Both the position numbers and the translations under genes were made by a program. Below the pieces are notes generated by a model that was given only the letters and a program-made list of their open reading frames with translations, made no database searches and was not told where the DNA came from. A stretch of DNA of 64,000 bases from Terriglobus roseus DSM 18391 (lineage in GTDB: Bacteria > Acidobacteriota > Terriglobia > Terriglobales > Acidobacteriaceae), in NCBI RefSeq assembly GCF_000265425.1, contig NC_018014.1, positions 4,030,001-4,094,000 of the forward strand. The letters are read 5' to 3'. This document shows, piece by piece, positions 1 through 64,000 of this stretch. Positions within the stretch are counted from its first letter, which is position 1. Each line of letters opens with the position of its first letter.

Positions 1-1130
1 TTCAAAGACATCCGTCGCCGCAACAGTCGCGGATACTTCTTGCCATCCGTCGTCGCATCCGCATCCGGCAGCGCCGCATAGGCAGGAATCGTGCTCGACC
101 CAAGCTGCCGGCTCAACGTCCCGGCAGGAACGGCAACCGGAGCAGCCGGCCGCGCCGCACCAGGCCGAACCAACGGAGTCGACGGAGCAGCCACAGCCGG
201 TCGCGTGAGCGGAGTCACCGTAGCAACCGGCGAAGCCGGCGGAGCAGACCGCACCACCGGAGCAGGCGCCGCAGCAACATCCTGTGCAGGCGGAGCATAC
301 GAAGTACGAGGAGGAACCGAAGGTACGACCGAGCGATCAACCGCAGCCGCCTCACGACTCGGTCTCACAACCGGTCCACGAGCCGTCATCGACGGACCTA
401 CTGGCGTCGGAACCACCGGTGCCGACTCAAGCCCATTACCTGAGGTCGGAGCCTCAGCCGTCGAAGGCGAGACAGCAGTCGCAGCCGAACCATCAACAGC
501 AGTCCCAACCTCAACAGGCGCTGGCGAGTTCTCCCGATACTGCCAGACGCCAACAGCAACCAGCACCAGCAGGCAAAGCGCCAGCCCAACGATCCACGCA
601 GAGCGCTTCCCACCCCCGCGCTCAACAACCTCCTCGGAAGGAGCCTCATCGACAGCAACAGGCGGTGTAAAGCGCGGAGTATCCAATGCCAGAGGCAGCG
701 CCGCAGCCGGAACATCAACAGCCGCAGCAACAGGAACAGCAGCCGAAACAACCGCAGCAGGAACCGGCTCCGCAACTCGCTTCGAGGTCGGCGCATCCAC
801 CGAACGCCGCGCTTCCATCACGAACCGCAGCAGATCGTGTGCATCCTCTTCACTGGCCTCAGCCGCAAAGTGCATTCCGGCAGCCGCAACTGCCAGCACA
901 CCCAGCAGATCGGAAGGACTGATCTGCCCACCACAACCGTCGATCAGGACCCAGACATGCAGGATCAGATCGCGATGAAACGCGCGATCACGCTGCAGCG
1001 CAGCCGCCACGGCCTCCAGAGTTCCGGCAGTACCAAGCGAGAATCCAGCCTTGCCCAGAAAGTCACGTAACTCCGCGACTTCATGCGAGTACCGAACCGA
1101 AACATCTTTCAGCTGTGCTGGTTGCAACAA
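1..1130 (-). CDS. Unknown single-pass membrane protein (partial, C-terminus beyond window edge)
   Basis: I found this gene by translating the minus strand; the frame is open from an in-frame stop at 1160-1158 to the window edge, so its 3' end is missing. The first ~120 residues look like a compact helical domain (for example HEVAELRDFLGKAG and DLLRFVMEARRSV). A single membrane segment follows at about residues 177-198 (SAWIVGLALCLLVLVAVGVW). The remaining ~170 visible residues are a Pro/Ala/Val-rich linker. No ATG lies near the N-terminus; TTG at 1130 is the best candidate, with a distant GAAGGG upstream. I do not recognise the family. The layout (cytoplasmic domain, one membrane helix, long Pro-rich exterior) would fit an envelope or SPOR/TonB-like protein, but no such domain is visible. 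Codon third positions favour T/G more than in neighbouring genes. Confidence 0.6.
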   Translation of the reverse strand, partial: MLQPAQLKDVSVRYSHEVAELRDFLGKAGFSLGTAGTLEAVAAALQRDRAFHRDLILHVWVLIDGCGGQISPSDLLGVLAVAAAGMHFAAEASEEDAHDLLRFVMEARRSVDAPTSKRVAEPVPAAVVSAAVPVAAAVDVPAAALPLALDTPRFTPPVAVDEAPSEEVVERGGGKRSAWIVGLALCLLVLVAVGVWQYRENSPAPVEVGTAVDGSAATAVSPSTAEAPTSGNGLESAPVVPTPVGPSMTARGPVVRPSREAAAVDRSVVPSVPPRTSYAPPAQDVAAAPAPVVRSAPPASPVATVTPLTRPAVAAPSTPLVRPGAARPAAPVAVPAGTLSRQLGSSTIPAYAALPDADATTDGKKYPRLLRRRMSL

Positions 1131-1283
1131 ATGGGCAAGTATCCCTTCCGGACCGGATCAATAAGACAGGACCGCACTGGAAGAGACACGCTCTGCGCCC
1201 TCCAGTTGCGGTCCCAGGCGACGTTCACGCAAACCGCCGCGCCCGCTACCTAATCCTATCGTGCTAGTCGTGCTCTTACTGAC

Positions 1284-4200
1284 CTAGGACCATTCATCAG
1301 CCTCGTCAATGACATACTCTGCCTTGCCCTCAAAGAACGCATAGACAGCAGGCACCAGCAGCAGCGTAAGTGCCGTCGAGCTGACAAGCCCGCCGATCAC
1401 CACAATCGCCAGCGGCCGCTGGATCTCAGAGCCCGGTCCGGTAGCGAACAGGAACGGCACCAGCCCAAGCGCAGCCACGGTAGCCGTCATCATCACTGGC
1501 CGGAAACGCAAACGAGTACCCTCTCGCACCGCCTCGTCCTGACCCATGCCCTCCTGACGAAGCTTCCGGATGTAAGACACCAGCACCACGCCATTGAGCA
1601 CCGCAATGCCCCATAGAGCAATGAAGCCAACCGAAGCCGGAACTGAAAGATACTCGCCCGACAGGAACAGCCCCAGCACACCACCAATCGACGCAAGCGG
1701 CAGAACCGTAATAATCAGCGCCGCGAAGCGGACAGACTTGAAGAGCACAAACAGCAGGAAGAAGATCGCCGCAATCGTAATCGGCACAATGATCATCAGG
1801 TGATGCAGCGCACGCTCCATGTTATGGAACTGTCCGCCCCACTCAATGAAGTAGCCTGCCGGTAACTTCACCTGCTGATCGACCTTCTGCTGCAGCTCCG
1901 CAACGAAGCCGCCAAGGTCGCGGTTCGCCACATTCACACCCACAACGATGCGCCGCTTCCCCATGCTGCGGTTGATCAGCGCAGGCCCCTCAGCCACCTT
2001 CACCGTCGCAAGTTCTTTCAATGGAATGCGAGGACCATCCGGCGAACTGATCAGCAACTGACGAATGTCCTCCATGCTGTCTCGCTGCGCATGCGGCAGA
2101 CGAACCACAGCCTGGAAGCGCCGCTCTCCTTCGTAGATCTCCGTCGCCGACTTACCTGCAATTGCGGTCTCGATGATCTCGTTCACGTCAGCCGCGTTGA
2201 TGCCATAACGAGCAATCGCAGCACGATTGATATCGATCGTCAGATACTGCTGACCACCAACACGATCCACACGCGTATCCTGCGTGCCCTGAATGCCGCT
2301 CGCGACTTTTGCAATCGCATTCGCCTTCGCCACAAGCACATCCAGATCATCGCCGTATAACATCACGGCGACGTCCGCGCGAACACCAGAGACCATCTCG
2401 TCCACACGGTCACTGATCGGTTGCGACATCACCAGGTTGATGCCCGGGATCGAAGCCAGCTTCTCGCGCATCTCGTCCGCAATCTTGTCCTGCGAACGGC
2501 CCCGCGGACGCTCATCGTAAGGCGTCAGTGATGCAAGCACGTCCGCTTCGTTCGGACCAGCTGGATCCGCCGGCGATTCGCCGCGGCCCACGCGCGAGAC
2601 AACATTCTCGACACCCTTCACCGTCATCATGCTCTTCTGCATCGACATCTCCATCTTGAGCGACTCCTCAAGCGAGATATTCGGTACGCGATCGGCATTC
2701 GGTGAAAGTGTGCCTTCCTGCATCTCCGGAATAAACGCAGTACCAAGGAACGGAAAGAGTGACACCGCTCCCAGGAAGACAATCACAACAGCAACAACTG
2801 CCTTCTTGCGATTCGCAAGCGTCCAGCCAAGCATCGCGTTGTAAGGCCGCCGCAGAATGCGCACCAGCCGCGTGTCGTCTTCCGAACCGCCCTTCAACAG
2901 GTACGAAGAAAGCACAGGAGACAAGGTGAGCGAAAGCACAAGCGAGATCGCAAGCGCAATTGCGATCGTGTAGGCAAGCGGTGCGAACATCTTGCCTTCC
3001 ATGCCTTCCAGCGTCATCAACGGCATGAACACCAGGATGATGATCGTGACGCCGAAGAGCACCGGCGTTGCGACTTCCGTAACCGCTGCAAGAACGATGT
3101 TTAGCTTCTGTCGCGATCCGATCGCCTCGGCCGCATGTTGCCTTGCATGGCTCAGCTTCGCGAAGACGTTCTCGACCACCACCACGGAACCATCGACCAT
3201 CAGGCCGATCGCGATGGCAAGTCCGCCCAGCGACATCAGGTTCGCGGACAGCCCCACCTGGTTCATGATCAGGAACGTGAGCAGAGGCGTGACAACAAGC
3301 GTTGCACTCACGATCAAACTCGAACGTATGTCACCGAGAAACAGAACCAGCACGACGATGACAAAGAGGATGCCCTCGCCCAACACTTCCGTCACGGTAT
3401 GGATCGCAGCATCCACAAGCTGCGAACGGTCATAGTAAGGAACAATCCGCAGTCCACCAGGAATCATGTGACGAGCATTGATCTCGTCGACCCGCTCCTT
3501 CACGCGGCTGACGATGTCCTTTGCGTTGCCGCCGATGGTCATCAGCACCACGCCACCAACAGCTTCGGTATAGCCGTTCTTGATCATGGCGCCGTAGCGC
3601 ACTTCCGTACCAAGGCGAACCTCTGCCACATCACGAATGTAGACAGGTGTTCCGCGGCTCTCCTTCAGGACGATGTTGCGAATATCCTCAAGATCCCGCA
3701 CCAGGCCGACCGAACGGATCAGGTACTGCTCCGCATGTTGCGGCAGAATACCGCCGCCCGCATTCGCATTGTTATGAGCAAGCGAATTGCGGACATCATT
3801 CACCGTCAGGTTGTAATAGTGCAGCTTCTGCGGATCGACAAGAGTCTCATACTGCTTGACGAAGCCGCCCGTCGAATTGATCTCAGCGACGCCGGGGATC
3901 GACCGCAGCAAAGGACGCACAACCCAGTCCTGTAACGTGCGGCGCTCCACCAGTTCATCCGTGCTCAGGACGTGCTTCTCGTCCGCCTCACCCGCGCGCT
4001 CCAGCGTGTATTGATAGACCTCACCCAGAGCATTCGTGATCGGTCCGAGTACGGGCGCAACACCCTCCGGCATGCGGTCCCGTACCTCGGACAAACGCTC
4101 AGAGACCATCTGCCGTTGCAGATGGAGATCACTGCCATCCGCAAAAACAAGGGTAATCAGCGACAGGCCGGGCTTGTTCAGCGACCGCATGTCCGTCATG

Positions 4201-4433
4201 CCGGGCAATCCCGTCATGGCGATCTCAATCGGAACCGTGACGAAGCGCTCAACCTCTTCCGGCGACTTGCCCGCTGCTTCTGTAGCAATCTGTACTTGAA
4301 CGTTCGCAACGTCCGGGAAGGCATCTACAGAAAGATGCTTGGCCGCGTTCAGTCCGAAACCAACCAGCACCAGTGACACAACAACCAGGATCAGCCGCTG
4401 CCGCAGGGCGCCCGCAATGATGGCTTGCAGCAT
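1284..4433 (-). CDS. CzcA/CusA-family heavy-metal RND efflux pump, inner-membrane subunit
   Basis: This 1049-residue protein has the full length and layout of the inner-membrane proton/metal antiporter of tripartite RND systems. It has an N-terminal membrane helix, two large periplasmic loops and two sets of membrane helices. The transmembrane-4 motif lies at about residues 400-422 (MSLGGLAIAIGLMVDGSVVV, then VEN), with D414 and E421 expected to carry protons. The first Asp of the DFG motif typical of CzcA itself is replaced (AIG), so metal specificity cannot be read directly and other heavy-metal subgroups are possible. Its ATG lies two bases after the stop of the upstream adaptor gene (TAAGCATG), so it is the last gene of a three-gene operon. 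Family assignment is secure; substrate is not. Confidence 0.93.
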   Translation of the reverse strand: MLQAIIAGALRQRLILVVVSLVLVGFGLNAAKHLSVDAFPDVANVQVQIATEAAGKSPEEVERFVTVPIEIAMTGLPGMTDMRSLNKPGLSLITLVFADGSDLHLQRQMVSERLSEVRDRMPEGVAPVLGPITNALGEVYQYTLERAGEADEKHVLSTDELVERRTLQDWVVRPLLRSIPGVAEINSTGGFVKQYETLVDPQKLHYYNLTVNDVRNSLAHNNANAGGGILPQHAEQYLIRSVGLVRDLEDIRNIVLKESRGTPVYIRDVAEVRLGTEVRYGAMIKNGYTEAVGGVVLMTIGGNAKDIVSRVKERVDEINARHMIPGGLRIVPYYDRSQLVDAAIHTVTEVLGEGILFVIVVLVLFLGDIRSSLIVSATLVVTPLLTFLIMNQVGLSANLMSLGGLAIAIGLMVDGSVVVVENVFAKLSHARQHAAEAIGSRQKLNIVLAAVTEVATPVLFGVTIIILVFMPLMTLEGMEGKMFAPLAYTIAIALAISLVLSLTLSPVLSSYLLKGGSEDDTRLVRILRRPYNAMLGWTLANRKKAVVAVVIVFLGAVSLFPFLGTAFIPEMQEGTLSPNADRVPNISLEESLKMEMSMQKSMMTVKGVENVVSRVGRGESPADPAGPNEADVLASLTPYDERPRGRSQDKIADEMREKLASIPGINLVMSQPISDRVDEMVSGVRADVAVMLYGDDLDVLVAKANAIAKVASGIQGTQDTRVDRVGGQQYLTIDINRAAIARYGINAADVNEIIETAIAGKSATEIYEGERRFQAVVRLPHAQRDSMEDIRQLLISSPDGPRIPLKELATVKVAEGPALINRSMGKRRIVVGVNVANRDLGGFVAELQQKVDQQVKLPAGYFIEWGGQFHNMERALHHLMIIVPITIAAIFFLLFVLFKSVRFAALIITVLPLASIGGVLGLFLSGEYLSVPASVGFIALWGIAVLNGVVLVSYIRKLRQEGMGQDEAVREGTRLRFRPVMMTATVAALGLVPFLFATGPGSEIQRPLAIVVIGGLVSSTALTLLLVPAVYAFFEGKAEYVIDEADEWS

Positions 4434-4435
4434 GC

Positions 4436-5623
4436 TTAGTGACTCCCCTTGATTGCGTCTTGCTTGCGTTGATTATTCAGGTGAAAGGCGCCATCCAGAA
4501 CAACGGTCTCACTGGCGTTGACACCGCTCAGCACGACACGCTCGTCTTTGCTCTCATCGCCTAGTTCCACTTCGCGCAGCAGGAAGTTATCTGCCGAGGT
4601 CTTCACGAAGATGTAGTCCTTATTCTCTTCACGCACGATGGCCGTCTGCGGAATGGTCAGCTTCCGTTCTGTGTGTCCGTTGAAGGTCACGCTCGCAAGC
4701 TCATCCGGCTTGAACAGGCCCTGTGTGTTCGCCAGATCCATCCGAACTTCTACCGTGCGAGTCGCAGGATCGACCGTCGGTGCTACATAGGACAACGCGC
4801 CGCGTATCGACTGCTCTGGCCTTGCAGGGATGCGTACGCTTACTTCCAGCCCCTTGTGCAGCATGGCCGCCTCTTCCTCCGGCACATTCGCGACAATCCA
4901 CACACTCGAGAGGTCGGCGATCGTGTACGCCGGATCGGCAGGCTGAATCACCTGGCCCACCGTCACCTTGCGCTCCAGGACAGTGCCGCCGCGCGGCGTC
5001 ACAATCGGGTAGTCTGCGCTCAATCGGCGTGTGCTCTGCAGTGTCTTTAACTGCTGGCTGGTCATACCCAGACCACGCAGTTGTGTCTCATACGAAGAGA
5101 CCTCGGCACTGGCCTGCACCAGTTCGGCACGCCGCCGCTCCAGTTCGGCACGGCCGATCACGTCCGCCTCCACAAGCTGTTCTGCGCGCTTGGTTGCGGC
5201 CTGGGCCAGCGTCTCGGTGGAGTACGCCTTGATCAAAGACAACTGCGTATCGGAGAGATTGGTGCTGTGCAGCATCGCAAGCACCGTTCCTGCACGCACG
5301 TTCTGACCTTCAAACGCGTTCAGCTTCAGGATGCGTCCCGCAACGGGAGAGCCCACCCGTGCAATGCGGCTCGCATCCGTCTCGACGCGTCCGGAGACCT
5401 GCAGCGTGCCACTCACGTCCGTCAGGTGCGGTGCACCTAACTTCAGACTTCCGCGTAGCGCCGGCGGGACCTTCACCGCAAGCGGATCAGTCTGAGCCGC
5501 GGCTACCTCGGCTTTGGTCTCTTTCTTGCAACCTTCAAAGGAAAGAACGGATGTCGCTGCTAACACCGTAACCAGCGTGACGCGAAATGGAGGCAGAATG
5601 AATCGAAAGGCAGGGAACATCAC
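4436..5623 (-). CDS. CzcB-like periplasmic adaptor (membrane fusion protein) of the RND pump
   Basis: This is a 395-residue adaptor that would bridge the inner-membrane pump and the outer-membrane channel. The N-terminus has a hydrophobic segment and a Cys (FEGCKKE, about residue 32) that could be a lipidation site, though it is a poor lipobox. The lipoyl/barrel-sandwich half motif is RVGSPVAGRILKLNAFEGQN, followed by a helical hairpin (LIKAYSTETLAQAATKRAEQ), the second half motif and a beta-barrel. The start is GTG at 5623, sharing GTGA with the stop of the preceding outer-membrane gene; an adjacent ATG at 5620 is equally possible. GGAGG lies six bases before the GTG. The overlap implies translational coupling in the operon. 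Confidence 0.9.
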   Translation of the reverse strand: MMFPAFRFILPPFRVTLVTVLAATSVLSFEGCKKETKAEVAAAQTDPLAVKVPPALRGSLKLGAPHLTDVSGTLQVSGRVETDASRIARVGSPVAGRILKLNAFEGQNVRAGTVLAMLHSTNLSDTQLSLIKAYSTETLAQAATKRAEQLVEADVIGRAELERRRAELVQASAEVSSYETQLRGLGMTSQQLKTLQSTRRLSADYPIVTPRGGTVLERKVTVGQVIQPADPAYTIADLSSVWIVANVPEEEAAMLHKGLEVSVRIPARPEQSIRGALSYVAPTVDPATRTVEVRMDLANTQGLFKPDELASVTFNGHTERKLTIPQTAIVREENKDYIFVKTSADNFLLREVELGDESKDERVVLSGVNASETVVLDGAFHLNNQRKQDAIKGSH

Positions 5624-6966
5624 GGTCTTCCTCCGGGCACGATGGCGCCGAGTTCTTCAAGATCAATCAGTGCAGATTGGCGCGCGAACTGCGCATTAAT
5701 TAAATCGTCGCGGACACTCTGCAACACGCGTTGTGCGTCCAGCACTTCCACGATGCCGCGCTCGCCAAATCGGTAGGCAGCCTGTGCTGCATCGACCGCG
5801 CTCGACGCAGCGCGCAGCTCGCCGGACTCAAGCGATGTCGCCTGCTGGTCTGCAAGCTGGTACTGCTCATAAGCACGCTCGGTCGCGGAGATGAGTTCAA
5901 GGCGACGCTGCCCTGCTTCGGCCTGCGCTTGATTAATGGCGGCCTTCGATTCCTCGATAGGCCCGCGCCGCCTGTCCCATAGAGGAATCGGAACCGTAAC
6001 GCCGGCGCGCCAAAAGCGCAGATCCGGCTGATTCTCAAACTCTGCAAAGGCCGTCGGCTGCGGAATGCGAAGTCTGCGCTCACGATCCAGCCGGGCGCCA
6101 GCAGCATCTACCTCAGCCGCAGCCTGAGCGATGGCTGGATGGGTGCGCAGAACCTCTTCGCGCAACGCCGTAAGCTCTGGCAACTTGATGCGCTGCTCCA
6201 GCGAGCCACGTGGATCAAGCGCATCGTCAGCCGGAGCCGCAATGGCGATACGCAACAGCGCGATGGCATTCGCCAGCTCGAGCTGGGCTCCGCGAACCGC
6301 AAACCCGGCACGCCCCAATTCAGCCTCAGCGCGCGTCAGTTCCAGGCGACCCTTCTCGCCAACGCGATACTCCACCTCGACGCGACGTCGCAGATCTTCC
6401 ACCAGCTTCAGGTTCTCCTGCTGGTGCGCAAGCTCTTCCCGTCTACGGAGCACGTCGTAAAAAGCATGCTTGACGTCCGCCACAACGGACCGCGTAACGC
6501 CCTTCTGACCGAAGTCCGCACTGAGACGACTCAATTCTGCCGCACGGGTACGCGCACGACGCTCCGAAGGGATCTCAATCGCCTGATATGCCGCGTAATG
6601 CTGCAACAAACCAGGAACACCCGGAGTAGCGATCGGCCGCGCATATTGCCGCCCCTGAAAGACCTCAAGCGACGGATTGATGTACGCACGACTGGTCCCA
6701 ACGGCAGCAGCAGCACGCTGCGTAGCCGCTGCAGCGCCACGCAGACGTGGACTGTTCTGCTCCGCCATGGCGATGGCCTGCTCCAACGTCAAAGGCTTGG
6801 CGGCTGAAGGCTGCGCCTCCGGCGCAGCGGGAAGAGCCGCGGGGGATTGACTCACTGCACTCGGCGGCAGACTCAGGGCGCCGGCAGCAGGGGACGACAC
6901 GGTTTGACCCGAGGTCGCCGTAACCCACAGGAGGGCCGCGATGGGAATCACTGCAAATGGCTTCAC
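5620..6966 (-). CDS. CzcC/TolC-like outer-membrane efflux protein
   Basis: This is the outer-membrane channel of the tripartite efflux system, about 448 residues. It has two repeated outer-membrane-efflux domains with long helices (for example LTLEQAIAMAEQNSPRLRGA near the N-terminus and TERAYEQYQLADQQATSLES near the C-terminus). The open frame extends upstream to 7782, but that part is antisense to the sensor kinase gene. I chose GTG at 6966 because it begins a convincing signal peptide (Met/Val-KPFAVIPIAALLWVTATSGQ). An alternative GTG at 7014 has GGGAA six bases upstream but gives a Cys-rich, poor signal. A sigma-54-type promoter lies at 6978-6994, which would place transcription start almost on the 6966 codon. 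It is the first gene of the operon. Confidence 0.87.
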   Translation of the reverse strand: MKPFAVIPIAALLWVTATSGQTVSSPAAGALSLPPSAVSQSPAALPAAPEAQPSAAKPLTLEQAIAMAEQNSPRLRGAAAATQRAAAAVGTSRAYINPSLEVFQGRQYARPIATPGVPGLLQHYAAYQAIEIPSERRARTRAAELSRLSADFGQKGVTRSVVADVKHAFYDVLRRREELAHQQENLKLVEDLRRRVEVEYRVGEKGRLELTRAEAELGRAGFAVRGAQLELANAIALLRIAIAAPADDALDPRGSLEQRIKLPELTALREEVLRTHPAIAQAAAEVDAAGARLDRERRLRIPQPTAFAEFENQPDLRFWRAGVTVPIPLWDRRRGPIEESKAAINQAQAEAGQRRLELISATERAYEQYQLADQQATSLESGELRAASSAVDAAQAAYRFGERGIVEVLDAQRVLQSVRDDLINAQFARQSALIDLEELGAIVPGGRP

Positions 6967-6977
6967 AACCTTGCTAG

Positions 6978-6994
6978 TGCAATCGGGTGGCCAA
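6978..6994 (-). promoter_or_regulatory. Candidate sigma-54 (-24/-12) promoter for the RND efflux operon
   Basis: On the minus strand the sequence reads TTGGCCACCCGATTGCA. It has GG and GC separated by exactly ten bases, matching the TTGGC and TTGCA halves of the -24/-12 consensus; the central ACG is not matched. The predicted start point is near 6967. It shares CCGATTGCA with the divergent promoter at 7122-7138, which supports both. Confidence 0.65.
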
Positions 6995-7031
6995 CAAAAA
7001 CTCCCGCAAATCACGGCGCTTTCCCGGTAGA

Positions 7032-7047
7032 TGTCCCTTATGGGACA
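7032..7047. promoter_or_regulatory. Palindromic site, candidate enhancer for the NtrC-type regulator
   Basis: TGTCCC-TTAT-GGGACA is a perfect 6-bp inverted repeat. Its centre lies about 72 bases upstream of the predicted minus-strand start and about 109 bases upstream of the plus-strand start, which is the usual range for sigma-54 activator sites. That the downstream NtrC-type regulator binds here is inference. Confidence 0.55.
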
Positions 7048-7121
7048 GCCTTGCCGGGCAAATCGCACGCAAATCGAACACCCCGCGAAGCCGCTTCTCT
7101 CAGGAACCGCGACTGTGATGT

Positions 7122-7138
7122 TTGGCGTGCCGATTGCA
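7122..7138 (+). promoter_or_regulatory. Candidate sigma-54 (-24/-12) promoter for the kinase-regulator operon
   Basis: The sequence TTGGCGTGCCGATTGCA has GG and GC ten bases apart and good matches to both consensus halves. The predicted start is near 7149, giving a leader of about 76 bases before the kinase ATG. Confidence 0.7.
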
Positions 7139-7224
7139 ACCAAAGTAAGACGATGCAGCATCCCGCCCAGGTCGCGATCTATCCCCCAAACCTGCTTTTG
7201 CAGGCCACGTGGGAAAATACACCT

Positions 7225-8370
7225 ATGGAGTCCGTTCAAAGCCGGATCCGTTCCCCCCGTTTCATAACGGCTATGATCGCGTTCCTGATCGTGTCGCTTG
7301 CAATCACGACGTGGATCACGCCGCCTCACGCTGTCGTCCTTCACAACATCCTGCACCACCTCAACATCCTGCCGTTCATGCTGGCGGGCATGATCTTCGG
7401 TTGGAAGGGCGCGCTGCGAGCCATCGTCTTCGCCGTCATGCTGCAAGCGCCGATCGTGTACGAGCACTGGTACCGTGCGCCATTGGATGCGCAGGACCAG
7501 GTAGTGGAGCTGAGCACCTTCGGCATTGCAGGCATGATCGCAGGCTTGGTCGCTGATCGGGAACGCATGCAGCGAGCGCGCGTGGAAGCCACCAAGCATG
7601 AGCTTGAGCGCGTCTACTCCGAGCTGCGCGAAAACATCCAGCAGATGAAGAAGACCGAGCGGCTCACTGCTGCCGGGGAACTCGCCGCTAGTCTCGCTCA
7701 TGAAATCCGCAATCCACTCGCCAGCATCAGCGGAGCCGCAGGCATCGTCGCACGTGGGCAGGCGCCCGCCGCCAGTCAGCACGAGTGTCTCGACATTCTG
7801 ATGAAAGAATCCCAGCGGCTCAACAAGTTGCTCACAAACTTTCTTGATTTCGCCAGACCCCGTCTACCGCGTTTTCAAGCTACGGATCCCGGTGCCATGC
7901 TGCAGTCCGTTACTACGCTAGCGCAGCACAGCGGTGTGGAGCGCGGTGTGGACATCGTGCTGCGCACAAACTCGCTTCGAGGCGAAGTCCAGTGCGATGC
8001 CGAACAGGTGAAGCAGGTACTTTTGAACCTCATGCTGAACGCAATACAAGCCACCAGCGGCCACGGAACTATCCTTGTGCGGGCCTTCATGAACGCCCAG
8101 AGTCTTTGCGTTGAGGTACAAGACGAAGGCTGCGGCGTTGAACAACAAAACATGGATCGTCTATTCGATCCGTTCTTCACGACGAAGGAAAACGGCACGG
8201 GTCTGGGCCTCGCCGTCTCGGCAAACATCGTTGCACAGCACGGGGGTACGCTCTCTTGCGATAGAAACGGAGCGGATCGTCGAGGGATGACCTTCCGTGT
8301 GGAACTGCCACTGCAACCACCTTCTGTAGGTGATGCTGCGCGAGCGAAAGACAAGGCGGCCTTCGCTTGA
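7225..8370 (+). CDS. Membrane sensor histidine kinase (NtrB/ZraS-like)
   Basis: This 381-residue kinase has about four hydrophobic segments in its first 110 residues, with no sizeable periplasmic loop. A short coiled coil follows (ERVYSELRENIQQMKKTERL). The HisKA box is AHEIRNPLASI. The ATPase domain has an N box (NLMLNAIQAT), a G1 box (DEGCGV) and an F/G2 region (FDPFFTTKENGTGLGLAV). The start is ATG at 7225, downstream of the sigma-54-type promoter; the open frame continues upstream, but that part overlaps the promoter region. The stop overlaps the start of the NtrC-type regulator gene, so the two form a cognate pair. The divergent metal efflux operon suggests it senses metal or envelope stress, which is inference. 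Confidence 0.9.
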   Translation: MESVQSRIRSPRFITAMIAFLIVSLAITTWITPPHAVVLHNILHHLNILPFMLAGMIFGWKGALRAIVFAVMLQAPIVYEHWYRAPLDAQDQVVELSTFGIAGMIAGLVADRERMQRARVEATKHELERVYSELRENIQQMKKTERLTAAGELAASLAHEIRNPLASISGAAGIVARGQAPAASQHECLDILMKESQRLNKLLTNFLDFARPRLPRFQATDPGAMLQSVTTLAQHSGVERGVDIVLRTNSLRGEVQCDAEQVKQVLLNLMLNAIQATSGHGTILVRAFMNAQSLCVEVQDEGCGVEQQNMDRLFDPFFTTKENGTGLGLAVSANIVAQHGGTLSCDRNGADRRGMTFRVELPLQPPSVGDAARAKDKAAFA

Positions 8371-9737
8371 AGAAGGGTACGATCCTCGTCGTCGATGATG
8401 ACAGCAGCCTTCGGCGCGTCATGAAGATCCAACTGGAAGAGGCTGGCTACAGCGTCGCGCTTGCAGCCGACGGCGACGAAGCCTATGACATCCTCCCAGA
8501 CCTTCGACCTGCGTTGGTCATCACGGACCTGCGCATGCCAAGCGGCGGCCTGGATCTATTGCGCAAGATTGCAAAGTCCGACATGGACACTACGGTGATT
8601 GTTATCACCGCGTTCGGCACAGTCGAAACCGCAGTTGAAGCCATGAAGATTGGCGCGTATGACTACGTGACCAAGCCACTCGACTTTGATGCGCTGGTAC
8701 TTGTCGTCCATCGCGCCATGGAACGGCAGAGTCTGCGAGAAGAGGTGCGCACCCTGCGCTCCGTTCTGAACGAGCGGTATGGGTTTGAGAACATCATCGG
8801 CCGATCGAAGGGCTTTCTCCGCGTGCTCGATCAAGCCTCGCGTGTTGCGCCGCACGACACCACCGTCCTGATCCAGGGCGAGACCGGTACAGGCAAAGAA
8901 CTTCTCGCACGTGCCATTCATAACAACAGCGGTCGCCGTGCACGTGCCTTTGTCCCCATCAATTGCGGCGCTATACCCGAAGATTTGGTCGAATCGGAGT
9001 TATTCGGCTACGTCCGCGGTGCCTTCACGGGCGCCATGACAAACAAGACAGGCCGCATTGAAGCTGCAGATGGCGGAACACTCTTTCTTGATGAAGTCGG
9101 AGAACTGCCGCTGGACGCACAGGTGAAACTGTTGCGGGTGTTGCAGGAGGGCGAACTCGCGAAGCTTGGAGCCAGCGCACCGACGCGCGTCGATGTGCGC
9201 GTGATCGGTGCCACCCACCGCAATCTTGCGGCAATGGTCGAGGACGGGACATTCCGCGAAGATCTCTACTACCGGCTGACCGTAGTCTCTTTGCGCATCC
9301 CGGCACTAAGAGAACGTCGCGAGGATCTTCCCGAACTTATCGATGCACTCTTCAAGCGAGCAAAGGAGCGGCATGGTCTCTCGCATGCGCAACTGTCACG
9401 TCCGTTATTGCAGCGACTCATAAGCTACGCGTGGCCAGGAAATGTTCGTCAGTTAGAAAACGTGATCGAACGACTCCTGGTTCTCTCGGCGGATGATGTT
9501 CTCACAGAAGAGAACCTGCCGGATGACCTGCAGGCCACGCCATCCGCACAGACGACGCCGCTCCAGTTCCCTCTGCCGGAGGAAGGCATCAGCCTGGAAG
9601 CAGTCGAGCGCGAGCTGATTGTGCAGGCGCTCGCGCGCTTCAGCGGCAATCAAACCCATGCAGCACGCTACCTCGACATCAGCCGTCGCACGCTTATCTA
9701 TCGCATCGAGAAGCACGGCCTCCAGCACGAGGACTGA
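8367..9737 (+). CDS. NtrC-family sigma-54-dependent response regulator
   Basis: This 456-residue activator has three domains. The receiver covers about residues 1-120, with the acidic cluster VVDDD, phosphoacceptor Asp in VITDLRMP and Lys in VTKPL. The AAA+ domain covers about 140-370, with Walker A GETGTGKE, the sigma-54-contact motif GAFTGA, and Walker B GGTLFLDEVGELP. A Fis-type helix-turn-helix is at the C-terminus (NQTHAARYLDISRRTLIYRI). The intact GAFTGA motif means it should activate sigma-54 promoters, and two such promoters plus a palindrome lie upstream of the operon. The start is TTG at 8367, inside the kinase stop (TTGA), implying translational coupling. It probably autoregulates and controls the divergent RND operon. 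Confidence 0.93.
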   Translation: MKKGTILVVDDDSSLRRVMKIQLEEAGYSVALAADGDEAYDILPDLRPALVITDLRMPSGGLDLLRKIAKSDMDTTVIVITAFGTVETAVEAMKIGAYDYVTKPLDFDALVLVVHRAMERQSLREEVRTLRSVLNERYGFENIIGRSKGFLRVLDQASRVAPHDTTVLIQGETGTGKELLARAIHNNSGRRARAFVPINCGAIPEDLVESELFGYVRGAFTGAMTNKTGRIEAADGGTLFLDEVGELPLDAQVKLLRVLQEGELAKLGASAPTRVDVRVIGATHRNLAAMVEDGTFREDLYYRLTVVSLRIPALRERREDLPELIDALFKRAKERHGLSHAQLSRPLLQRLISYAWPGNVRQLENVIERLLVLSADDVLTEENLPDDLQATPSAQTTPLQFPLPEEGISLEAVERELIVQALARFSGNQTHAARYLDISRRTLIYRIEKHGLQHED

Positions 9738-9777
9738 CCTACCTCGTCCTGACAAGGCACGTGCTTATGGTGAGATT

Positions 9778-10635
9778 CTAGTAAGTGATGGTTGCGGTGA
9801 TGGTATCCGAGTAAGCTCCGATTGGAGCTATCAGCCCGCTGGAGATTTTTCCATACACTGTGATTGGCTGCAGTAATCCAGTCGCAATTCCCGTGAGTGT
9901 GTCGACACCGCTCACCGATCCCCAGTTCTGCGAAAACGCAGCATCACGGAACAGGCTGTACCCGAGAGTGCCGCCATTCGGGCCAGCCATCTTGCGTGCC
10001 GATGTGCTTGCGCCTGTCGTTGTGCCGGCGTTAAGCGCGATGTCATAGGCAACATTGGCCGTGCAAGTGAGAGAGATCGTCGAGGTGCTCGTGATTGCCC
10101 CGCCGGTATAGCTGCCAAAGCCCATTGCGGTGGAGAGCACGATGCAAACTCCCAATGCATTCGCGATGACCGGAACATTAGCGGAAGATATTCCTCGGTT
10201 GGAAGTGACCGTCACAGTGAGCGCATCCGCATACTCACCCTGGGATGCCTGCTGGCTCTGCATCAGAACTGGGTAGATATTGAACCGCTGGACGCCACCA
10301 GTTCCAACACCAGATACAGCATCCGTGCCAATTTCGCTTCCCCAGTTCACACTGCGAGCAGCGTCTTGAAATAGTTGGTAGCGCAAGCCCGCGCCGCGGA
10401 CGCCTTTCATCGTTCGCACTGTGTTCGCAGGACCACCCGCACTGCTCCTTAAACCGATCGTGTACGGAGTGGAAGCTGGGCAGATCACCGAAACGGGTGT
10501 CACGCCCGAAGCGACGCGGTTGCCGGCGTAGGTTCCAAGATGTATGGCCGGCACCGACACCGAGCAGGGAAAGCGCTGCGCAAGTGCTACGGGCGACAGC
10601 AGAAACGGCGCACACAAGAACGGAAGACATCTCAT
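9778..10635 (-). CDS. Two-domain spore-coat-U pilin/adhesin (secreted)
   Basis: This is a 285-residue secreted protein. A signal peptide of about 19 residues (FLCAPFLLSPVALAQ) is followed by two spore-coat-U (SCPU) domains in tandem. Each ends with the typical C-terminal strand (DALTVTVTS and YSDTITATITY). The fold belongs to chaperone-usher (CsuA/B, CsuE-like) pilus subunits. The last strand would be donated to, or complemented by, neighbouring subunits. The tandem arrangement and the position at the operon end fit a tip adhesin like CsuE. The ATG overlaps the usher stop (ATGA), and a strong AAGGAGG lies seven bases upstream. Role as tip adhesin is inferred. Confidence 0.85.
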   Translation of the reverse strand: MRCLPFLCAPFLLSPVALAQRFPCSVSVPAIHLGTYAGNRVASGVTPVSVICPASTPYTIGLRSSAGGPANTVRTMKGVRGAGLRYQLFQDAARSVNWGSEIGTDAVSGVGTGGVQRFNIYPVLMQSQQASQGEYADALTVTVTSNRGISSANVPVIANALGVCIVLSTAMGFGSYTGGAITSTSTISLTCTANVAYDIALNAGTTTGASTSARKMAGPNGGTLGYSLFRDAAFSQNWGSVSGVDTLTGIATGLLQPITVYGKISSGLIAPIGAYSDTITATITY

Positions 10636-12971
10636 TGCACCACCTCCTTGCAGCGGAAGGGCCCGAGGACCGGTATATCGCCAGGGATCGGCTTGTAAGT
10701 AAAACTCACGGAGCAGCGATGACCATCGGGCCTCACGACATCCAGTTCGTTCTTTGGCTCAAGGTCCGCCACGAAGGCACTGCCGTCGTATCCCACGGTC
10801 ACAGCAGCCTTTGTCGATCGAAGCGTCGCAATGCTTCCTACGGGCTCGGCAACACCATCAGCATCGGTAATGTGCACAAGAGCGCTGCGGTTGACACGAA
10901 TATTGAATCGGATGATGACTCCGGATAGATCGCGCGGCCGAAACGTCTGCGCCGCATTCTCGATAGTTGCATCGATCGGTACACCCGTCGCGTCAATGGA
11001 GAGGTGATTCAGTTGAAACGATCGCACGTCTGCAATCAATAACTTTCCCGACCTACCGGTATCTCCCACGGGACGGTTCTCCTCAAAGATCTTCACATGA
11101 CGCGCAGCGCCCGTGTCCACCACTGCAAAACTATCGAAGATTTCGTTGGATGCAAAGAGCCTGCGATCAACTAAAGAAACCGCACCCTGAGTCTCAGCTC
11201 GGCCGGTCATGACGCCTGCCGTCTGATCGATACCGCCCGTCACGAATCCCATCTTCGACCTGTGCTGAAACTCAGCGAATTGATGATTGAAGCTGCCGGT
11301 CTGGACATACGCATCGTAACCCCACTGGCCAACCGAAGTAGCGGGGCGCCGCACCGCGATCTGCGCAGTACCATCGGATGTCCCGGAGATATCTGCAGAG
11401 GACCGGGATCCGAAGGCGAAACTTATTCCCCCCTGAAAACCCTGGCTGTTGCTGCCGTCCCCAATGCTGCGGAACTCATTGGCGTACACGGTCACGTGGT
11501 GGATCTGCACTGAATAGTTTGCCGACAGGATGCGTGTGCGCTGCGGTTGTTGCTGGGCGGAAAGCGAAGCGTTGTAGTAAGACGCCTGATTGACGGCTCC
11601 ATATGCAGCACCAAATGTGCCGAAGTGCCGGGTGGAATAACCCACATTGCCACTGATCTGCGAACGCGTTAAGGGAGCATTGTTAAGCGCCGCGACATCG
11701 GTGTAGCTTCGTCGCGTGATCAACGCATACGCACCGATGCTGAATACTCGCCCCAAACGCTCTGCACCAAGGGACAACTGCTGTCCGTTATGACCATTTC
11801 CGAAGCTCGCAGAAGCCGATGCTGTCACAGTTCCGAGGGTGCCCACGCGCAGGATGCCGCCGACACCGGGTGTTAACGCACCGGGTGCTGCCTCCACCTT
11901 ACCCTCGAACGTGAACGAAGAATTGATACCCCGTCGATAGTTTGCAAAGGCTGCTGCACTGCCGTAGTGATTGCTGATGCTGCCCCAGTCGCGTCGCACC
12001 GCGCCCGCTTCAAAAGCGAATGTCTGTAACTTAGGCGCCAGCATCGCAGAACTTGCGTAGAAGCGTTGTGTCAACGTCACCTGTTGACCCAGCGCGTTCG
12101 TTACCGTAAGCGCGATATTGCCGGCGCCCATCACAACCGGTAGCTGCGGCACCTGAAAGGGACCAGGCTCTATCTGTTGCGAAAGCACCTGTGCACCGTC
12201 TGCCAGCACGTTAATCGTGGATGGCACTGCGGCAGATCCTCGCACACTGGGCAGCGGGAACGTTACCAGATCAGGCCGGGTGCTGAAGTCCGACCGAAGT
12301 TGGAATCCTGTCAGATGGACGGGACGTGTCCAAGTCAGGCCACTCGTGACAAAATCACCGAGACTGTAGCGCCGCATAGTATCCACGTCGGCGTACTGAT
12401 AGGTCGTATCCAGACGGACAGCATTGTTTGTCCCGTAGGGTCCCGGCACTCCGCCGGCGTAGCCCAGCCAGCTTGAACTTAGGGTGCCACGCGGGGAGAA
12501 GGCTCTTAGATTTGCCTGACCATTCAGGCCGCTCCTTGAACCTGCGATCGTCGTCAATAAATCGTAGTTAAGCGTCATCCCGGTGGAACTCTCAACATTG
12601 CGATGCATCTCTGTATCGGTACCCCGATCGATCATCAACCGCGAGGCCCGCGTGATGCGGCCGTCTGTGCTGAGAAAGAGTGTCTGCGTCGGGATATCGA
12701 TACGCCAGACACCACGTGGAAGCGTGTGCAGATCAGTCCAGTCGTTGCTCAATCCAGGTATCTGCAAGCCAATCTCTCGTAAGTCGTCGGCATGCGCCAG
12801 CAGCGTTCCATCTCGCTGGCTGAACTCCAAGATTCGATGGGTTGCTCGCCCATCAACGTATACCTCCAGCAGAAGGTATTCCTCTTCACCGAAGCACAAA
12901 TCGACAGAGAAAAGACACATCAGCAAGACAAGGCCGCCCAGCAGCCAACGCAGGCTGCGCGTCTGGATCAT
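10632..12971 (-). CDS. Outer-membrane usher of a chaperone-usher pilus
   Basis: This 779-residue usher (FimD/PapC/CsuD family) forms the outer-membrane pore that assembles pilus subunits. It has a signal peptide (about residues 1-29), the N-terminal chaperone-binding domain (EEYLLLEVYVDGRATHRILE), a long beta-barrel region (for example YNASLSAQQQPQRTRILSAN) and a plug domain within it. The C-terminal domain ends in PVLGPFRCKEVVQ. The length is normal for the family. It overlaps the chaperone gene by four bases upstream and the tandem-SCPU gene by four bases downstream, so the three are one translationally coupled block. Confidence 0.93.
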   Translation of the reverse strand: MIQTRSLRWLLGGLVLLMCLFSVDLCFGEEEYLLLEVYVDGRATHRILEFSQRDGTLLAHADDLREIGLQIPGLSNDWTDLHTLPRGVWRIDIPTQTLFLSTDGRITRASRLMIDRGTDTEMHRNVESSTGMTLNYDLLTTIAGSRSGLNGQANLRAFSPRGTLSSSWLGYAGGVPGPYGTNNAVRLDTTYQYADVDTMRRYSLGDFVTSGLTWTRPVHLTGFQLRSDFSTRPDLVTFPLPSVRGSAAVPSTINVLADGAQVLSQQIEPGPFQVPQLPVVMGAGNIALTVTNALGQQVTLTQRFYASSAMLAPKLQTFAFEAGAVRRDWGSISNHYGSAAAFANYRRGINSSFTFEGKVEAAPGALTPGVGGILRVGTLGTVTASASASFGNGHNGQQLSLGAERLGRVFSIGAYALITRRSYTDVAALNNAPLTRSQISGNVGYSTRHFGTFGAAYGAVNQASYYNASLSAQQQPQRTRILSANYSVQIHHVTVYANEFRSIGDGSNSQGFQGGISFAFGSRSSADISGTSDGTAQIAVRRPATSVGQWGYDAYVQTGSFNHQFAEFQHRSKMGFVTGGIDQTAGVMTGRAETQGAVSLVDRRLFASNEIFDSFAVVDTGAARHVKIFEENRPVGDTGRSGKLLIADVRSFQLNHLSIDATGVPIDATIENAAQTFRPRDLSGVIIRFNIRVNRSALVHITDADGVAEPVGSIATLRSTKAAVTVGYDGSAFVADLEPKNELDVVRPDGHRCSVSFTYKPIPGDIPVLGPFRCKEVVQ

Positions 12972-13744
12972 GGTTCTTCAGTCACACTTACCTGCCGCAC
13001 CAGGGCACCGGAATCCGTTTGAGCAGTGAGCGAGAACTCATGGGGCATCGCATGCGCCGTGCCTTCGGGAACGATCGGCCAACGGCGTTCCGCACCTGCG
13101 AGCACATAAGGAAGACCTGGCACCACGGCCTTCCACACCGATCCATCTGAAGTCTTCAGATGGATGTCCCGGACCGAATCGTGGATTTGACCGTTGTTCG
13201 CAACAATGAGAATCGACTTCCCATCACGGTGATGCTCCACGCGAAACTCAAACTTAGCAGTTGCGTGCACGTCGGCCTCGACGAAGACAGGAATCGACAG
13301 CCGCAGCAGGATCGAAACCTCTTTTGGGCGCGCCGCCGACGGCAGTTGATCGATCAGCAATCGGTATGTCGATTCACGTTCGGAAGCAGGCTGACGCATT
13401 GCAACACGCACAACCTGGCTCTCTCCCGGTCGGATGGTGGCCATGGGCGGGCTGATCAGGATGGCGTCTGTAGCATTCAGCGGGTCGGCGTTCCCTTCTT
13501 GTGCCCACGTGAAGGCACGCCCCTGCACCGTGATCGGTTCCGATGCTGGATTTTTCAAGGTCAGGGTTACTATCTTCTGCCCGGGCAGGAAGAAAAGATT
13601 CACGGGTTCCACGGCCAAGGTTTGAGCGTGCAACCCGCAAAACGTAATCAGTGGCGTTAGTCCAAGCAGGAGCGATAGGCGGAAACGTTTGCCTCGCATC
13701 AGGGGCCGATCAACTCGTAAATGTTGTGACGCCATTACCTGCAT
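12968..13744 (-). CDS. Periplasmic pilus chaperone (PapD-like)
   Basis: This 258-residue chaperone carries pilus subunits through the periplasm to the usher. The N-terminal immunoglobulin-like domain starts after the signal peptide (FRLSLLLGLTPLITFCGLHAQ) with EPVNLFFLPGQKIVTLTLKN. The G1-like strand region is RPKEVSILLRLSIPVFVEA, followed by a second Ig-like domain. The start at 13744 has GGAAT seven bases upstream; an internal ATG at 13699 would give a tighter signal peptide. It lies downstream of a single-domain SCPU gene and overlaps the usher by four bases. Confidence 0.88.
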   Translation of the reverse strand: MQVMASQHLRVDRPLMRGKRFRLSLLLGLTPLITFCGLHAQTLAVEPVNLFFLPGQKIVTLTLKNPASEPITVQGRAFTWAQEGNADPLNATDAILISPPMATIRPGESQVVRVAMRQPASERESTYRLLIDQLPSAARPKEVSILLRLSIPVFVEADVHATAKFEFRVEHHRDGKSILIVANNGQIHDSVRDIHLKTSDGSVWKAVVPGLPYVLAGAERRWPIVPEGTAHAMPHEFSLTAQTDSGALVRQVSVTEEP

Positions 13745-13812
13745 GCTGACATTCCGTCATAAGTACTTCAGAAAAACAGTAGTTAGCCGGCTCGCGTGAG
13801 CGAGAGAAGCAG

Positions 13813-13849
13813 CCCCTTCAACTCGCTATCTTTACGAGTTTCAGAGGGG
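13813..13849 (-). terminator. Intercistronic hairpin between pilin and chaperone genes
   Basis: Two nested inverted repeats form a stem: CCCCT with AGGGG outside, and AACTCG with CGAGTT inside, around a loop of about nine bases. No T-run follows on the minus strand. It could be a weak terminator or an mRNA-stabilising structure that keeps pilin mRNA above the level of the assembly genes, as in other pilus operons. That function is inferred. Confidence 0.45.
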
Positions 13850-13865
13850 GCCGCCCGAACTAGGT

Positions 13866-14378
13866 TTAGTAAGTAACAGTGACAGTCACGGTGTCGGTGT
13901 ACACATCGATTGCACCGGAGGTTCCAGGTGCAATCTGGCCGTACACGGTTGCCAACTGGGGAAGACCAGTACCTGTGACCGAAGCAGGGGTGTCCGTACC
14001 AGGCGTGTTACCCCAGTTCTGCGCGTGAGCTGCATCTTGATACAGGCCATAGGGCAGCAGATTGGTGTTTACAACACCCGTCATCTTTCGCGACGTAACG
14101 CTCGCGCCAGTGGCTACGCCAGCACTCAGTCCGGTCTGATAAGGAGTCGTGGCAGTGCATGTCACCGTCAGGGTTCCGGTAGCATTGAGAGCGCTGGCGC
14201 TGACAGGGTTGTAAACTCCGAATGCGATAGGAGTTGCCGCAACGATACACGCCTTTACGACAGTCGCAGTCACGGCAAAGCTGGTGGTGGCAGTGGATGC
14301 CTCGGCGGTGCGGGAGGTAGCCGGAATCAAGACTCCAAGGGCAAGAATTGCTAGATAAGAGGAACGCAGACGAAACAT
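13866..14378 (-). CDS. Single-domain spore-coat-U pilin (probable major subunit)
   Basis: This is a secreted protein of about 170 residues with one spore-coat-U domain. The signal peptide is SSYLAILALGVLIPATSRTAEA. The domain begins TATTSFAVTATVVKACIVAA and ends with VYTDTVTVTVTY, the donor-type terminal strand. It is the first gene of the chaperone-usher cluster and the likely main shaft subunit (CsuA/B-like). I prefer the ATG at 14378, with AAAAGG five bases upstream; GTG at 14384 would add two residues. Confidence 0.85.
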   Translation of the reverse strand: MFRLRSSYLAILALGVLIPATSRTAEASTATTSFAVTATVVKACIVAATPIAFGVYNPVSASALNATGTLTVTCTATTPYQTGLSAGVATGASVTSRKMTGVVNTNLLPYGLYQDAAHAQNWGNTPGTDTPASVTGTGLPQLATVYGQIAPGTSGAIDVYTDTVTVTVTY

Positions 14379-14384
14379 GGACAC

Positions 14385-14729
14385 CTTTTGGATCGGGGGA
14401 ATTATGGCTCCAGTCCGACCTAAAACCTCTGCAATACTTACCAGCAGTTGGCCCTTGTCTGAGGGAGTGTCCAGAGACTAGCACCCGGCTTCGGCATTGC
14501 AGAAGGGGGTCAGAGCTGGAGTGATATCAAATCAAGACAAAAACCTTGTGAGCAAGCATCCCCTCGAGAAAACGTACGAGAGAGCGACCCTATAACGCCA
14601 GGCAAGCTGCGATCGCTAAGACCAGATGCACCTCTACAGCGATTGTTTTTGGCGAGTGCCAACCAGAGCAGCGAATCGCTGCGGTCGCGTGTTCGCTGCA
14701 AATGTTTGAATTGTCCAAGTTCAATCAAC
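14385..14729. other. Intergenic region between pilus operon and TonB receptor gene
   Basis: This 345-base stretch lies upstream of the first pilin gene and downstream of the receptor gene, both on the minus strand. It must hold the pilus operon promoter, but I can name no clear promoter box. A 72-codon open frame at 14510-14728 has no recognisable features. Confidence 0.4.
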
Positions 14730-17537
14730 CTAGAAGCGAAAGTTCATAAAGACGCTGATCTGGCGATTGGCGGCAGTGCTATTTCCCTGCTCGGTATTCA
14801 GGGTTAGACTGCGCCCGAAGTATGGCGAAGTGAGCTGGCCAATCGGCGTCCCGGGATTGACGTGGTTCAGAACGTTTTGAGCCTCCACCGAAAGGAACAG
14901 CTGATAGGGCCGTTCGGGTTTCTCCTCTTTGGTGTTTGCCTTGGGGACAGCTGCGGCGGGCGGCGGCGGCGTAACGGGACGCTTGCCAAAGCCAAAGCCC
15001 TTGCCAAACTGGGTCTGAAGGCTGAAGAAGTTATAGCCATGGCCGTAATTGATTGGGATGATCTGCTGCCCGGCTATGGGCGCGGTGTCGAAGTTTCCAT
15101 ATGCGGTGCGGACGACCGACGCGCGGGTAAGGTCTGTAGCGAAGCTCGGGCGGTCGTTGTAGATGCTGTCGCCATTGTTGTCGGCTCCGGTGGTGATGTT
15201 GAAGCGTGTCGAGGAATGGGCAGATAGGAACATGCTGCCGGATATACCGAACGGGATATTAAACCAGCCACCAATGTAGCCACGGTTGCGTGCGAGCTGC
15301 GCGGGGCGGCCGTAGTCAGCGCGAATGTTGTAGGAGTTAGAAGGAAAGCTGCTCGCACCGCTGCCCGCATTGGATTGCTGGAAGCGTAAGGAATAGCTTC
15401 CGAAGAGGCCAGCGCGGTTGCCGAATTGGACGTAATAGTTCGTCCAAAGCGAGTTGATCGTCGAATTGCCTTCAGACGAAAATTGGTAGATGTTTTGGGT
15501 TCCACCGAGTGGGCGCACGCCGTTAAGCGGTGCATTCACGTTGCGCGACAGCAGCAGATGAACGCCCTGGATGTGGTTGTAAGTCAGGCTAAGGTTGCCA
15601 TGCCCAAAGAGAGGACGGCTGGCCGTGATGCCCTCAGAGACATAGTATTCATTCCGCAGGGTAGGTGAAATGCGGTAAACGGTAGGCTGGGTCGCGGCAA
15701 GTGCGGATGGCGAAAGAATATTTGGGTATGAGTCAGGGTTTGCGAAATAGTAGGATCGCTGTGTCACGCCGTTTTGCCGTGCGGCAGTAAGAATGTTCCC
15801 AGCGGCGAATCGATCGTAGAAGATGCCCACACCGCCGCGCAGCGAAACATAAGGCGACTTACGCTTTGCGCTGGTCACAGCCCACGAGAAGCCGAGGCGA
15901 GGTGCCGGATCGATGTGGTCGGGAATGCCTGACTGCGTCTCAAATCGAAGACCCGGGATGAGGGAGAAGTTACGCGTTACCTTCCACTCATCCTCCACGT
16001 AGAGCCCCAGATCTCCAGTAAGAATGGCTGCGGAGGCCGTGCCTGCAGTGATGTTGAACTGCGATGCACCGCCACCAGCGGCTCGGATCTGCGCCGGTGT
16101 CTGGCCAGTGGCTTGTCCCCTTACGGTGGTCTGGTAGGCAGCAAGAGACGAGAAAATGTATGCGCCGTTGTAACCGGCGGTCGACGAGTTCCTGTCGCGG
16201 ATCAGGCGATAACGTGCGCCCGCTCGCAGGAAGTGCTTTCCTCGGTCGACGGAGAGATATTCCTGCAACTCATAGTTGTCTTGCTTGTCTTCCGATACCT
16301 GGGAAGGACTGCCGCCACCGTTGAATGCACCCTGGACGATGAGCGTGGGCGCGGAACTGATTGCGTTTTGCCGCAGTCGGGTACGCAGGTATTGGAAGCG
16401 TGATTCGAAGACAACATGCGAACCGACAATAGTGGTATTGCCAACCTGAAGAGTGTTCGTTTTTGTGTTGGCGTCAACGCCTTGAGAGGCCAAAACGAGT
16501 TGGCCGACGCCGCTGTTGGTCTGGCTAGTGTCGGCGAACTCGTAGCGGACGGTGAAAGTATTGTTTGTTGAAAGATTGCGATCGATACGAACGTTCAGCG
16601 AATTAGTGATCTGTGGATTGGGTATCGCCTGCGATAAGGGTGCGCTGTTGAATGACGAGTCGAGGACAACCGCATTCACCGCTGCGTTATTTTCCATGTC
16701 CACTCGATTGCCGCCCACGAAGAAGCTGGTCTTCTTGCCCAGGGGCCCATTGAGGTTTCCATCAATGTAGGTGGAATGATAAGGCGGCTGTGCAGTGATG
16801 TAAGGATTGCGGGCATTGAAGACGTCAGCATTGCCGGTGACTAACAAAAAGCCATGAAGCTTGTCAGTGCCAGGCTTCGTGAATATATCGATGATGCTGT
16901 TGCCGCGCTGATCGAATTGAGCAGAGTATCCGTTCTGATTGATGCGTACTTCGCGGATACTCGCCTTCGGTGGGAATCGCCCGCCGGAGAAACCGTCGAT
17001 ACGGAACTGCGGCTGCTGGCCATCTTCGCCACTGCCCACCATCGCCTGCAACTGCTGCTGAAAGGTCGATGGGTTGTCAGAGAGTGTGTCGAGGGTCTTG
17101 CCTTTCAGGACCACGGCTAAACCACCGTCGCTGTCCAACTGTGCATCATCCGATTGGACTGCGACTTGTTCAGCATTGACGGCTACGCTGAGCTTGAGAG
17201 TAAGTGTGATCGGTAGTGCGGTGTCGTCAACAACAAGCGACTTCTGAATGGTGTTGAAGCCCGGAGCATCGGCCAGCAGGACGTAGCTTCCTGCAGGCAG
17301 CGCGAGACGGACGCGGCCGGTGCTGTCCGTCTTCACATCCTGTAGAGGAACACCATTGGCGTCGCTCCCGGCAAAGATCCGAACAGGTGCACCTGCGATG
17401 GCAGCGCCGGAGGGATCGGTGATGAGCATCGCGATTCCTGGACGAATCGCAGGCTGTTGTGCGGTAAGGGCAAGACAGAACGCGAGGTTTGCTGTTACAT
17501 AAACTCGCTGAATGCTGCAGACACACCGAGACCTCAA
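14730..17537 (-). CDS. Oar-like TonB-dependent outer-membrane receptor
   Basis: This 935-residue outer-membrane protein is of the acidobacterial/myxobacterial Oar type. After a signal peptide (YVTANLAFCLALTAQQ) comes a carboxypeptidase-regulatory-like beta-sandwich (MLITDPSGAAIAGAPVRIFA) to about residue 95. A plug-like region follows (FRIDGFSGGRFPPKASIREV), then a long beta-barrel ending in the aromatic residue of ISVFMNFRF. Such receptors import oligosaccharides, peptides or siderophores; the substrate is unknown. I chose TTG at 17537 because GAGGGAA lies six bases upstream and the codon directly precedes the signal peptide. The frame is open further upstream to 17609 without a better start. 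Confidence 0.85.
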   Translation of the reverse strand: MRSRCVCSIQRVYVTANLAFCLALTAQQPAIRPGIAMLITDPSGAAIAGAPVRIFAGSDANGVPLQDVKTDSTGRVRLALPAGSYVLLADAPGFNTIQKSLVVDDTALPITLTLKLSVAVNAEQVAVQSDDAQLDSDGGLAVVLKGKTLDTLSDNPSTFQQQLQAMVGSGEDGQQPQFRIDGFSGGRFPPKASIREVRINQNGYSAQFDQRGNSIIDIFTKPGTDKLHGFLLVTGNADVFNARNPYITAQPPYHSTYIDGNLNGPLGKKTSFFVGGNRVDMENNAAVNAVVLDSSFNSAPLSQAIPNPQITNSLNVRIDRNLSTNNTFTVRYEFADTSQTNSGVGQLVLASQGVDANTKTNTLQVGNTTIVGSHVVFESRFQYLRTRLRQNAISSAPTLIVQGAFNGGGSPSQVSEDKQDNYELQEYLSVDRGKHFLRAGARYRLIRDRNSSTAGYNGAYIFSSLAAYQTTVRGQATGQTPAQIRAAGGGASQFNITAGTASAAILTGDLGLYVEDEWKVTRNFSLIPGLRFETQSGIPDHIDPAPRLGFSWAVTSAKRKSPYVSLRGGVGIFYDRFAAGNILTAARQNGVTQRSYYFANPDSYPNILSPSALAATQPTVYRISPTLRNEYYVSEGITASRPLFGHGNLSLTYNHIQGVHLLLSRNVNAPLNGVRPLGGTQNIYQFSSEGNSTINSLWTNYYVQFGNRAGLFGSYSLRFQQSNAGSGASSFPSNSYNIRADYGRPAQLARNRGYIGGWFNIPFGISGSMFLSAHSSTRFNITTGADNNGDSIYNDRPSFATDLTRASVVRTAYGNFDTAPIAGQQIIPINYGHGYNFFSLQTQFGKGFGFGKRPVTPPPPAAAVPKANTKEEKPERPYQLFLSVEAQNVLNHVNPGTPIGQLTSPYFGRSLTLNTEQGNSTAANRQISVFMNFRF

Positions 17538-17905
17538 ATCATTTCCCTCAGAAAGATTGTGCAGGACTGCAGCTTCGACGGATTCGGAAAAGGATTGGGA
17601 GCAACCCAAATTTCTTTCTACGATATTGCCGTTGGTCCATTACTCGCTCCGACGCTCTTTGAGACACCGGACAACGAGGCTCACGCCCCGCATTCGCAGT
17701 TCCTGCCCTCACACGGAAGGTGCCTTAGCCAACTCTCGATGAACGCGCAGTTCAGCGGAGCGGCGCTCCTGATCCTCGCGAAGCAGCCCAAGAGCATTTG
17801 CGTCGTATAGAAGATCACCGCTGTGAGCGGCCCCGGGAGGCTCAGCTGGAAAGCTGATTGCTCACCTTCGGGCGGCCTGCGGGTCGCAAATTGTGGAGCT
17901 TGTGT
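17538..17905. other. Intergenic region upstream of the TonB receptor gene
   Basis: About 370 bases separate the receptor start from the tRNA-Leu gene. The region should hold the receptor promoter. I see no gene and no clear terminator or operator in it. Confidence 0.4.
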
Positions 17906-17992
17906 TGGTGCCGGGAGGGGGGGTCGAACCCCCACGAGGTTGCCCTCGGCGGATTTTGAGTCCGCTGCGTCTGCCGATTCCGCCATCCCGGC
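17906..17992 (-). tRNA. tRNA-Leu (anticodon CAA)
   Basis: On the minus strand an 87-base tRNA folds with acceptor stem GCCGGGA/TCCCGGC. The anticodon stem GCGGA/TCCGC encloses the loop CTCAAAA, giving anticodon CAA. A long class II variable arm follows, then the T-loop GTTCGACCC. The 3' CCA is encoded (17908-17906). Confidence 0.97.
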
Positions 17993-18114
17993 CCTGTGCG
18001 CCGCTGGGTCTGCGGCTGGATGGTCAGCACTCTCAGTTTCGCATATTGCGACCCGTTTCGGCTGCTCTTCTCTTCAACTTGGGGCGCTTGTCTTTTCGCA
18101 GTAAGGCCCCTTCG

Positions 18115-19077
18115 TCAAAGCCACCGCTTGAGACGAAAGAAGATCAGCGGCCCACAGGCCGACATCGCCATCAACCCGAGCGCCCAAATGTACCCGTAGT
18201 GCCAATGGAGCTCCGGTATGCGGTCGAAGTTCATGCCGTAGATCGATCCAATCAACGTCGGCGGCAGAAAGATCACAGCAGCCACGCTCAGCGTCTTCAT
18301 GATCGCGTTCTGCTGGATCGAAATCAGGCCGATGCTGGAGTCCAGCAGGAATTGAATTTGTGTCTGTAGAAAGTTGTCATGCTCCGCCAGCGACTGCACA
18401 TCCCGTGCCAGCGTCTTTAGACGCGTATCCAAGCCGTTGTCGTCCACGATCTGCATCTGCAAAAACGGGATCGACCGACCGATGCTGTGAAGGCTCTCCC
18501 GTACGCGCGAAGCTAGCTCGCCGGCATTGCCGATGCGTTTCAGCACTCCCCCCAGGTCCGCCGCCGCAATCTTGTCCATCGAAGTAGCGTTCTGACTGAA
18601 GATTTCCGTAGAGATCGGCTCCAGCGCATCACCGATCTCTTCCAGCAGATCGGCGTCCCGATCAACGACCGTCTCCAGCAGACACAACATCGCAGAAATA
18701 GCGGAATGGAACACGCTATCTGGCTTCTGCGTCTTCGCGGTGAACAGTTGAAACGCCTTAGGATTCGCGTAACGGATCGTGACAAGTTGGTTATCAGCCA
18801 GCACAAGCGTGACACTCGTCAGGCGCGGCTGCATGGATTCCCTTCGCTCCACAAGCCGGATCGTCACAAAGGTGGCGCCATGCTCGCGATACAGAGCGCT
18901 GCTGCTCTCCACCTCGCGCATCTCGTCGCGCGTCGGAATCTCCAACTGCAGCTCTGCCTCCACGCGAATCTCTTCCTCGCGTGACGGCTCGTACAGGTCA
19001 ATCCACAGTGCCTTGCGTAGATCACCTTCTGCGATGGGCAAGAGGTGGCCGTTCTGGTCAGAATAAGTAGTCAGCAT
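18115..19077 (-). CDS. corA: CorA-family magnesium/cobalt transporter
   Basis: This is a membrane channel of about 320 residues for Mg2+ and related divalent cations. The first ~250 residues form the cytoplasmic funnel domain (LWIDLYEPSREEE near the start). Two C-terminal membrane helices follow. The selectivity signature GMN is present as YGMNFDRIPELHWHYGY between them, and the protein ends in basic RLKRW. I chose ATG at 19077, which begins MLTTYSDQNGHLLPIAEGD like other family members; the frame is open to 19206, close to the neighbouring tRNA-Glu gene. It lies between two tRNA genes and appears monocistronic. Confidence 0.9.
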   Translation of the reverse strand: MLTTYSDQNGHLLPIAEGDLRKALWIDLYEPSREEEIRVEAELQLEIPTRDEMREVESSSALYREHGATFVTIRLVERRESMQPRLTSVTLVLADNQLVTIRYANPKAFQLFTAKTQKPDSVFHSAISAMLCLLETVVDRDADLLEEIGDALEPISTEIFSQNATSMDKIAAADLGGVLKRIGNAGELASRVRESLHSIGRSIPFLQMQIVDDNGLDTRLKTLARDVQSLAEHDNFLQTQIQFLLDSSIGLISIQQNAIMKTLSVAAVIFLPPTLIGSIYGMNFDRIPELHWHYGYIWALGLMAMSACGPLIFFRLKRWL

Positions 19078-19222
19078 GGGGCTCAACCCCGAGGTTAGCA
19101 TCGCGACCACTCCTGCACGCGTGCTGAAATCACGCGCAAAGAGCGGCCCTTTGACATAGCAGCCCAAGACATCTAATCTTAGTTCTGGCCTATCCGTTGA
19201 TCCCAACGTGAACAGCGCCCGC

Positions 19223-19298
19223 GTCCCCGTCGTCCAGTGGCCCAGGACACCGCCCTTTCACGGCGGTAACACGGGTTCGAATCCCGTCGGGGACGCCA
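19223..19298 (+). tRNA. tRNA-Glu (anticodon TTC)
   Basis: This 76-base tRNA has acceptor stem GTCCCCG/CGGGGAC. The anticodon stem CCGCC/GGCGG encloses the loop CTTTCAC, giving anticodon TTC. The T-loop is GTTCGAATC and the 3' CCA is encoded. Confidence 0.97.
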
Positions 19299-19430
19299 AC
19301 TCTCTTTCCAATCACATACAAAATTAAGCCCGAGCCAACATGGGCTTGAAAAGGTCGATCAGGGATCCTGATTACGGATATCTCTCTTTCGCGACTCTTC
19401 AGCCCACGCTCGCGCCGGGCCAGCACACGG

Positions 19431-20669
19431 TTATTTTCCCGCGTAGGTTATCCGCCAGATACGGCCCTTGTTGGAATCCGCAACATACAGAGTGCCATCC
19501 GGTGCGACCGCTATGCCCACGGGACGGTAGATAGCTCTCTTTGCATTCTTGTCATCCATGGTTGGACCCGCGAAGCCGTCCGCGAAGACCATCGGCGCGC
19601 CGGCTTTGTTCCCCTTGAATGGGATGAAGACGACGTTATACCCAGCCTGTCCATTTTCTCCACCTTCGTCGGCGGCGCCGTGCAAAGCGACAAACGCGCC
19701 GTCGCGATACATCTTCGGGAAACGCTTGCCTCCATAGAACGCAATGTCCAGCAGGCCGGCGCGACGCGGCTGAAAGAACGCCGCCACAGGCGCGGCGTAA
19801 CTTGCCGCCGCGGGAGTCTTACCGTCGCCGCCATACTCCGGCGCAGTCAAGCGCAACTTACGTGCACCGTCCCAGTACGTGTACGGCCAGCCCATATCCG
19901 TGGACTTCGCGATCCGGAAGATCTCGTCCGGAATGGCGTCATCGTCAGCCTGGCTCACCAGCTCCGGAAACGCGGAATGCGTTCCGTCACGACCGTGCAT
20001 GCCACCGTACAGCGCGTCACCCTTGTGCCAATCAAGCGCAGTCATATCGCGAATACCCGTGGCATAGTGCTCGCCTTCAACGAACTTCTGTCCTGGCTTT
20101 GCATCATCAAAGCTCCACACACCCGCGCGGGTGTCGAGCAGTGGGCACGGCTTCAACCCGACAGGCTTCGTCCCCTTGGGAACCTTTGGATCTGCGCAGA
20201 GGTTGGCATTAGCACCCAGCGACACATACATCCTCCCTGCCCCATCGAAGGCCAAACCGTGACCTCCTGGAGGGATGCCTTCAACGATCACCTGCGGCTC
20301 CGCCTTGGGCACAAGCGCGTTACCGTCAAACGTGAAGCGATACACCGCAGTCAACGTCGCCGCATACAGCGCTCCCTTGTACATGCGGATGCCGGTGCCG
20401 CCGTCGACAGCACCGAAGTGCTCTGTCTGCACGGCTTTGCCATCAGATCCCAGCCGCAGGCCGACGATGCCTGCTTGCACGCCCTTCACACGTCGCATGG
20501 AGACATACAGATCGCCGTTGTCGCGTACCGTGATGTGGCGGGCCGCCCCCAGCCCCTCCGCGACGACGGTCGCATGAAAGCCCTTGGGAAGCGTAAGGCT
20601 ATCCGGCTCCTGCGCCAATAAGGTTCCAGTAAGCAGGCCCAAAGCTAATGCGATCGCAAAATTCTTCAT
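19431..20669 (-). CDS. Secreted sorbosone-dehydrogenase-like beta-propeller protein
   Basis: This 412-residue exported protein has a clear signal peptide (MKNFAIALALGLLTGTLLAQ) followed by a six-bladed propeller of the soluble glucose/sorbosone dehydrogenase type. Family features include GWPYTYWDG and the final blade PVGIAVAPDGTLYVADSNKG. Relatives oxidise aldoses or sorbosone with PQQ in the periplasm; whether this one binds PQQ or is only a propeller cannot be told here. It is a single gene on the minus strand, 210 bases downstream of the GH92 gene. No cytochrome c motif is present. Confidence 0.8.
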   Translation of the reverse strand: MKNFAIALALGLLTGTLLAQEPDSLTLPKGFHATVVAEGLGAARHITVRDNGDLYVSMRRVKGVQAGIVGLRLGSDGKAVQTEHFGAVDGGTGIRMYKGALYAATLTAVYRFTFDGNALVPKAEPQVIVEGIPPGGHGLAFDGAGRMYVSLGANANLCADPKVPKGTKPVGLKPCPLLDTRAGVWSFDDAKPGQKFVEGEHYATGIRDMTALDWHKGDALYGGMHGRDGTHSAFPELVSQADDDAIPDEIFRIAKSTDMGWPYTYWDGARKLRLTAPEYGGDGKTPAAASYAAPVAAFFQPRRAGLLDIAFYGGKRFPKMYRDGAFVALHGAADEGGENGQAGYNVVFIPFKGNKAGAPMVFADGFAGPTMDDKNAKRAIYRPVGIAVAPDGTLYVADSNKGRIWRITYAGK

Positions 20670-20879
20670 CGTCGAGTCAAGTCCCCTCTCCAGACCCCTG
20701 ACAGATACAGGCGACGGAGCAAATGATGTAGGTGTGATGAGGAGAAGTGTACCCGCTTTCGCGATGACTACGTTCCGGGTTTCGCCGACTCCGGTGTGCA
20801 GGAGTTGGCGTCGCCAGCCTTCGAGATGGATGTCTGGCAGGGTTAGGCTAAGTTCACGAGTTCCTTGCCCCCACTCGCC

Positions 20880-23099
20880 TCACTTCTGCTGGGGATTCGA
20901 AGTTGCTTCCAGCTCGAACCGGAGCTCTCCACCCGCCACCAGTTCGTCGTGCAGCAGGTAGGTGCGGCCCAGCACGCGGCCGTTCAGCGTGACCTTGCGC
21001 ACCTTGAACATCCCCTTCGAGGCGCCGGTCGCAACGATGTGCAGACGGTGGCCATTCGGCAGCCGCACCGTCGCGTCATCGAACAGCGGCACGCCAAGCT
21101 CATACCGAGGCGTTCCGGGCGTCACCGGATAGAAGCCCAGCGCAGAGAAGACATACCACGCCGACATCTGCCCTGCATCGTCATTGCCCTGCAGACCGCC
21201 GGGGCTGTCCTGGTACAGCGTCCGCAGAATCTGCCGCACCTGGAACTGCGTCTTCGCCGGCTGATCGGCAAAGTTATACAGGTAGGCCAGGTGATGGCTC
21301 GGTTCGTTGCCATGGTTGTAGGCACCAGCCTTGAACAGATCGTCCAGCCGCGCCGTGAACTTCGGCTTGCCGCCCAGCAGGTCCACCAGCGCCGGCATAT
21401 CCTGCAGGACAAAGAACGTGTACTGGCTGGGCAATCCCTCGGTGATCCATGTCGCTGCCTTGTTCGGATCGAACGGCGTCGCCCAGGTCCCGTCGGCATG
21501 ACGCCCACGCGCATATCCGACCGACGGATCAATCACCTTCCGGAAGTTCTGACCGCGATCGAAAAACTGCTTCGCCTCGGCGCCATGTCCCGTCCACTGC
21601 GCCATACGACCCACCAGAAAGTCGTCATACGCATACTCCAGGGTGCGCGAAACCTGCTCGTCCGGATGGAATGCATCGCTGATGTGGTCTTCCAACGGGA
21701 TGTAGCCATACTTCAGATACGAATCCAGCCCGCGGCGTCCCCGGCCATCCAGGTAAAGCTCCTTCGTCTCAGGCCCCTGCGTCGCATTCTTCTTCATCAG
21801 CCGGTAGGCCTGCTGCACATCAAAATTCCGAATTCCCTTCACATACGCGTCTGCGATCACAGCGTCCGCGTGATCGCCGACCATCTCGGTCGTGTAGCTG
21901 CTCCACGCCGGATAGATCGGGAGGAAGCCGCCCTGCTCCCCCTTCACCAGCAGCGACTGCACCATGTCGCGCTCCCGCTTCGGCTGCAGCACCGTCAGCA
22001 ACGGATGAACGGCGCGGAAGGTGTCCCACAGGGAAAAGTCGTCGTAATACGTGAAGCCCTTGGCGACCTCAATCTTGCCGTTCCCGGCAAACCGCGGGTA
22101 GCTGCCATCCCGATCACTCAGGATTCGTGGCAGCAGCATCGAGTGAAAAAGAGCCGTGTAGAAGATCGTCCGATCGCTAGCCGATGCAGTCGGTCCCACC
22201 TGGATCTGGCCCAGCGCAGACTCCCAGGCAGCCTTCGCATTCGCTACCACCGCGTCGAAACCACCCGCGGGCACCTCATCCAGGTTCCGCCGTGCCGCCT
22301 CAAGACTGGTGAAGGATGTGCCGACCTGGGCGACGACGTCCCTGCTGCCCGCCAGGTCGAATGACACGTAAGCACCCGCGGCTGACTTGGTTCCGCTCTG
22401 CTCCTGCGCGCCCTCCTTCCGGCTGTCGCCACTCCAAACCCCACCCACAGTAAAGGGCCGGCTGAACCGCACGACGAAGTAGCCCCGATTCCCCGTCGGC
22501 TTACCGGATCCCGCATAGATTCGGAAGATCGGGTTCTCACCCGTAATCTCCTGCTTCGCCGCATTAATCCGAACCGTCCCAACGCCCAGGCGATGGTTCT
22601 CCTGCACGGCGACGAAGCCACCCTTCGCCCCGTCCGGAAAACGGAACCGCATCACGCCACTGCGTTCCGTCCCTGTCACATCCGCGTGGATTCCCGTATC
22701 CAGATCCACGGAGTACTCGTAGGCGCGGCTCTTCTCACGCGCATGATCCAACCGCGAAGATCGTCCCTGCGGATCCAGAACCTTCGAAGACAGCAGCGGC
22801 ATCAGCGTCACGCTGCCGTAATCCTGCGTGCACGAACCACTCAGAAAGTGGCTTCCCCGAAACCCCTGCAGCCGCGTATCCGCAACATAGTAGGGCGCGA
22901 TGCACTTGGTCTCGCCGTCGCGGGTCTGCGGCGTCCACTGCGTCATGGCAAACGGAACGCCCGCCGCCGGAAAGGTCTGCCCCTCTGCAGCGGTCCCGAT
23001 CAAAGGATTCACAGCATCGGCAGGAGAGACTTGCGCGCCGGCAGAAAGAGCCACCAGCAAACCGGAAGAGAGAAGAAGGGGAAGACGAGCGGGCTTCAT
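20880..23099 (-). CDS. GH92 alpha-mannosidase (secreted)
   Basis: This 739-residue secreted glycoside hydrolase of family 92 (calcium-dependent exo-alpha-mannosidases) is probably periplasmic or exported. After the signal peptide (LPLLLSSGLLVALSAGAQ) the mature protein begins with the family start VNPLIGTAAEGQTFPAAGVP. Conserved blocks include LQGFRGSHFLSGSC, LWDTFRAVHPLLTVLQP and GNDDAGQMSAWYVFSALGFY. I chose ATG at 23099; the frame is open to 23165 but the extra residues precede the signal peptide. It would release mannose from fungal or plant glycans. Its relation to the neighbouring propeller protein is unclear. Confidence 0.93.
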   Translation of the reverse strand: MKPARLPLLLSSGLLVALSAGAQVSPADAVNPLIGTAAEGQTFPAAGVPFAMTQWTPQTRDGETKCIAPYYVADTRLQGFRGSHFLSGSCTQDYGSVTLMPLLSSKVLDPQGRSSRLDHAREKSRAYEYSVDLDTGIHADVTGTERSGVMRFRFPDGAKGGFVAVQENHRLGVGTVRINAAKQEITGENPIFRIYAGSGKPTGNRGYFVVRFSRPFTVGGVWSGDSRKEGAQEQSGTKSAAGAYVSFDLAGSRDVVAQVGTSFTSLEAARRNLDEVPAGGFDAVVANAKAAWESALGQIQVGPTASASDRTIFYTALFHSMLLPRILSDRDGSYPRFAGNGKIEVAKGFTYYDDFSLWDTFRAVHPLLTVLQPKRERDMVQSLLVKGEQGGFLPIYPAWSSYTTEMVGDHADAVIADAYVKGIRNFDVQQAYRLMKKNATQGPETKELYLDGRGRRGLDSYLKYGYIPLEDHISDAFHPDEQVSRTLEYAYDDFLVGRMAQWTGHGAEAKQFFDRGQNFRKVIDPSVGYARGRHADGTWATPFDPNKAATWITEGLPSQYTFFVLQDMPALVDLLGGKPKFTARLDDLFKAGAYNHGNEPSHHLAYLYNFADQPAKTQFQVRQILRTLYQDSPGGLQGNDDAGQMSAWYVFSALGFYPVTPGTPRYELGVPLFDDATVRLPNGHRLHIVATGASKGMFKVRKVTLNGRVLGRTYLLHDELVAGGELRFELEATSNPQQK

Positions 23100-23331
23100 A
23101 AGCAAGACGTATTGTTCGCACACAACGCTAGAAAAGCAAGTAGACAGTGAATCTCTGGCGGTCAAGACTTAGCTTCGCTGGTGTGAAATGCGTAACCCTC
23201 TGCCTCAGCGCCAGCTACATCTCCCACTCCGCTGGAAGGCCTGTACACAACCGCCACTCCCCCGCACCACCACATCAAAGCTGAACGCCAATCGCGGGCG
23301 ACGACCAGCGTGAGCTTGCATCCCATCCTCC

Positions 23332-25017
23332 ATGGCACCCAGGAAAGGCCCCTCCAAAGCGGCCCACTCGAAGACAAAAACCGCGGCCGCTCCACCGAAC
23401 GAGAAGGCGCAAGACGCAGCCGCCCCCGGCATGAGCGAGCCGGATGCCAAACGCATCCCACACCCGGCGCGAGAGAAGGCGATCCACGCCGCTACGTCGA
23501 TCCGAGAGACCGCGAAACGCGCTGGGAAGACCTCTACGTCCAAACGCAGCAAAAAGGCAATTGGCAGCGAGCGGGAGCACCGCGAAGCCGCCGCCTATGA
23601 AGCACTCTCACCCGACCTGCCAGAGGCCCTCCGTCGCATCGCCAGCAACGACCGCGTCACCGTCCGCCGTGACGGCGCACCCAAGCCAGACGGCAAGGTC
23701 GTCGTCTACTGGATGCAGCGTGCGGAACGCGGCGTCGACAATCCCGCGCTCGACGTCGCCGTCGAAGTCGCCAACGAACTCGGCCTGCCGGTCGTCGCCT
23801 TCTTCAGTGGCGTCTCAAACTTCCCGCACGGTGTCCTTCGCGGTTACATCTTCCTCAACGAAGGTCTGCGGGATGTAGAGACCGATCTGCGCGAACGCAA
23901 CGTCCCCTTCATCCTCCGCAACGCTCCGCACGAGGATCGGCTCCAGTTCTTCCAGGACGTAGACGCAGCCATCGTCATCGGCGATGAGAACCCAATGCGC
24001 GTGCCCGAGGGCTGGCGCAAACAGGTGCAGTCCAAGCTCAAGATGCCCTTCTGGACGGTCGATGCCGACGTCATCGTGCCCACCAAACGCTACGAAAAGG
24101 CGCCCTATGCGGCCTACACCATCCGCGGCCGGCTCTGGAAGATGCTGCCCGAATACCTTGAGGAATCCACTAACCCGCGTGCCAAACACACATGGCACAA
24201 GCCGCATGGCTTCCGCAGCGACGATCCGCAAGAAGACATGACCAAAGGCTGGAAGGATCTCGACCGCACCGTAGGCAAGGCAGAAGACCTCGACGGTGGC
24301 TCCCACGCCGCACTGCGGCGGCTAAAGCACTTCGTCACGCATCTGTTGCCCTCCTACGCACAGCAGCGCAATCACCCCGAAGTCGACGGCACCTCCCTGC
24401 TCTCGCCCTACCTGCACTTCGGCCACATCAGTCCGCTCCGCATCTACCTCGAGATCGAGAAGGCGGCCGCAGCCAATCCAAAGCTGCGCGAAAGCGCCGA
24501 CAGCTTCCTCGACGAAATGGTCACCTGGCGCGAACTCTGCATCGCCTGGGTCAAGTGGGATCCCAACTACGACAACCCCGAGACCGCCGAAGCATGGGCG
24601 CGCAAGACCGTCGAAGCCCACGCCCACGACAAGCGCGAACACCTCTACACGCTCAAACAGCTTGAGCCCGCAGAAACCTACGATGAGCTATGGAACGCCG
24701 CCCAGCGCCAGATGGTACGCCGCGGCTGGATGCACAACATGATGCGCATGTACTGGGCGAAGAAGGTCCTCGAGTGGTCCCACTCAAACGCCGACGCCAT
24801 GAAGGCGCTCATCCACCTGAACGACAAGTACTTCCTCGATGGTCGAGACCCCGGCGGCTACGCCGGCATCGCATGGGCCGTCTACGGCAAGTTCGACCGC
24901 CCCTGGGGAGAGCGACCCATCTTCGGCAAAATCCGCTATATGAGCGGCGCCAGCACCGGTCGCAAGTTCAACTCGCGAGCCTACATCGAGCAGAATCCGC
25001 CACTCGATAAGCCATAG
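23332..25017 (+). CDS. phr: Class II CPD photolyase with long basic N-terminal extension
   Basis: This flavoprotein repairs cyclobutane pyrimidine dimers with blue light. The photolyase homology region starts near residue 105 (VTVRRDGAPKPDGKVVVYWM). The C-terminal FAD-binding part includes LLSPYLHFGHISP, DEMVTWRELCIAWV and the class II block QMVRRGWMHNMMRMYWAKK, then FLDGRDPGGYAGIAWAVYGK. The first ~100 residues are rich in Lys, Arg, Ala and Pro and are not part of the enzyme core; they resemble a disordered DNA-binding tail. No clear ribosome-binding site precedes ATG 23332, and an internal ATG at 23431 would shorten the tail. The gene is divergent from GH92 and followed by two hairpins. Confidence 0.93.
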   Translation: MAPRKGPSKAAHSKTKTAAAPPNEKAQDAAAPGMSEPDAKRIPHPAREKAIHAATSIRETAKRAGKTSTSKRSKKAIGSEREHREAAAYEALSPDLPEALRRIASNDRVTVRRDGAPKPDGKVVVYWMQRAERGVDNPALDVAVEVANELGLPVVAFFSGVSNFPHGVLRGYIFLNEGLRDVETDLRERNVPFILRNAPHEDRLQFFQDVDAAIVIGDENPMRVPEGWRKQVQSKLKMPFWTVDADVIVPTKRYEKAPYAAYTIRGRLWKMLPEYLEESTNPRAKHTWHKPHGFRSDDPQEDMTKGWKDLDRTVGKAEDLDGGSHAALRRLKHFVTHLLPSYAQQRNHPEVDGTSLLSPYLHFGHISPLRIYLEIEKAAAANPKLRESADSFLDEMVTWRELCIAWVKWDPNYDNPETAEAWARKTVEAHAHDKREHLYTLKQLEPAETYDELWNAAQRQMVRRGWMHNMMRMYWAKKVLEWSHSNADAMKALIHLNDKYFLDGRDPGGYAGIAWAVYGKFDRPWGERPIFGKIRYMSGASTGRKFNSRAYIEQNPPLDKP

Positions 25018-25065
25018 AAGCACAGCATCGATATGGCTCGAGGTGACTGCCTTCCTATCGAAGGT

Positions 25066-25126
25066 GCAGGTAAGCTTCTACCTGCAAAGCCACCTACGAC
25101 GACCGACAGTCATTTCGTCGGTCGTC
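25066..25126 (+). terminator. Two tandem hairpins downstream of the photolyase gene
   Basis: The first hairpin is GCAGGTA/TACCTGC (25066-25072 and 25079-25085). The second is a perfect 10-bp stem GACGACCGAC/GTCGGTCGTC (25098-25107 and 25117-25126) with a 9-base loop. No T-run follows, so a factor-independent terminator is not certain. Confidence 0.45.
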
Positions 25127-25486
25127 TAACGTGAGGAACTTTCACCCACGAACCGCAGTTTCGAGACCCCGGGGCTAACTACGATAAGTCACCCCCCGTT
25201 CGATACCACCGCCTCTAAATTAGCCATAAGTGACCACAGATCCTGCGTCTTTGTCAGTTTCTTAAAATGAATCGACACAAGCGATTGGGACATACCCATT
25301 CAATCCCAATCGCTCATAGCAATAACTTGCCCTCACCATCTTGCTCTGCGAAATCTCGATTTATCGGCAAAATTAACTATGTCCGGTAGCGAACGGTAGA
25401 TGGGTCCGTCAGGGTTTACCTTCAGCAACATAAGGGAATGCATAATTGCGATCACACGATGCAACATGCGCTCGAGGCTGAATATC
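25127..25486. other. Intergenic region before the PAS kinase gene
   Basis: About 360 bases of lower-GC, non-coding sequence lie between the hairpins and the kinase start. The region should contain the kinase promoter. No recognisable gene, operator or repeat was found in it. Confidence 0.35.
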
Positions 25487-27469
25487 GTGACCAGTGATTC
25501 CGAGCAACTCTCCTCCATTCCAGATAAGGTAGACAGCTTCGCTGCCCGCGTGTCTCACCCCGCGGACTGGGTCTTCCTGCAGCCCGCGATCCTCGACCAG
25601 ATGCACGATTCCATCATCGTTACCGACCTGGACGGCATCGTCACGGGATGTAACCGCGCTTCGTGCCAGATCTACGGCTATGCAAAGGATGAACTGATCG
25701 GGAAGAGCGTAACCATCCTCTATCCCAAAGAGGATCGACACCTCCTGCAAGAGCAGGTAATACCGACCGTCATCTCCACAGGTTTTTTCCGCGGAGAACA
25801 GCGTAACCGGACCAGATCCGGCGATTCCATCTACGTCCACCTTTCGATCTCGCTGCTTCGAGATGGCGAAGACAAACCGGCAGGCATGGTCGGCTTCTCC
25901 GTCAACGTAACCCACCAGAAGCTGGGTGACCTTGCGATCCTGCGCCATGATGATGTGCAGCGACAGTTAAGTGCAGAACGTACCGAAAACGATCTGATGC
26001 GGCTACTCTTCGCTGCAGTCGAGAAGGCTGAAGATGTCTTCCTCATCACGGAGGCGGAACCCATCGATCAGCCCGGTCCTCGCATCGTCTATGTCAACCA
26101 GGCTTTTGAAAAGATGACAGGATATACAGCGGACGAGGTCGTCGGAAAGACGCCGCGCATCCTCCAGGGCCCTCGCACAGACAGAGCAGCGCTCGATCGC
26201 ATCCGCACGGCACTCAGCTCCTGGAAGCCGGTTCGGGAGGAGATGACGAACTACCGCAAAGACGGATCGGAGTTCACCGTCGATCTCTCCATCGTTCCGA
26301 TCGCGGATGAGAAGGGCTGGTACACCCACTGGATGGCAATCCAGCGAGATACCACCGAGAAGAGCAAGATTCTCAAGGCAATTGAACAGAACGAAACCCG
26401 GCTGCATTTCCTCACCGAGTCCATTCCACAACTCCTCTGGACTGCGAAGAAGGATGGATCGTGCGAGTTCGTCAGCGAGTCTTACGCGAGGTTCCTCGGC
26501 GTGGAACCAAGCGCCTGTCTCGGACAAGGGTGGTACCAGTTCACCCATCCGGATGACATCAGCCGTGCCGTAGAGGTATGGAAAGAATCGATCGAACAGA
26601 AACACACCTTCGTCGTGGAGTACCGCCTTCGCCGGTACGACGGCGAGTACATCTGGTTTCTCCACCGCGCCGTGCCGCGTATCTCCGACACAGGCGAAAC
26701 CCTTGAATGGATCGGCAGTTCTACCGACATCGAGCAGCAGAAGCGCAGCGAAGCGGCAATCCGGCAAACGGAAAAACTGGCCGCTGTAGGACGCCTGGCG
26801 TCGAGTATCTCCCACGAGATCAACAATCCTCTCGCCTCGGTGACCAACCTCCTCTACCTGCTGGGTTCGCAGGCCTCACTCACCAAGACCGCGCAGGAAT
26901 ATGTACGCACAGCCCAGGAAGAACTGGCCCGCGTTAGTGAGATCACGACGCAGACGCTGCGCTTCCATAACCAGTCGACATTACCGGCACCAACGCGGAT
27001 CTCAGAAGTTCTCGACTCGCTCTTATCCTTTTACCGACCCAAACTCGCGTCAGCCGGCGTCACGGTGCGCCGGGAGTACGAAAGAACCGAGCAACTGAAC
27101 TGCCTGGCCGGTGATATCCGGCAAGCGCTCTCAAATCTGATTGGAAACGCTATCGACGCGTCCTCAAAAGGCGGACGCCTCAGAATCCGTCTGCGTCCCT
27201 CGGTCACCTGGAAGTACCGCAAACATCGCGGCGTGCGCATCACCATCGCGGACACCGGGCATGGCATTCCAAAAGAAACCCTGCACCGCATCTTTGAGCC
27301 CTTCTACACCACCAAAGGCATCTCCGGCACGGGACTTGGCCTATGGATCACAAAGGACCTCATCGCCAAGCATGAAGGCAGAATCTCAATGCGCAGTTCA
27401 ACGGGAGCCGATTCGCACGGAACCGTCATCTCGATCCTTCTGCCCTTCGAGCTGAAACGACCGCTCTAA
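25487..27469 (+). CDS. Soluble three-PAS sensor histidine kinase
   Basis: This cytoplasmic hybrid-free kinase has about 660 residues. Three PAS domains follow each other: the first contains MHDSIIVTDLDGIVTGCNRA, the second YVNQAFEKMTGYTADEVVGK with the LOV/PAS-like run TPRILQGPRTDRAAL, and the third ESIPQLLWTAKKDGSCEFVS. The HisKA box is SISHEINNPLASVTNLLYLL. The ATPase domain has NLIGNAIDAS, ADTGHGIP and FEPFYTTKGISGTGLGLWI. No receiver or membrane segment is seen, and no NCRFLQ cysteine motif for flavin photochemistry. I prefer GTG at 25487 (GAGG nine bases upstream); ATGs at 25400 and 25466 are alternatives. It ends seven bases from the convergent phytochrome gene, which lacks a kinase. 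Confidence 0.88.
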   Translation: MTSDSEQLSSIPDKVDSFAARVSHPADWVFLQPAILDQMHDSIIVTDLDGIVTGCNRASCQIYGYAKDELIGKSVTILYPKEDRHLLQEQVIPTVISTGFFRGEQRNRTRSGDSIYVHLSISLLRDGEDKPAGMVGFSVNVTHQKLGDLAILRHDDVQRQLSAERTENDLMRLLFAAVEKAEDVFLITEAEPIDQPGPRIVYVNQAFEKMTGYTADEVVGKTPRILQGPRTDRAALDRIRTALSSWKPVREEMTNYRKDGSEFTVDLSIVPIADEKGWYTHWMAIQRDTTEKSKILKAIEQNETRLHFLTESIPQLLWTAKKDGSCEFVSESYARFLGVEPSACLGQGWYQFTHPDDISRAVEVWKESIEQKHTFVVEYRLRRYDGEYIWFLHRAVPRISDTGETLEWIGSSTDIEQQKRSEAAIRQTEKLAAVGRLASSISHEINNPLASVTNLLYLLGSQASLTKTAQEYVRTAQEELARVSEITTQTLRFHNQSTLPAPTRISEVLDSLLSFYRPKLASAGVTVRREYERTEQLNCLAGDIRQALSNLIGNAIDASSKGGRLRIRLRPSVTWKYRKHRGVRITIADTGHGIPKETLHRIFEPFYTTKGISGTGLGLWITKDLIAKHEGRISMRSSTGADSHGTVISILLPFELKRPL

Positions 27470-27476
27470 GTTGCGC

Positions 27477-29027
27477 TTATTTCCCGAAGGCAACCACGGT
27501 AATCAGGTTCCGCAACTCCTGCGCGGCTAGGATTTCATTTTTTCGCCATGGCAGCGACTGACCACTTACCTCTTCCTTCCACGCCTCGAAAGACTTCCGC
27601 GGACTCAGGCGGAACCCGTCCTCAGAAGCCTCAACCGGCTTTTCAGGGTTTCCACCCCAAAAAACCGTCTGTGTCACCTCTGGGCGGAAGAACAGAGCAT
27701 ACGTCGCTGGATCGCGTTCAACCTGAAGCGCGATAAGTCCTGACGCCGTGTCTCGCATCCGATCCGTAAGGGGAAAGTGGTTCTTCAACGACTTCGTGAC
27801 GAAGGTCGTCGGCACATCGTTCTGCTTCAACAGGCTGACAAGGTCCATGACGTCGTCGTATCCCGGCGTATCCCCCAGCAAATGTGCCTTGTCGCCCTGG
27901 ACCACGGCAGCGCCCTCAGCAGGTATCAGATCCAGTAACGTCGGAGAGGAATTCACCAGGCCAAGAAGCGGATTGGAAGATCCTGCCATCAACTGCATCA
28001 GCTTCGCTTGCGTGGCAGTGGTGTGCGATTGATACGACGCCTCATCCATTTGCTGCCGACGTGCGATCTCACCCGAAAGCACCTGCCCGATGAAGGTGCA
28101 TGCCTTACGTGTCTCGTAGGGCACATAGTGCGCCGAGCGATGATGACAGGCGATCAGTCCCCAAAGCTTTCCGTCCAACAGAATCGAGACCGACATGGAC
28201 GCCGCAACGCCCATGTTACGAAGGTATTCGCAGTGAATCGGCGAAACACTCCGAAGCCCGCTGTAAGTCATATCAACAGGACGGTTGCTCTCAGGATTGA
28301 TAACAGGGACCACGGGCACCGGTGTGAAATCGACATCGACAACATTCCGAATCGGGTTGAGAACGTAAAGCCGGCGCGCCTGTTCAGGAATATCGCTCGC
28401 CGGATACCAGAGGCCCAGGTACGGGTCCATACTGCCGACCGCGGTCTCCGCGATCACTTCGCCCTCACCACTCTCAGCGAAACGATAGATCATCACGCGG
28501 TCAAAGCCCGTCATGGCACTGATGCCGCCCGTAGCCTCGCTCAACAGGCTAGGCAGGGAAGAAGCCGCATGCAATGCCGTGGTTAGATGAGTGATCTTCC
28601 GGTAGAAATCCAGAAAGCGCGCCCCCTCGGCCAGGCTCGCAGGCTCAAACTCCAGGTACGAGAAGCCATCATGACGGTGGACGAAACCATCAAGTTGCGC
28701 ATCCCCCTTGGCAGTAGACAGCCCCAGCTCGACAGGGTTGTTGTCACGCGGATCGACCGAATCCAACGCAAATTGCACCTTCGCGATCTGAGCCGCATTC
28801 AAGAACTTTGACAGCGGTTGGTCGAGTAGGTTCTCCGCTGGAATTCCGAGCATAACTTCGACATTCTCACTCACCTGCAGAATGTGAAGATCCGGTTCGC
28901 GCAGCACAAACAGTAATCCATGCGGCTGGATCGTCCCTGGAATATGGATCGGCTCACGAGCGCAGTTATCGAGATTGATTACGACTTCGTTCATAGTCAG
29001 GCCAAACTTCCCGCGGGAGTCACTCAC
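27477..29027 (-). CDS. Bacteriophytochrome photosensory module (PAS-GAF-PHY) without kinase domain
   Basis: This 516-residue red/far-red photoreceptor should bind biliverdin. The attachment Cys is at residue 22 (DNCAREPIHIPGTIQPHG). The GAF pocket has WYPASDIPEQAR and LRSVSPIHCEYLRNMG. The PHY tongue has PRKSF. The protein stops just after the PHY domain (AAQELRNLITVVAFGK), where most bacteriophytochromes continue into HisKA, so the output domain is absent. The frame is clean and the chromophore pocket looks intact, so it is probably a functional light sensor acting in trans. The start is GTG at 29027 or ATG at 28994; neither has a strong ribosome-binding site. Its convergent neighbour is a three-PAS kinase. 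Confidence 0.93.
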   Translation of the reverse strand: MSDSRGKFGLTMNEVVINLDNCAREPIHIPGTIQPHGLLFVLREPDLHILQVSENVEVMLGIPAENLLDQPLSKFLNAAQIAKVQFALDSVDPRDNNPVELGLSTAKGDAQLDGFVHRHDGFSYLEFEPASLAEGARFLDFYRKITHLTTALHAASSLPSLLSEATGGISAMTGFDRVMIYRFAESGEGEVIAETAVGSMDPYLGLWYPASDIPEQARRLYVLNPIRNVVDVDFTPVPVVPVINPESNRPVDMTYSGLRSVSPIHCEYLRNMGVAASMSVSILLDGKLWGLIACHHRSAHYVPYETRKACTFIGQVLSGEIARRQQMDEASYQSHTTATQAKLMQLMAGSSNPLLGLVNSSPTLLDLIPAEGAAVVQGDKAHLLGDTPGYDDVMDLVSLLKQNDVPTTFVTKSLKNHFPLTDRMRDTASGLIALQVERDPATYALFFRPEVTQTVFWGGNPEKPVEASEDGFRLSPRKSFEAWKEEVSGQSLPWRKNEILAAQELRNLITVVAFGK

Positions 29028-29291
29028 TTACTCAAAAAGTAAAACAACACGCCACACATCTGCTTCTTATGGACACCATACACTGCGGTTCCTCCCCCGT
29101 TAGACCGTACGAGAACGTCTGCCCACGCGCCTGAGTAAGACATCTGACATACGTAAGTCATCTCTGAGGCGTGCCTCTTAGTTGGGAACCTGTAAGGCTA
29201 GCCCAGAGACGGACAAGGCAATCCGTGGGGCCTATCCTGTCGCATCGTCTTGTGCCATAGAACGAAAGCCGCGCAGCAGCATCCAAACATC

Positions 29292-30833
29292 ATGAGTTTC
29301 ACTGGTGCCTCCATCGCCCCCGCCTCACCGGATCAGTCCGCCGCACGCGCGCCATCGTTCCCATTCCAGAACACCTACGCCCGCCTGCCGGACCATTTCT
29401 TCGCACGGCTGCACCCGACGCCAGTGGCCGCCCCAAAACTGATCCAGGTGAACACCGCACTGGCCGCACACCTCCGCCTCGACGCAGAAGCTCTCGCCGG
29501 CCCGCAAGGCGTCGCCGTGCTCTCCGGCAACCAGATCGCAGAAGGTTCAGAGCCGCTGGCCCAGGCGTACGCCGGCAGCCAGTTCGGCTACTTCGTGCCG
29601 CTCCTCGGCGACGGCCGCACCAACCTGCTCGGCGAGGTCGTCGCACGCGACGGCAAGCTCTATGACATTCAATTGAAGGGCTCCGGCCCAACACCCTTCT
29701 CACGCCGTGGCGACGGCCGTGCTGCTCTCGGCCCGGTCCTGCGCGAGTACATCGTCAGCGAAGCGATGGCCGCCCTGGGCGTCCCCACAACTCGCGCCCT
29801 CGCCGCGGTCACAACGGGAGAACACGTCGTCCGCGAAGGCATGTTGCCCGGCGCCATCCTCACGCGCGTCGCGTGGAGCCACCTGCGCGTTGGAACGTTT
29901 CAATACTTCGCAAAACGCGGCGACATCGACGACATACGCACCCTCGCAGACTTCGCCATCGCCCGGCATTATCCAGAAGCAGCGCACGCCGCCAAGCCCT
30001 ACCGAGCCTTCCTCGACGGCGTTATCGAACGGCAAGCAAAGCTTGTAGCCCAGTGGATGGGCCTCGGCTTCATCCATGGCGTCATGAACACGGACAACAC
30101 TTCCATCTCAGGCGAGACCATCGACTACGGCCCATGCGCCTTTCTCGAGGCATATCAGCCCAACAAGGTCTTCAGTTCTATCGACCAACAGGGCCGCTAC
30201 GCCTACAGCAACCAGCCCGACGCAATGCACTGGAACCTGACACGACTGGCCGAGTCCATTCTTCCGTTACTCATCGTGGAAGAAGGCAGTGATGAGGCGG
30301 GTCTCGCAACCGCCTACGCAGCGCTCGCGACCTTCGCCACGCACTTTGAAGCGGCGCGCGAACAGAACCTGCGCCAAAAGCTCGGACTAACGACACAGCA
30401 GGAAGGCGACAACACACTCGCAGAAGACCTGCTGCAGCGAATGGCCGCCAATCGTGCAGACTTTACGCTCACCTTCCGCAGACTGGCAGAGGCTGCCGCA
30501 GACGCATCCCGCGACGCGGACGTCCGCGCCCTCTTTGCCGACCCATCCAGCTTCGACACATGGGCAATCCAGTGGCGTCAGCGACTCGCTCAGGAAGCAT
30601 CAATCCTCGGCGAGCGCACCGCACAAATGCTCCGCACAAACCCCGCGATTATCCCGCGCAACCACCAGGTGCAGGCCGTCATTGACGCTGCCGTGCAGCG
30701 TCAGGACTTCCAGCCCTTCCGTGACCTGCTGCACGCAACAGCCGATCCGTATCAGGACTCGCCGGAGACCAGTCGCTTCACCACTCCCGCGCTGCCGAAC
30801 GAGTGCGTATTCCAAACCTTCTGCGGGACTTAA
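29292..30833 (+). CDS. selO: SelO-family protein adenylyltransferase (UPF0061/YdiU)
   Basis: This pseudokinase-fold enzyme transfers AMP to Ser, Thr or Tyr residues of proteins; in E. coli it supports redox homeostasis. At about 513 residues it has normal length. Family blocks are AQAYAGSQFGYFVPLLGDGR, QLKGSGPTPFSRRGDGRAAL, and the metal-binding region HGVMNTDNTSISGETIDYGP. It ends in the typical TFCGT. ATG at 29292 is chosen by similarity; an upstream in-frame start at 29250 would add 14 unconserved residues. It is convergent with the PqqD-type gene. Confidence 0.93.
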   Translation: MSFTGASIAPASPDQSAARAPSFPFQNTYARLPDHFFARLHPTPVAAPKLIQVNTALAAHLRLDAEALAGPQGVAVLSGNQIAEGSEPLAQAYAGSQFGYFVPLLGDGRTNLLGEVVARDGKLYDIQLKGSGPTPFSRRGDGRAALGPVLREYIVSEAMAALGVPTTRALAAVTTGEHVVREGMLPGAILTRVAWSHLRVGTFQYFAKRGDIDDIRTLADFAIARHYPEAAHAAKPYRAFLDGVIERQAKLVAQWMGLGFIHGVMNTDNTSISGETIDYGPCAFLEAYQPNKVFSSIDQQGRYAYSNQPDAMHWNLTRLAESILPLLIVEEGSDEAGLATAYAALATFATHFEAAREQNLRQKLGLTTQQEGDNTLAEDLLQRMAANRADFTLTFRRLAEAAADASRDADVRALFADPSSFDTWAIQWRQRLAQEASILGERTAQMLRTNPAIIPRNHQVQAVIDAAVQRQDFQPFRDLLHATADPYQDSPETSRFTTPALPNECVFQTFCGT

Positions 30834-30863
30834 GAGTTCTCTTCATGGAAGCGGCGGCGGCGC

Positions 30864-31181
30864 TTACTTAGCAGTGCCGTCGCTTACGACCACTGCGCCT
30901 TCGCCGCGCATACGATCGAGAAACTCCACCACATCGTGCGCCACGACGTCAGGCTCTGCCTGGTACTCGTTCGCTAACGCCTGGCACAGGTCGGCCAGGG
31001 AACGCGGCTGTTCCATCAGCTCCCAGATCCTGCCGCCCGTCTCGGACAAGCTGATGCAGGTGCCCGTCTCCGCGCTCATCATCACGTATTCCTGGCCGAC
31101 CCATGCGGTCAACCATCCCTCACCGCGTCCGACGACCGTGCGGTCCTGGATCTCCAAAGTCATAGGAAAAGGATAGTCCAT
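30864..31181 (-). CDS. PqqD-family protein (RiPP recognition element, lasso B1-like)
   Basis: This small 105-residue protein has the winged-helix PqqD fold (WVGQEYVMMSAETGTCISLS, then GGRIWELMEQPRSLADLCQA). Such proteins bind the leader peptide of ribosomally made peptides and present it to processing enzymes. In lasso-peptide clusters the equivalent is B1, the partner of the B2 protease encoded two genes upstream. It is the last gene of the run B2, HPr-kinase-like, PqqD, 20 bases after the kinase-like gene. No precursor peptide gene is visible nearby. Confidence 0.87.
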   Translation of the reverse strand: MDYPFPMTLEIQDRTVVGRGEGWLTAWVGQEYVMMSAETGTCISLSETGGRIWELMEQPRSLADLCQALANEYQAEPDVVAHDVVEFLDRMRGEGAVVVSDGTAK

Positions 31182-31201
31182 AACCGGTCGGTGAAAGCGC
31201 T

Positions 31202-32164
31202 TTACCGGATACCTGCCCAGTGGGCTTCCAGCACATCCAGTGACTCCGCAGCCCTGCTGAAATCCATGGGCCGTGACAGCCGAAAAACACCCGCGTGGCG
31301 TTGCAGGGCAGCCGATGCAGCAAAGTAGGTTGGCACCATCTGCATGGCCTTCACCAGAGCCGGACGGTAGGCATTCACAGTCAGCAGCGACATCGACTCC
31401 GCAGCGTTCAGCGGCTCCACGGTAGCCGTCGCCCCCGCCTCGGCGGCATGCAACATGTAAACGCCGCCCACGATACGGGGCTTCAAATCCACGCTGGCCG
31501 GCGCCATGTAGAACTTCTCTGCGTCATGGCGAATCCGCGCGTCTTCCGTCGCAGTCCACCGCAAATGATCGACGGACCCGGACCAAAGCTTCAACATGCG
31601 GCCATCGGGATAGACGGAATACCGGTCGTCCGCGTCCGGACTCAGGTTGCAAACGTCATCGTTCAGCAGCGGATATCCGCGCTCACTCAACATCGCCGCC
31701 ATCGTCGACTTTCCCATGCCGGACGCGCCGCAGAACAGCATGGCACGATCGCCAACCGCAACCGCGCTGGCATGCAGCACCACCCGGCCACGCTGCTGCA
31801 GCAGGATCGCGAAACACGTGCCAAGCAGGTACAGCGTCAGGTCTCCGGGATCGCACGTCGCTGCAGGCTCCAGCAGAATGCTGCTGCCGCCCGTCACATA
31901 CACCTTCATCAGGTCACGCAGCCGCAGCAGGAACTCGCCTGGTGCAAATTCCCAGTCCCCGCCGACTCTCGTAGCCGCTGCAAGATGCGCAGGCACCTCA
32001 CCGATCGTGATGGTGACGTCCGGCTCACCACCGCCGCTCGCTTCCGCCAGAATCGCAGAGGGCATCTCGACGTCGGAGCGAACGCTTAATCCCGACATCA
32101 CGTAGTTGTAGGTCGTGACAGGCGTCGCGCGAACGGTTCTGGCAGGGTTTTCAGGCACTCGCAA
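31202..32164 (-). CDS. HPr-kinase-like P-loop protein of a lasso-type cluster
   Basis: This 320-residue protein resembles the HPr serine kinase C-terminal domain. The P-loop is FCGASGMGKSTMAAMLSERG at about residues 143-162, and LLNDDVC provides the acidic residues of the kinase. The N-terminal ~130 residues are a separate domain. Relatives in some lasso-peptide clusters phosphorylate the C-terminal Ser of the precursor (paeninodin type). The start is TTG at 32164 with GAAGGA five bases upstream. It lies nine bases after the B2 gene and is probably cotranscribed. Substrate is inferred from context only. Confidence 0.85.
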   Translation of the reverse strand: MRVPENPARTVRATPVTTYNYVMSGLSVRSDVEMPSAILAEASGGGEPDVTITIGEVPAHLAAATRVGGDWEFAPGEFLLRLRDLMKVYVTGGSSILLEPAATCDPGDLTLYLLGTCFAILLQQRGRVVLHASAVAVGDRAMLFCGASGMGKSTMAAMLSERGYPLLNDDVCNLSPDADDRYSVYPDGRMLKLWSGSVDHLRWTATEDARIRHDAEKFYMAPASVDLKPRIVGGVYMLHAAEAGATATVEPLNAAESMSLLTVNAYRPALVKAMQMVPTYFAASAALQRHAGVFRLSRPMDFSRAAESLDVLEAHWAGIR

Positions 32165-32173
32165 CGGTATCCT

Positions 32174-32701
32174 TCAGAAATTATTACGCGCCACGGGCTG
32201 CGGTACCTCTGGCACGCCCGTCGCTGCGGATTTCGCTTCCGTGCGAGCAAAATAACCCAGCTCCACGCACCCGTAAGCCACGGGATAACCCGTAACCTCA
32301 ACACCCGGCACGCTCAGCCACGCGTGCGTCTCCAGCTCTGTTGATCCTGCCGCCCGTTCACGCAGTGCCCCAAAATGCAACCGCGATGTGACACCCCGCC
32401 GGTGCAGCATCTGCCATCCAGCGAGAGCGCGTGGCAGGCAGACCAGTTCCACCGGCAGATGATCTGCCACGGTGTTCACCGCCCATCCAACATGCTTCGC
32501 GACAATCAATTCGCTCTTTGACGGAAGTTCGCCCTGCGGTGCGGGTGGCAGCAACCGGCCCAGGTAACGGCCAATCCGCGGGAACGGGACCATCCACAAC
32601 GCTACCCGCGCCACAACCAGCCAGAAGATTGCCTCGAGTAACAATGCAATCTTGCGCGGCGGGATCTGCAACAGTTGGCGAAGATAGTGGATCATCCGCA
32701 T
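32174..32701 (-). CDS. Lasso-peptide B2-type transglutaminase-like leader protease
   Basis: This 175-residue protein belongs to the B2 (Transglut_core3) family, which cuts the leader from lasso precursors. An N-terminal hydrophobic segment (LLLEAIFWLVVARVALWMVP) matches the family. The catalytic Cys is in CLPRALAGWQMLHRRG and His in HAWLSVPG. The third (Asp) residue expected just after the His motif is not obvious. I chose ATG at 32701 with AAAGG five bases upstream; GTG at 32707 is possible. It is followed directly by the HPr-kinase-like and PqqD genes. The asparagine-synthetase-like cyclase normally needed for a lasso fold is absent from this window. Confidence 0.88.
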   Translation of the reverse strand: MRMIHYLRQLLQIPPRKIALLLEAIFWLVVARVALWMVPFPRIGRYLGRLLPPAPQGELPSKSELIVAKHVGWAVNTVADHLPVELVCLPRALAGWQMLHRRGVTSRLHFGALRERAAGSTELETHAWLSVPGVEVTGYPVAYGCVELGYFARTEAKSAATGVPEVPQPVARNNF

Positions 32702-32749
32702 CGTCACCTTTCATCATCCCAGCCACGCCGATTCCCGGCAAATGCGCCC

Positions 32750-33415
32750 CTATTTCGCGAAGGGAGAGCTGTCGAAGTTCCGCACGATGTCCGCCACGTC
32801 CACATAGACGGCAAGCGCGCCCGCCTCTTGCAACTCTTCTCTGCGCCAGCCCCCGGTCTGCACCGCGACCGTTCGAACGCCAGCCTTTGCGGCTGCCTCG
32901 ACATCCCACGGGGTATCGCCAAGCGCCAACGCCTCGTCAGGCGAGACCTTTAATAGCTGCATAGCCGCCTGAAAGATATCGGGCTCCGGTTTGGGCTTCT
33001 CGGCGTCATCTGCCGTAGCGTCTTCTTCGATCAGGTCATGGATCTTCAGCAGCGTCTTGAACGCTTCCAGATCTTCCTTCTCGCTCGACGTTGCAACCGC
33101 AATGCGCAGGCCCTGCTGCCGCATACGTTCCAACAGGCGGCGCGCGTCTGCAAAAGGCACAATGCGGTCAATGTACTCGCGATGAAACAGCCGCTTGCGA
33201 AAGGCGTTGATCTCTTTTTTGAGTGCGGGAAGCTTGTTCTCAGGGACAAAGTTCGGCAGCAGATACTCGCCGCCCTTGCCGATCTGCTTCACGATCGCTT
33301 CAAAATCCGCGGGAAATCCAAAATGCTCAAACGTCCGCTGCCATGACTCCGCATGGAAAGCATTACTGTCCAGCAACGTCCCGTCCAGATCGCACAGTAC
33401 TGCCTTGATCGCCAT
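32750..33415 (-). CDS. HAD-family phosphatase (phosphoglycolate phosphatase/phosphoglucomutase-like)
   Basis: This 221-residue HAD enzyme has motif I CDLDGTLLDSN, motif II AVATSSEKED, Lys in EKPKPEPDIF (motif III) and motif IV GDTPWDVEAA. A helical cap lies between residues 15 and 85. It dephosphorylates or isomerises a small phosphorylated metabolite; the substrate cannot be told. ATG at 33415 is supported by GAGGTGA six bases upstream. It is followed by the B2 gene after 48 bases and preceded by the cNMP-kinase gene after 104 bases, so it may be part of the maturation operon or a separate housekeeping gene. Confidence 0.87.
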   Translation of the reverse strand: MAIKAVLCDLDGTLLDSNAFHAESWQRTFEHFGFPADFEAIVKQIGKGGEYLLPNFVPENKLPALKKEINAFRKRLFHREYIDRIVPFADARRLLERMRQQGLRIAVATSSEKEDLEAFKTLLKIHDLIEEDATADDAEKPKPEPDIFQAAMQLLKVSPDEALALGDTPWDVEAAAKAGVRTVAVQTGGWRREELQEAGALAVYVDVADIVRNFDSSPFAK

Positions 33416-33519
33416 CAATCATCACCTCAACCGAGGCATTGGATGCAGCCACCGCAGATGGATGTGCTTCGATCAGGCAGGCTACCGTGCCAGCCACCGC
33501 CATAAAGCAGAGAGATTCC

Positions 33520-34965
33520 TTAGAACTCCTGATCGGCCGGAATGTGCACGGTGAACTGCGTGTGGCCCGGGTGCGATTCCAGTGTCAGGCGACCGTGATA
33601 GTTCTCAAGGATCTGCCGCACGATTCCCAGTCCCATACCGCTTCCTACGCCAGCCGCCTTGGTCGTGAAGAACGGATCGAAAATGTGTTCTTGGTCTTCC
33701 GCCGAGATACCCGCACCGTTGTCCGTGATGGAGACTTGTAACTCATCACCTACGCGTGCCGTATGAACAGCAATCATGCCGCCCTGCTCCGGCACCGCAT
33801 CAATCGCGTTGTCCAGCAGGTTCGTCCAGACCTGGTTCAGGCCGCTGCAGGTGCAGTGCAGCTTCGGCATGTTCGGGCCAAAGTCCTTCTGCATGCGAAT
33901 GTTCTTCTCGCGCAGCTTGTGCTTCATCATCACAACGGTCGTGTGGATGCTCTCGTTCACGTCCACGTCCTGAATGCCCGCCTGGCCCTCGTGCGCGTAG
34001 GTCTTAACCGCCTGCGCCAGCTCCGTTACACGGGCCACGCTGTCTTCCACCAGGCTTACCATCTGCATCGAAGAGGCCGTCGCCTCAAGCCACTCAATCG
34101 GCTCGCTTAACTCGCCTGCGGCAAAGACGCCCGCCAGGCATTCCAGGTCGCCGGGCTCAATGCCGCTGGAAACCAGCACCGGCGCAAACTCCCACGCCTT
34201 ACCGATACCCCGCTCATCCATCCAGCTTCCCATCTCTTCTTCAGCGTCCGACTGCTGCAGCGAACTCAGGCAGGACTCACTGCGCACGGAAAGAGCACGC
34301 TCCTGTAGCGCGGTAAGGCAGGCGCGCTGCTCAGGGTTGTGACCACGCTCGCTGAAGCTGCGTGCCAGCGAATGCATGCGCTGCAGGTTTGACCTCAGCT
34401 GCGATGCCGCCCGCCGCGCCGCCGCGCCGGGATTGTTCAGCTCATGCATGAGGCCGGCCGTCATCGTGCCCAGCATGGCCAGCTTCTCCTGCTGCGTCTG
34501 CTGTTGCTGCAGACCGCGCATTCGTAGACGCATCTCTGCCAAAACCACAGAACGCAGGTGCGGACACTCCGCCATGCCGTGCCAGAAGGCCTCAGCGTCC
34601 AGGCGCAGACCGCGAATCTCAGTCACCGTAACCAGAGTGATCTGTGTTGGCAAACCGCTCAGCAAAGGCACCTCGCCCATGAACTCAGGCGCCGACACGA
34701 TCTTGTTGAAGTAGTAATTGCCCTTGCCGTCTTGACGCGAGACCCGCACCTTGCCTTCGAGCAGGATCATGAACGAGTTGAACTCTTGCGTCTCGTCTGC
34801 GATCAGCACGCCGGGAGGTGTGCGTTCTTCCACTGCCACCGCCACCAGGCAGGCAAGCTCATTCTCCGGTGCATCCGGCCCAAAGACCTCAAGCCGCTGC
34901 AGCTCCGCAATCGCGGCGCGCTGCCACTCCACACTGTTCACTAGGCAATCTGAAAAGGTAGCCAT
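33520..34965 (-). CDS. Histidine kinase with N-terminal cyclic-nucleotide-binding-like domain
   Basis: This soluble 481-residue kinase starts with a Crp-type cNMP-binding domain (about 35-140; NKIVSAPEFMGEVPLLSGLP). A helical linker and a HisKA-like box follow (LGTMTAGLMHELNNPGAAAR). The ATPase domain has QVWTNLLDNAIDAVPEQGG, ITDNGAGI and DPFFTTKAAGVGSGMGLGIV. No membrane segment is present. Its ATG lies four bases after the stop of the response-regulator/reductase fusion, so the two are translationally coupled and probably partners. Whether cyclic nucleotide is bound cannot be told. Confidence 0.9.
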   Translation of the reverse strand: MATFSDCLVNSVEWQRAAIAELQRLEVFGPDAPENELACLVAVAVEERTPPGVLIADETQEFNSFMILLEGKVRVSRQDGKGNYYFNKIVSAPEFMGEVPLLSGLPTQITLVTVTEIRGLRLDAEAFWHGMAECPHLRSVVLAEMRLRMRGLQQQQTQQEKLAMLGTMTAGLMHELNNPGAAARRAASQLRSNLQRMHSLARSFSERGHNPEQRACLTALQERALSVRSESCLSSLQQSDAEEEMGSWMDERGIGKAWEFAPVLVSSGIEPGDLECLAGVFAAGELSEPIEWLEATASSMQMVSLVEDSVARVTELAQAVKTYAHEGQAGIQDVDVNESIHTTVVMMKHKLREKNIRMQKDFGPNMPKLHCTCSGLNQVWTNLLDNAIDAVPEQGGMIAVHTARVGDELQVSITDNGAGISAEDQEHIFDPFFTTKAAGVGSGMGLGIVRQILENYHGRLTLESHPGHTQFTVHIPADQEF

Positions 34966-34969
34966 CTCG

Positions 34970-36631
34970 TTAGAACCCCGCCAGATATTGGTGCACGAAC
35001 TGAATTGCAATGGAACCTTCGCCAACGGCCGAGGCCGCACGCTTCACTGAACCATGCCGCACATCGCCGGCCACAAAGATCCCGGGAACACTCGTCTCCA
35101 ACAGATAAGGATCGCGGTCCGCTGCTCCACCATTACCGGCCATCCGCTCAATCCCCACACGCTTCAAATCCGGCCCCGCGAGCACAAAACCCCGCTCATC
35201 GCGGCAAACCTGCTCCGGCAACCAATGTGTCTTCGGCGCAGCGCCAATAAAGATGAACACCGAAGTCGCAGATCGATACTCCGTCCCACGCGGCGTCTTC
35301 AACTCAATGCCTTCCAGGTGCTCCATCCCGCAGAAGCGCGTGATCTCCGTACCCGTCTCCACCACAATGTTTGGCATCGCAGCAATCTGGTCGATCAGGT
35401 ACTTCGACATGCTCGACTCGAGCCCCTTGCCGCGCACCAGCATCGTCACCTTGCGCGCATACTTCGCAAAGTTCATCGCGGCCTGCCCGGCAGAGTTCGC
35501 TCCGCCCACCACAAAGACTTCTTCGTCCTTGCAGGCTGCAGCTTCACTCTGCGCCGCGCCGTAGTAAACACCGGCGCCCACCAAAGCATCGCTGCCCGGC
35601 ACATCCAACTTGCACCAGCTGACCCCCGTAGCCACCAGCACCACGGAGCAGCTCACCTCGCGCCCGTCTTCTAGCTTCACGATCCGATATTGCTTATCCA
35701 ACTCGATCGACATCACGCGCTGCGTCACAAATTCCGCGCCCAGGCGCTGTGCCTGGATAAATCCACGCTTCGCAAGTTCATCGCCGCTGATGCCCTGCGG
35801 GAAGCCAAGATAGTTCTCGATCCGCGAACTCGAACCCGCCTGCCCACCAACCGCATCGGGCTCAACTACCAGCGTCCGCAGTCCCTCAGAAGCGCCATAG
35901 ACGCCTGCGGCAAGTCCCGCAGGACCGGCACCCACGACGACCACGTCGTAGAACTCGTTATCCGCCTGCGTCTTCAGGCCAACCTTCTCAGCCAGCTCCA
36001 TCTGTGTCGGCTGCACCGCAGCCGTACCGTCGCTGAAAATGACCACCGGCAGCTTCGAATCGTCCAGACCGCGCGCCTTCAACGCATCCGCAGCTTCGTT
36101 CCCCGCCTCCGGGTTCAGCCAGCGGTACGAGACATGATTCCGTGAGAGGAAATCACGCACCGCATGGTCCTGCGAGCCCCATCGGGTCCCCACCACCTGC
36201 AACCCCTCATACGGAGGCTTGTACCCCTGGTGCCAGCTCACCAACAGGTCATCCAGCACCGGGTAAAGCTTCTCCTCAGGCGGATCCCAGGGCTTGTTCA
36301 GGTAGTAATGAATTTTCGCAGTGTTGATGGCGCGAATTGCCGCCTCAGTGTCCGCATAGGCCGTCAGCAGCACGCGCTTCGCATCCGGATACAGCGTGAT
36401 CGCACGACTCAGGAAGTCCACACCGGTCATGCCGGGCATGCGCTGATCGCTTAAGAACAGCGCGACCGCGTCTCCACGATCCTTGAGCTGCGTACACGTG
36501 TCCAGCGCGGCCTGACCGCTCGCAGCGCGGACAATGCGATACTCCTGCGCATACTTGCGACGCAGATCGCCCACAACGGCCTCAAGCACGCTGGTGTCAT
36601 CGTCCACTGCCAAAAGAATCGGTCGTGCCAT
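34970..36631 (-). CDS. Response regulator fused to Grx-like and thioredoxin-reductase-like domains
   Basis: This is a 553-residue fusion. The receiver (1-125) has the acidic cluster DDD10-12, phosphoacceptor D62 (LSDQRMPG) and K113 (NKPWDP). A thioredoxin/glutaredoxin-like domain follows (about 143-220; VVGTRWGSQDHAVRDFLSRN). A two-nucleotide flavoprotein domain (228-553) has the FAD site VVVVGAGPAGLAAG, the NADPH site VFVVGGANSAGQ and the second FAD motif GIFVAGDVRHGSVKR. The CxxC of true thioredoxin reductases is missing: the equivalent stretch reads GVYYGAAQSEAA. It therefore cannot be a classical disulfide reductase. It precedes the cNMP-kinase gene by four bases. It may couple phosphorylation to flavin redox state, which is inference. 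Confidence 0.92.
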   Translation of the reverse strand: MARPILLAVDDDTSVLEAVVGDLRRKYAQEYRIVRAASGQAALDTCTQLKDRGDAVALFLSDQRMPGMTGVDFLSRAITLYPDAKRVLLTAYADTEAAIRAINTAKIHYYLNKPWDPPEEKLYPVLDDLLVSWHQGYKPPYEGLQVVGTRWGSQDHAVRDFLSRNHVSYRWLNPEAGNEAADALKARGLDDSKLPVVIFSDGTAAVQPTQMELAEKVGLKTQADNEFYDVVVVGAGPAGLAAGVYGASEGLRTLVVEPDAVGGQAGSSSRIENYLGFPQGISGDELAKRGFIQAQRLGAEFVTQRVMSIELDKQYRIVKLEDGREVSCSVVLVATGVSWCKLDVPGSDALVGAGVYYGAAQSEAAACKDEEVFVVGGANSAGQAAMNFAKYARKVTMLVRGKGLESSMSKYLIDQIAAMPNIVVETGTEITRFCGMEHLEGIELKTPRGTEYRSATSVFIFIGAAPKTHWLPEQVCRDERGFVLAGPDLKRVGIERMAGNGGAADRDPYLLETSVPGIFVAGDVRHGSVKRAASAVGEGSIAIQFVHQYLAGF

Positions 36632-36830
36632 GCGGCCACTACTCCCATGTCGTCATCGCCGGGGTTGCCCGGCGGGCGCAACTTACCCGTGCTTTAGATT
36701 GGACGATGGATGCCCCCGATGCAAATATTCTCTGCATCCGTGTCCTTCTGTTGCATACTCAGGGCATCGCGCGTGAGCCCCAGGTGGGCCGCATGACCGT
36801 CGCATCCCGCAAAGAAATGTGTCCCAACCC

Positions 36831-37478
36831 ATGATCCGAATCCTTCTTGCAGACGACCAGGCAATCTTTCGCGCTGGTACCGCTCGCGTCCTGGACGCTG
36901 ATGTCAACGTGTCCGTGATGGGTCAGTGCGACGCCCCAGCCGCCCTGCTGGACCAGGTCGCCGGCTCCCGCGACTGCGTCGTCATCGTCGCCCAATCCCT
37001 CGGCGTGGACACAGACAAGCTGCTCGCCGCAGCCGCCGCAGTCAACACACGCGTCGTCCTCCTCACCGAGACAGGTGCAGAACCCCACGCAGCGCTCGTG
37101 CGCCGTCTCGACGGCCTGCTGAACCGCCAGGCATCCGCCGCCGACCTGCTCGCCTGCGTTCGCCGTGTCGGCAACGGAGAACGCGCCGTCGCCGCAACCG
37201 TGACCACCGCCGTCGACACCGTCGCCCAGCGCATGCTCACCGTCCTCACGCCGCGCGAACTCCAGATCGTCGGCTTCGTCGTCCAGGGATGGAAGAACCG
37301 CCAGATCGCCGAGGAACTCGGCACCAAGGAGCAGGTCGTCAAGAACTACCTGCGTTCCATCTACGACAAAACCGGCTCCAGCGACCGCCTGGAACTCGCA
37401 CTTTTCACCCTGCATCACCGGCCACTCGCTGAGGCCGCAGCACGAGCCTGCGAAACCCTGCAGGCTTCCACCGCCTAG
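36831..37478 (+). CDS. LuxR/NarL-type regulator with degenerate receiver domain
   Basis: This regulator has about 215 residues. The receiver begins MIRILLADDQAIFRAG, with the acidic pair present. The position of the phosphoacceptor Asp is V53 (CVVIVAQSL), and the conserved Lys is replaced by Asn (LLNRQAS). It should therefore not be controlled by normal phosphotransfer. The C-terminal LuxR helix-turn-helix is intact (LTPRELQIVGFVVQGWKNRQ, then IAEELGTKEQVVKNYL). I prefer ATG at 36831 by similarity; GTG at 36819 is an alternative. It is divergent from the response-regulator/reductase fusion and could control it. Confidence 0.88.
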   Translation: MIRILLADDQAIFRAGTARVLDADVNVSVMGQCDAPAALLDQVAGSRDCVVIVAQSLGVDTDKLLAAAAAVNTRVVLLTETGAEPHAALVRRLDGLLNRQASAADLLACVRRVGNGERAVAATVTTAVDTVAQRMLTVLTPRELQIVGFVVQGWKNRQIAEELGTKEQVVKNYLRSIYDKTGSSDRLELALFTLHHRPLAEAAARACETLQASTA

Positions 37479-37494
37479 CAGGGTTCCTGCTGGA

Positions 37495-39132
37495 CTAGAT
37501 GCCCATCGGCTTCGGCATCTGGTCGTTCTCGTCGATCACGCCGACCTTCTCCGCAATGCTCTTCCCCTGCGTAAACAACAGCAGATAATCGCCGCCGCCC
37601 GCCTTGGAATCTGTGCCGCTCATATTGAATCCGCCAAACGGATGCGCTCCCACCATCGCTCCCGTGCACTTGCGATTCAGATACAGGTTGCCAACATGGA
37701 ACTCCGCAGCAGCGCGATTCAACCGCTCACGCGACCCCGAGTAGATCGCACCGGTCAGTCCGTACTCCGTGCCGTTCGCAATCTCCAGCGCTTCGTCGAA
37801 GCTGTTCGACTTGATCACAGCCAGCACCGGCCCGAAGATCTCTTCCTGCGCGATACGCGCATCCGGCGCAACATCCGCAAAGATCGTCGGCTGAATGTAA
37901 TACCCGCCCGTTTCGTTCTCAATGGCGCCGCCGCCCGTCAGCAGGCGACCTTCCGTGCGACCAATGGCAATGTAGTCCAGCACGCGCTTGTAAGCGACCG
38001 TGTTGATCACCGGACCCGCCGCAGAATTCTCCGCAGGCTCACCCGACTTGATCTTCTCGACACGCTCCACCAGCCGGTCGCAGAAGACGTCATAGATCCG
38101 CGCATCCACAATCGCCCGCGAACACGCCGAACACTTCTGCCCGTTGAATCCAAACGCACTCGCCGCAACACCCTCAACCGCTGCATCAATGTCCGCATCC
38201 GCATCGACCAGGATGGCGTCCTTGCCGCCCATCTCCAGCACCGTGCGCTTGATGAAGTGCTGGCCCGGCTGCGTCTTCGCCGCCGTCTCATGCACGATCA
38301 AACCGACGCGCTTCGAACCCGTAAACGCAATAAACCGCACCTTCGGATGCGACACCAGCGCAGCGCCCGCAAGTTCACCCGAGCCTTGGCACAGGTTCAC
38401 CACGCCCTCCGGCATGCCGCACTCTTCCAGCAGCAGGAAGAAGCGAGCGGCAATCGTCGGCGCATCCACCGACGGCTTCAACACAACCGTATTGCCCGTA
38501 ACCACCGCGGCCATCGTCATGCCGGCCATAATCGCCAGTGGAAAGTTCCACGGCGGAATCACAGCACCCACACCCAGCGGAATGTAGCGCAGCGTGTTGC
38601 GCTCACCCGGGAACTGGATCGGCGTCTTCGCGCCGTCCAGCCGCAGCGCCTCGCGCGCATAGAACTCCAGGAAGTCGATCGTCTCGGCAACGTCCGCATC
38701 GGCCTCAGCCCAGTTCTTGCCAACCTCAAACGTCAGCCACGCGCAGAACTCGTTCTTGCGCTGCTGGATCTTCTTCGACACATCCAGCAGCAACTGCACA
38801 CGCGTCGCAACCGGTACCCGGCTCCACGTCTGGAAGGCCTTGTCCGCCGCAGCCACCGCCTGCTCGACATGCGAAAGCTCCGCCTCCTGGTGCACACCGA
38901 TCTTCTCCGCCGGCCGCGCAGGATTCGTCGACACAATCTTCGCTGCAGCCGTCACACGTGCGCCGCCAATGATCAACGGATACTCATGCCCAAGCTCACT
39001 CTCCACCAGCCGTAGAGCCGCATGCATGTCCGCCTTCACATCGGCATGCGTGAAGTCCTGGAAGTCCTCATTGCGAAAAGTCGTCAGTGCGTGCGCAGCG
39101 TCTTTGATCGTCGGAATTGCGTTCGTAGCCAT
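37495..39132 (-). CDS. pruA: L-glutamate gamma-semialdehyde (P5C) dehydrogenase
   Basis: This 545-residue NAD-dependent aldehyde dehydrogenase carries out the last step of proline and arginine catabolism to glutamate. The Rossmann region includes VGAVIPPWNFPLAIM. The catalytic Glu is in TVLEMGGKDA and the catalytic Cys in FGFNGQKCSACSRAI. The anchor IAQEEIFGPVLAVIKSN and the C-terminal HPFGGFNMSGTDSKAGGGDY fit the P5C subgroup. No proline dehydrogenase domain is fused, and no putA gene is in the window. It appears to be a single gene, convergent with the LuxR-type regulator. Confidence 0.92.
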   Translation of the reverse strand: MATNAIPTIKDAAHALTTFRNEDFQDFTHADVKADMHAALRLVESELGHEYPLIIGGARVTAAAKIVSTNPARPAEKIGVHQEAELSHVEQAVAAADKAFQTWSRVPVATRVQLLLDVSKKIQQRKNEFCAWLTFEVGKNWAEADADVAETIDFLEFYAREALRLDGAKTPIQFPGERNTLRYIPLGVGAVIPPWNFPLAIMAGMTMAAVVTGNTVVLKPSVDAPTIAARFFLLLEECGMPEGVVNLCQGSGELAGAALVSHPKVRFIAFTGSKRVGLIVHETAAKTQPGQHFIKRTVLEMGGKDAILVDADADIDAAVEGVAASAFGFNGQKCSACSRAIVDARIYDVFCDRLVERVEKIKSGEPAENSAAGPVINTVAYKRVLDYIAIGRTEGRLLTGGGAIENETGGYYIQPTIFADVAPDARIAQEEIFGPVLAVIKSNSFDEALEIANGTEYGLTGAIYSGSRERLNRAAAEFHVGNLYLNRKCTGAMVGAHPFGGFNMSGTDSKAGGGDYLLLFTQGKSIAEKVGVIDENDQMPKPMGI

Positions 39133-39174
39133 GGTTAAAGTCTACCGTCCGCCGCTCCTGCCGGGGCAACGGGT

Positions 39175-39223
39175 GCCCCATTCTTTGCGAAGCAAAGGGT
39201 GGGTTATCGCGCCATGCGCGACC
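39175..39223. repeat. Dispersed intergenic repeat, copy A
   Basis: This 49-base sequence is nearly identical to 48646-48697. It starts GCCCCATTC, has the hairpin CTTTGCGAAGCAAAG, then GGGTGGGTTATCGCGC, and ends GCGCGACC. The two copies differ by a few substitutions and small insertions. It lies between pruA and the fused polysaccharide gene. Confidence 0.75.
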
Positions 39224-39314
39224 TTACTGCTCGACCGCTTCGTTCGCACAAACGTGACGCCCTACCCTTTCGCCCTAAAGCCACGAAAGGACAGGGACTC
39301 GTTATGACGAAACG

Positions 39315-42300
39315 CTACTTCGGCGATGGCTCCCCGTTGATCATCTGATCGGTAGCTTTGCTCATCTGCGCGGTCCGCTCCAGCTTGTCCCAGCTAAACG
39401 GCCGGCCATCGATCACACGCTTCACCGTCTTGAACAGCACCACGCTGAACACCTGCCGATACGTAAACCGCTGGATCCAGATATGCATCAGCAGCCACGC
39501 ATCACCCTTGCTCGCCGGGTGCTTCCGCTCCAGCATGAACGCCAGTGCCGACGCAGAGAAATCGATCAGCATGAACGCCAGGAAGAAGTACAGCAGCTTG
39601 ACGAAGTCCGCACCACTCGCCGACTCCGGATGGAAGTGGCGGTCGTACAGGAACTTGAAGAAGCTGAAGACGAACATCAGGTCGATCAGCGGCGAAACCA
39701 GCGGCAGCATGATCTGGAAGACGATGATATTCGGCAGTGCAAACAGCCCCATCGCGCGACGCTTCGTGATAGCGCCCAGGTGCTTGAACACGGCCTGCAT
39801 AATGCCGAACGACCAGCGGAAGCGCTGCCGCATCAGGCCATCCATGTTGATCGGAGCCTCGGTAAACGCCAGGGCCTGGTCCTCATAGATCACCGACAAA
39901 CCCTGCTCTAGCAGGATCATCGTCAGATCCGCATCTTCCGCCACCGTATTCGAGTGATACCCACCGCCTTTGTGTACCGCCTCGGTCCGCCATGCACCGA
40001 TCGCACCTGGCACAACGACAACAACGTCGAACAAATCCATCGCGCGGCGCTCGAAGTTCTGGCTGGTGATGTACTCCAGCGCCTGCCAGCGAGTCCACAG
40101 GTTCACGCGATTGCCCACCTTCGCGTTACCCGCCACAGCGCCAATCTGCGGGTTCGCGAAGTGCGGCACCAGGCGCGCAATCGCATCATGCGCAATCACC
40201 GTATCGGCGTCGATGCCGACATAGATCTCTTCATGCACGTAGCCCTGCAGCGCATAGTTCAGCGCCTCGGCCTTGCCGCCGTTCTCCTTCTTCAGCACCG
40301 TCAACCGGCCGCTTGCAATGTCTTCGGGATAAGCCTCGCGCGCGATCTCCGCCGTGCGATCCTTCGATCCGTCGTCGATGACAATGATGTGGAGGTTCTT
40401 GTACGTCGACATCATCACGCTGCGAATCGTACGAACGATCACCTTCTCTTCGTTGTAAGCAGGGATCAGCACCGCAACACGAGGCGCATAGTCAGGCCCC
40501 GCAAAGTTCTTCCGGCGACGGAAGCGATCGATGATCGCGAACAGACCGATGATGATCAACCGTCCGCTCATCAGGATGTCGCCGATAAAGAAGACCGCCA
40601 CCACAAAGTGGTTGAATGCCGACATGCCGAAGAACGCAGCGGAATCCACCCACGCCAGGCGACGTTGCCGCGGCGTAAGCGGCGGCATCACCTGCGCGCG
40701 CGTCTTCCCCACCAGTTCGCTTACCGGTACAAACTCATAGCCCTTGGCGCGCAGCGTATCAATCAGCAGAGGCAGCGTTGCCACAGTGACGGCGCGGTCG
40801 CCGCCGCCATCATGCAGCAGGACGACGGAACCAGCTTTGTCCGGCCGATCCTTCATGTCTTCGATCTGCTGCAGCACACTCGCCACAATCTCCTGCGGCG
40901 TCTTCTTGGGGTGCTCATCCCAGTCGTTCGTATCGATCTTGTTGCCCACAACGATGTAGCCGCGCTGCTGCACCCGCTCTGCGGGCGCTGCCTGGTCGCT
41001 CGTGTCAGGCTCCTGATCAATCGAGTAAGGCGGTCGGAAGAACAACGGTTGCACACCCAGCTTCGCGGCGAACAGCCGCTCCGTCAGGTTCATCTGCAGA
41101 TCGACTTCACGGTTGCTGATCGCGCTGATGTCGGGGTGCGTGAAGGTGTGGTTCCCCACCTCGTGACCTTCGTTGTAGACCCGCTGCATTACGCCAACAT
41201 TGTTCTCGGCCTCTTCGCCGATCATGAAGAACGCGCCCTTGACGTTGCGCTTCTTCAGCACATCCAGGATCTTCGGCGTCCACTCCGGATCGGGACCGTC
41301 ATCGAACGACAGCGCCAGCTTCTTCGGGTGATAACCGAAGTAGTCCACCGTGTACGACAGCGGATAGTGCGTCATCTGCTCGCTATCCACCAGCTTCGAA
41401 TCTTCGTCGATCGTCAGCGTGCGATGCCCGTTCTTCGGCGAACCGGAGACATGCATGATGTCGCCCGTGCCCTCAATGTCGATGTCCCAGCCCGGCGGCA
41501 CATCCGCCAGATCGGTCAGCGGATTTGCCTTGATCGGCTGATCCCAGATCCGCCACATCGACTGGTCTTCCGAACCCAGCCGCCACAATGCGAACGTCTG
41601 CAGGCCAAGCTGCCGCGCCGCACGCATCTCGTTCAGCGTCGTCACAGCATCCAGGAACCACACCTCATGCTTCTGGTGGTTGTCCTCATCCACATAGCTG
41701 TAGTGCGGATTCATCGTGGCATCGTCCAGATCCACTTCCGATCCGGAGTCGGACGCGGTCTGCCACACCTCCTGCGTCGAGCGATTCTCCACGCGCACCA
41801 CGGACGACTTGAACGGCGGCGTCTTCGGTGCGCGCTTGCCTTTCTTCACCGCTGCGGGCTCCGGCGGCATCGTCATCGTCCACTCGTAGCCGTAGCTGCC
41901 GATGGCGCAGATCATCTTGTCCTTCGGCACCTGCTTCATCACGTTCTGCAGGTTCTTCAGGAACCAGTCCTGCGATGCAATCGCGCCCGGCTGGCTCTCC
42001 GTCTGGTGCTGGTCGTAGTTCATCAGCAACAGACCGTCGGAGTTGTCCGCCATGAATTTCAGATCCCAGTCGTCGTCCTGCACGGGTGTATTCACGTACA
42101 GCTTCAAACCCTTCGCATGCAGCGCCGCATACAGCGAAGCAATCAACTGCCGGTAAGCCGGCTGCGCCGAGGTCGGGATCTCTTCAAAATCAAGCGAGAT
42201 GCCGTGATAACGCGAGTTCGACGACAGGAAGCGCATCACCTGCGCCTGGAATCGCGCGCGCGCTGCAGCATCCTGCAGGAACGCGCCAACCTCCGGCATG

Positions 42301-42878
42301 AAAGCGTTCTTCAGAATGTCGTTGTTATTGACCAGCGGAAAGATTTCCGTGTTCGAACCAGACTCCACGATGGTGCGCTGCACCTTCGTCTCGATGTCCA
42401 CGCCATGCACACCGGTGCCATCCACCACATCAAACGGCTTGTTGTCCGTGTTGTACGCGGTCAGCTTGCCGTCCGGAGTAATGACATGCAGCCACTCCGG
42501 AAACAGAAGGTCGATCTGCTTCACATGCTGCTTTAGCGAACTGTAGCTCGCCGCGTCCCAATCCACGTAGTACGCCGCACGCAGACCTTCATCTGCATTC
42601 AACGTCACATCCGACGGCTTGCGATCCGTCTTGCGGTGCGCCGAGCGCGACTTCTTCGCCTTGTCTTCCGGCACCGGAGGATTATTCAGCGCACGATAGT
42701 TGTGCTTCGGCGTGTCCAGCAACAGCGACGGCAACGGCCGCATGCGCAGCACGCCCAGCACGAACATAATGAACGTCAACAGGCCAACGGCCGCTGAAAT
42801 ATCGAGAATGCGACGCAGCCGCTTCCAGCGGCGCTTCTTCTCGTCGTAAAAAATTGGCTTCGTTCCCTGTTCGGCCAT
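39315..42878 (-). CDS. GH18-like / polysaccharide deacetylase / GT2 synthase fusion (membrane)
   Basis: This 1187-residue protein joins three carbohydrate enzymes. After a basic N-terminus and one membrane helix comes a GH18-type glycosidase region (about 95-460) with the catalytic motif ISLDFEEIP. A polysaccharide deacetylase follows (about 515-715): ALSFDDGPDPEW, GHEVGNHTFTHPD and FFRPPYS. A processive family-2 glycosyltransferase comes next (about 800-1030): VLIPAYNEEKV, VIDDGSKDRT, GIDADTV and QRFRWSFG, flanked by membrane helices. The set fits synthesis, deacetylation and trimming of a GlcNAc-type exopolysaccharide at the inner membrane. ATG at 42878 is chosen; an upstream in-frame start at 42920 is possible. 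Confidence 0.93.
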   Translation of the reverse strand: MAEQGTKPIFYDEKKRRWKRLRRILDISAAVGLLTFIMFVLGVLRMRPLPSLLLDTPKHNYRALNNPPVPEDKAKKSRSAHRKTDRKPSDVTLNADEGLRAAYYVDWDAASYSSLKQHVKQIDLLFPEWLHVITPDGKLTAYNTDNKPFDVVDGTGVHGVDIETKVQRTIVESGSNTEIFPLVNNNDILKNAFMPEVGAFLQDAAARARFQAQVMRFLSSNSRYHGISLDFEEIPTSAQPAYRQLIASLYAALHAKGLKLYVNTPVQDDDWDLKFMADNSDGLLLMNYDQHQTESQPGAIASQDWFLKNLQNVMKQVPKDKMICAIGSYGYEWTMTMPPEPAAVKKGKRAPKTPPFKSSVVRVENRSTQEVWQTASDSGSEVDLDDATMNPHYSYVDEDNHQKHEVWFLDAVTTLNEMRAARQLGLQTFALWRLGSEDQSMWRIWDQPIKANPLTDLADVPPGWDIDIEGTGDIMHVSGSPKNGHRTLTIDEDSKLVDSEQMTHYPLSYTVDYFGYHPKKLALSFDDGPDPEWTPKILDVLKKRNVKGAFFMIGEEAENNVGVMQRVYNEGHEVGNHTFTHPDISAISNREVDLQMNLTERLFAAKLGVQPLFFRPPYSIDQEPDTSDQAAPAERVQQRGYIVVGNKIDTNDWDEHPKKTPQEIVASVLQQIEDMKDRPDKAGSVVLLHDGGGDRAVTVATLPLLIDTLRAKGYEFVPVSELVGKTRAQVMPPLTPRQRRLAWVDSAAFFGMSAFNHFVVAVFFIGDILMSGRLIIIGLFAIIDRFRRRKNFAGPDYAPRVAVLIPAYNEEKVIVRTIRSVMMSTYKNLHIIVIDDGSKDRTAEIAREAYPEDIASGRLTVLKKENGGKAEALNYALQGYVHEEIYVGIDADTVIAHDAIARLVPHFANPQIGAVAGNAKVGNRVNLWTRWQALEYITSQNFERRAMDLFDVVVVVPGAIGAWRTEAVHKGGGYHSNTVAEDADLTMILLEQGLSVIYEDQALAFTEAPINMDGLMRQRFRWSFGIMQAVFKHLGAITKRRAMGLFALPNIIVFQIMLPLVSPLIDLMFVFSFFKFLYDRHFHPESASGADFVKLLYFFLAFMLIDFSASALAFMLERKHPASKGDAWLLMHIWIQRFTYRQVFSVVLFKTVKRVIDGRPFSWDKLERTAQMSKATDQMINGEPSPK

Positions 42879-42992
42879 GTCCAACACGTATCCTAACGCC
42901 CACCGCACCTTTCGCGGCATCGCTCGGCTTCCCGGCGCGTCTTTCCGCCACCCGATGCACCATGACGTTTTGGAACGATATGATGCAAATCA

Positions 42993-44411
42993 ATGCAGGA
43001 GGCCCACTTACCAGGCGAAGAAGATGAACACGCACGGCGCCCATTCCGCCTTGTTGCGGCGCTCCTGCTGCTCTGCGGCTTCGCCCTGCGCTTCTACTTC
43101 CTGCAGGCGCACGGCTTCCTCGCCGGCGACTCCATCCTCTATCAGGACATCGCGCAGAACTGGCTCCACGCGCACATCTACGGCCTCTCCACCGACTTCG
43201 CGCCGCGCCCCACACTCATCCGCCTGCCCGGCTACCCGGTCATCCTCGCCGCATGCGCCTGGGTATTCGACCGCTACCTCCAGGCCGATCTCGCAACGCT
43301 GCGCAGCTTCCTGCCCGTGCTCTGGCTCCAGATCCTCGCAGACCTGGCCACATGCTGCCTCGTCGCCGCCATCGCCCGCCGCACCCTCGGTCGCAGGGCA
43401 GCCCTCGCTGCCCTCGCCATGGCCTGCCTCTGCCCCTTCACGGCCAACTACACCGCCGTACCGCTGACCGAGACCTTCACCCTCTTCTTCCTTTCACTGA
43501 GCTTCTGGTCGCTGCAGCGCTGGCTCCATCAACGTGCCACAAAGTTCATAGCGCTGCTCGCACTCTCACTCGCCTGCAGCATCCTCCTCCGACCCGATCA
43601 GGGCCTCCTCGCAGCAGCGATCCTACCCGTGATCTTCTTCGCACACGCAAGCAGGCACACGCTTCAGTCCCGCCTGAAGCCACTACTGCTCTGCATACTT
43701 CTAGCCGCGCTGCCCTTCGTGCCGTGGACCATCCGCAACTACCGCACCTTCCACGTCATCCAGCCGCTTTCACCCAAGCTGGCCATCGACCCCGGCGAGA
43801 CCGCACCCGTCGGCTTCCAGCACTGGTTCCGCACCTGGGCCATCGACTTCAGCGCCACGCAAGACGCCTACTGGAAGTACCCCGAAGAGACCGTGCTGAT
43901 CGACGACCTGCCGACCCGCGCCTTCGATTCCGCCGCGCAGCGCGCACAGACGGCAGCTCTCCTGAACGAAACCGCCACCACGCACAAGCTCAACCCAAAG
44001 GTCGAAGCCGCCTTCGCAGCCCTCGCAAGCCAGCGCTGCGCAGCACACCCAATAGCCTGTTACCTCATCCTGCCCGCGGCACGCCTCACCAACATGCTGC
44101 TGCATCCGCGCACCGAGATGCTCCCCATCGCCGAGCGCTGGTGGCAGTACCGCCTCCACCCAAAGCAGACGATCTTCGCCTGGCTCTACGCTGCACTCAA
44201 CCTCGCCTACTTCGCCGCGGCCATCGCAGGCTGGCGCAAAACAAGCAGCGCCAGCAATCTGCTGGCGCTGTCCATGCTTGCCTACATCCTGCTACGCTGC
44301 GCGCTTCTGTTAACGCTCGACAATGCCGAGCAGCGCTACACGCTGGAGTTCTTCCCGCTGCTGATCTTCTTCGCCAGCAGCCTCTACACACGCGCTGTGC
44401 GAACGAGCTAG
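42993..44411 (+). CDS. Multi-pass membrane glycosyltransferase (GT-C, GT39/ArnT-like)
   Basis: This 472-residue protein has about ten hydrophobic helices and the first-loop acidic motif of GT-C enzymes (FLAGDSILYQDIAQNWL), followed by RLPGYPVILA. Such enzymes use polyprenyl-phosphate sugars to glycosylate proteins or lipids on the outer face of the inner membrane. Acceptor and sugar are unknown. The gene is divergent from the polysaccharide fusion gene, from which only about 110 bases separate it. Its stop overlaps the stop of the convergent DinB gene by four bases. Confidence 0.83.
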   Translation: MQEAHLPGEEDEHARRPFRLVAALLLLCGFALRFYFLQAHGFLAGDSILYQDIAQNWLHAHIYGLSTDFAPRPTLIRLPGYPVILAACAWVFDRYLQADLATLRSFLPVLWLQILADLATCCLVAAIARRTLGRRAALAALAMACLCPFTANYTAVPLTETFTLFFLSLSFWSLQRWLHQRATKFIALLALSLACSILLRPDQGLLAAAILPVIFFAHASRHTLQSRLKPLLLCILLAALPFVPWTIRNYRTFHVIQPLSPKLAIDPGETAPVGFQHWFRTWAIDFSATQDAYWKYPEETVLIDDLPTRAFDSAAQRAQTAALLNETATTHKLNPKVEAAFAALASQRCAAHPIACYLILPAARLTNMLLHPRTEMLPIAERWWQYRLHPKQTIFAWLYAALNLAYFAAAIAGWRKTSSASNLLALSMLAYILLRCALLLTLDNAEQRYTLEFFPLLIFFASSLYTRAVRTS

Positions 44412-44911
44412 CTGCCAAACGGCTCGTCGGCCGAAGGCCCGAAGATTCCCGGCACCTTCACATCCAGCAGCCGCAGATACACCGTCAACTGGCCGCGATG
44501 ATGCACCAGGTGATTCAAGAACATCGTGCGGTACAGAACGTACTTCGGACCGGTCGTAACGACATGCTCACCAAAGCGAAGCGTCCACTCCGCCTGCAGC
44601 TCTTCATCGCTCATCGAAGCCAGCTTGGTACGTAGCTCAGCACCCGCACCCGCCGCCACTTCAATCAGCTTCTCCGCGGTATGAAACTCATACTTCGGGA
44701 ACTTGTGCGTAGCCATGTCCAAAACATCGGTACTCAAAATCGCCATTCCAAACATCGGCAGCGAAGCCACATGAACCGCCAGATGATTCAGCGCGAACGA
44801 CTTCTCATGCGGCTTCCAGGTAGCCTTGTCGTCCGGCACACGCTCCAGCACCCGGCGGGTGCTGATGGCCTCACTGTCGAAATCGCACAGCAGTACTTCT
44901 GCAATCGTCAT
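44408..44911 (-). CDS. DinB-family protein
   Basis: This four-helix-bundle protein has 167 residues and the metal-binding His pattern of the DinB/YfiT superfamily (NHLAVHVASLP and NHLVHHRGQLTVYLRLL). Members are thiol transferases or of unknown role; no specific function can be given. It starts 22 bases after fabI ends and is probably cotranscribed with it. Its stop codon overlaps that of the convergent GT-C gene. Confidence 0.87.
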   Translation of the reverse strand: MTIAEVLLCDFDSEAISTRRVLERVPDDKATWKPHEKSFALNHLAVHVASLPMFGMAILSTDVLDMATHKFPKYEFHTAEKLIEVAAGAGAELRTKLASMSDEELQAEWTLRFGEHVVTTGPKYVLYRTMFLNHLVHHRGQLTVYLRLLDVKVPGIFGPSADEPFGS

Positions 44912-44933
44912 CGTGATCTCCCGGACGTTCGGA

Positions 44934-45701
44934 CTACATGCCCGTTACGTTGTAACCACAATCCACATACGTAATCTCACCGGTAATGCCACTGGCAAGA
45001 GGCGACAGCAGGAACGCCGCCGTGTTACCAACCTCGGCCGTCTCCACATTGCGATGCAACGGCGCACGCTCTGTCACCGTGTCCAGAATCTTGTTAAAGT
45101 CGCCGATGCCACGCGCCGCCAGCGTCTTGATCGGCCCCGCCGAAATCGCATTCACACGAATCCCCTTCGGCCCCAACGAAGCCGCCAGGTAACGCACCGT
45201 GGCCTCCAGCGCAGCCTTCGCCACACCCATCACGTTGTAGTTCGGGAAGACCTTCTCCGCACCGTAGTACGTCAGCGTCAGGATGCTGCCACCCGCACTC
45301 ATCAGCGGCTCCAGCGCACGCGCCACAGCCACCAGCGAATACGCACTCACATCCAGCGCAACGCGGAAATCATCGCGCTTCGTCAGCAGAAAATCATTCT
45401 TGATCGCATCCGACGGTGCAAACGCAACCGAGTGCACCACGATGTCGACCGTCCCGTAGGCAGCCTTCAACTCTTCCGTAACGCGCTCAATCTCTTCATC
45501 GACCGACACATCGCACTGAAAGCTCTTCGCGTCATTCAGCTCCGGCAGCAGGGCATCCGCTTCCTTCTTCAGGCGCTCGCTCTGGTAGCAGATCGCAACC
45601 TTCGCACCAGCCTCATTCAGCTTCTGCGCAATTGCCCACGCAATCGAGCGCTTGTTCGCCAGCCCAAACACAACAGCGGTCTTACCCTTCAGATCGATCA
45701 T
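44934..45701 (-). CDS. fabI: Enoyl-ACP reductase FabI
   Basis: This 255-residue NADH-dependent enzyme performs the final reduction of fatty-acid elongation. The nucleotide site is AVVFGLANKRSIAWAIAQKL. Catalytic residues are in TLTYYGAEKVFPNYNVMGVA followed by Lys (Tyr-x6-Lys). C-terminal family residues are AARGIGDFNKILDTVTERAP. GAGGGA lies eight bases before ATG 45701. The length is typical. Confidence 0.95.
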   Translation of the reverse strand: MIDLKGKTAVVFGLANKRSIAWAIAQKLNEAGAKVAICYQSERLKKEADALLPELNDAKSFQCDVSVDEEIERVTEELKAAYGTVDIVVHSVAFAPSDAIKNDFLLTKRDDFRVALDVSAYSLVAVARALEPLMSAGGSILTLTYYGAEKVFPNYNVMGVAKAALEATVRYLAASLGPKGIRVNAISAGPIKTLAARGIGDFNKILDTVTERAPLHRNVETAEVGNTAAFLLSPLASGITGEITYVDCGYNVTGM

Positions 45702-45733
45702 GATTCGCTTCCCTCTCGCACTCGTTCCTTCAC

Positions 45734-45770
45734 AGTCGTCATCCCGAGTGCAGCGAGGATCCCGACGACT
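45734..45770. repeat. Short hairpin-forming repeat upstream of fabI
   Basis: AGTCGTC and GACGACT form a 7-bp stem around ATCCCGAGTGCAGCGAGGAT. The central sequence is of the kind found dispersed in many genomes. It lies between the EVE gene and fabI and could be an mRNA structure; only one copy is in this window. Confidence 0.4.
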
Positions 45771-45788
45771 TCAAAAATCGAACAATCC

Positions 45789-46166
45789 TTACGCAATCAG
45801 CCAGTCATACTGCTCATCACTCAACGGCACCACCGACAAACGAAACTGCCGGAACATGATCGATCCCTGAAACACCCCTGCCTCACGAATCGCAGCCAGT
45901 GGCTTCGGCGTCTTCAGCCGCTTGCCCACCTTCAAACGCACCGCAGGATTCTTCGGATCGGTCGCATCCACGCTCAACACCGTGGCCGTACCAACCGCTT
46001 CCTTACCCACATTCGAGTGGTAAATGATGCACTTCTCGCCCTTCTTCATGTTGCGAAGGGTCATGAGCGCCTGCGGGTTCTTAATACCATCCCAGATGGT
46101 CTCGCCATCACGCTGCAGGTCGTCGTAGGAGTACTTGTCGGGTTCAGATTTCAACAGATAAGGCAT
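45789..46166 (-). CDS. EVE-domain protein
   Basis: This 125-residue protein consists of a single EVE (PUA-like) domain. It starts MPYLLKSEPDKYSYDDLQRD and contains WDGIKNPQALMTLRNMKKGE and CIIYHSNVGKEAVG. EVE domains bind modified bases in RNA or DNA, and stand-alone versions have been linked to RNA modification or restriction. It is upstream of fabI and downstream of murI on the same strand. Confidence 0.88.
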   Translation of the reverse strand: MPYLLKSEPDKYSYDDLQRDGETIWDGIKNPQALMTLRNMKKGEKCIIYHSNVGKEAVGTATVLSVDATDPKNPAVRLKVGKRLKTPKPLAAIREAGVFQGSIMFRQFRLSVVPLSDEQYDWLIA

Positions 46167-46214
46167 CGAGTTCTCGTCGATGAGAATACCAGCCCGCAGA
46201 CGCAGCGCGGCAAT

Positions 46215-47030
46215 TTAGCCGTCCAGATCGACCGTCTCGACATGCTCAATCGCCCGTCCCAGAAACGACGGTCCTAACCGCGCAAACTTCGCCGCAGAGT
46301 CCGTCGCGAAGAACCGTATCGCCGGCTCAACACCCGTATCCGCAACCGCATCCGGCAACACCAACGCCGTCCGCCGCGCAGTCGCCTCGGCAGAATCCAC
46401 AATCGGCACATTCCCCGCGATCCGTTCCACCACGCGCCCCAGCAACGGCCGCAGCAGCGGGTAGTGCGTGCACCCAAGCACAATCGCCGCCGGCATCTCC
46501 TCCGTCAATGACAGCGCCTCCCGCAGATACACCTCGGCAATCTGCTCCGTAATACTGCCGTCGATCCAGCCCTCTTCCACCAGAGGCACAAATAACGGGC
46601 AGGCCTTCTCCACCGCGCTCAACCCGGCAGCCGCACAAGCCTGCGCATAGGCGTGAGACGCAACGGTCGCCTCCGTAGCCAGCACCACCGCCGTGCCACC
46701 CGCCGGCGCAATCGCCGCAGCAGCCTCGGCCCCCGGGCCGATCACACCCACCAGCGGCACCGGCGCACTCGCCTGCAGCGACGGCAGCGCCAGCGCGGAC
46801 GCCGTATTGCAGGCAATCACCACCAACTGCGCGCCGTGGCTCACCAGCTCAAAGATCGCTGCGTGCGTGTACCGCGTAATCATCGCCTGCGACTTCGACC
46901 CGTACGGCAGATGCGCCGTGTCGCCCAGGTAGACAAAGTCTGCGCCAGGCAGATGCTTCAACAACTCCCGCAACACCGTCAGGCCGCCAAACCCTGAATC
47001 GAACACCCCAATAACCGGCCGCTCACTCAC
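46215..47030 (-). CDS. murI: Glutamate racemase MurI
   Basis: This 271-residue racemase makes D-glutamate for peptidoglycan. Family motifs are VIGVFDSGFGGLTVLRELL, VYLGDTAHLPYGSKS, the first catalytic Cys in VIACNTASA and the second in VLGCTHYPLLRP. The start is GTG at 47030, overlapping the end of the GerMN gene by eight bases, so expression is coupled to the amidase-GerMN pair. Confidence 0.95.
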   Translation of the reverse strand: MSERPVIGVFDSGFGGLTVLRELLKHLPGADFVYLGDTAHLPYGSKSQAMITRYTHAAIFELVSHGAQLVVIACNTASALALPSLQASAPVPLVGVIGPGAEAAAAIAPAGGTAVVLATEATVASHAYAQACAAAGLSAVEKACPLFVPLVEEGWIDGSITEQIAEVYLREALSLTEEMPAAIVLGCTHYPLLRPLLGRVVERIAGNVPIVDSAEATARRTALVLPDAVADTGVEPAIRFFATDSAAKFARLGPSFLGRAIEHVETVDLDG

Positions 47031-47697
47031 TCGGTTTACCCGCCGGCGCCGTCACCGTACTGTCCACGTCGTAGGTCCGGTCCAGCTCCACATTTCCCGC
47101 CAGCGTCGCACGCGGACGCCCCTCAACCAGAAAGCGCACCTTCGTAATCTCCGGCAGATTCGTATGCAGCGTCCCCACGATCGACTGGATCGTCAGCGTC
47201 TCCGACGTGATCCCCGGCGGATGCGCCTCGACCCACGCTCCCCGCAGGTTCACCACCGCCAGCTCGCCGCTCGCGTGCGTCAGCGGATCGGCATTCTCTT
47301 CCTTGCTTGGCAAGGTCCCCGAATTCAACACAGACGCTCCCAGCGGCAGGTTCACCAGGAACACGTCGTCCACGGCAATCCCGCCACCCACCACATGCTT
47401 CGCACGCGGCAGCGTGTACTCCGCCAGCAGATGCTCCAGCAGCGCACGTGCACGCACCGCAGACTGCTGCGGCAGCGCGATCGACCGCGTCGTCGGCGTA
47501 ATCGTCCCATCCGCATCGTTCGCCAGGTCCAGCGTCACGTCCTCTGACGCGGAGTACACCGGCGCCTCAATCGGTGTGTTGTCGGCATTCTTCACCTCCG
47601 CAAAGTTGCGGCGATGCATGTACACAAGAAACACCGCCATCAGGACGGAGCTGCCCAGCAAAACGGCAAACAGGATGCGCTGATACTTCGAGATCAC
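47023..47697 (-). CDS. GerMN-domain envelope protein
   Basis: This 224-residue protein has an N-terminal membrane anchor (ILFAVLLGSSVLMAVFLVYM) and one GerMN domain (about 80-200). GerMN domains occur in spore-germination and cell-wall proteins and are found in non-sporulating bacteria beside cell-wall enzymes, as here. The start is GTG at 47697, overlapping the amidase stop (GTGA). The tail overlaps the murI start by eight bases. A role in peptidoglycan metabolism is inferred from neighbours. Confidence 0.83.
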   Translation of the reverse strand: MISKYQRILFAVLLGSSVLMAVFLVYMHRRNFAEVKNADNTPIEAPVYSASEDVTLDLANDADGTITPTTRSIALPQQSAVRARALLEHLLAEYTLPRAKHVVGGGIAVDDVFLVNLPLGASVLNSGTLPSKEENADPLTHASGELAVVNLRGAWVEAHPPGITSETLTIQSIVGTLHTNLPEITKVRFLVEGRPRATLAGNVELDRTYDVDSTVTAPAGKPSE

Positions 47698-48578
47698 TGG
47701 TTCGTCCCCGCGGGTGCCACAGGAACAGGCCTGGGCACAACTGGCTTCGGCGCCACCGGTTTCGGTGCCACTGACTTCGGCGTCGTTGACGGAGTTCCAA
47801 TGGCGGCAGGAGCAGCCGCTGGCTTAGGCACTGTCACCGGCTTCGGTGCGCTCGGTGTCGTCGAAGGACTCGTAGCCGTGGCAGGCTTCGCCACGCCGTC
47901 CGTCACAGGCTTCGGCGGTGGAGGAGGAGGCGGTGGCGGCATCATCGAAGCCACCTTGTTTCGCCAGGAAAGCATCGATCCCGCTATCACCTCGGCCACC
48001 TTGTTCTGGTAACTGGGATCCTCCGGGCCGGTTCCATCCTTCTGCGGCGAAACCTCCACGGCCACGGCCGGGCACTGCATATTGTCCAGCGGCCGCATCC
48101 ACGTGGTGCCGGAGGATATGGGCAGCCTCGATCGCCCAAACGCAGTCGACAACTCACCAGCCATGGCCCGCGAACGATCCGCGTAAGCAGCCTGCGCCTG
48201 GTCCCAAAGCGCAGGCACAGACGGATCAGGATTCACCTGGGGCATCGACGTCGTATAGAGATGCACCCCGGTACCAGCCGTCGAAGCATGCAGCAAAACA
48301 CAAGCGATGGGATGGGTCGTATTTGCCAGCGCCGCGCGTGCGTCATTGCTGGTATCCGCATCGGTCTCACGCGTCAGCTCCACAGCGAACCCGCGCGCAC
48401 GCAGCAGCGACGCCAGCCGCGAGGCCATCTGCAGCGTCACCTGCTTCTCATCGGTGCGGTCCGCAATCCGGCCGCCAGTCTCAGCACCGCCCCGCGCAGG
48501 GTCCAAAAGGACCAGCGGCTGCTGCGCAAATGCAAGGGCGCTGGAAAACAAAACAACGGTGGAGAAAAGGCGGGTCAC
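47694..48578 (-). CDS. Amidase_3-like protein with altered zinc site and Pro-rich tail
   Basis: This secreted protein has about 294 residues. The signal peptide is RLFSTVVLFSSALAFAQQ. The Amidase_3 fold follows. The first zinc ligand of N-acetylmuramoyl-L-alanine amidases (the His of GHGG) is Arg here (VLLDPARGGAETGG). The Glu (DEKQVTLQMASRL), second His (CVLLHASTAG) and a late Glu (VAVEVSP) are retained. It may be catalytically weak or a binding protein. A run of nine prolines leads to an Ala/Pro/Thr/Val-rich tail. I chose GTG at 48578, directly before the signal peptide; the longer open frame would run into an intergenic repeat. Confidence 0.83.
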   Translation of the reverse strand: MTRLFSTVVLFSSALAFAQQPLVLLDPARGGAETGGRIADRTDEKQVTLQMASRLASLLRARGFAVELTRETDADTSNDARAALANTTHPIACVLLHASTAGTGVHLYTTSMPQVNPDPSVPALWDQAQAAYADRSRAMAGELSTAFGRSRLPISSGTTWMRPLDNMQCPAVAVEVSPQKDGTGPEDPSYQNKVAEVIAGSMLSWRNKVASMMPPPPPPPPPKPVTDGVAKPATATSPSTTPSAPKPVTVPKPAAAPAAIGTPSTTPKSVAPKPVAPKPVVPRPVPVAPAGTNQ

Positions 48579-48645
48579 GGCTAAGTGATTGTAGCGGGTG
48601 GCTTCCGGTTGCCTCGCAACGCCGATGCCGCAGCAAAAGCCGGGG

Positions 48646-48697
48646 GCCCCGTTCTTTTGCGAAGCAATAGGGTGAGTTATCGCGCGAAGGCGCGACC
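48646..48697. repeat. Dispersed intergenic repeat, copy B
   Basis: This 52-base sequence matches 39175-39223 almost throughout, including TTTGCGAAGCAA, the following GTTATCGCGC and the final GCGCGACC. It lies between the amidase-like gene and the VWA gene. Confidence 0.75.
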
Positions 48698-48746
48698 GCA
48701 ACGCCTGGCGCAGCAGATTCTTATCCCTGCAGAACGCAGGATGCGC

Positions 48747-49856
48747 TTACTTCAACCCAGGAGCAGGAGCAGCACCAACCGGCGCGGATCCCTTCGGAAA
48801 GTACCCGCTACGAGTCCGAACCGTCAGCTTTCCAAATCCCTTAGCCTGCACAGCCACGTGAACGGCACGATAGCCGCCCAACCGGGCTGGCTTCGTCGAC
48901 GAATAAGAGATCGTGTACTGCTGCCGGATATCCGCGGCCACCTGCGCGGCAATGGCATCCACCTCTTCCAGCTTCCGCGGAAAGTAAGCCACGCCGCCCG
49001 TCTGCTCCGCCAGCGTCTCCAGAACACGCTTGGCATGACGGCTCTCGCGCTTGTCCTCATCCGGCCCAAACAGTAGACCAACGCAGTAGATCGTCGGTCC
49101 GTCCAATTCCTGCACGCGGCGGATCGTCTCTTCTAGCGTCGAGCTGGAAGCGTTGTCATCGCCATCCGTAATCAGCAGCAGTACTTGCTTCGGCTGCTTC
49201 GCATTGCGCGACAGATAGTCGGCTGAAGCCACCACCGCGTCGTACATCGCGGTCCCGCCGCTGGCCTTCACGTACGCCAGGCCCTCTTCCAGCTTCTTGA
49301 TGTCATGCGTAAAGTCCGCATCGATAAACGGGTCAAAGGCAAAGTCCACCAGGAAGGCCTCATCCTGAGGATTCGACAGACGCACAAGGTCCAGCGACGC
49401 CTTACCAACGGCGGCGCGCTTGTCATACATGGAACCCGAAGCATCGATCAGGATGCCCAGCGATACCGGCAGATCCTCATGCCGGAAGCTGGCTACCGTC
49501 TGCGGCACGCCGTCCTCGAACACCTGGAAGGCATCGCGCGGCAGCGTCTGCACGGCGCGTCCATTTCCATCCAGGACACTGGCGTTCAGCCGGACCTCGC
49601 CGACCTCGGTACGCAGCGTATACGTACTGCCGGACCGCTCCACATTTGCCCCACTCGGGGCCTGCGGCGCAGTCGCACCCGCCGCTGCAGCAGCAGCAGG
49701 CGCAGCACCATCGGCATCCGGCGAAGGCACAGGATCGCGATCGACCGTGAGAGACGGCACGACAGGCGTCGCCTGTTGTGCGTGTCCTGCGGCGAAGGGA
49801 CTAGCCAGAATTGTGAACAGCATGGGTACGGCGAAGCGGCTAATCCGAAGGTGCAT
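48747..49856 (-). CDS. Secreted VWA-domain protein (TIGR03436-like), second of a pair
   Basis: This 369-residue exported protein has a signal peptide, an Ala/Pro-rich linker and a beta-sandwich start (LRTEVGEVRLNASVLDGNGR). The von Willebrand A domain has an intact metal site: DASGSMYD, GGTAMYD and TDGDDN. The C-terminal part is ARLGGYRAVHVAVQAKGFGK. This domain layout is characteristic of Acidobacteriota; the function is unknown. It overlaps the upstream VWA gene by 17 bases. Confidence 0.88.
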   Translation of the reverse strand: MHLRISRFAVPMLFTILASPFAAGHAQQATPVVPSLTVDRDPVPSPDADGAAPAAAAAAGATAPQAPSGANVERSGSTYTLRTEVGEVRLNASVLDGNGRAVQTLPRDAFQVFEDGVPQTVASFRHEDLPVSLGILIDASGSMYDKRAAVGKASLDLVRLSNPQDEAFLVDFAFDPFIDADFTHDIKKLEEGLAYVKASGGTAMYDAVVASADYLSRNAKQPKQVLLLITDGDDNASSSTLEETIRRVQELDGPTIYCVGLLFGPDEDKRESRHAKRVLETLAEQTGGVAYFPRKLEEVDAIAAQVAADIRQQYTISYSSTKPARLGGYRAVHVAVQAKGFGKLTVRTRSGYFPKGSAPVGAAPAPGLK

Positions 49857-50892
49857 AGTAACCCTGACGATTGTGAACCGAAAGCTGCGGCAGGCCGGGA
49901 GGCGGGTTCAGTTTCACCTTCAATTTACGCCAGTTGCCGTCGTGGCGCAGGTCCGTCGGCTTGTAGCCCACCACATACTCGTTCCGAAGCTCCGCAGAAA
50001 TGCGCGCGGCAATGTCACCCAGCTCCGCAATATCGACCACGTGGAACAACCGTCCACCCGTCTCCTCGCAGATATCGGTCAACAGTGCCGGGCCATTCTT
50101 CTCTTCCTCGGTCGCCGCACTCTGGTCGAAGATGCCGATCGAATAGATCTGTACATCGTTCTCACGCACCGCCTTGCGCAGCTCACCCTCGGTATAACGT
50201 GACCGATTATCGCCACCGTCCGAGATGATCAGCAGCGCCTTGCGCTGGTGCTTCGCATCCTTCAGCTTGTTCAGCCCCAGGTACACCGCATCGATCAAAG
50301 CCGTGCGATTCGCCGGCTTCAGCATCACCATGCGCGCATCCACGTCGTCCACATTGCTGGTGTAGTCCACAACAATGTTCGGCCGGTCGTTGAACGCAAC
50401 CACAAAGAACTCGTCCAGCGGATTGCTCGTACGCATGAACTCGCTCAACGCCCTCCGAGCACGCGCAAACTTATTGTTCATACTGCCGCTCAGGTCAAAG
50501 ATGATCCCGATCGTAATCGGCGCATCGTCCGTCGAAAACGTCCGGATCGTCTGCGGCAGATTGTTCTCGTAGACGTAAAAATTCTCGCGCTCCAGCCCAG
50601 TGACCAGGCGGTTCTGGCTGTCTGTGACAGTCATCGGCACCAGCACCAGGTTTGCGTCCACACGAATCGTCGCGCCCGACCGCAGTGGCCCCTTGCCGTC
50701 GACGGTCTTTTCCTTCGCCGCATTTGCAGGCACCGTCGGCGTCACCGGTTTGCCCGGGGTATGAGCATTATCGAGAGGGTTTTCCTGTGCGACCGCCGCA
50801 CCCACGCCCAACAACATCAGTACCAGCGCAAGCAGACACACGGTCCGGCTGGCGGACCACCTGTCCTCGAGGTTTGGTGAAGCGGTAGGCAT
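49840..50892 (-). CDS. Secreted VWA-domain protein (TIGR03436-like), first of a pair
   Basis: This 350-residue protein has the same architecture as its downstream neighbour: signal peptide (ALVLMLLGVGAAVAQ), beta-sandwich (IRVDANLVLVPMTVTDSQNR) and VWA domain with DLSGSMNNK and ISDGGDN. Sequence is clearly diverged, so the duplication is old. The ends overlap by 17 bases, implying coupled translation. It may be a surface adhesion or complex-assembly protein; this is inference. Confidence 0.88.
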   Translation of the reverse strand: MPTASPNLEDRWSASRTVCLLALVLMLLGVGAAVAQENPLDNAHTPGKPVTPTVPANAAKEKTVDGKGPLRSGATIRVDANLVLVPMTVTDSQNRLVTGLERENFYVYENNLPQTIRTFSTDDAPITIGIIFDLSGSMNNKFARARRALSEFMRTSNPLDEFFVVAFNDRPNIVVDYTSNVDDVDARMVMLKPANRTALIDAVYLGLNKLKDAKHQRKALLIISDGGDNRSRYTEGELRKAVRENDVQIYSIGIFDQSAATEEEKNGPALLTDICEETGGRLFHVVDIAELGDIAARISAELRNEYVVGYKPTDLRHDGNWRKLKVKLNPPPGLPQLSVHNRQGYYAPSD

Positions 50893-51058
50893 ACTATCCC
50901 TTGTCGCCAGCGTCCCGGCAGAGCCCTCGCTCTTCTATTGGACGAACCGGCCGCCGGTCTGTCTCGCCAGCGGAAGACGATTGTACGGTATGGGATGCAG
51001 TCACAGCCTGAAGCGCTTACAGCAGGATGGAAGTGTCGCCAATGCGACAACCCTACGA

Positions 51059-52636
51059 CTAGTGAGCAGCACCCTCCGGTGCCTTCTCGCCGCCCTTCGG
51101 CTTGCTCAACAGGAACGCCAGGAAGAACATGCCGGCCGTCAGCCACGCCAGCATCCGGTACACATCCGCGTACCCCATCACAGCCGCCTGCTGGTTCATC
51201 TGGTTATAGATCGTCGCCTGAGCCGCATAGTGCCCCTGCGCGGCGCCGGCCGTGTTTCCCAGGTAGCTCCCCAGCGTCTCCACCTGCTGCTGGTACTGCT
51301 GATTCGCATAGCTCATGAAGTTCTGAAGCCGGGCCTCGTGGAAGAGCGTCCGGTTCGTCACCTGCGCGCCGCTCACCGCAATCAGAATTGACCCGCCGAT
51401 GTTGCGAGCAAAGTTGATCAAACCGCTCACCTGGTTTGAAGCCTCACGCGGCAGCCCCACATAGGCCGCGTTCGTGATCGCAATGAAGCAGAACGGAATC
51501 GGCAGCACCTGGATCACGCGCAACAGCGAGTTGTGCCCAAAACTCATGTCCAGCGAAATATGCGTCGATACGTACCAGTACGCAAACGTGAAGAACACAA
51601 ACGCCGTAGCCACAATGTTCCGAGCCGGCAGCTTGTCCGACAGGATGCCCGCAATCGGAGCCGCCACCAGCAGCGCCAGGCCGCCACCCGTCAGCGCCAT
51701 ACCAGCATTCGTGGCCGTATACCCCAGCAACTGCTGCAACAACTGCGGCTGCAGAACCGTTCCCGCATTCAGAATCCCGCCCACCAGCAGCATCAAAAAG
51801 CAGCAGATCGCAAAATTCTTGAACCGGAACAGACGCAGATTCATGATGGGATTCTCCGCCTTCCGAAGCTCCCAATAGATCAGCGCCACCATGCTGATTA
51901 CGAACATCGCCGCAAAGAAGCAGATGAAGTTCGACGAAAACCAGTCGTTCTCCTCGCCCTTATCCAGCGCAATCTGCAGACCAGCCATCGCCAGCGTCAG
52001 GAAACCAACACCGACATAATCCACGCGGAAGAAGTTCTTGCGATCATGCTTGATCCAGGGCGGATCATCCACCAGCCGTGTCACCAGCAAAAACGCCAGC
52101 AAACCCACCGGAATATTGATGTAAAAGATCCAGCGCCACGAATAATTATCAGTAATCCACCCGCCCAGCGTAGGCCCGATCGACGGCGCCAGCACCGTCA
52201 CCAGCGCATAAACACTAAACGCAACACCACGCTTCTTCGGCTCGAACGAGTCCGCCATGATCGCCTGAGCCATCGGCTGCAACCCGCCACCACCAAAGCC
52301 CTGCAGCACCCGGAAGACCAGCAACAGCGGCAAAGTCGGTGCAATCGCGCACAGAAAACTCGAAACCGTGAACAACGTAATGCAAAGCAGGAAAAAGTTC
52401 TTACGCCCAAAGACGCTCGAAGCCCATCCACCCAGCGGCAGCACAATCGCATTCGCCACCAGGTAGCTCGTCAGCACCCACGTTCCCTGGTCAGAACTCG
52501 CAGCCAGCGACCCCGAAATATGCGGCAACGCAACGTTGGCGATGGACGTATCCAGCACCTCCATAAACGCGGCAAGCGCCACCGTTCCCGCAATAAGCCA
52601 CGGGTTTACCCTCGGTTTCCACTGTGCCTCTGCCAT
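51059..52636 (-). CDS. DHA2-type MFS drug efflux transporter (EmrB/QacA-like)
   Basis: This 525-residue transporter has about 14 membrane helices. It carries the DHA2 start (AAFMEVLDTSIANVALPHIS), motif A (GWASSVFGRKN) and the antiporter motif C region (APSIGPTLGGWITDNYSWRW). It should export hydrophobic drugs with proton exchange. EmrA-like adaptor genes are not adjacent. It is divergent from the DUF1015 gene, with about 150 bases between. Confidence 0.92.
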   Translation of the reverse strand: MAEAQWKPRVNPWLIAGTVALAAFMEVLDTSIANVALPHISGSLAASSDQGTWVLTSYLVANAIVLPLGGWASSVFGRKNFFLLCITLFTVSSFLCAIAPTLPLLLVFRVLQGFGGGGLQPMAQAIMADSFEPKKRGVAFSVYALVTVLAPSIGPTLGGWITDNYSWRWIFYINIPVGLLAFLLVTRLVDDPPWIKHDRKNFFRVDYVGVGFLTLAMAGLQIALDKGEENDWFSSNFICFFAAMFVISMVALIYWELRKAENPIMNLRLFRFKNFAICCFLMLLVGGILNAGTVLQPQLLQQLLGYTATNAGMALTGGGLALLVAAPIAGILSDKLPARNIVATAFVFFTFAYWYVSTHISLDMSFGHNSLLRVIQVLPIPFCFIAITNAAYVGLPREASNQVSGLINFARNIGGSILIAVSGAQVTNRTLFHEARLQNFMSYANQQYQQQVETLGSYLGNTAGAAQGHYAAQATIYNQMNQQAAVMGYADVYRMLAWLTAGMFFLAFLLSKPKGGEKAPEGAAH

Positions 52637-52788
52637 CTGTCCCCTGGTGTTATCTATTTCGTTCGATCACGAACCGTTCTCTTCAGATGCCTCAGGCCTC
52701 CAGAGTATTCACGCCGCATTGCGGCAGTCCCAACCCGCCCGACCGATAGAATGGTTCCGTAACCCATCGAAGGAGCTGTTCCGCACGC

Positions 52789-54231
<1,443 letters not shown>

Positions 54232-54273
54232 CAACAAGCAAACCATCACAAAGCACTCGCAAGATCAACACAA

Positions 54274-54299
54274 AAGGGCATGGCGCAAGCCATGCCCTT
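54274..54299 (+). terminator. Hairpin terminator of the DUF1015 gene
   Basis: A perfect 11-bp stem AAGGGCATGGC/GCCATGCCCTT encloses a GCAA tetraloop. It is followed by a pyrimidine-rich stretch (CGCTCTTCC) rather than a pure T-run. Confidence 0.65.
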
Positions 54300-54424
54300 C
54301 GCTCTTCCACGTAACGATCAAACGAATCAACGCAGCAATCGCGCCAAGCGCCAAAGGCGCGACCACATCTCAGACAAGTTCGAAAGCCTGGGTATGGTTT
54401 TCATCGGGGCCAAGGTGAGCGAGC

Positions 54425-54528
54425 GCGCAGCGCTAAGCTCCCACGGAGAAGGCAGCGCGCTTTAGCGCGCTGATTTCCATTTCAAATTATTGAGTGGCTT
54501 TAGCCGCGGCCCCGCTTATGCTGCCAGC
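54425..54528 (+). repeat. REP unit 1 (upstream of the REP transposase gene)
   Basis: The unit contains CCACGGAGAAGG, then the hairpin CAGCGCGC-TTTA-GCGCGCTG (54453-54472), then a second smaller hairpin with the same TTTA loop (GGC/GCC, 54496-54505), then CCCCGCTTATGCTG. The same order of elements is seen at 55058-55175 and in part at 55280-55360. Confidence 0.8.
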
Positions 54529-54981
54529 ATGAGATTCGCGCCGCAGGAAGTCCGGACCTATTTCGTCACAGCAGTCTGCGCCGAACGAAGACGAATCTTC
54601 CAAACCACTGCGAACGCCTCTCTGATGGTCGAGGTCCTACAAACGAACCGAGCCAAAAACCGCATGCAGATCCACGCCTTCGTCCTCATGCCCGACCACA
54701 TGCATCTGCTCCTAACACCAGCCCCGGATGTATCGCTGGAGAAGTCCATGCAATTTCTGAAGGGCGGCTACTCCTTCCTCCTCAAGAGCAAGCTGGCCGT
54801 GTGGGAGAGAAGCTATCGCGAGCGCAGGATCATCGATGCGGCTGACTACATCGCTGCAAAACAATACATCGAGAAGAACCCTGTCGAAGCGCGAATAGTA
54901 GAGACAGCGGAAGAGTTCGAATACTCCTCTTCCGCAAGAGATCACCTCATCGACCCAACACCGCCATGGTTCCTCACCTAG
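54529..54981 (+). CDS. REP-associated tyrosine transposase (RAYT, Y1-Tnp family)
   Basis: This 150-residue protein is a Y1-type HUH nuclease that cuts and joins single-stranded REP DNA. The HUH motif is in MPDHMHLLLTPAP. The catalytic Tyr is likely the one in KQYIEKNPVEAR. The start is ATG at 54529, just after REP unit 1; the frame extends upstream into the REP. Three REP units flank it, which is the typical arrangement for a domesticated, usually immobile, RAYT. REP unit 2 carries a copy of the sequence around its first codons (ATTCGCGCCGCA). Confidence 0.92.
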   Translation: MRFAPQEVRTYFVTAVCAERRRIFQTTANASLMVEVLQTNRAKNRMQIHAFVLMPDHMHLLLTPAPDVSLEKSMQFLKGGYSFLLKSKLAVWERSYRERRIIDAADYIAAKQYIEKNPVEARIVETAEEFEYSSSARDHLIDPTPPWFLT

Positions 54982-55057
54982 ACCCTACTCATACCCGCCT
55001 CGATCCAGCGGCCCAAAGGCCCTGCCCTCTCCAATTACAAGTGTCTTAAAAGCATCA

Positions 55058-55175
55058 GCGCGAAGCGCGAGTGCACACGGAGAAAGCAGCGCGCTTTAGC
55101 GCGCTGAAATAACCTGCTTCATACCGGTGGCTTTAGCCACGGCTCCGCTTATGCTGACCACAGAATTCGCGCCGC
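55058..55175 (+). repeat. REP unit 2
   Basis: The unit holds the hairpin CAGCGCGC-TTTA-GCGCGCTG (55087-55106) and a second hairpin GTGGC-TTTA-GCCAC (55127-55140), followed by GGCTCCGCTTATGCTG and ATTCGCGCCGCA. It is the best-preserved copy in the window. Confidence 0.8.
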
Positions 55176-55516
55176 AACAGCGACAAAGGCGCGCCTCATA
55201 GTCTCGCGCCCCCAATGAAGTGGCCCCATCGATGCTGACACCACGACATCCGCTCATCGGCGCAATCCATAAAGAGAAAGCGCAAAGCGCGAGCTCCACG
55301 GAGAAGGCAGCGCGCTGAACAACCGCTGTTATCTCGAGCGGCTTTAGCCGCGGACGCAGCTCGACCCACTGCATCCATCACAGATTTGTCGTTTGATGGA
55401 GGAGGTAGAGCGGATAGACCCGCTTCACCTCCTCTAAATGCACAGGTCGTTGCCGATAAGCCGACTTCCCGTTACCAACTCGGGGATTTTCGAAAAGTAA
55501 ACAGACTTGCCCAAGG
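55176..55516. other. Non-coding stretch with REP unit 3
   Basis: No gene is seen here. It contains the third, partly deleted REP unit at 55280-55360, and otherwise plain sequence up to the stop of the TIGR03435 gene. Confidence 0.5.
55280..55360 (+). repeat. REP unit 3 (partly deleted)
   Basis: GCGCGAGCTCCACGGAGAAG is followed by CAGCGCGCTG, lacking the inner TTTAGCGCGC of the other copies. The second hairpin CGGC-TTTA-GCCG is intact, near 55339-55350. Confidence 0.75.
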
Positions 55517-56935
55517 CTAGTTTTCACTCGGCATTTCTACAGAATCGACGACGATGATATCGATGGGCTGCTTCTCTGGCGTGAGCTTTAGGCCTAGTTG
55601 CTCGTTGATGGCCGTGAACAGTGAGGGCCACTGCGCATTCGGGTCGGGGGGAGCGGGACCGTCGGGGGTCCAACGCAGTGTGAAGTCGTATCCACTGGTA
55701 AGTCCGGTCTTGTCGACTACCGGGCGGCCGGCGATTTCGGGTTCGGAAGCGAGAGACCTGACGAGGGTACTCATCAGTGCAGAGTGCCCTTCCCAATGGC
55801 CATGACCGAAGAAATTGATTCGACTTAGAGGCGTGCCTGCCTGCAGATCGTGCTCAGGCTGTGGAGATTGCAGTTTCGAGCCGCTCTTCGCTACGCGCAG
55901 TACCAGCGCCAGCATCTCGCGCGTCTCATGATGGAGCGTCAAGTGGAATCGATCGGCAAGCAGCGACCGCATCATGCTGCGGCGCTCTTCGTCGACTGCG
56001 GCCTGCGTCATCTTGCTCCAACGCGCGGCGGTCTCGGCGTCGACTTTGGCGTTGATATCGAATGCCCGCGAACCCCTCCAGGCGGGGCCACCCTCGATCT
56101 GCCCCTTGACGATGGGGCTCACGCCGTAGGCGTTTGCGACCATACCACTCAGGGTTACGCCGTCCCACTTTAGGCCGTTGGGCTGCCGCCAATACAGCGC
56201 CAGGTGTTCTTTCGCAGGGTCGCTTGGCTTCACGCTGACAACGTCGAAGCTGAGCACGCCCTGCTTAGTCTGCGCATGCACCGGAGCGGTAAGGGCGAGG
56301 ATGATAGCAGTTACCAGGACGCTGCGGAGAACTCGAGGCTTACGGAGATAGCTGCGGAGCGTGAGGTAAAGGCAGAGCAACACTACGTACGCCACCGCAG
56401 GAGACAGATCCACTCGGTAGGCTATCGCTGGGCCTCCTTCGGCCCCCTGTGACTTGTCCGGTGGTCCGAATGTGGCGATGGTAGCGCGCGAGGCAACGGC
56501 ATAGTGGAATTTATGGGCCGAGGACTGAACGGAACGACGAGCGCTCGAGGCGGACGTGGCGTGGCTGCCGGCATTGGCGATTTGTCCGACGCTTGGACGT
56601 GTCGCGGCTGAGAAACCTATTGAAAAGAAGAGGAGCATCGCAATGCAGGATGCCCGGATAAGTTCGAAGGCGCTTGGATTGGGTTGCGAAAGTGAAACGT
56701 ACTGTCCGGATAACAGCGAGGCCTGCGCAGGTCGAGGCCCAATTGCCGAGGCAAAGAGCTGCGACGCCCATTGAAGCACAATGGATTGCAACGCATCGAG
56801 ATAGAGACCCGCTGGACGATGCGTGGCGCAGGCATCGTCGAAATCAAGGATCATCTCCCGACCAAAGCGGTTGCGAAACTCTGCGGGATGCAGACCGATG
56901 ATGGCTTCGTAGATACGGCGTTGCATAGTATTCAT
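55517..56935 (-). CDS. TIGR03435 soil-associated protein with extra membrane N-terminus
   Basis: The C-terminal half (about 225-470) is a TIGR03435 domain: VLSFDVVSVKPSDPAKEHLA, VVDKTGLTSGYDFTLRWTPD and IDIIVVDSVEMPSEN. This domain is expanded in Acidobacteriota and has no known function. It is preceded by a segment that looks like an internal signal peptide (RSVLVTAIILALTAPVHAQ), as if a secreted TIGR03435 protein had been joined to a membrane protein. The N-terminal part begins RRIYEAIIGLHPAEFRNRFG, as in permease proteins found next to PadR regulators, and has two more membrane segments. The start overlaps the PadR stop by four bases. Confidence 0.88.
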   Translation of the reverse strand: MNTMQRRIYEAIIGLHPAEFRNRFGREMILDFDDACATHRPAGLYLDALQSIVLQWASQLFASAIGPRPAQASLLSGQYVSLSQPNPSAFELIRASCIAMLLFFSIGFSAATRPSVGQIANAGSHATSASSARRSVQSSAHKFHYAVASRATIATFGPPDKSQGAEGGPAIAYRVDLSPAVAYVVLLCLYLTLRSYLRKPRVLRSVLVTAIILALTAPVHAQTKQGVLSFDVVSVKPSDPAKEHLALYWRQPNGLKWDGVTLSGMVANAYGVSPIVKGQIEGGPAWRGSRAFDINAKVDAETAARWSKMTQAAVDEERRSMMRSLLADRFHLTLHHETREMLALVLRVAKSGSKLQSPQPEHDLQAGTPLSRINFFGHGHWEGHSALMSTLVRSLASEPEIAGRPVVDKTGLTSGYDFTLRWTPDGPAPPDPNAQWPSLFTAINEQLGLKLTPEKQPIDIIVVDSVEMPSEN

Positions 56936-57273
56936 GATTGCCTTTCCTCGCGAAGGCGCAGAGCGCGGCGTGCTTCCCTCAATACGGATGACAGTCGTTC
57001 GGTTTCGGCGGATAGAACAGAGTTACCGAGATCGGTGAGATGGTACTGGCGCCGTTCGTCGGCGACTGCAGGGCGCTCGTCGACGAGACGTAGCTTCAAC
57101 AGCTTCTTTAAATTGTCGTAGAGGGTACCGGGGCCAATCTTGTAAGCTCCTCCAGATTGGCGTGCGACCTCGAGCATGATGCCGTAGCCGTGTAGGTCTT
57201 CTCTGGTAAGCGCGAGCAGGACGTGCAGGGTCGCTGGCGAGAGAGGCAGAAGATCTTCGGGAGTCGGTTGCAT
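56932..57273 (-). CDS. PadR-family transcriptional regulator
   Basis: This 113-residue winged-helix regulator starts PATLHVLLALTREDLHGYGI and has the wing region GPGTLYDNLKKLLKLRLVDE, followed by a short C-terminal helix for dimerisation. It overlaps the TIGR03435 fusion gene by four bases and probably represses the operon. Ligand is unknown. Confidence 0.92.
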   Translation of the reverse strand: MQPTPEDLLPLSPATLHVLLALTREDLHGYGIMLEVARQSGGAYKIGPGTLYDNLKKLLKLRLVDERPAVADERRQYHLTDLGNSVLSAETERLSSVLREARRALRLREERQS

Positions 57274-57379
57274 ACTTGGAAAACGATATATCGCTTTCCG
57301 AATAGATGCAATGATGAGTTATGAAACCTGTGGGGCTTGAATCCTGATATACGCTGTCGTCGAAAACCTACATAACAAA

Positions 57380-57406
57380 GACGGCCCGCGCAAAGCGCGG
57401 GCCGTC
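57380..57406 (-). terminator. Intrinsic terminator of the PQQ-like propeller operon
   Basis: On the minus strand a perfect 12-bp GC-rich stem (GACGGCCCGCGC/GCGCGGGCCGTC) with a TTT loop is followed by TTTGTTATG. It lies 20 bases after the stop of the second propeller gene. Confidence 0.85.
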
Positions 57407-57425
57407 TCTCGGAACCACTACTTAC

Positions 57426-59045
57426 TTACAACCCAAAGCAATAAACATTCCCGTCATAACTACTCATATAAACCTTGCCATTCGCAACGGTAATCCCGGT
57501 GAAGTGGTTAAAGCTGGTAATGATCTCCTTCGAAGACCAAAGCTCCTTGCCCGTCTCCGCATCCAGCGCGAACACTGTCACATGGTTTGAAAGAGCAGCA
57601 CGGTTCGATGAGTCAAAGTTCAGACCGATGTCCGGCCAGACCTGCTGCGTGTCATCGCCGCTGCCCCAGGTATAAACCACACCATTGGCAACGATCGGCG
57701 GCTCACCGCGGAACATATCCCGCGACACCCACACCGGCTCATAAGCAGGCTTGCCGTCCTTCTCGATCAGCTTGAATGCCGCCACGCCACCTTCCTTGGT
57801 TGCAGGCGCGTTCTCAATCGGGAACTTGATCCCCGAATGCTTCGGTCCCCAGAACGGCACCAGCACCCAGCGAGTTCCCTTTGCATCCAGGTAAGACGAC
57901 ACAGCGCCCCAGCTACCCGCACTGGCAAAGTCGACTGCCTCGTTACAGATCAGCGGGGTCTTCAGCAGCGGCTCATGGTGATCCGGTCCGCCCATGTTCG
58001 CAGGGTCCAGCAGGTACAGGCGGCACTCCTTGCCGGAAGCAGCCATGTACTCCTTGCCCTTGAACATAAAGCTCGTCGGCGTGTTGTTCGGATCCAGATC
58101 GCGGCGACGCAGCCAGTCCCAGTTCGGCGGCGTGAACCAGTCCTTCACCTGCCACGCGCCGTCCTTCAACTCAAAACCAACAACCGAATTGCCAAGCACC
58201 AGATTGTTCGGCTTGCTCGGGTCATAGATGCCGTCGCCCGTCGTCGTCCACACCACACCGTCCGACGTAATCACCGGTCCACGGCGACCCCACAGACCAC
58301 CACCACCGCCAAAGCCCTTCGACGGAATGACCTTGCCCGTCGCCAGCTCAACCGAGTAGATACCACCACGTCCCGCGTAGACGATGCTGTTGTTCCAAAG
58401 CTGCAGCGCAAACTTCGAGGTCGCGCCGGTCTTGATCTCCGGCTTCAGATCCTCGCCCGTCACGTCGCTCAGAACATGCAGGTTCCCACCGCCGTCCAGC
58501 ACATAGATCGGCCGCACACCCTTGGCATCCGGCTCACCGATCACAGGCACGTCCGTGCTGCCACCCGGATTCAGGAAGTTGTAGTGACGCGTGTCCGTCG
58601 GCAGCACCTGCGCGGGACGAGCCGGTGCACCGTCCGGCGGACGTGCGGGCGGAGGCACTTCGTACTTGAACTGCTTCTGCCACGCGATCGTGCCGCTCTT
58701 TGCGTCGAACGCATACAGCGTGTCGCCTACGCCAAGGATGTACACCATCTCCTTGGGGCCGCTGGGCGTCGGCACATTCTGCACCACCAACGGATCCATC
58801 AGCGTATGCAGGCCATGTGGATAGACGTCCGTCTTCGTCTTCCACAGCAGCTTCATATTGCCGACGTTGCTCTTGTTCAGGGTCTTCTCGTCCTTGTTCC
58901 AGCCGCTCCGCTGCACGTCTCCACCGGAGGTGAGCCAGTTGCCGTTCTGCGCGACGGCCGCGCTGGAAAACAGTGCCAGGCCGCTGCAGAACAGGGCTGC
59001 GCTGGCCAGGGCAGACAACGTCTTCTGTGTCGAAAGCTTCCGCAT
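57426..59045 (-). CDS. Secreted PQQ-binding-like beta-propeller protein, second of a pair
   Basis: This 539-residue exported protein has a signal peptide (SALASAALFCSGLALFSSAA) and repeated PQQ-like blades, for example TVFALDAETGKELWSSKEII near the C-terminus and LYAFDAKSGTIAWQKQF near residue 115. No cytochrome c motif (CxxCH) is seen. It may be an alcohol-dehydrogenase-like oxidoreductase or only a binding propeller. It starts three bases after its partner gene ends. Confidence 0.85.
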   Translation of the reverse strand: MRKLSTQKTLSALASAALFCSGLALFSSAAVAQNGNWLTSGGDVQRSGWNKDEKTLNKSNVGNMKLLWKTKTDVYPHGLHTLMDPLVVQNVPTPSGPKEMVYILGVGDTLYAFDAKSGTIAWQKQFKYEVPPPARPPDGAPARPAQVLPTDTRHYNFLNPGGSTDVPVIGEPDAKGVRPIYVLDGGGNLHVLSDVTGEDLKPEIKTGATSKFALQLWNNSIVYAGRGGIYSVELATGKVIPSKGFGGGGGLWGRRGPVITSDGVVWTTTGDGIYDPSKPNNLVLGNSVVGFELKDGAWQVKDWFTPPNWDWLRRRDLDPNNTPTSFMFKGKEYMAASGKECRLYLLDPANMGGPDHHEPLLKTPLICNEAVDFASAGSWGAVSSYLDAKGTRWVLVPFWGPKHSGIKFPIENAPATKEGGVAAFKLIEKDGKPAYEPVWVSRDMFRGEPPIVANGVVYTWGSGDDTQQVWPDIGLNFDSSNRAALSNHVTVFALDAETGKELWSSKEIITSFNHFTGITVANGKVYMSSYDGNVYCFGL

Positions 59046-59048
59046 GAA

Positions 59049-60596
59049 TTACTTCTCCTCGGGGATGCCGTACTGGTACAGCGTGTTGTCGTGCGTAACG
59101 AAGTAGGCGTGGCCGTTCGCAAAGGCAAGCGGCTGCGAGGAGTAGGTGGCCGCAGGCGCGCTGCTATACAGCGCCTTGCCCGTAGCAGCATCCAGCAGGT
59201 GCAGAACAGCAGGCTTCGTGCCCTTGGCAGACCAGCCCGAGGCCAGTCCGTAGACCACGCCCGCTGCAACGATCGGTCCGGAAGCGCCGACCATATCCGG
59301 CGAGCTCCATGCCGGAACCAGCTTAGGACGTCCGCCCGTAAAGTCGATCTTGAAAGCCACAATCCCGCCGTTCGCAGTCGCACCATTCGCGCCCGCAAAC
59401 TTCGCTGCGACCGGTCCGCGAACCGCCGCAAACAGCCAGCGCGTGTTGCCATGCTCGGAATCGGCAAACGTAGCAAACGTGCCGAAGATCCCACTGCTAC
59501 CCGAAGCATCCGGAGCAACGATCACATCCGTGGAAGCCAGCGGCGTGTGATGATCGCTACCGCCCAGTGCCGTCGAATCCAGCAGGTAGATCTTGCCGTT
59601 GCGATCGCCCGCAACCACATAGTCCTTGCCACCCTCGGCAAACACAGCAGGCGTCACGCCCGCCGCGCCAGCCTTGTAAGCAGGCTCCTTGTCGCTCGGC
59701 GTGAAGTAGTCCTTCACTGTCAGCGTCTTCGCATCCAGCTTCAGCACAGTGTCGTTGTAAGCACCGGCAACATCGCCCTTACCTTCGGGCACCATACCCA
59801 CGACAAAATCATTCTTCGTCCCGATCGCCGTGCTGCCCGCGCCCGCAAAACCCGCACCATTCGTCATGAAGCTGACAACGCTGCCCCACACCGCCGGTGA
59901 CTTGAACGGCTTGTTCGGCTCGTTCTCCGTCTCGGGCGCCTTGAAGTTCGCTGCATACAGTCCATTCCCAGCGCCGCCGCAGTTATTGATCGTCGCAGCG
60001 AAGAGCGTGCCGTCACCCGAGATATTCAATGCCGGAACATTGCTAGCCGCCGGCACCAGTTTCTGTCCCGGAACATACGTCGGATCGCCATCCTGCTGCC
60101 GCAACGGCATCAGGATCCCGTCGCCATTCAGCACGTAGGTCACGGCAACCGTACCGCGACCGAAGCCGCCGCCACCAAACCGTCCCACCGTGCTGCCACC
60201 TGCAAGAAGTGGCGGAGCCGTCATCCCACCCGGGCACATGGCCGAACTCTTAGCCGTTCCCTTCGCAGGCACCGTAACATGCTTGAAGTCGTAAGCCAGA
60301 TCGGCATCCGTAACCCAAACATCGCCGGCCGACGAACCCGTCCACAGCAACTCATGGAACCCGGTAATGCCGATAATCCGCTCAAGGTCGATCGTGGAGG
60401 TGACAACACCCTTCGTCTCAAACTTGTGCTTGTAAAGCTGCTTGACGTCCTTGGCGTTCGCCGCGCTTATGTGCGTTTCCGGGTTGACATAGCCATCCCG
60501 CTGCGGATTGCCGCCAACGCTGGGCCAGTTGGCAGCCCAGACACAGGCGCAGGATCCGGCCGCCACACATAGCGACCACAACACTCTCTTCTGCAT
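59049..60596 (-). CDS. Secreted PQQ-binding-like beta-propeller protein, first of a pair
   Basis: This 515-residue protein is related in fold to its downstream neighbour. The signal peptide is VLWSLCVAAGSCACVWAANW, followed by SVGGNPQRDGYVNPETHISA. The C-terminal blade is HLLDAATGKALYSSAPAATY. A Gly-rich run (VGRFGGGGFGRGT) is inserted near residue 140. The two genes form an operon ending at the terminator 57380-57406. Their joint role is unknown; a two-part periplasmic oxidase or binding complex is a possibility. Confidence 0.85.
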   Translation of the reverse strand: MQKRVLWSLCVAAGSCACVWAANWPSVGGNPQRDGYVNPETHISAANAKDVKQLYKHKFETKGVVTSTIDLERIIGITGFHELLWTGSSAGDVWVTDADLAYDFKHVTVPAKGTAKSSAMCPGGMTAPPLLAGGSTVGRFGGGGFGRGTVAVTYVLNGDGILMPLRQQDGDPTYVPGQKLVPAASNVPALNISGDGTLFAATINNCGGAGNGLYAANFKAPETENEPNKPFKSPAVWGSVVSFMTNGAGFAGAGSTAIGTKNDFVVGMVPEGKGDVAGAYNDTVLKLDAKTLTVKDYFTPSDKEPAYKAGAAGVTPAVFAEGGKDYVVAGDRNGKIYLLDSTALGGSDHHTPLASTDVIVAPDASGSSGIFGTFATFADSEHGNTRWLFAAVRGPVAAKFAGANGATANGGIVAFKIDFTGGRPKLVPAWSSPDMVGASGPIVAAGVVYGLASGWSAKGTKPAVLHLLDAATGKALYSSAPAATYSSQPLAFANGHAYFVTHDNTLYQYGIPEEK

Positions 60597-60908
60597 GCAG
60601 ATGACCTCTCTCGTACCGCAAGTAAATTCAGTTCAGGAACAGCCCTCTGAGACGTCTCATAAGTGCCCGTTCCATCCATCCGACAGCTTGTTTTGCGGCC
60701 CAATTTACCCTAAATTCCGGGAATCTGGACGCCCCTGCCGCTCGTTTGGAAGCGCACTACTTATCCCATTGGCGGCAAACGATTGTCAAGCAATTCAATC
60801 CACGCAATCCCGCACCCTCACGAGGACGCAACCAAAGCCAAAGAAGTTCCAACCCGACCAACATTTCCCCAATAAACGAAGCAATCAGCGAGACGTATCA
60901 TCAAAGCG
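60597..60908. other. Divergent intergenic region (propeller operon / tsaB operon)
   Basis: This 312-base stretch separates two divergent operons and should hold both promoters. No gene, operator or repeat was recognised. No strong ribosome-binding site precedes the tsaB ATG. Confidence 0.4.
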
Positions 60909-61571
60909 ATGCACACCCTCCTCCTCATCGACACCTGCGGTACCGGCGGCGGCATCGCCGTAGCCACCGTCGATGACGCAGCCGCAACCATCCTCGCGCA
61001 ACGCGATCTCCCCGGCCGCGAAACACAAGAACTACTAATGTCCGCCCTCTCGGAAGTCCTCGCTCAAGCCCCAGTAAAACCAGCCAATCTCGACGCGATC
61101 GCCGTAGTCAGCGGCCCTGGCTCCTTCACCGGCGTACGCATCGGCCTGGCCGCCGCGAAAGGTCTCGCGCAAGCCCTCGACAAGCCGCTCATCGCCATCA
61201 GCCGTCTCGCCATACTCGCCGCGCAAGCGCCTGTGAACAACGGCGTTCAGGCCTGGATCGATGCCGGGCGCGGTGACATCTTCCGTGGTCGCTACCACAA
61301 TGGAACCTGTCTCGAAGAGGCCATGATCTCCGGAGACACTGCCCTCGCCGAGATCGCTGACGAGCCCGTCATCGTCATGGAAGACCGCCTCGCAACGCTC
61401 CACCCAGCCGCAATCCTGATCCCACCCGTAGGAGTGCAGCAGGCTCTGCCGCTCGCCGCAGCCATGCTCCTCCGGGGCCACTTCGCAGACACTGCACTGC
61501 TCGACGCCAACTACCTCCGCATCCCGGACGCCGAACTCCATCGACTGCGCGCAGCAGCCCTCTCCTCATGA
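60909..61571 (+). CDS. tsaB: TsaB, tRNA threonylcarbamoyladenosine biosynthesis scaffold
   Basis: This 220-residue protein is the TsaD-like scaffold partner needed for t6A modification of tRNA position 37. Family motifs are LLLIDTCGTGGGIAV and VSGPGSFTGVRIGLAAAKGL. The length is normal. The stop overlaps the next gene start by four bases (ATGA). Confidence 0.93.
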   Translation: MHTLLLIDTCGTGGGIAVATVDDAAATILAQRDLPGRETQELLMSALSEVLAQAPVKPANLDAIAVVSGPGSFTGVRIGLAAAKGLAQALDKPLIAISRLAILAAQAPVNNGVQAWIDAGRGDIFRGRYHNGTCLEEAMISGDTALAEIADEPVIVMEDRLATLHPAAILIPPVGVQQALPLAAAMLLRGHFADTALLDANYLRIPDAELHRLRAAALSS

Positions 61572-62125
61572 TCAGTATTCGACCGGCTACGCCCGCAGAC
61601 GTCCCGGCGATTCAGCGCATCACCACTGCCAGTCCAACCGCACCGCACTGGACGACCGAACAGTTCCGCGACTCCATCGCTGCCCCAACCACCGACTCCG
61701 TGCAGCGAATCGTCCTGATCGCAGAAGGTGACGAATCCCGTGTCGAGTTGGAGATCGACGGCTTCGCAGTCGTCTCTGCGCTTGTATCCATCTACCCCAT
61801 CGAAGCCGAACTGGAGAGCATCGCAGTTGATCCAAATCATCGCGGCCGCGGCACCGGCGCAGCCCTGCTTCAGGCCGTAGAAGACTGGCTGGCTGCCCTG
61901 CCTAGCTCCGGCGACGCTGGGACTACCCTGCGACTGGAAGTGCGGACTTCCAATCTTCCCGCCATCCGGCTCTATCGCCGCAGCGGCTTCGCCGACGTCG
62001 CCATCCGGCCCGGGTATTACGCAAACCCACTGGAAGACGCGATTTACATGGAAAAGCAGATTGCACCCGCTATGGCACGAACATCTGACGGATTAATGCA
62101 CTCAAAGGCTCCGTCTGCGCCCTGA
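61568..62125 (+). CDS. rimI: GNAT acetyltransferase, RimI-like
   Basis: This 185-residue GNAT enzyme is likely the ribosomal protein S18 N-acetyltransferase RimI, which is often encoded next to tsaB. The acetyl-CoA motif is [20 protein letters not shown]. The later block is [20 protein letters not shown]. Specificity is inferred from context; other protein or small-molecule targets are possible. Confidence 0.85.
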
Positions 62126-62169
62126 TGTTGAACCTGAGCGGACACCGAAAGCGGTATGATTACCGCTGT

Positions 62170-62832
62170 ATGGTTCGTGACGGATACTTTTACGCTCTTG
62201 GCTTGCTCGTGGTTGCCGGTCTTCTGTGGCAACTAACCGGGTCAAAGGGCATCGGCGTGGTCCCGCTCATTTTGGCGGTCTTCTTTCTGTGGTTCTTCCG
62301 CGATCCGTCGCGCCGCATCCCCTCCGGGCCCGGCGAGATCGTCTCGCCCGGCGATGGTAAGGTCACTGAAGCAGAGTGGATCGAGACGCCGGACGGCAGC
62401 CGTCTCCGCATCAGCATCTTCCTCAGCGTCTTCGACGTGCATGTGAACCGCTCGCCCATCGAGGGCACGGTGACCGCCGTCAACCATAAGGAAGGCCTCT
62501 TCCTGAACGCGATGCGCGCGGACAGTAATGTGCTGAACGAGCAGAATGTCGTCGTGATCGAACACGGCGATTGCTCCATCCAGGTCAAGCAGATCGCGGG
62601 CCTTCTGGCACGCCGCATCGTCTGCACCGTGAAGGTGGGCGACCATCTGCAGCGCGGACAGCGCTTCGGCCTCATCAAGTTTGGATCGCGCGTCGATGTC
62701 CTGATGCCTGCAGACGCTAACCTCCGCGTTCGCCGCGGTGACCGCGTCCGTGGCGGTAGTTCCATCCTTGCAGTCGTTCCCACCCACTCCGCCTGCGACG
62801 ACGGATCTTCGGTCGCAGCCACTGAGGTCTAG
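62170..62832 (+). CDS. psd: Phosphatidylserine decarboxylase, short (archaeal-type) form
   Basis: This enzyme makes phosphatidylethanolamine. The N-terminus has a hairpin of membrane helices ([16 protein letters not shown]). Conserved blocks are [14 protein letters not shown] and [14 protein letters not shown]. The self-cleavage Gly-Ser is in [10 protein letters not shown], where a pyruvoyl cofactor would form. I prefer ATG at 62170 ([11 protein letters not shown]), the usual start for the family; ATG at 62125, which overlaps the rimI stop (TGATG), would add 15 residues. It directly precedes pssA. Confidence 0.92.
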
Positions 62833-62833
62833 C

Positions 62834-63688
62834 GTGGGCGACACCACTGTGCGGCCACGCAAGCGACCGCGCCGCGGACTCTATGTCCTGCCCTCCATCT
62901 TCACCGGTGGCAACATCGCGCTGGGCTTCTACGCAATCGCGCAGAGCATGCAGGCATCTGCCGCAGACCACGCGCCGTTTGACCGGGCTGCACTTGCCAT
63001 CATGTTCGCGCTGCCCTTCGACGCCCTGGACGGTCGAATTGCACGCATGACCAACACCGAGAGTGACTTTGGCCGCGAGCTCGATTCGCTCGCTGACGTC
63101 ATCACCTTTGGCGTCGCTCCCGCCATCCTCGCGTACACCTGGGGCTTCCGCCTGCTGCCACCGCTGGCGAACGTATCACTGCATCACCGCATCATCGAGT
63201 TCGGCCTGGTCGCGGCCTTCCTCTTTCTGATCTGCGGTGCATGCCGGCTCGCGCGCTTCAACGTCACGCTGAACCCTAAGCCCAGCAACCCTGGCCGGCC
63301 CGGCCGCCGCTACTTCGTCGGCATGCCCATCCCAGCAGCGGCAGGCGTCATCAGCAGCGTGGTTCATTGCTTCAATGGGTCTCCGATCTACAATCCATGG
63401 ATTGCACTTGTCTGGCTGGCGCTGCTGCTCTTCACAGGATTCCTGATGGTCAGCCGCTGGCGCTTCTGGAGCGGCAAAGAGATCACGCTGGTCGACAAAC
63501 AGCCGACACGTATTCTCGTCTTGCTTGTACTGCTCGGCGTTCTCTTGACGGAATTCTCAGAGTATCTGTTGATCTCCATGGCACTGGCCTATATGGTCAG
63601 CGGCATGGGCGCTCGTCTGTTGTACGCCGCGCAGTCCCGGCGCGCACGGCGCCTCGGCATGCCGTTGCCCAACGCTACACAAGGCTAG
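62834..63688 (+). CDS. pssA: CDP-diacylglycerol--serine O-phosphatidyltransferase
   Basis: This 284-residue membrane enzyme makes phosphatidylserine, the substrate of the preceding decarboxylase. The CDP-alcohol phosphotransferase signature is DALDGRIARMTNTESDFGRE followed by LDSLAD. About eight hydrophobic helices are present. The start is GTG at 62834, one base after the psd stop, with GAGG six bases upstream. Together psd and pssA give the route to phosphatidylethanolamine. Confidence 0.95.
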   Translation: MGDTTVRPRKRPRRGLYVLPSIFTGGNIALGFYAIAQSMQASAADHAPFDRAALAIMFALPFDALDGRIARMTNTESDFGRELDSLADVITFGVAPAILAYTWGFRLLPPLANVSLHHRIIEFGLVAAFLFLICGACRLARFNVTLNPKPSNPGRPGRRYFVGMPIPAAAGVISSVVHCFNGSPIYNPWIALVWLALLLFTGFLMVSRWRFWSGKEITLVDKQPTRILVLLVLLGVLLTEFSEYLLISMALAYMVSGMGARLLYAAQSRRARRLGMPLPNATQG

Positions 63689-63740
63689 CTCACCACCGTG
63701 CAGTCGTAACCTTGCATCAGCCACGACCCTACCGCATCAG

Positions 63741-64000
63741 ATGAGAGCTATGAAAAAGATTCAATACCGCATTGCCGTGGTCGGCGCGTCCTCCCTGCTG
63801 GGCAAGGAGATCGGCGACGAGATCGCTGAAAGTCCGTTGGCCGCAGCCAACACCATCCTTCTGGACACGGAAGAGGCCGGCGGAACGTTGGAAGCCATCG
63901 GCGACGAAGCCGCCTTCCTGCAGACGCTGGAGCCGGCCTCGCTTGAGAATCTGGATGTTGCGATCTTCGCCGACGCAAAGATGCTCAAGGAGTACGGCCA
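63741..64000 (+). CDS. Aspartate-semialdehyde-dehydrogenase-family protein (partial, runs off right edge)
   Basis: The first ~87 residues contain a Rossmann start (YRIAVVGASSLLGKEIGDEI) as in aspartate-semialdehyde dehydrogenases and the related Usg proteins, and LDVAIFADAK. The catalytic Cys lies beyond the window, so active Asd and inactive Usg-type paralogues cannot be told apart. Starts at 63741 and 63750 are both possible; GAGAG lies just before the second. Confidence 0.75.
   Translation, partial: MRAMKKIQYRIAVVGASSLLGKEIGDEIAESPLAAANTILLDTEEAGGTLEAIGDEAAFLQTLEPASLENLDVAIFADAKMLKEYG

Follow-up and report, generated by a model that had tools for sequence, protein, structure and literature searches.

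A B2-kinase-B1 gene trio as the probable trans-acting part of a dispersed lasso peptide pathway of the paeninodin type in Terriglobus roseus

Three adjacent genes of Terriglobus roseus, encoding a B2-type leader peptidase (B2), an HPr-kinase-like peptide kinase (K) and a PqqD-type leader-recognition protein (B1), probably form the trans-acting front half of a paeninodin-type lasso pathway that is dispersed over the chromosome and would serve several scattered precursors. The pathway looks dispersed rather than incomplete. Supporting this reading are the identities of the genes, their intact open reading frames (ORFs), the synteny of the trio, of the cyclase and of two loci that encode precursors, the presence of motif-bearing precursors, and the linkage of the parts in relatives. 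The DNA that was analysed (hereafter "the window") is a 64-kb stretch, G000:C1:4030001-4094000, of the source genome (G000), whose assembly is a single contig (C1) of 5.23 Mb with a contamination estimate of 9.37% despite that contiguity.

The B2-K-B1 trio and its surroundings

The trio occupies positions 30864-32707 of the window, on the minus strand. B2 (32174-32707) matched NF033537 (lasso_biosyn_B2) with 69.5 bits (cut-off 33) and PF13471 with 64 bits (cut-off 26); a PDB sequence search with this protein returned no match. B1 (30864-31181; 105 amino acids), a leader-recognition protein of the RRE type, scored 74.4 bits against PF05402 (cut-off 23.4) and 57.8 bits, below the cut-off of 80, against NF033536 (lasso_PqqD), and its closest PDB sequences were the lasso B1 proteins 9x90_B and TbiB1 (5v1u). 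While the family matches were good for these two proteins, those of K (31202-32164; 320 amino acids) were confined to the P-loop area and lay far under the cut-offs: 42.8 bits for TIGR04352 (HprK_rel_A; cut-off 200), 26.6 bits for PF07475 (cut-off 33.3) and, in a partial match at the P-loop region only, 23.8 bits for TIGR00679 (HprK; cut-off 240). At the curated cut-off, K did not match the full HPr(Ser) kinase/phosphorylase HprK domain, and the equivalog cut-offs of the NCBIfam HPr-rel-A system (TIGR04352/TIGR04353) were likewise missed (42.8 vs. 200 and 16.9 vs. 35 bits). K does carry the motif LHAS...GASGMGKST...NDD, which is of the His-Lys-Asp-Asp type described for the kinases of this pathway (PMC9266682) and is kept in the window and in the relatives G151 and G031. 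The first-pass annotation had described an adjacent B2-type protease, PqqD-type protein and kinase-like P-loop protein as lasso-type maturation genes; the arrangement is present as described, and the assignment is supported.

The intergenic gaps are short (9 nt between B2 and K, 20 nt between K and B1), and the start of B2 lies 42 nt downstream of a HAD-hydrolase gene on the same strand (32750-33418), so cotranscription of the trio is plausible. The hydrolase serves here as a marker of a conserved site, and we claim no pathway role for it. The trio is convergent with SelO. As the first-pass annotation had noted, an ORF scan of the window revealed neither a cyclase gene nor, among the small ORFs with W/Y/F-x-x-P motifs, a plausible precursor; no linked exporter or isopeptidase gene was seen. 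A whole-genome search showed the B2 of the window to be the sole copy in G000.

The third catalytic residue of B2 had earlier been called not obvious, and our alignment agrees. Cys90 (in CLPRAL) and His128 (in HAWL), whose codons we computed from the ORF to lie at 32438-32440 and 32324-32326 (minus strand), occupy invariant columns; at the column of the canonical Asp, the window protein has Gly. Kinase-associated B2 proteins, those of complete clusters included, mostly have Gly at this position, whereas those of kinase-less clusters mostly have Asp, within HAWVEVDGxVVND. Judged from the alignment, the missing Asp is a trait of the kinase-associated B2 clade, and it does not serve to define the kinase-type pathway. 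Because the absence of Asp is typical of that clade, we rejected it as a sign of inactivity or decay.

A separate cyclase and scattered precursors

A genome-wide profile search recovered two lasso-type cyclases in G000, both outside the window. One of them, hereafter the separate cyclase, is encoded at G000:C1:2272076-2273986, 1.79 Mb from the trio, and scored 624.6 bits with the cyclase alignment. Its top NCBIfam match was NF033535 (lass_lactam_cya), at 150.5 bits vs. 123.6 for asparagine synthase; this is below the curated NF033535 cut-off, as was the score of a cyclase from a complete canonical cluster. The ATP-binding PP-loop motif, LSSGFDSS, is retained. In G000, G151 and G031 the gene is flanked by tRNA-Ser(gga) on one side and by an RND pump on the other and is thus syntenic in three species. 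The lasso-cyclase profile, applied at E 1e-10, did not recover two further PF00733 matches in G000, at 4253958 and 4717730.

That a precursor might be encoded elsewhere had also been suggested, and the genome-wide search of small ORFs found at least three in G000, all unlinked and 0.73-1.16 Mb from the trio. In complete kinase-type clusters of the family, precursors are small ORFs with an invariant W-x-x-P motif and usually a terminal Ser, while precursors of kinase-less clusters mostly have ADE-like tails. A first profile, built from cluster-linked precursors only, matched unlinked ORFs at G000 C1:4880435-4880629 (E 2.5e-5) and C1:4791820-4791975 (E 2e-4), as well as one in G151 (E 6.8e-4) and, more weakly, one in G031. 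A refined profile together with a signature scan added the third G000 precursor (C1:5221250-5221399) and others in G151, G031, G154, G156 and G128. The additions are built in the same way, and their last residue is a Ser, which lay outside the second profile. No precursor match below E 0.1 was found in G150, G155, G157, G159 or G095, genomes that lack K, B2 and the cyclase.

The scattered precursors share a layout: a W-x-x-P leader, 15 or 16 residues from the Trp to the predicted core start, Ala or Thr at -2 (mostly Ala, not the usual Thr), an Asp that falls at position 8 or 9 of the core, and a last residue of Ser. The predicted cores in G000 are SGTNNASDDLFTFAS, NGQTGTLDGILINIGNGPILGLAS and AQFVAGAFDGTYLSPDTQQNPLQS. 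AGGAG-like ribosome-binding sites precede the start of several of these ORFs. The regex signature by itself would yield about 4.5 chance matches per 5.2 Mb of Markov-shuffled sequence; we rejected it as stand-alone evidence and counted it only alongside profile and synteny. Because of this weakness, the third G000 precursor rests on synteny: its locus corresponds to the second of the G151 loci, the nearest flanks sharing about 83-84% identity. The G000 locus at 4.79 Mb is likewise syntenic with the third G031 locus. At such syntenic loci the leader motif and its position are conserved and the cores are divergent. In G128, G154 and G156, a precursor lies immediately upstream of a separate cyclase; the leaders of these three are almost identical, and the G128 core is different.

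Large TonB-dependent-receptor-like proteins (OMP_b-brl_4; L277:3359-6868 and L278:9423-12902) are encoded within a few kb of two of the scattered precursors. Genes of this kind are probably common in the phylum, and their proximity may be due to chance.

Proposed pathway and competing explanations

Reasoning by analogy with paeninodin (PMC9266682) and Bsf (PMC10368454), we infer an order of steps, a phosphorylation site, a cyclisation and the use of multiple substrates. B1 would bind the W-x-x-P leader of the unlinked precursors, and K would phosphorylate these peptides; the most likely site is the C-terminal Ser, the alternative being a Ser within the ring, as for BsfK. B2 would then remove the leader by cleaving behind the Ala/Thr(-2)-x pair, and the separate cyclase would link the freed N-terminus to Asp8/Asp9. 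At least three scattered precursors, and probably also a B2-less cluster at 1.25 Mb, would share a single trio with its single B2. Phosphorylation of the product is likely, because the His-Lys-Asp-Asp-type motif is kept and because linked and unlinked precursors alike end in Ser. We put at roughly even the chance that the system is a combinatorial, fully dispersed factory, in which a single B2-K-B1 trio and one or more unlinked cyclases would process several precursors whose cores diverge between species. Counted against the dispersed pathway are the Ala at -2, the B2 without Asp, the cut-offs missed by K, B1 and the cyclase, the weakness of the regex signature by itself, the lack of a linked exporter or isopeptidase gene, the descent of the six co-occurring genomes (see below) from just two lineages, the near-saturation of synonymous sites, and the relocated B1 of G031. 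Contiguous clustering, which is usual for the kinase-type pathway without defining it, was not found in G000.

The 1.25-Mb cluster (G000:C1:1250799-1257639; L008:7800-14640) offers a different role for the trio. This second lasso-type cluster encodes a precursor (predicted core, SGTVNTPYDGSTGSTIYAS), K, B1, a cyclase, an APS kinase and a sulfotransferase, with a collagen-like gene between its cyclase and B1, and its product is perhaps a sulfated peptide. The cluster has the look of a hybrid, since its kinase groups with those of the G148 and G152 clusters but its cyclase with the separate cyclases of Terriglobus. The trio might do nothing but complete this cluster, the separate cyclase and the scattered precursors being unrelated to it. 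We consider this unlikely. The cluster does lack a B2, of which the window holds the only genomic copy, and its cyclase belongs to the same clade as the separate ones; however, it has its own K and B1, which would make those of the trio redundant. Moreover, no orthologue of the cluster was seen in G151 (which has one kinase and one K-type cyclase), where the trio is nonetheless kept, and scattered precursors also occur in G151 and G031. Elsewhere in G000, a third HprK-like protein (L104:8539-9537; G000:C1:1363538-1364536) has a very long branch and weak relatives in other Terriglobus.

Could the trio instead remove leaders and phosphorylate, yielding linear phosphopeptides and no lasso? The cyclase is unlinked to the trio, and the lasso product is a prediction; both facts lend this idea some room. 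Still, the separate cyclase is retained across three species, evolves under purifying selection and keeps its ATP-binding motif, the acid at core position 8/9 is kept in the precursors, and a kinase of the same type adjoins a cyclase in relatives. We therefore hold the linear-phosphopeptide explanation to be very unlikely. Of an earlier suggestion that the product is non-lasso and perhaps phosphorylated, the kinase motif and the terminal Ser favor the phosphorylated part, and the syntenic cyclase and the acid at core position 8/9 speak against the non-lasso part.

Comparison with relatives favors the dispersed pathway. The order ALDH-LuxR-RR/TrxR-HK-HAD-B2-K-B1 is conserved in G151, where B2, K and B1 are 74%, 79% and 71% identical to those of G000. 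In G031, HAD-B2-K is kept at the site and B1 has moved to another locus. G161 and G162 have HAD-B2-B1 at the site, K being absent there; a related K, with 42-47% identity along the aligned part, lies beside a cyclase and a precursor at another locus. Some relatives are metagenome-assembled genomes (MAGs), with possible frameshifts in the G161 K and the G162 cyclase. The HAD-B2 junction is common to these four genomes, so that, with G000, the site is conserved in five species. Because the K lineage adjoins either B2-B1 or a cyclase and precursor, depending on the species, the trio and cyclase loci are tied together. In six of 19 Terriglobus genomes the trio or K-B2 has no cyclase beside it, and all six encode a separate K-type cyclase; as the six represent two lineages, this co-occurrence is supporting, not independent, evidence. 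Between G000 and G151, with synonymous sites near saturation, dN/dS was 0.13 for B2, 0.12 for K, 0.24 for B1 and 0.11 for the separate cyclase.

In the kinase tree, the proteins of G000, G151 and G031 fall next to loci L131-L134; in L131 and L132, from other Acidobacteriota, K, B1 and B2 of the same types are found together with a precursor and a cyclase. The proposed neighbourhood comparison did, then, turn up complete clusters of the trio's types, without supporting a reading of the trio as decayed. The existence of such clusters and the loss of parts in some relatives (G095 retains B1 only) notwithstanding, decay of a once complete cluster that was stripped of its cyclase and precursor is the least probable explanation of all, as the trio's ORFs are unbroken, purifying selection acts on them (dN/dS 0.12-0.24), the site is conserved in five species, and the missing parts are relocated within the genome.

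One of the loci in that part of the tree, L133, comes from a Candidatus Riflebacteria MAG; its kinase and cyclase nest within Acidobacteriota, which suggests gene transfer or misbinning. Stand-alone B1 genes were also seen in G095 (L103:8744-9055) and G031 (L102:9363-9674), each between genes of a two-component system and a large gene resembling those of outer-membrane receptors. The two proteins agree at 87 of 103 residues, although G095 lacks a K of the trio's type, a B2 and a lasso-type cyclase; they have possibly been repurposed.

Relation to known systems

By sequence, the parts are those of a known kinase-type lasso pathway, and it is their dispersed layout that is unusual. The clusters for paeninodin (pade) and related phosphorylated class II lasso peptides of Paenibacillus, Thermobacillus, Sphingobium and Bacillus contain A, K, B1, B2 and C parts, as does Terriglobus. 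In paeninodin, PadeK phosphorylates the C-terminal Ser of the precursor (reviewed in PMC9266682); similarly, the Terriglobus precursors end in Ser, and K keeps a motif of the His/Lys/Asp/Asp type. Unlike the paeninodin-type systems, which have been described as clusters, Terriglobus has its trio, its cyclase and each precursor at separate chromosomal sites. The bsf system of Bradymonas sediminis is likewise a kinase lasso system with a non-Thr residue at -2. There, B1 speeds phosphorylation and assists B2, and BsfK phosphorylates ring Ser3 of a precursor with a YxxPxL leader motif and Ile(-2); Ile/Val(-2) leaders also occur in Acidobacteriaceae (PMC10368454). That system is clustered, whereas the Terriglobus one is dispersed, with W-x-x-P and Ala/Thr(-2) in its leaders.

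Unclustered lanthipeptide proteases provide a case of a RiPP maturation enzyme that is encoded far from its precursor and acts in trans (PMC8960859). Apart from the difference in class (lanthipeptide vs. lasso), only the final protease is remote in those systems, while in Terriglobus the dispersal extends to the precursors and to every enzyme and binding protein: cyclase, B1, K and B2. In the prochlorosin-type lanthipeptide systems, one enzyme set acts on several unlinked precursors, whose leaders are conserved and whose cores diverge. The enzymes and chemistry of those systems differ from the present ones, and only three to four precursors were seen in Terriglobus. In the open-access literature searched, we found no precedent for a dispersed or unclustered lasso pathway.

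Lasso peptides are usually mined as compact gene clusters. If the layout proposed here is real, cluster-based mining would overlook the Terriglobus pathway along with its peptides, and orphan B1, B2, kinase or cyclase genes elsewhere may be functional parts, not debris. Terriglobus would also present a natural case of several unlinked lasso precursors sharing enzymes, in which the range of substrates that a kinase-type lasso system tolerates could be tested directly.

Another arrangement of a RiPP system with a kinase was observed in G017 (L069:5597-9635), where a kinase, B1 and B2 are accompanied by another small Y-x-x-P ORF and by a protein that, judged by eye, is radical SAM-like.
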